A stretch of DNA of 14,016 nt, from assembly GCA_005789685.1 (NCBI GenBank), contig SXXD01000034.1:1-14016 (forward strand), in the 5' to 3' direction. Below, piece after piece: positions 1 through 14,016 of the stretch (positions are counted from its first letter, which is position 1; every line of letters starts with the position of its first letter). Position numbers and translations under genes: made by a program. The DNA comes from Burkholderiales bacterium (GTDB lineage Bacteria > Pseudomonadota > Gammaproteobacteria > Burkholderiales > Burkholderiaceae_C). The notes under the pieces are model-generated. The model searched no databases, was not told the DNA's origin, and saw only the letters and a program-made list of their open reading frames with translations.

Positions 1-132
1 AGCCTGCTGAGCCTGGGTGTCTGTGCCCATGGCCGCCGCAGCAGCAGCCAAGGCCTCGGCCGTAGGCATGACGCTCGCTGCACCTGGGTTCGGTGTTTGA
101 TTGGGGGTGTTTTGTGAGTTGGTATCAGACAT
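1..132 (-). CDS. Unidentified protein, N-terminal 44 codons only
   Basis: An open frame starts at an ATG on the minus strand at 132 and runs off the left edge with no stop. The visible N-terminus begins MSDTNSQNT. It is rich in Asn, Gln, Thr and Pro, then carries a run of six alanines (about residues 28-33), so it looks like a disordered, low-complexity leader and not a folded domain. No signal peptide or membrane segment is visible. The ribosome-binding site is weak (a GGAT 7 bases before the ATG). The gene follows the FKBP gene on the same strand, but a hairpin at 156-178 lies between them. I do not recognise the family from this fragment. Confidence 0.6.
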   Translation of the reverse strand, partial: MSDTNSQNTPNQTPNPGAASVMPTAEALAAAAAAMGTDTQAQQA

Positions 133-155
133 GAAATGCATCCGCAATAAATGAC

Positions 156-178
156 AACGCCCCAGACTTGGGGGCGCT
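156..178 (-). terminator. Probable rho-independent terminator after the FKBP gene
   Basis: Read on the minus strand, CGCCCC (176-171) pairs with GGGGCG (163-158), and a G-U and an A-U pair can extend the stem outward to 178 and 156. The loop is about 7 bases, and a T-rich but interrupted tract (TTGTCATTTATT) follows. It sits between the FKBP stop at 229 and the next minus-strand start at 132. The T-tract is imperfect, so strength is uncertain. Confidence 0.5.
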
Positions 179-228
179 TTGAGAGATTTCAAGACCCTGA
201 AGGCGATCCTTCAGAGACTTGGAGCAGA

Positions 229-579
229 TCAAGACAGTTCGAGCAATTCGACGTCAAATTTCAAAGTGGCGTTAGGGGGAATTACGCCGCCTGCGCCGCG
301 TGAGCCGTAGCCTAAATCAGCCGGGATGATCAGGGTGCGTGCGCCACCGATTTTCATGCCTGCCACGCCTTCGTCCCAGCCGCGAATGACCATGCCTGCG
401 CCCAAAACGAATTGGAAGGGGTCGCGGCGGTCTTTGCTGGAGTCAAATTTAGCGCCTTGCTCGCCGTCTTCGTACAGCCAACCGGTGTAATGCACGGTGA
501 CTGTTTGGCCTTTGGTGGCATCGGCGCCGTCGCCGACCACGGTGTCCTCGTATTGCAGGCCTGTGGCTGTGGTGTTCAT
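229..579 (-). CDS. FKBP-type peptidyl-prolyl cis-trans isomerase
   Basis: This 116-residue protein is a single FKBP domain, the size of human FKBP12, and would speed cis-trans isomerisation of X-Pro bonds in folding proteins. The classic residues are present: Y31 in VHYTGWL, F45-D46 in FDSS, V64-I65 and W68 in VIRGWDEGV, Y91 in the YGSRGAGGVIPPNATL stretch, and F108 near the end. There is no signal peptide or membrane anchor, so it is most likely cytoplasmic. The ATG at 579 has a good ribosome-binding site (AGGAAG, 6 bases upstream). A strong terminator at 603-627 separates it from the FAA-hydrolase-family gene upstream, so it probably has its own promoter and is not part of the aromatic-acid operon. 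Confidence 0.95.
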   Translation of the reverse strand: MNTTATGLQYEDTVVGDGADATKGQTVTVHYTGWLYEDGEQGAKFDSSKDRRDPFQFVLGAGMVIRGWDEGVAGMKIGGARTLIIPADLGYGSRGAGGVIPPNATLKFDVELLELS

Positions 580-602
580 GGGTGCTTCCTAAAAGGGGTC
601 AT

Positions 603-627
603 AGAAAAGCCAGTTCGAGACTGGCCT
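603..627 (-). terminator. Rho-independent terminator after the 394-residue FAA-hydrolase-family gene
   Basis: On the minus strand GCCAGT (625-620), loop CTCGA (619-615) and ACTGGC (614-609) form a perfect 6-bp stem, extendable by a G-U and an A-U pair. It is followed at once by TTTTCT (608-603). It lies in the 97-base gap between the FAA-hydrolase-family stop (677) and the FKBP start (579), so it probably ends the long minus-strand transcript. Confidence 0.75.
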
Positions 628-676
628 AGGGGCTGAATTATGCCAGTGGAAGGACGGCCATTGGCAAGGCGTGTGC

Positions 677-1861
677 TCAGGGTTTCGGGCTGGGCTGGCG
701 TTTGGCCACATCTTGCATCAAGGCCCTTATGCCGTAAGTCCAGGGCGGCGCCAGATCTGACGTGGTGACACGGTTAAAAAGTGTACCCAGCTGTGGGGTC
801 GAAATAGCCACGGTATCGCCCACGACATGGGTGAAGCCTTGACCGGGTCCATGGCGGTCTTGGGTGGGGGCAAACATGGTGCCTAAAAACAAAACCAAGC
901 CGTCGGGGTATTGGTGGTACTGGCCAATGGCTTGCGCTGCAAGGTCCAAGGGGTCGCGGCTAATTTGACTGAGCGAACTGCTGCCTTGCATGACAAAACC
1001 TTCAGGGCCTTTGACGGTCATGCTGAGGTCGGTGTTGCGCACGCTGTCGATGGTGTAATGCTCGTCAAACAAACGAATGAAGGGGCCAATGGCGCAGCTG
1101 GCGTTGTTGTCTTTGGCTTTTCCGAGCAGCAAAGCACTCCTGCCTTCAAAGTCGCGCAGGTTGACATCGTTGCCCATGGCGGCGCCCAACACTTGCCCCT
1201 TTGAATTGATGACCAACACAATTTCGGGTTCGGGGTTGTTCCAGGAGCTGCCTGGGTGCAAGCCCACATCAAAGCCAGAGCCGACCGCGCTCATGGCTTG
1301 TGACTTGGTGAAAATTTCGGCGTCTGGGCCAATGCCAACTTCTAAATATTGTGACCAGACACCTTGCGCTACCAAAACCTCTTTGAGTTTTGCGGCTTGT
1401 TCGGAGCCAGGCTTGACATCACGCAGGTTGTCGCCCATCACGCTGATCACGGCTGAGCGAACGCTTTCAGCTTTGGCGGCATCTCCACGCGCCTGCTCTT
1501 CAATGACGCGCTCTAGCATGCTGGCGACAAAGGTCACACCAGCGGCTTTGATAGCTTGCAGGTCAGTGGGCGCTAAGAACCACGCCTCTTCTGGGTTTTG
1601 ATTCAAAGGATCAGTATTGGCCCAAACGCTTGGCGTGGACCATGTTCGACCTGAGTGTTTCGCGACCTTGGCTGCAGCGTGATCCAGCTCCATCAGGTCA
1701 CTGCTGGTCAGCGCCAGTTCTGATAAATCAGTGATCTCATGCTGACCCACTTTGACCAAGTAGGGGCCTTCACCAGGTACCCAAATTCGACCAATCATGA
1801 GGGCATTGGCTGCATCATGGGGCAATGTTTCATTCAATAAGGGAAAGCTTGAATTGACCAC
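677..1861 (-). CDS. Fumarylacetoacetate hydrolase (FAH) family protein, long form
   Basis: This 394-residue protein belongs to the FAA-hydrolase superfamily, whose members cleave or isomerise beta-dicarbonyl or 2-oxo acids using a divalent metal. The likely metal ligands are E211 and E213 in NNPEPEIVLVI and D232 in GNDVNLRDFEGRS, followed by a lysine-rich GKAKD stretch at 247-251. The N-terminal half (about 1-170) is longer than in the short 280-residue form near 12 kb. That long form is often found with sugar-acid or 2-oxo-acid catabolism, so the substrate cannot be fixed here. It starts at a GTG (1861) with a strong AGGAGA site 7 bases upstream. It follows the MarR gene by 49 bases and ends in a good terminator, so it may be the last gene of the ferulate operon. 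Its role there is unknown. Confidence 0.85.
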   Translation of the reverse strand: MVNSSFPLLNETLPHDAANALMIGRIWVPGEGPYLVKVGQHEITDLSELALTSSDLMELDHAAAKVAKHSGRTWSTPSVWANTDPLNQNPEEAWFLAPTDLQAIKAAGVTFVASMLERVIEEQARGDAAKAESVRSAVISVMGDNLRDVKPGSEQAAKLKEVLVAQGVWSQYLEVGIGPDAEIFTKSQAMSAVGSGFDVGLHPGSSWNNPEPEIVLVINSKGQVLGAAMGNDVNLRDFEGRSALLLGKAKDNNASCAIGPFIRLFDEHYTIDSVRNTDLSMTVKGPEGFVMQGSSSLSQISRDPLDLAAQAIGQYHQYPDGLVLFLGTMFAPTQDRHGPGQGFTHVVGDTVAISTPQLGTLFNRVTTSDLAPPWTYGIRALMQDVAKRQPSPKP

Positions 1862-1910
1862 GAGACGTTCTCCTAATGAGCATACCTAAGTTACTGAGGG
1901 TGCAGCCGAC

Positions 1911-2372
1911 TTAGAGATAGATTTTTTGCAAAAGAGTGACCAATGTTTGCGCTTGGTTAGGTGTGAGTTTACCGCCTACATTTCTTTCGAGTTCTGATGC
2001 CGTAGCTTCAGCTTGCACCATGAGTGCTTTGCCCTTTTTAGTCGGATGTAGACCGACGGCGCGACCATCATGGGGGTGGGGCAGACGTTCAACCAAACCC
2101 CGCGAATCTAAAGATTGAATGAGACTGACCAAATTGGGCGGCAAGATGTTCAAAGACGCGCACAGTTGACGCGATGTCACACCAGGGTTGTGAACGATGA
2201 CGGACATGACAGAAAAGTCGACAGGCTTGAGTCCGTAGACCGCCATTCTTTCTAAAAATTCTTCAATGATGGCCAATGCAGCACGACGAGCGTTGTAGCC
2301 TATCAAACTTTCTAAAAAGCGGGTATCAACCTTCTCAATGGCGGTTGAGGTTTGTTTTATGCTGGTTCGCAT
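1911..2372 (-). CDS. MarR-family transcriptional regulator
   Basis: This 153-residue protein has the MarR winged-helix layout: an N-terminal dimerisation helix region, a helix-turn-helix around residues 64-90 (VTSRQLCASLN and LPPNLVSLIQSL), the wing motif DGRAVGLHPTKKG (102-114) with the conserved Asp and Arg, and C-terminal dimerisation helices. It lies 62 bases after the thioesterase on the same strand, at the distal end of the CoA-ligase/hydratase/dehydrogenase cluster. MarR proteins in other p-hydroxycinnamate loci (CouR, FerR, HcaR) are repressors released by the cinnamoyl-CoA thioester. Position suggests the same role here, which is inference. A candidate operator is the inverted repeat at 6417-6431. 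The ATG at 2372 has only a weak purine stretch (GAAAC) before it. Confidence 0.9.
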   Translation of the reverse strand: MRTSIKQTSTAIEKVDTRFLESLIGYNARRAALAIIEEFLERMAVYGLKPVDFSVMSVIVHNPGVTSRQLCASLNILPPNLVSLIQSLDSRGLVERLPHPHDGRAVGLHPTKKGKALMVQAEATASELERNVGGKLTPNQAQTLVTLLQKIYL

Positions 2373-2434
2373 TGTGTTTCGATCATGTATTTCGATGAGG
2401 CGAGATGGGAAGAAAGTCCAACTAGATTTTTAGA

Positions 2435-2854
2435 TTAACTGCACAAAAGTTTAATGTCTTGGGGGACTGCGATGGCTTTAATGCGATCTGGATCTTCTGG
2501 GTGCTTAATGCAAAAGGCTCGAACCTCAGTGCCTTCGCACAATACGGTGTCGCCGCGCATGACCACATGTTTGTGGACAAAGGTTTTATCACGCCACTCT
2601 TGCACGCTGGTGTGAATTTGAATGGTTTCGCCATAAGTGGCAGTGCGAACAAACTTGGTGTTGATTTCTAGCAAAGGCGTACCAATGATGCCAGTGGTTT
2701 TCACCAACTCTCGCCAAGCTTGAACGCCGCACTTCACGAAGAAATTGAGCGAGGAAGCGTCCATCCACTTCGAAAAATTGGGAAAGAACACGATGCCTGC
2801 GGGATCGCAATCACCGAACATGACTTGCACTTCGTAAACAACTGTTTTGCTCAT
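2435..2854 (-). CDS. 4-hydroxybenzoyl-CoA thioesterase-like hotdog thioesterase
   Basis: This 139-residue single hotdog-fold protein closely resembles, from memory, the Pseudomonas CBS3 4-hydroxybenzoyl-CoA thioesterase. Both share FGDCDPAGIVFFPNF (13-27), containing the catalytic aspartate (D17), then a CG-x2-AWR-type segment (42-48), a GTPLLE-type segment (58-63) and a KTFVHKH strand. It would hydrolyse an aromatic acyl-CoA to the free acid in the cytoplasm. It is 21 bases after the dehydrogenase gene in the same operon, with a GAAAG ribosome-binding site. In this setting it could release 4-hydroxybenzoate or vanillate from the aroyl-CoA, or recover CoA from dead-end thioesters. An aroyl-CoA would need a thiolase, and none is encoded here, so its substrate is uncertain. 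Confidence 0.88.
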   Translation of the reverse strand: MSKTVVYEVQVMFGDCDPAGIVFFPNFSKWMDASSLNFFVKCGVQAWRELVKTTGIIGTPLLEINTKFVRTATYGETIQIHTSVQEWRDKTFVHKHVVMRGDTVLCEGTEVRAFCIKHPEDPDRIKAIAVPQDIKLLCS

Positions 2855-2875
2855 GTGTATCTTTCGAGCAATGGC

Positions 2876-3640
2876 TTAGCGGGGAGCCATGCGCAGTGCG
2901 CCGTCCAAACGAATCACCTCGCCGTTCATGTGACCGTTGCTGACAATGTGAGCTGCCAATTGCGCAAACTCTTCTGGCTTGCCAAGGCGTGAGGGGAAAG
3001 GAATGCTGGCCGCCAAAGAGGCTTGCACAGGCTCGGGTAAAGTTTTTAACAAAGGCGTGGCAAATATGCCGGGTGCAATGGTGCAAACACGAATGCCGTG
3101 TTGTGCCAAATCGCGTGCCATGGGCAAGGTCATGCCCGCCACACCAGCTTTGGAGGCGCTGTAAGCTTGCTGGCCAACTTGACCATCAAAGGCGGCAACG
3201 GAAGCCGTAAAAACCATGGCACCACGTTCGCCGTCTTCCATGGGATCAAGCTTGGCACAAGCTGCAGCAAAAACGCGTGCTGCGTTGTAGGTGCCAATTA
3301 AATTGACATTGACCACCTTGGCAAAGTCTTCCAAAGGTGCAGGGTTGCCATCTTTACCCACAATGCGTTTGGCGGTGCCAATGCCAGCAATTTGCATCAA
3401 GATGCGCGCACCCCCTTGGGCTTTCGCAGCTTCGGCGACAGCATTTTCCATGCTTGCGGCGTTGGTCACATCACAGTGAATGGCAATGCCACCAATGGCT
3501 GATGCCACCTTCTGCGCATTTTCAAGATTCAGGTCGAGCACCGCAACTTTGGCACCCAACCTAGCCAATTCACGGGCGGTCGCTTCGCCCAGCCCAGAGC
3601 CACCACCGGTGACCAATGCGCTCATGCCTTGAATGTTCAT
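2876..3640 (-). CDS. HSD10-like short-chain dehydrogenase (3-hydroxyacyl-CoA dehydrogenase)
   Basis: This 254-residue classical SDR has the NAD-binding TGGGSGLG at 11-18, D36 at the end of beta-2 (favouring NAD over NADP), N113, and the catalytic S147, Y160 and K164. The usual NNAG is changed to QIAG (83-86). From TASVAAF (145) on, it matches human type-10 hydroxysteroid dehydrogenase, a 3-hydroxyacyl-CoA dehydrogenase, very closely, including SASKAGVAGMTLP, PFPSRLG and the GEVIRLDGALRM end. Expected reaction: oxidation of a 3-hydroxy-3-arylpropanoyl-CoA to the 3-oxo thioester. It follows fcs; once the displaced fcs tail (to 3661) is counted the gap is only 20 bases. A GAAAG ribosome-binding site precedes the ATG. 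Acyl-CoA specificity is inferred from similarity and context. Confidence 0.9.
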   Translation of the reverse strand: MNIQGMSALVTGGGSGLGEATARELARLGAKVAVLDLNLENAQKVASAIGGIAIHCDVTNAASMENAVAEAAKAQGGARILMQIAGIGTAKRIVGKDGNPAPLEDFAKVVNVNLIGTYNAARVFAAACAKLDPMEDGERGAMVFTASVAAFDGQVGQQAYSASKAGVAGMTLPMARDLAQHGIRVCTIAPGIFATPLLKTLPEPVQASLAASIPFPSRLGKPEEFAQLAAHIVSNGHMNGEVIRLDGALRMAPR

Positions 3641-3660
3641 GTTTGACTTTCAAAAATAAA

Positions 3661-3774
3661 TTAAAGGGTGGGCTTCAAAATGAAGTGCAATCGATTCTCA
3701 TGCAATGCCGCTACGGTGTCTGCGCGATGAGTCAAAACTGAGCGCTGATTGATGGAGCCCTTGTCTGTAATCTC
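3661..3774 (-). pseudogene. fcs: Out-of-frame C-terminal end of feruloyl-CoA synthase
   Basis: Directly after the in-frame TGA of fcs (3775-3773), the +1 frame reads EITDKGSINQRSV and continues for 37 residues to a TAA at 3661-3663. EITDKG-x-INQR-x-V is, from memory, the conserved end of feruloyl-CoA synthases, and its lysine (residue 585 in the joined protein) sits where the A10 catalytic lysine of adenylating enzymes is expected. Removing one base (the T at minus-strand 3775) joins the frames as DNG-EITDKG and gives a 617-residue protein, close to the family norm. So this stretch is displaced coding sequence and not an intergenic spacer. Cause unknown: base-calling error, real mutation or +1 recoding at GGG-TGA-G. 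Confidence 0.85.
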
Positions 3775-5515
3775 ACCCATTGTCAATGGTGGGTGGCTCA
3801 GACAATAAGCACATGCGCGCAATGCGGTTGGCACTGCCTGTAGCTGTCTTGGTTAGCTCATTGATGAGGTTTTGAAAATGAGCCAAGACGGGTGCGCTGC
3901 TCAGGACATCTGCCAAAGGTGCGTCGGCGGCGAGGCCACTTAACGCTCGCACAGCCGGCGTTGGAAACACCATGGCACCGACTTCTTTCAGATTGATACC
4001 AGTCAGTACCACGTCTTGAACGTAAGGTGCACCTGCTGCAATGATCTTGCCGCGCAATGGCCCCACGCTGACAAAAGTGCCCGTGGCCAATTTGAAATCT
4101 TCTGCAATGCGGCCATCAAATTTGAGGCCTAAATGCACATCGGTTTCGTCAATCCATTTGACGGCGTCGCCTGTGCAGAAGAAGCCTTCGTCGTCAAAGG
4201 CGCCTTTGGTTTCTTCTGCGTTGCGCCAATAACCTGGCGTGATGTTGGGGCCACGATAACGAACTTCGGTTTTGCCACCCATGTCGACCAGTTTGAGCTC
4301 CAAACCAGGTGTGGGGACGCCCAAGTCGCCGGCAGACACATTGGGGTTTGTTACGAAAATACCAAAAGGGCCAGACTCAGTCATGCCAAGGCCTGTGCCC
4401 ATCACAATGCGCTCGCCAATTTCACGCTCTTGCGATTCATACAAGCTGTCCCAAATGGGTTGCGCCAGGGCGGCGCCAGCGTAGAAAAACATTTGCACAC
4501 GTGAGAGCAATGTTTTGCGCAGAAGGTCGTCTGTTTGCATGGCCAAAGCAATGGCTTCAAAGCCAGTGGGCACGTTGAAATAAACGGTGGGGGCAATTTC
4601 CCGCAAATTTCGCAATGTCTCGTGCATGAGGGTGGGCGTAGGCTTGCCATCATCGATGTACAGGGTGCCGCCATGAAACACCACCATGCCAAAGTTGTGG
4701 TTGCCGCCAAAGGTGTGGTTCCAAGGCAACCAATCGACCAAGACCAAGGGCGCTTCAGCCAACACAGGCATGGACTGCATCATTTGTTGTTGGTTGGCGC
4801 ACCACAAACGCTGAGTGTTGATCACGGCTTTGGGCATTTTGGTAGAGCCGCTGGTGAATAAGAATTTCACAATGGTGTCGGGACCCGTTGCGGCAATGGC
4901 GGCGTCTACTTGAGATGTAGCGGGTGTTTGGCACAAGGCTTCGAACGAAGTGACTTGTTGGCCTTCGATGCCGCCCTCGTTCATGACAATTTCCATGTCG
5001 CTGGAAACAGTGGCAGCAATGGCTTTGGCATAACGTGTATCGCTGGCAAACACCATGCCTGGCGTGACCGTGCGCAACACATGTTTCAGTTTGTCGTAGT
5101 CTTGACTAATCAGCGAGTAAGGAGGTGATGTAGGGACGAAAGGGACGCCTGCCACCATGCAGCCCAAAGCCAACAAGGCATGCTCCAAACTGTTCTCGCT
5201 CAATATGACCACGGGTCGTTCTGCATTCAGGCCGCGGTTGATCAAGGCTTGAGCAATGTTGCGCGCTGTGGCCCAGGCTTGCGCATAAGTAACATGGCGC
5301 CAGTCGCCTAATGTGCCATCGGCCAATTTAACGCGGCGCGCAAACAAGGTTTGATTGGGTTTGTTTGTAGCCCAGTGTTGAAAGCGATCTGTGAGCCGAT
5401 CAGGATAGGCTTGCAGTTCTTGATCGGCCTTTAAATAATGCGTGCCAGGTATGCCATCCTTGAGCGTCACGCGAGTGACGCCGAAACGCAGAGGTCTAAA
5501 TTTGGGTGAGCTCAT
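3773..5515 (-). CDS. fcs: Feruloyl-CoA synthase (4-hydroxycinnamate-CoA ligase), frame broken near the C-terminus
   Basis: This ANL-superfamily ligase would activate ferulate, p-coumarate or caffeate with ATP and CoA to the hydroxycinnamoyl-CoA in the cytoplasm. Core motifs in order: P-loop A3 FTSGSTKMPKAV (220-231), A5 GTGLGMTESGP (373-383), A7 FCTGD (446-450) and A8 FDGRIAEDFKLATGTFV (467-482). The GRIAEDFKL form and the N-terminal FRPLRFG are typical of Fcs. The frame as read gives 580 residues and stops at NG-TGA, just before the conserved EITDKG end, which continues in the +1 frame to 3661. The 580-residue product would lack the A10 lysine and should be impaired or inactive for adenylation. 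The ATG at 5515 has a GGAG ribosome-binding site. It is 45 bases after the crotonase gene in the same operon. Confidence 0.9.
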   Translation of the reverse strand: MSSPKFRPLRFGVTRVTLKDGIPGTHYLKADQELQAYPDRLTDRFQHWATNKPNQTLFARRVKLADGTLGDWRHVTYAQAWATARNIAQALINRGLNAERPVVILSENSLEHALLALGCMVAGVPFVPTSPPYSLISQDYDKLKHVLRTVTPGMVFASDTRYAKAIAATVSSDMEIVMNEGGIEGQQVTSFEALCQTPATSQVDAAIAATGPDTIVKFLFTSGSTKMPKAVINTQRLWCANQQQMMQSMPVLAEAPLVLVDWLPWNHTFGGNHNFGMVVFHGGTLYIDDGKPTPTLMHETLRNLREIAPTVYFNVPTGFEAIALAMQTDDLLRKTLLSRVQMFFYAGAALAQPIWDSLYESQEREIGERIVMGTGLGMTESGPFGIFVTNPNVSAGDLGVPTPGLELKLVDMGGKTEVRYRGPNITPGYWRNAEETKGAFDDEGFFCTGDAVKWIDETDVHLGLKFDGRIAEDFKLATGTFVSVGPLRGKIIAAGAPYVQDVVLTGINLKEVGAMVFPTPAVRALSGLAADAPLADVLSSAPVLAHFQNLINELTKTATGSANRIARMCLLSEPPTIDNG

Positions 5516-5560
5516 GTTTGACTCCGAGATGCTGTCTTTGTGAATTTCAAACGTGGGCTT

Positions 5561-6367
5561 TTAGCTCTTTTGAACTTTGGCAGCTTTGCCTTCTAAGAAT
5601 GCCTTGACACGCGCTTTGGCTTCGGGAGCTGCTTGCGCAATAGAAGAGATAAGTGCTTCAGTGAGATAGCCATGATCAGCTGGCTGCTCGGCAATGCGGG
5701 GAAGTGCGTGCATCAAGGCGTAGTTGGTCAAAGGGGCATTGGTGGCAATGCGTTGCGCCAAATCCAATGCTTTTTCCAAAGCTGTGCCTGTTGGCACATG
5801 GTATTGGGCTAAACCAATTCGCTCGCCGTCTAATGCGTTATAGACGCGACCCGTGAGCATCATGTCGGTCATGCGTGCCACACCAATCAATTTGGGAATG
5901 CGAACAGAGCCGCCACCACCCACAAAAATACCGCGTGTGCCTTCAGGCAGGGCATAGAAGGCGCTGTCGTCTGCGACCCGAATGTGGCATGCGCTGGCCA
6001 GTTCTAAACCGCCGCCCACCACCGCACCGTGAAGCGCTGCCACAACTGGAACGCTTCCCAGTTGAATGGCATCCAAAGCCAAGTGCCAACTTCGCGAATG
6101 GAATACACCTTGTCCGGCATCGCGTTCTTTCAATTCAGACAAATCAAGTCCCGCGCAAAAGTGATCGCCTTCGCCATGGACTACCGCAGACTTGGCTGCT
6201 TCGGGTAAGTTTTGAAAGACATCTCGCAAGGCTTCTACCAAACCATCGTTCAGTGCATTGCGTTTAGCAGGACGGCTTAAACGCACCACAGCAACAGCGC
6301 CATTCATTTCAAAGTGAATGCCGTTGGTTTGGGCGCGTTGCAGCAAAGGATGGAGATTTTGAGTCAT
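5561..6367 (-). CDS. Crotonase-family enoyl-CoA hydratase, likely hydroxycinnamoyl-CoA hydratase
   Basis: This 268-residue crotonase has oxyanion-hole segments CAGLDLSEL (71-79) and HGAVVGGGLELA (113-124). Both catalytic glutamates of true hydratases are present, E122 (GGGLELA) and E142 (PEGTRGI), 20 residues apart as in rat mitochondrial hydratase. The feruloyl-CoA hydratase-lyase (HCHL/Ech), which makes vanillin, has Ser at the first position (GGGFSP), so this protein looks like a simple hydratase adding water across the side-chain double bond. It is the first gene of the minus-strand operon, 45 bases before fcs, and faces the divergent amidohydrolase over a shared control region. No ribosome-binding site is visible before the ATG at 6367, and an in-frame TGA four codons upstream rules out an extension. 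The next Met (residue 21) is also unsupported. Lyase activity cannot be excluded by sequence alone. Confidence 0.88.
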   Translation of the reverse strand: MTQNLHPLLQRAQTNGIHFEMNGAVAVVRLSRPAKRNALNDGLVEALRDVFQNLPEAAKSAVVHGEGDHFCAGLDLSELKERDAGQGVFHSRSWHLALDAIQLGSVPVVAALHGAVVGGGLELASACHIRVADDSAFYALPEGTRGIFVGGGGSVRIPKLIGVARMTDMMLTGRVYNALDGERIGLAQYHVPTGTALEKALDLAQRIATNAPLTNYALMHALPRIAEQPADHGYLTEALISSIAQAAPEAKARVKAFLEGKAAKVQKS

Positions 6368-6404
6368 GATGGAGGGTCAATGCGACTTTACAAAAATGCA
6401 AAGT

Positions 6405-6431
6405 TTGATTAAAAACGTTATTATCAATAAC
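6405..6431. promoter_or_regulatory. Inverted repeats in the divergent crotonase/amidohydrolase control region
   Basis: The 126-base gap 6368-6493 is strongly AT-rich. It contains a perfect inverted repeat GTTATT-ATC-AATAAC (6417-6431) and an overlapping TTGAT (6405-6409) with ATCAA (6423-6427). Dyads of this size are typical of MarR-family operators, and the MarR gene lies in the operon controlled from here. No clear -35/-10 pair could be assigned in either direction. Binding is inference. Confidence 0.4.
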
Positions 6432-6493
6432 TATATTGTCTTTCTATGCTGCATTAAAAATCACAGGGTTTTCCCGAATTTCTGAAAGTATTT

Positions 6494-7357
6494 ATGAAAC
6501 ACCAAGACCTGATTGCCATTGACATTCATACGCATGCCGAAGTGAGTTGCTGGAATCCTTTTGACAATTACGGCGAGGAATACGACCGCGCTGCCGACAA
6601 GTTTTTTGGCAGCAATCGGCGCCCTACCATTGATGAAACAGTGGCTTATTACCGCGAACGAAAAATCGGCTTGGTCATGTTCACTGTCGACAGCGAATCA
6701 CAATTAGGCCGCCGCCGCATTCCCAACGAAGAAATTGCCAAAGCTGCGCGAGACAACAGCGACATGATGATTGCCTTTGGCAGCATAGATCCGCACAAAG
6801 GCAAGATGGGTGCGCGTGAAGCCGAGCGCTTGATCAAAGAAGAGGGCATCAAGGGTTTCAAATTTCACCCTACCGTTCAGGGCTACCACCCCTACGACAA
6901 AATGGCCTGGCCCATTTACGAGGTGATCAACGAGCACAAATTGCCCGCCATCTTTCACACGGGTCACAGTGGCATTGGCTCAGGCATGCGCTGTGGTGGC
7001 GGTTTGCGCTTGGCCTACAGCAACCCCATGCACCTAGACGATGTGGCCATCGATTTTCCCGATATGCAAATTGTGATGGCTCACCCCAGTTTCCCATGGC
7101 AAGACGAGGCGCTCAGTGTGGCCACTCACAAGCCCAACGTTTGGATTGATTTGTCGGGTTGGAGCCCCAAGTATTTTCCGAAGCAACTCATTCAGTATGC
7201 CAACACGCTTTTAAAAGATCGCATTTTGTTTGGCAGCGATTACCCCCTCATCACACCTGAGCGGTGGATGAAGGATTTTGAAGTAGCCGGTTTCAAACCC
7301 GAAGTGATGCCCGGTATTCTGAAAGACAACGCGGTGCGTTTGCTTGGCTTGAAATAA
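6494..7357 (+). CDS. Amidohydrolase-superfamily metal-dependent hydrolase, candidate CouO-like beta-ketoacyl-CoA hydrolase
   Basis: This 287-residue TIM-barrel protein of the amidohydrolase-2 type (Pfam Amidohydro_2, the ACMSD family) has the metal motif DIHTH (H12, H14), KFHP (H125), FHTGHSG (H155), AHPSFPW (H197) and GSDYP (D249). All expected ligand positions are filled, so it should be active. In Rhodococcus jostii RHA1 an amidohydrolase-superfamily enzyme, CouO, is reported to replace thiolase plus thioesterase in p-hydroxycinnamate degradation, cleaving the beta-keto intermediate to the aromatic acid. Divergent position beside hydratase, Fcs and dehydrogenase suggests the same role here, but this is inference. 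Alternatives are a decarboxylase or an ordinary hydrolase. A GAAAG site lies 5 bases before the ATG. The gene ends 1 base from the stop of the convergent carboxypeptidase. Confidence 0.85.
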   Translation: MKHQDLIAIDIHTHAEVSCWNPFDNYGEEYDRAADKFFGSNRRPTIDETVAYYRERKIGLVMFTVDSESQLGRRRIPNEEIAKAARDNSDMMIAFGSIDPHKGKMGAREAERLIKEEGIKGFKFHPTVQGYHPYDKMAWPIYEVINEHKLPAIFHTGHSGIGSGMRCGGGLRLAYSNPMHLDDVAIDFPDMQIVMAHPSFPWQDEALSVATHKPNVWIDLSGWSPKYFPKQLIQYANTLLKDRILFGSDYPLITPERWMKDFEVAGFKPEVMPGILKDNAVRLLGLK

Positions 7358-7368
7358 GTTATTTCAAG
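7348..7368. repeat. Perfect 21-bp palindrome formed by two convergent gene ends
   Basis: CTTGAAATAA, a single central G (7358), then TTATTTCAAG: the arms are perfect 10-bp reverse complements. Both the amidohydrolase and the carboxypeptidase end in Leu-Lys-stop written with the same codons (TTG AAA TAA), so the palindrome consists of both terminal codon sets. No GC-rich stem or T-tract follows, so a classical terminator is not supported. Confidence 0.8.
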
Positions 7369-9083
7369 GTCAGTGAGGTTCTGACAGTACCTGCCCTTGC
7401 GGCATGTGCTGTCAGATTGAGCACAGTCCCAGCCGGTGCTTCCACAATCCATTCGTTCAAGGCCCGATCGCCCGTAATTGTTTTGCTGGGCAAGAAAGCT
7501 TGAAGTGAATGAGTGGCTGCATGACCTTCCAACTGTGGACCTTCCATGCGGGGCTTGCCCATCCGAAGGTGTGCACCTTCAGGCAATTCAATTTCGAAAA
7601 TGCAAGGACGTGCCGTCTTTCGTTCAAGGGCGCGTTTTGTGACATAGCTAGGCAGGTAGCCTGCATTGCCAACAGCCATTTGTACGCGCCATTGGCCCTT
7701 GCCTAAATTTTCTGCTTTGGCATGAAGCAGTTCGAGCTTGGGCAGCGTCAATGCAATTTGGTCTAACCAAGCAGGAAAACGTGCCGCTTCGCGTTCACGC
7801 AAATGGGCGGGTGGATTGCGCCAGAAATTCATACGGTCCCATCCGCCTAATTCAATCGCACCTAATTCCGGGTGTTGGTAAGGGTACCAATCGACGTGCG
7901 CTTGGCCGGCGCACACCTCGTCACTCCACTTGAGCAGTTTGACATCGTCTTCGGGCGGATGGTCGCGGTACCAGTGGATCCAATCGTAATCGGTGATGCC
8001 GGCTTCTTTGTTAGGGGCCCAAATTTCAACCGTCCAGAACAAAGCACCCAAATGCTCGTACACCCAATCTTGTGTGCCTGTAATCACTTCTTTGGGGTGG
8101 TATTTGAACTCGTGAAAAATACTGACGGCCGGATAACCGGTGAGCTTGCTGCCAATGTCGGACATGCGCTTGATGATCCACAAATCTTCGGGCGTCATAT
8201 CGGAGTCGCTTTGGGTGCCCATAGGACGCAAAATAACACCTGAGTGGGTGTGGAAGCTGACAGCTGCGCCAATGTTGGGATGCTTGGCAATGAAGTCCAC
8301 CATGGCACGCACTTCGGGCTCGCTGGTGGGGTAGGGTCCGGCGCCCACCTGTTCGTATTCTTGGCGCCAAAAGGCAGGGAAGTTGCGGTTCAAATCCAAA
8401 CCCTCAATGTCGCGATTGGGTTTGATGTTGACGCCGTCGTAATGTTGCAAACTGCCTTCGGGCATCACTCGGTAATACTTTCCACCAAACTCACCCGGCA
8501 AGCGAGGTGTGAGCAGTCTTGGCTCGTCTGGGTTGGCTTTCCAACCGCCATGGGGATCTGGAATTCGCATCATCAAAATGCGACCGTCGCCATCCATGTC
8601 TTCAATGGTCAGGCCTTCAACGTGGGGCTCGTCCCATGGGTAGGGCCGAGTAGAAGATCGAATGTGCCTAGGTTTGTCTGCCAAGGCCAGTTCTGCGCCA
8701 TCTGGATTCAAACGGGGCACCAAGTAAATGACACGCGTGTTGAGCAATTCTGTGACGCCCGCGTCTTCACCGTCTTTGCTTAAAAGATGGTGCAACCAGT
8801 ACAGGCAAGCCGTGCTGGCCGTTAGCTCGGCTGCGTGAATATTACCGTCCACCCAAAATGCGGGCTTGTCTGTGTCTGCACCGGTTGACTTGCGAGTGAG
8901 AACAAGCACCCAAATGGGGCGATTTTCATGGCTTGTGCCTAACTCTCGAAGCTCTACCAATTCAGGCCTTGCCGCTGCAAAAGCTTGCAGCAATTCTGTC
9001 AGTTCTTGATGTTTGTAGAAGCGATCAAAGGCGGGCAGGGGAAGCGGCACCTGATTTTTCTTGATGTTAGAAGCTGTTGCCAT
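7359..9083 (-). CDS. M14-family zinc carboxypeptidase, cytoplasmic
   Basis: This 574-residue protein has an M14 metallocarboxypeptidase domain in about residues 20-370. Zinc ligands are H83 and E86 (NIHAAE) and H278 (SFHTHSG). The general-base Glu is E353 in WTVEIWAP, matching E270 of carboxypeptidase A. NPDG (126-129) and LNRNFP (231-236) are also family motifs. The C-terminal ~175 residues look beta-rich and may be an accessory domain. No signal peptide is visible, unlike secreted M14 enzymes, so it should act on peptides or amino-acid conjugates inside the cell. The ATG at 9083 has no ribosome-binding site (the leader is CT-rich), so the start is uncertain, but no better one was found. It is convergent with the amidohydrolase and divergent from the acyl-CoA synthetase; no functional link to either is evident. 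Confidence 0.88.
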   Translation of the reverse strand: MATASNIKKNQVPLPLPAFDRFYKHQELTELLQAFAAARPELVELRELGTSHENRPIWVLVLTRKSTGADTDKPAFWVDGNIHAAELTASTACLYWLHHLLSKDGEDAGVTELLNTRVIYLVPRLNPDGAELALADKPRHIRSSTRPYPWDEPHVEGLTIEDMDGDGRILMMRIPDPHGGWKANPDEPRLLTPRLPGEFGGKYYRVMPEGSLQHYDGVNIKPNRDIEGLDLNRNFPAFWRQEYEQVGAGPYPTSEPEVRAMVDFIAKHPNIGAAVSFHTHSGVILRPMGTQSDSDMTPEDLWIIKRMSDIGSKLTGYPAVSIFHEFKYHPKEVITGTQDWVYEHLGALFWTVEIWAPNKEAGITDYDWIHWYRDHPPEDDVKLLKWSDEVCAGQAHVDWYPYQHPELGAIELGGWDRMNFWRNPPAHLREREAARFPAWLDQIALTLPKLELLHAKAENLGKGQWRVQMAVGNAGYLPSYVTKRALERKTARPCIFEIELPEGAHLRMGKPRMEGPQLEGHAATHSLQAFLPSKTITGDRALNEWIVEAPAGTVLNLTAHAARAGTVRTSLTLK

Positions 9084-9330
9084 GGTGAAGTGAGTGTGAA
9101 TGCTTGAAGAGGCTCAGCATACCAAGGCTTTGCTTGGAATGAAAAGAGTTTGCGCACTTTTTATCCAATGAACTTGGGAGGGCCTTATCAGGGAAATTCC
9201 TAGGGAATGAGTCTCGAAGAGGACTGGGAATAGGTTCAATTCTCTTCACAATTCGTCATCCCTTTAAATCATCGATCGATTCTTGAGATTTTTCTATTCA
9301 AGGGTCAATTTCAACCCACGAAAGTTTGGC
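9084..9330. promoter_or_regulatory. Divergent intergenic region between carboxypeptidase and acyl-CoA synthetase
   Basis: A 247-base gap that must hold promoters for both divergent genes. Visible structures are ATTCC-TAG-GGAAT (9196-9208), the perfect palindrome ATCGATCGAT (9271-9280), and CTTGA...TCAAG arms (9282-9302) just before the synthetase start. I could not assign a convincing -35/-10 pair, and I see no small gene or RNA. Confidence 0.35.
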
Positions 9331-11010
9331 ATGTCAAAACCTGCATTAATTCTTGAGAATGTTCTGGCGCACGAGAAAAACCGCCCTGATTTTGTGTACA
9401 TGACGCAGCCCATAGGCAATGGTCAGGTTGTAGATTACACATGGCGCGAAACCCTCAAGCAAGCGCGATCCATGGCCGCTTACATCAAAGCTCAAAACCT
9501 TGAGCCAGGTGCCCGGGTGGCCATTCTTTCCAAGAATTGCGCACACTTCATCATGGCTGAACTGGCCATTTGGATGTCAGGCTGCACCACAGTGGCCATT
9601 TTTCCAACCGAGTTGGGCGAGACCGTTCGCTACGTTCTGGATCACAGCGAAGCCAGTTTGCTGTTTGTCGGAAAATTGGACACATGGCCCGAACAAGCGC
9701 CCTCTGTGCCGACCTCTTTACCTTGCATTGCATTCCCTTTGGCGCCTGCCAATCAATTTGCAAAGTGGGATGACATCGTTGCAAAAACAGCGCCCTTGCA
9801 AGGTGACATAGCGCGGGCACCTCAAGATTTGGCCATGATCATGTACACCTCTGGCTCAACAGGTCAGCCCAAAGGTGTGATGCACAATTTTGAGCGAATC
9901 TCCAAAACTGCGGAACTGATATGCCAATCTATTTTGGACAGTGCAGGTGATCTGAAAGATTCCCGCATCTTGTCTTATCTGCCCCTGGCTCACGTTTTTG
10001 AGCGTGCTTGGGTTGAAGTTGCCAGTTTGACTTATGGCGAGACGCATGTATTTTTTGCAGAATCTTTGGACACATTCATCCAAGACTTAAACCGTGCACG
10101 GCCCACGTTCTTCATTTCTGTACCCCGCTTGTGGCTTAAGTTTCAGCAAGGTGTTTTCAGCAAGATGCCGCCAGCCAAGTTGGATTTGTTGCTGAGCATC
10201 CCTATTGTCAAAGGCTTGGTTAAAAAGAAAATTCTCAAAGGCCTCGGCTTGGATCAAGTGGTGTCCGCGGGCAGTGGTTCTGCGCCCCTGCCAGCAGAAC
10301 TCATCGTCTGGTATCGCAAGCTAGGTTTGAACCTCTTAGAGGGCTACGGCATGACGGAGGATTTTGCTTGGTCACACAACTGCACCAATGAGATCAATGA
10401 GCCAGGCAGCGTGGGCATACCCGCGAATGGCGTTCAAGCTCGTATCAGCCCTGAAGGCGAAATTCAGTTGAAATCACCAGGACAAATGGTGGGTTATTAC
10501 AAACGCCCTGATTTAGATGCGGAGGCTTTTACAGAAGATGGCTTTTTCAAAACGGGTGATCAAGGCCAACAGCGAGCGGATGGTCTGTTGAAAATTACCG
10601 GACGCTTGAAGGAGATTTTCAAAACCTCCAAAGGTAAGTATGTTGCGCCAGCCCCCATTGAGAACAAACTCAATGTGCACCCCATGATTGAGATGAGCAT
10701 CGTCTCAGGCGTGTCCCAGTCGGCTGCTTATGCCATGGTGGTGCTGGCAGAGGATATTCGTCCGAAAGTCAAAGACGCTGAAGTAAGGGCTCAAGTAGAA
10801 CAACAACTCAGCGAGTTCTTGACCAAAGTGAATTCAGAGTTGGCAGACTATGAAAAGCTGCGCATGCTGGTCATTGCCAGTGAGGCCTGGTCGATTGAAA
10901 ACGGTTACCTCACGCCCACCATGAAAATCAAACGCAGTCGCATTGAATCGTCTGTTGAAAGCCAAGTGCCTGCTTGGTATGAAAAGTCTGGCAGTGTGTT
11001 TTGGGCTTGA
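9331..11010 (+). CDS. Long-chain-fatty-acid-type AMP-forming acyl-CoA synthetase
   Basis: With the ATG at 9331 (MSKPALILEN) the protein has 559 residues; an in-frame TTG at 9283 would add 16 residues that look non-native. ANL motifs are complete: P-loop YTSGSTGQPKGV (172-183), YGMTE (339-343), KTGD (407-410), GRLKEIFKTSKGKYVAP (424-440) and the C-terminal LTPTMKIKR (527-535) with the catalytic-lysine region. GRLKEIFKTSKGKYVAP and LTPTxKxKR are typical of FACS/FadD-like ligases for medium- to long-chain or hydrophobic acids, not of Fcs. It makes acyl-CoA from acid, ATP and CoA. An AMP-binding enzyme separate from Fcs suggests another acid substrate. The downstream flavoprotein starts 3 bases after its stop, implying co-translation. 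A GAAAG stretch lies 7 bases before the ATG. Confidence 0.9.
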   Translation: MSKPALILENVLAHEKNRPDFVYMTQPIGNGQVVDYTWRETLKQARSMAAYIKAQNLEPGARVAILSKNCAHFIMAELAIWMSGCTTVAIFPTELGETVRYVLDHSEASLLFVGKLDTWPEQAPSVPTSLPCIAFPLAPANQFAKWDDIVAKTAPLQGDIARAPQDLAMIMYTSGSTGQPKGVMHNFERISKTAELICQSILDSAGDLKDSRILSYLPLAHVFERAWVEVASLTYGETHVFFAESLDTFIQDLNRARPTFFISVPRLWLKFQQGVFSKMPPAKLDLLLSIPIVKGLVKKKILKGLGLDQVVSAGSGSAPLPAELIVWYRKLGLNLLEGYGMTEDFAWSHNCTNEINEPGSVGIPANGVQARISPEGEIQLKSPGQMVGYYKRPDLDAEAFTEDGFFKTGDQGQQRADGLLKITGRLKEIFKTSKGKYVAPAPIENKLNVHPMIEMSIVSGVSQSAAYAMVVLAEDIRPKVKDAEVRAQVEQQLSEFLTKVNSELADYEKLRMLVIASEAWSIENGYLTPTMKIKRSRIESSVESQVPAWYEKSGSVFWA

Positions 11011-11013
11011 TGG

Positions 11014-11973
11014 ATGGATCACTCAATATCAAACACACACACAAACAGAGTCTTGGCGCACACCGGCGCCAAGTACCCAATCTTGCAAGCCCCCATGGGC
11101 TGGATCGCGCGAACGCAACTGGCCTCTGCCGTATCTAGGGCTGGCGGCCTTGGCATCATTGAAACGTCTTCGGGTGAAACCGAAAATTGCCAAGCCGAAA
11201 TTAGAAAGATGCGCGAATTGAATTTGCCATTTGGTGTCAATTTGCCCATTCGGTTTTTAAAAGACGATGCAATGCTGAAGTTTGTCTGTGCATCGGGCGT
11301 GAAATTTGTCACCACATCCGCTGGCAGCCCCGCTAAATTTGTTCAACCCCTAAAGAGTGCGGGCATTACCGTTTACCACGCTGTACCCACAGTAGATGCG
11401 GCCATGAAGTGTGTTGACGCTGGCATTGATGGCCTTGTCGTTGAAGGATCTGAAGGAGGTGGCTTTAAAAACCCCGAAGACGTTTCAACGCTGGTACTTT
11501 TGCAAGCGATTCGTGCCAAGGTCGATGTCCCCCTGATTGCCGCGGGTGGTATTTGCGATGGCAGAGGCATGGCTGCAGCCTTTGCGCTGGGCGCCGAAGC
11601 CATTCAAATGGGAACGCGTTTTGTCAGTTGTGCAGAAAGCCCTGTTCACGACAACTTTAAAAATGCCATCGTCAGCTCCAAAGAAACGGGCACTTGGATG
11701 TTGAACACCAAATCAACACCTTGTATTCGCGCCCTTAAATCGGAGCGAACCAGTGTCATTCACGAGCAAGGCATCATGTCATTTGATGACATGAAAGGTA
11801 TTTTGAATGTTTACTTCAAAGGTGACATGGAAGCCGCGCCTGCATTGGCAGGGCAGTCGGCTGGCTTAATTGATTCAGTGAAAACCGCCAAAGACATCAT
11901 TGAAGATACCGTGGCGGAGTTTTTTGAAATCAGTGCCCGCATGGGGGCCAAGGCGCAAAGTCAAAGCTTTTAA
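11014..11973 (+). CDS. Nitronate monooxygenase / 2-nitropropane-dioxygenase-like FMN protein
   Basis: This 319-residue FMN TIM-barrel protein has QAPMGW (25-30) near the N-terminus, an AGGLG segment (43-47) and the phosphate-binding AAGGICDGRGMAAAFALGAEAIQMGTRF region (177-203). The usual EAGGH segment with the catalytic histidine of nitronate monooxygenases and FabK reads EGGGF here (147-151), so that His is Phe151. True nitronate oxidation is therefore doubtful; an NAD(P)H-dependent flavin oxidoreductase or enoyl reductase role is possible. The ATG at 11014 is 3 bases after the synthetase stop, with no strong ribosome-binding site of its own, which fits translational coupling. The stop overlaps the convergent FAA-hydrolase-family gene's stop by 4 bases. 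The coupling suggests it acts on the CoA ester made by the synthetase, which is inference. Confidence 0.85.
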   Translation: MDHSISNTHTNRVLAHTGAKYPILQAPMGWIARTQLASAVSRAGGLGIIETSSGETENCQAEIRKMRELNLPFGVNLPIRFLKDDAMLKFVCASGVKFVTTSAGSPAKFVQPLKSAGITVYHAVPTVDAAMKCVDAGIDGLVVEGSEGGGFKNPEDVSTLVLLQAIRAKVDVPLIAAGGICDGRGMAAAFALGAEAIQMGTRFVSCAESPVHDNFKNAIVSSKETGTWMLNTKSTPCIRALKSERTSVIHEQGIMSFDDMKGILNVYFKGDMEAAPALAGQSAGLIDSVKTAKDIIEDTVAEFFEISARMGAKAQSQSF

Positions 11974-12833
11974 ACAGTGGTGGCTAGGTCGTCTTTGATG
12001 GTGTTGCGCAAAATGCCAACGGCATCGACTTCAATTTCAACCACATCACCGGGCTTCATGAAAACCTGAGGTGTGCGTTTGTTGCCTACGCCGCCGGGCG
12101 TGCCACTCACAATGACATCGCCAGGTTCAAGCGGAATGAAGGTAGAGATGTAGGCAATTTGACGTGGGATGCTGTGAATCATCATGTCGGTTGTGGCACG
12201 TTGCAACTCAACACCATTCAAGCGCGTGCTCAGTGTCAAAGTTTGGCCAGGTTTGATTTCATCAGCAGTCACCATCCAAGGCCCAAAGCCACCCGTGCGC
12301 CAGAAATTTTTACCAGCCGTCCACTGGGTGGTGAAATTTTGCCAATCGCGCACCGAGCCATCGTTGTAGCAAGAGTAGCCGGCAATGTGCTTCCAAGCAT
12401 CAGCTTCCGAAATACGGCGACCACCTTCACCAATGATGATGGCAATTTCACCTTCGTAGTCAAGGCGATGCGACTCAGGTGGACGCATGATGTCTTGGCC
12501 ATGCCCTACTTGCGAAGAATTGACACGTGAAAAAATAGCTGGCTTTTCAGTCAGTTCTCGGCCTGTTTCTTTCACGTGATCGTGGTAGTTCAAACCCACA
12601 CACATGATTTTTTCTGGATTGGGAATGACGGGCAAGAGCGACAAGTCTTCGAAAATCAAGTCTGGTGTGTTTTTGCTCAATGCGTCAGCCGCTTGTGCGA
12701 GCATCTTTTTGGCAATCAGGGTTTTTAGATCAGGTGCTTGCGCGCCCAAAATAGGGGTGAGGTTTAAAACTTTGTTGCCATGCACTGCGCCATAGCATGC
12801 GGTGTTGTTAAGCAAGAAGCTAATGAGTCTCAT
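11970..12833 (-). CDS. FAA-hydrolase-family enzyme (2-hydroxyhepta-2,4-diene-1,7-dioate isomerase/hydrolase-like)
   Basis: This 287-residue, short-form FAA-hydrolase-superfamily protein has an N-terminal 70-residue cap followed by the catalytic domain with IMCVGLNYHDH (76-86), metal ligands E127 and E129 in DYEGE, D158 in YNDGSVRD, K175 in GKNFWRTGGFGPW, and SGTPGGVG (243-250). Such enzymes hydrolyse or tautomerise C-C bonds of 2-oxo/beta-dicarbonyl acids late in aromatic ring-cleavage pathways; some act as oxaloacetate decarboxylase or acylpyruvase. The exact substrate is not readable. It is 35 bases after the nitroreductase gene on the same strand, with a GAAAGA site before the ATG, so the two form an operon divergent from vanA. 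Its stop overlaps the convergent flavoprotein stop by 4 bases. Confidence 0.9.
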   Translation of the reverse strand: MRLISFLLNNTACYGAVHGNKVLNLTPILGAQAPDLKTLIAKKMLAQAADALSKNTPDLIFEDLSLLPVIPNPEKIMCVGLNYHDHVKETGRELTEKPAIFSRVNSSQVGHGQDIMRPPESHRLDYEGEIAIIIGEGGRRISEADAWKHIAGYSCYNDGSVRDWQNFTTQWTAGKNFWRTGGFGPWMVTADEIKPGQTLTLSTRLNGVELQRATTDMMIHSIPRQIAYISTFIPLEPGDVIVSGTPGGVGNKRTPQVFMKPGDVVEIEVDAVGILRNTIKDDLATTV

Positions 12834-12868
12834 GGTGATTCTTTCAAGAAAAAAAGATGTTGGTTGAC

Positions 12869-13471
12869 TTAAAAAGAACCGCGTTTGGCCAATGTCGTCA
12901 GTGGCTTGCGCGCATTGGGCGATTCTCTTTCGCGCAATGCATCGGGCAATGTGGCAGCATCACCGCGTTTGCCAACCGTGGCCAACATTTGCAAGGTGTG
13001 ATCTGCTGGTAGGCCTAAGACTTGAGCGCCGGCCACTTTGTCAAAGCCACCAATGCCGTGCAATGAGAAGCCATTCAGGTGCGCTTGCATGGCCATGTAG
13101 GCCCATGCAGCACCGGTGTCGAAGGCGTGCATGCCATTAGGTGCCATGTCTGGCGAGCCTGCTTTGGCTGCCAATTGGTAGGAAGCAATGGCTACCAAAG
13201 CACCTGCATTGCCAGCCCATGCTTGGTTGTTAGGATTGAGTGTGGCAAACAAGGCATCCCATTGTGGGTCGTTGCGCAGCACAACTGCAAAACGCCAGGG
13301 CTGTGCGTTGTTGGACGAGGGAGCCCACCGAGCGGCTTCTAGCATGCTCATGACATCGGCTTCGGATACGACTTCACCCGTGTAAGCACGAGGTGACCAA
13401 CGCTCTGTAAATTGCGGGTCGATGGGGAAGTCTGCCTTGCGGGTGTTGGTCACGGGTGAGGGTTGGCTCAT
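12869..13471 (-). CDS. Nitroreductase-family flavoprotein
   Basis: With the ATG at 13471 (MSQPSPVTN) the protein has 200 residues. This start has an AGGAAA ribosome-binding site 7 bases upstream; an in-frame TTG at 13501 would add 10 residues and has no such support. Nitroreductase features: RWSPRAY (24-30), APSSNNAQPW (50-59) and HGIGGFD (138-144), which line the FMN site. The family uses NAD(P)H to reduce nitroaromatics, quinones or enones, usually as a homodimer; the physiological substrate is unknown. It is divergent from vanA with 152 bases between the starts, and the FAA-hydrolase-family gene follows at 35 bases. The RNA for it probably starts within this shared region, where AAGCA and TGCTT arms (13496-13511) flank CAATATTG-like sequence. 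Confidence 0.9.
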   Translation of the reverse strand: MSQPSPVTNTRKADFPIDPQFTERWSPRAYTGEVVSEADVMSMLEAARWAPSSNNAQPWRFAVVLRNDPQWDALFATLNPNNQAWAGNAGALVAIASYQLAAKAGSPDMAPNGMHAFDTGAAWAYMAMQAHLNGFSLHGIGGFDKVAGAQVLGLPADHTLQMLATVGKRGDAATLPDALRERESPNARKPLTTLAKRGSF

Positions 13472-13495
13472 GAAACTATTTCCTACGGATGATAA

Positions 13496-13511
13496 AAGCA
13501 ATATTGTGCTT
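13496..13511. promoter_or_regulatory. Inverted repeat upstream of the nitroreductase gene
   Basis: AAGCA (13496-13500) and TGCTT (13507-13511) are perfect reverse complements around ATATTG. The dyad starts 25 bases before the nitroreductase ATG, a place suited to a repressor or leader element. Function is inferred from position only. Confidence 0.3.
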
Positions 13512-13590
13512 GTTTTTTGTGAGATGAAGTGGGGACATATTGGTAAGCTCGCGCACAGCCGTGGTATTGTGAAATGATTGAAAAATTGTC

Positions 13591-13609
13591 AGGTGTGTCT
13601 GACTCACCT
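13591..13609. promoter_or_regulatory. 19-bp dyad upstream of vanA, candidate operator
   Basis: AGGTG-T-GTC, central T at 13600, GAC-T-CACCT: eight of nine base pairs are symmetric. It ends 2 bases before the vanA ribosome-binding site (13612-13620). The GTC-T-GAC core resembles dyads bound by GntR/FadR-type regulators, the class to which VanR repressors belong. No vanR gene is in this window, so this is inference. Confidence 0.45.
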
Positions 13610-13623
13610 TCAAAGGAGATGAC

Positions 13624-14016
13624 ATGTTTCTAAAAAATGAATGGTATGTTGCCTGTCGTGTTGACGAAATCACAGACAAACCTTTTGGTCGGAAAATTTG
13701 CAATGAGGCCATGGTCTTTTTCAGGGGGCCTGAAAATGCTTTGTCGGCGGTCGAAGACTTTTGCCCCCACCGCGGTGCACCTTTGTCATTGGGCCGAGTT
13801 TGCAACGGGCAATTGGTCTGTGGCTATCACGGCCTCACCATGGGATGCGATGGTCACACTGTGAGCATGTCAGGTCACAATGTTCGTGGATTTGAGCCCG
13901 TCAAAAGTTTTCCGGTCATTGAGCGCTATGGATTTGTATGGGTTTGGCCGGGTGATGCTTCCAAAGCAGATCCCAACAAAATGCCTGTTTTTGAATGGTT
14001 TGAAAATCCAGCTTGG
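13624..14016 (+). CDS. vanA: Vanillate O-demethylase, Rieske oxygenase subunit (VanA), N-terminal part
   Basis: The first 131 codons are visible; the gene runs off the right edge. The N-terminus MFLKNEWYVAC matches VanA proteins. The Rieske [2Fe-2S] ligands are C47 and H49 in CPHRGAPLS and C66 and H69 in CGYHGL, with GFVWVWPG (103-110) following as in vanillate demethylases. With its reductase VanB, the enzyme removes the methyl group of vanillate to give protocatechuate and formaldehyde. The ATG at 13624 has an excellent AAAGGAGAT site 3 bases upstream. A 19-bp dyad (13591-13609) just upstream is a likely control site. VanA is the expected next step after ferulate side-chain removal encoded near 2.4-7.4 kb. 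Related Rieske demethylases for other methoxybenzoates cannot be fully excluded from a partial sequence. Confidence 0.9.
   Translation, partial: MFLKNEWYVACRVDEITDKPFGRKICNEAMVFFRGPENALSAVEDFCPHRGAPLSLGRVCNGQLVCGYHGLTMGCDGHTVSMSGHNVRGFEPVKSFPVIERYGFVWVWPGDASKADPNKMPVFEWFENPAW

Follow-up and report, generated by a model that had tools for sequence, protein, structure and literature searches.

A locus of a freshwater Limnohabitans-type bacterium very probably encodes the CoA-dependent beta-oxidative deacetylation of 4-hydroxycinnamates. Its feruloyl-CoA synthetase (Fcs), two-Glu hydratase, HSD10-like dehydrogenase and divergent CouO/HpeF-type amidohydrolase make up, as judged from their sequences, a complete predicted set for this route, by which ferulate and p-coumarate would most likely be shortened without an aldehyde. 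The route is already known from other bacteria, the proteobacterium Agrobacterium fabrum included; the novelty lies in comparing genomes of the genus with one another. The DNA analysed (the window, 14,016 nucleotides in its entirety) is a contig of a MAG that is 73% complete, and carries the following features.

1911-2372, minus strand: MarR-family regulator, CouR-like (best solved relative 6c28).
2435-2854, minus strand: 4HBT-type acyl-CoA thioesterase (best solved relative 1bvq).
2876-3640, minus strand: HSD10-like short-chain 3-hydroxyacyl-CoA dehydrogenase (SDR), named from its best solved relatives.
3641-3772: spacer of 132 bp; 55 other loci of the genus have a stretch of 1.4-2.1 kb with a thiolase gene in this place.
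3773-5515, minus strand: Fcs (PRK12582, NF009232).
5561-6367, minus strand: two-Glu crotonase (ech), proposed to be a hydroxycinnamoyl-CoA hydratase and not a lyase (PRK08150, NF006013).
6417-6431: inverted repeat GTTATT-ATC-AATAAC, proposed MarR/CouR-type operator common to ech and the amidohydrolase gene.
6494-7357, plus strand: amidohydrolase (PF04909), putative CouO/HpeF-type aryl-beta-ketopropionyl-CoA hydrolase, proposed for the C-C cleaving step.
13624-14016, plus strand: VanA-like Rieske oxygenase, 5' part, running off the contig; possible vanillate O-demethylase.

All the open reading frames named in the preliminary description were found at their coordinates. Its statement that the window holds neither a vanillin dehydrogenase gene (vdh) nor a thiolase gene was borne out by tblastn with thiolase, hydratase-lyase and vanillin dehydrogenase queries, and the hydratase-lyase was likewise without a match in the window. 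An unlinked lyase, vdh or thiolase is possible because the MAG is incomplete. The Pfam scores are 172 bits for Amidohydro_2, 166 for AMP-binding, 146 for adh_short, 144 for ECH_1, 50 for MarR_2 and 45 for 4HBT_2. A search for the same gene neighbourhood, which the preliminary description had proposed, found it in many other genomes, so the grouping of the genes is more than chance.

Fcs scores 654 bits against PRK12582 (NF009232), under the curated cut-off of 777 of this, its best model, and is 38-47% identical to plasmid proteins annotated as feruloyl-CoA synthase among the matches listed. Though the cut-off is missed, the protein has the character of the ligase of an A. fabrum/RHA1-type locus. 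The crotonase scores 407 bits against PRK08150 (NF006013; cut-off 232), has 3hin as its best solved relative and contains Glu in both of its motifs, GGGLELAS and ALPEGTRG. The two Glu motifs and the PRK08150 match point to a hydratase that lacks the lyase signature, and the family PRK09120 (NF006588) is absent among the best 25 of the 72 families matched. The best solved relatives of the SDR are 3-hydroxyacyl-CoA dehydrogenases, HSD10 among them, as expected of the dehydrogenase of such a locus; it is 59% identical to the SDR adjoining fcs in Rhizobium Q54.

The amidohydrolase is 58-60% identical to relatives adjoining fcs in Rhizobium Q54 and Terrarubrum. The Rhizobium Q54 relative is annotated as 4-hydroxyphenyl-beta-ketoacyl-CoA hydrolase and is grouped with MarR, ech, fcs and SDR genes. 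Residues H12, H14, H155, H197 and D249, which we take to be the metal ligands, are invariant in all 13 amidohydrolase sequences compared, and this intact His/Asp pattern in a member of the Amidohydro_2 family is as expected of a CouO/HpeF hydrolase. Around the amidohydrolase gene, Fcs relatives occur in 71 and a crotonase in 68 of 80 loci, which were picked by amidohydrolase similarity. A plasmid of Rhodococcus opacus carries a 54% identical relative, but with different neighbouring genes.

From the genes, families, motifs, neighbourhood and repeat observed, the following reactions, substrates and regulation can be proposed. Fcs would convert the 4-hydroxycinnamate to its CoA ester, to which the two-Glu crotonase would add water, and the SDR would oxidise the resulting beta-hydroxyl. 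The divergent amidohydrolase would then hydrolyse the aryl-keto C-C bond, giving the benzoate (vanillate or 4-hydroxybenzoate) and acetyl-CoA, and therefore no aldehyde would arise. The MarR protein would be a repressor that acts at the inverted repeat in the ech-amidohydrolase intergenic region and that hydroxycinnamoyl-CoA releases. The thioesterase would be accessory, freeing acid and CoA either from CoA esters that have stalled or, in relatives, from the aroyl-CoA that their thiolase makes. If so, freshwater Limnohabitans channel hydroxycinnamates from plants into benzoates with no aldehyde on the way, and further aldehyde-free enzyme sets become available for converting lignin aromatics.

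Several described systems resemble the locus. That of A. fabrum SpG8-1b (Atu1415-1417, Atu1421 and the MarR repressor HcaR) likewise has a ligase, a hydratase, a dehydrogenase and a C-C cleaving enzyme, and its product is vanillate, as described in PMC7797058, where Atu1421 is called a beta-keto-thiolase. The preliminary description had ascribed Fcs with the lyase Ech and vanillin dehydrogenase to most described proteobacteria; with this precedent, the locus is less unusual than was claimed. The likeness to A. fabrum is one of description, and the sequence comparison was made with the Rhizobium Q54 plasmid cluster, which has the same gene set; its four enzymes are 44-59% identical to those of the window and its MarR protein 34%. 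Unlike A. fabrum, the window has a thioesterase and a different gene order, and the nearby demethylase gene is of the Rieske type instead of the tetrahydrofolate type. The cou cluster of Rhodococcus jostii RHA1 (CouL, CouN, CouO, CouR), also likened by description, uses an amidohydrolase-superfamily enzyme, CouO, for the last deacetylation step, the product being the aromatic acid, as is proposed for the window. It is actinobacterial, and the available text of PMC4737184, on which this account relies, mentions no thioesterase there, whereas the window has one. In the Hpe acetovanillone pathway, HpeF, a CouO homologue (95% identical), is proposed in PMC9618137 to act on hydroxyphenyl-beta-ketopropionyl-CoA with release of acetyl-CoA, much as is suggested here for the window amidohydrolase. 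A 73% identical relative of the latter holds a position like that of HpeF in a P. putida plasmid operon of similar layout, but the Hpe pathway starts with the carboxylation of hydroxyphenylethanones, not with hydroxycinnamates.

The best solved relative of the regulator is 6c28, named CouR (65 bits; the next scores 37), which makes it CouR-like; the RHA1 CouR chains 3fm5 and 5cyv score only 30 bits. CouR responds to p-coumaroyl-CoA according to PMC4737184. The repeat GTTATT-ATC-AATAAC occurs at a single site in the window, read on both strands, where 0.03 matches would be expected. In 79 genus loci (1.10 Mb) GTTATN5ATAAC occurs 67 times, every time upstream of ech. This conserved repeat, situated between the ech and amidohydrolase genes, is the likely operator. 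The 5' part of the Rieske gene product is 66% identical over 131 amino acids to the Rieske protein of an Acinetobacter ferulate cluster, and this VanA-like gene may be a member of the pathway. Both features bear on whether the locus acts mainly on other aryl-CoA substrates (dihydroferulate, phloretate or other arylpropanoates, for example) rather than on ferulate and p-coumarate, a reading that we regard as unlikely. It draws on the acyl-CoA dehydrogenase gene paired with the thiolase gene in relatives; in P. fluorescens, whose ech operon ends with a pair of this kind, transposon data reported in PMC12642758 indicate that the pair matters for phloretate. The window locus, however, has no acyl-CoA dehydrogenase gene, its regulator is nearest to CouR and a VanA-like Rieske gene stands at the window edge.

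The comparison within the genus bears mainly on the C-C cleaving step. Fcs was found in 86 of 90 genus genomes and the cluster-type thiolase in 68, between the dehydrogenase and ligase genes in the readable loci. The nearest solved relative of the thioesterase is the 4-hydroxybenzoyl-CoA thioesterase 1bvq (133 bits, full length), from which the window homologue, its function being predicted, differs in sitting in a hydroxycinnamate locus; it retains the key Asp, a position occupied by Asn in chain 1lo9. Thioesterases do not cleave C-C bonds, and the thioesterase alone therefore is not an alternative last step. As such it was rejected, since in relatives it is found in loci with a thiolase, which the window does not have; of the RHA1-like route set out in the preliminary description, the beta-oxidative part is well supported by sequence and this alternative ending is not. 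A dead relic was rejected as well: all 69 readable loci of the genus have kept the thioesterase, with a median dN/dS of 0.040 in the thiolase-free group.

An unlinked thiolase might instead give aroyl-CoA and acetyl-CoA, the thioesterase freeing the benzoate and the amidohydrolase being secondary. This ending appears quite improbable, even though the thioesterase accompanies the thiolase in 11 of the 12 thiolase loci among the 80 amidohydrolase loci, is kept in all 15 readable thiolase-free genus loci and is nearest to an enzyme acting on 4-hydroxybenzoyl-CoA. The MAG moreover holds three other thiolases (35-42% identical), and PMC6307125 proposes from the genome of Comamonas serinivorans SP-35 that this strain converts p-coumarate by beta-oxidation into 4-hydroxybenzoyl-CoA, with a thioesterase step. 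Against it, the amidohydrolase is kept in 16 of the 18 Fcs-containing genomes without the thiolase, and in 65 of the 80 amidohydrolase loci the stretch examined contains no thioesterase gene. Relocation of the missing thiolase was rejected: whole-genome searches of ten thiolase-free genomes, of which four are 93-97% complete, gave no cluster-type thiolase, the best matches being at most 43% identical, versus 96-100% in three thiolase-bearing controls.

The classical non-beta-oxidative route, in which Fcs and a lyase would yield vanillin for an unlinked dehydrogenase and the SDR and amidohydrolase would do something else, is the least probable reading and is rejected on crotonase family and motif: the crotonase is 27% identical to the annotated hydratase/lyase of locus L061 (PRK09120, 504 bits), which has Ser-Pro in the first motif, the best MAG match to that lyase is 31% identical, a search of the MAG with NF006588 at E 1e-50 gave no match, the nearest of seven matches to the cluster vanillin dehydrogenase in the 73% complete MAG is 32% identical, and 88 of the 90 genus genomes lack a hydratase-lyase over the cut-off. 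Such clusters share Fcs, a crotonase and a MarR regulator with the window, but their lyase yields the aldehyde and they need neither a 3-hydroxyacyl-CoA dehydrogenase nor a C-C hydrolase. On the side of the lyase are the two remaining genomes (G335 and G336, near relatives), two loci (L037, L188) with hydratase-lyase and vanillin dehydrogenase adjoining an amidohydrolase relative, nine aldehyde dehydrogenase matches in the MAG, and the betaproteobacterium Paraburkholderia AR20-38, which uses the lyase route for ferulate according to the transcriptome reported in PMC9701309.

Within the beta-oxidative route, closely related genomes seem to differ in the C-C cutting enzyme. Of the 86 Fcs-containing genomes, 30 have no amidohydrolase gene or a broken one, and of the 68 with thiolase 28 lack it, so that it is not indispensable where the thiolase is present. 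One genome (G274, 97% complete) has Fcs with neither thiolase nor intact amidohydrolase; a short repeat suspected at its deletion was unconfirmed in the window. The four genomes without Fcs also lack both enzymes. The avoidance of joint absence of thiolase and amidohydrolase gave a Fisher P of 0.024 (86 genomes) or 0.14 (55 good genomes); on the tree, independent pairs were not significant, and simulations gave P values of 0.03, 0.10, 0.12 and 0.16 by conditioning; the numbers of changes do not separate gains from losses, and the gain rates fitted were not small. Ten of the 86 genomes are not in the tree: G275, G276, G297, G307, G312, G324 and G333, plus G279, G303 and G322, which have only part of Fcs. 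The counts thus hint at interchangeable C-C cleaving enzymes, the tree-aware tests being weak (P 0.03-0.16). The acyl-CoA dehydrogenase goes with the thiolase, in 24 of 25 thiolase loci versus 2 of 10 thiolase-free ones (Fisher P 1.6e-5, 35 loci), a link that rests on 4 changes in each gene and loses significance when tested on the tree (34 rows). We tentatively suggest, at somewhat less than even chances, one Limnohabitans hydroxycinnamate locus with two interchangeable C-C cleaving enzymes, the amidohydrolase and the thiolase, either of which lineages repeatedly lost or exchanged; the window lineage would be without the thiolase and its acyl-CoA dehydrogenase and would have kept the thioesterase with a thiolase-independent function. 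The genus would then provide naturally occurring strains that have either enzyme alone or the two together, and the interchangeability of the CouO-type hydrolase and the thiolase, as well as the role of the thioesterase, would be directly testable. Among the papers listed by literature searches, none joins Limnohabitans to ferulate terms. With dS near saturation, the constraint on the thioesterase is somewhat weaker in the thiolase-free group than in the thiolase group (median dN/dS 0.019 in the latter), and the same trend is seen for the SDR (0.026 versus 0.014) and Fcs (0.057 versus 0.035).

As judged from its genes, the locus encodes a known pathway in a betaproteobacterial version, which is nearly universal in the genus, probably Limnohabitans; no report of it appeared among the open-access papers listed. 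The genome from which the window derives is 1.8 Mb in 299 contigs, and is estimated to be 73% complete and 1.4% contaminated. The six named genes lie where the preliminary description had placed them, and family searches confirmed their families. Fcs scores 654 bits with PRK12582, not reaching the cut-off of 777, and, among the matches listed, is 38-47% identical to plasmid proteins annotated as feruloyl-CoA synthase. The crotonase falls in PRK08150 (407 bits against a cut-off of 232), has 3hin as its closest solved relative and carries Glu in both motifs. Loss of the first Glu is the mark of a lyase. The annotated p-hydroxycinnamoyl-CoA hydratase/lyase of an Acinetobacter indicus plasmid (locus L061), which scores 504 bits with PRK09120, is 27% identical to the crotonase and has Ser-Pro in its first motif. 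The closest solved relatives of the SDR are 3-hydroxyacyl-CoA dehydrogenases, HSD10 included. That of the thioesterase is the 4-hydroxybenzoyl-CoA thioesterase 1bvq, and the thioesterase retains the Asp that is replaced by Asn in chain 1lo9. The MarR protein is closest to 6c28, named CouR (65 bits, with the runner-up at 37), and is matched by the RHA1 CouR chains at 30 bits. The amidohydrolase gene is followed, at 7359-13501, by genes for an M14 carboxypeptidase, a long-chain acyl-CoA synthetase, a FabK-like protein, a second FAH-family protein and a nitroreductase; the loci nearest the window share much of this order, which was not seen in the more distant genus loci.

An inverted repeat lies between the divergent genes:
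6417-6431: inverted repeat GTTATTATCAATAAC, between ech and the amidohydrolase gene; no second such site occurs in the window, for which the expected number of matches is 0.03.
In 1.10 Mb of genus loci, 67 copies of GTTATN5ATAAC were counted, all of them upstream of ech, and 67 of the 74 readable loci have it there. It occurs 39 times in the 1.41 Mb of the 80 loci selected by amidohydrolase similarity, always near the start of ech, the amidohydrolase gene or fcs; at the readable ech genes of this set it is present in 36 of 67 and absent from 31. We infer that the MarR protein binds the repeat at 6417-6431.

The two routes of side chain removal are presented together in one review (PMC10458429), and the thiolase-type endings are covered by another (PMC13406360). 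CouO of RHA1, an enzyme of the amidohydrolase superfamily, is described as performing the last deacetylation step, which yields an aromatic acid (PMC4737184). The premise that most described proteobacteria employ Fcs, a lyase and vanillin dehydrogenase is only partly right. Paraburkholderia AR20-38 is reported to use the lyase route (PMC9701309), but in A. fabrum, according to PMC7797058, Atu1416, Atu1417, Atu1415 and Atu1421, the last named a beta-keto-thiolase there, act in that order and are accompanied by the repressor HcaR, and a genome-based proposal for Comamonas serinivorans SP-35 has p-coumarate degradation end with a thioesterase (PMC6307125).

The amidohydrolase belongs to Amidohydro_2, and an alignment of 13 relatives shows no variation at its residues H12, H14, H155, H197 and D249. 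When named genome contigs were scanned with an amidohydrolase alignment, the nearest matches, at 95-99% protein identity, came from Comamonadaceae MAGs and Limnohabitans, with Hydrogenophaga records at 95%. Three gene contexts of its relatives point to one reaction. In Rhizobium sp. Q54, the gene of a 58% relative annotated as 4-hydroxyphenyl-beta-ketoacyl-CoA hydrolase comes immediately after a MarR gene and is accompanied by ech, fcs and an SDR gene. On a plasmid of P. putida YC-AE1 (L036:1274-9864), a 73% relative is last in an operon, after an acetoacetate-CoA-ligase-type gene, biotin-dependent carboxylase genes and a HAD hydrolase gene, a layout that resembles the Hpe acetovanillone operon. 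HpeF, for which release of acetyl-CoA has been proposed, is given as 95% identical to CouO (PMC9618137). Above the identity limits set, the 80 loci contain Fcs in 71, crotonase in 68, SDR in 46, thioesterase in 15 and thiolase in 12; 11 of the thiolase loci have the thioesterase too. Vanillin dehydrogenase is found in three and hydratase-lyase in one. Some of the contigs are cut (56 of the 80 are at least 15 kb) and, since all were picked for amidohydrolase similarity, they are no random sample. In eight loci none of SDR, Fcs, crotonase, thioesterase and thiolase is in view, and in Rhodococcus opacus the relative sits among other genes.

Several individual loci deserve mention. The hydroxycinnamate cluster of the Rhizobium Q54 plasmid (L038:9919-18873) adjoins TRAP transporter genes and a type I-C CRISPR-Cas locus. 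Two loci (L037:4623-9870 and L188:6002-10858) each combine hydratase-lyase, vanillin dehydrogenase and an amidohydrolase relative, so that the lyase and beta-oxidative routes may coexist there. In a Saprospiraceae MAG (L186:6354-10849), SDR, crotonase, Fcs and amidohydrolase genes form a single run on one strand, which suggests either spread beyond Proteobacteria or an error of binning. A water-lily assembly (Victoria cruziana) contains a protein (P0004) with 93% identity to the amidohydrolase, most likely from bacterial contamination.

Within the genus, Fcs is present in 86 of 90 genomes (E 1e-100 or better), the cluster-type thiolase in 68 (E 1e-85 or better, at least 87% identity) and hydratase-lyase over the cut-off in two. 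The amidohydrolase is found in 56 of 90 at an identity of at least 92%, a count that leaves out G307 and G313, with 30% relatives only, and G274, with two end pieces of the gene. The four Fcs-free genomes (G284, G298, G327 and G331, the last three 74-85% complete) lack thiolase and amidohydrolase as well. The usual order in thiolase loci is MarR, acyl-CoA dehydrogenase, often a solute-binding protein, thioesterase, SDR, thiolase, Fcs and crotonase, with the amidohydrolase gene, where present, divergent. The SDR-Fcs spacer of the window is 132 bp; measured between matches, the distance is 133-332 bp in 15 thiolase-free loci (136 bp in the window) as against 1.4-2.1 kb in 55 thiolase loci.

Among the 86 Fcs-containing genomes, many of them incomplete MAGs, thiolase and amidohydrolase occur together in 40, thiolase alone in 28, amidohydrolase alone in 16 and neither in two; the 55 of better quality divide, in the same order, into 28, 18, 8 and 1. 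Neither gene was scored as present in G324, at 74% completeness, or in G274, at 97%. G274 retains Fcs, crotonase, SDR and thioesterase; its thiolase is missing, and its amidohydrolase gene (L191:11450-11689) has an in-frame internal deletion that removes 208 of 287 codons and leaves 79. Short, weak amidohydrolase matches adjoining ech in G252 and G256 may be decayed pieces of the gene. A tree of 76 Fcs genes, from which G275, G276, G297, G307, G312, G324, G333 and the partial Fcs genes of G279, G303 and G322 were left off, requires at least six changes for thiolase and eight for amidohydrolase, counts in which loss is not separable from gain; the presence of each has therefore altered repeatedly. 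For avoidance of joint absence, Fisher P is 0.024 in the 86 genomes and 0.14 in the 55, tree simulations give P values of 0.03 to 0.16, and the pair tests on the Fcs tree are not significant. That thiolase and amidohydrolase cover for each other is suggested but not proven, and the pattern of one C-C cleaving enzyme replacing another is suggestive and unproven.

Where MarR and thioesterase are both visible, acyl-CoA dehydrogenase is present in 24 of 25 thiolase loci as against 2 of 10 thiolase-free loci, an association that rests on few independent changes. In P. fluorescens, the acyl-CoA dehydrogenase and thiolase ending the ech operon matter for phloretate, not p-coumarate, in the transposon data of PMC12642758, which also describes a limited effect of deleting thiolase alone. 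By analogy with these phloretate data, the pair missing from the window may have served saturated arylpropanoates, a possibility that makes it less likely that the two endings are simply equivalent.

The thioesterase is present in all 69 readable loci of the 79 genus loci, 15 of them thiolase-free. Its median dN/dS is 0.040 in the thiolase-free group (32 pairs) and 0.019 in a thiolase group, with dS near saturation. This retention and the low ratio argue that the enzyme is probably useful without the cluster-type thiolase. Its likeliest use would be to free CoA from stalled or aroyl-CoA esters, and such a CoA-freeing role has been put forward for a thioesterase of benzoate pathways (PMC6449761). 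On other replicons, relatives are found alongside other pathways, so the family does not reveal the substrate. On Caballeronia and Paraburkholderia replicons (L057:3838-9198 and L059:3791-9204), relatives of 51-54% identity lie beside a 3-hydroxyacyl-CoA dehydrogenase and a 3-keto-5-aminohexanoate cleavage protein, a gene set that we take to be carnitine-type.
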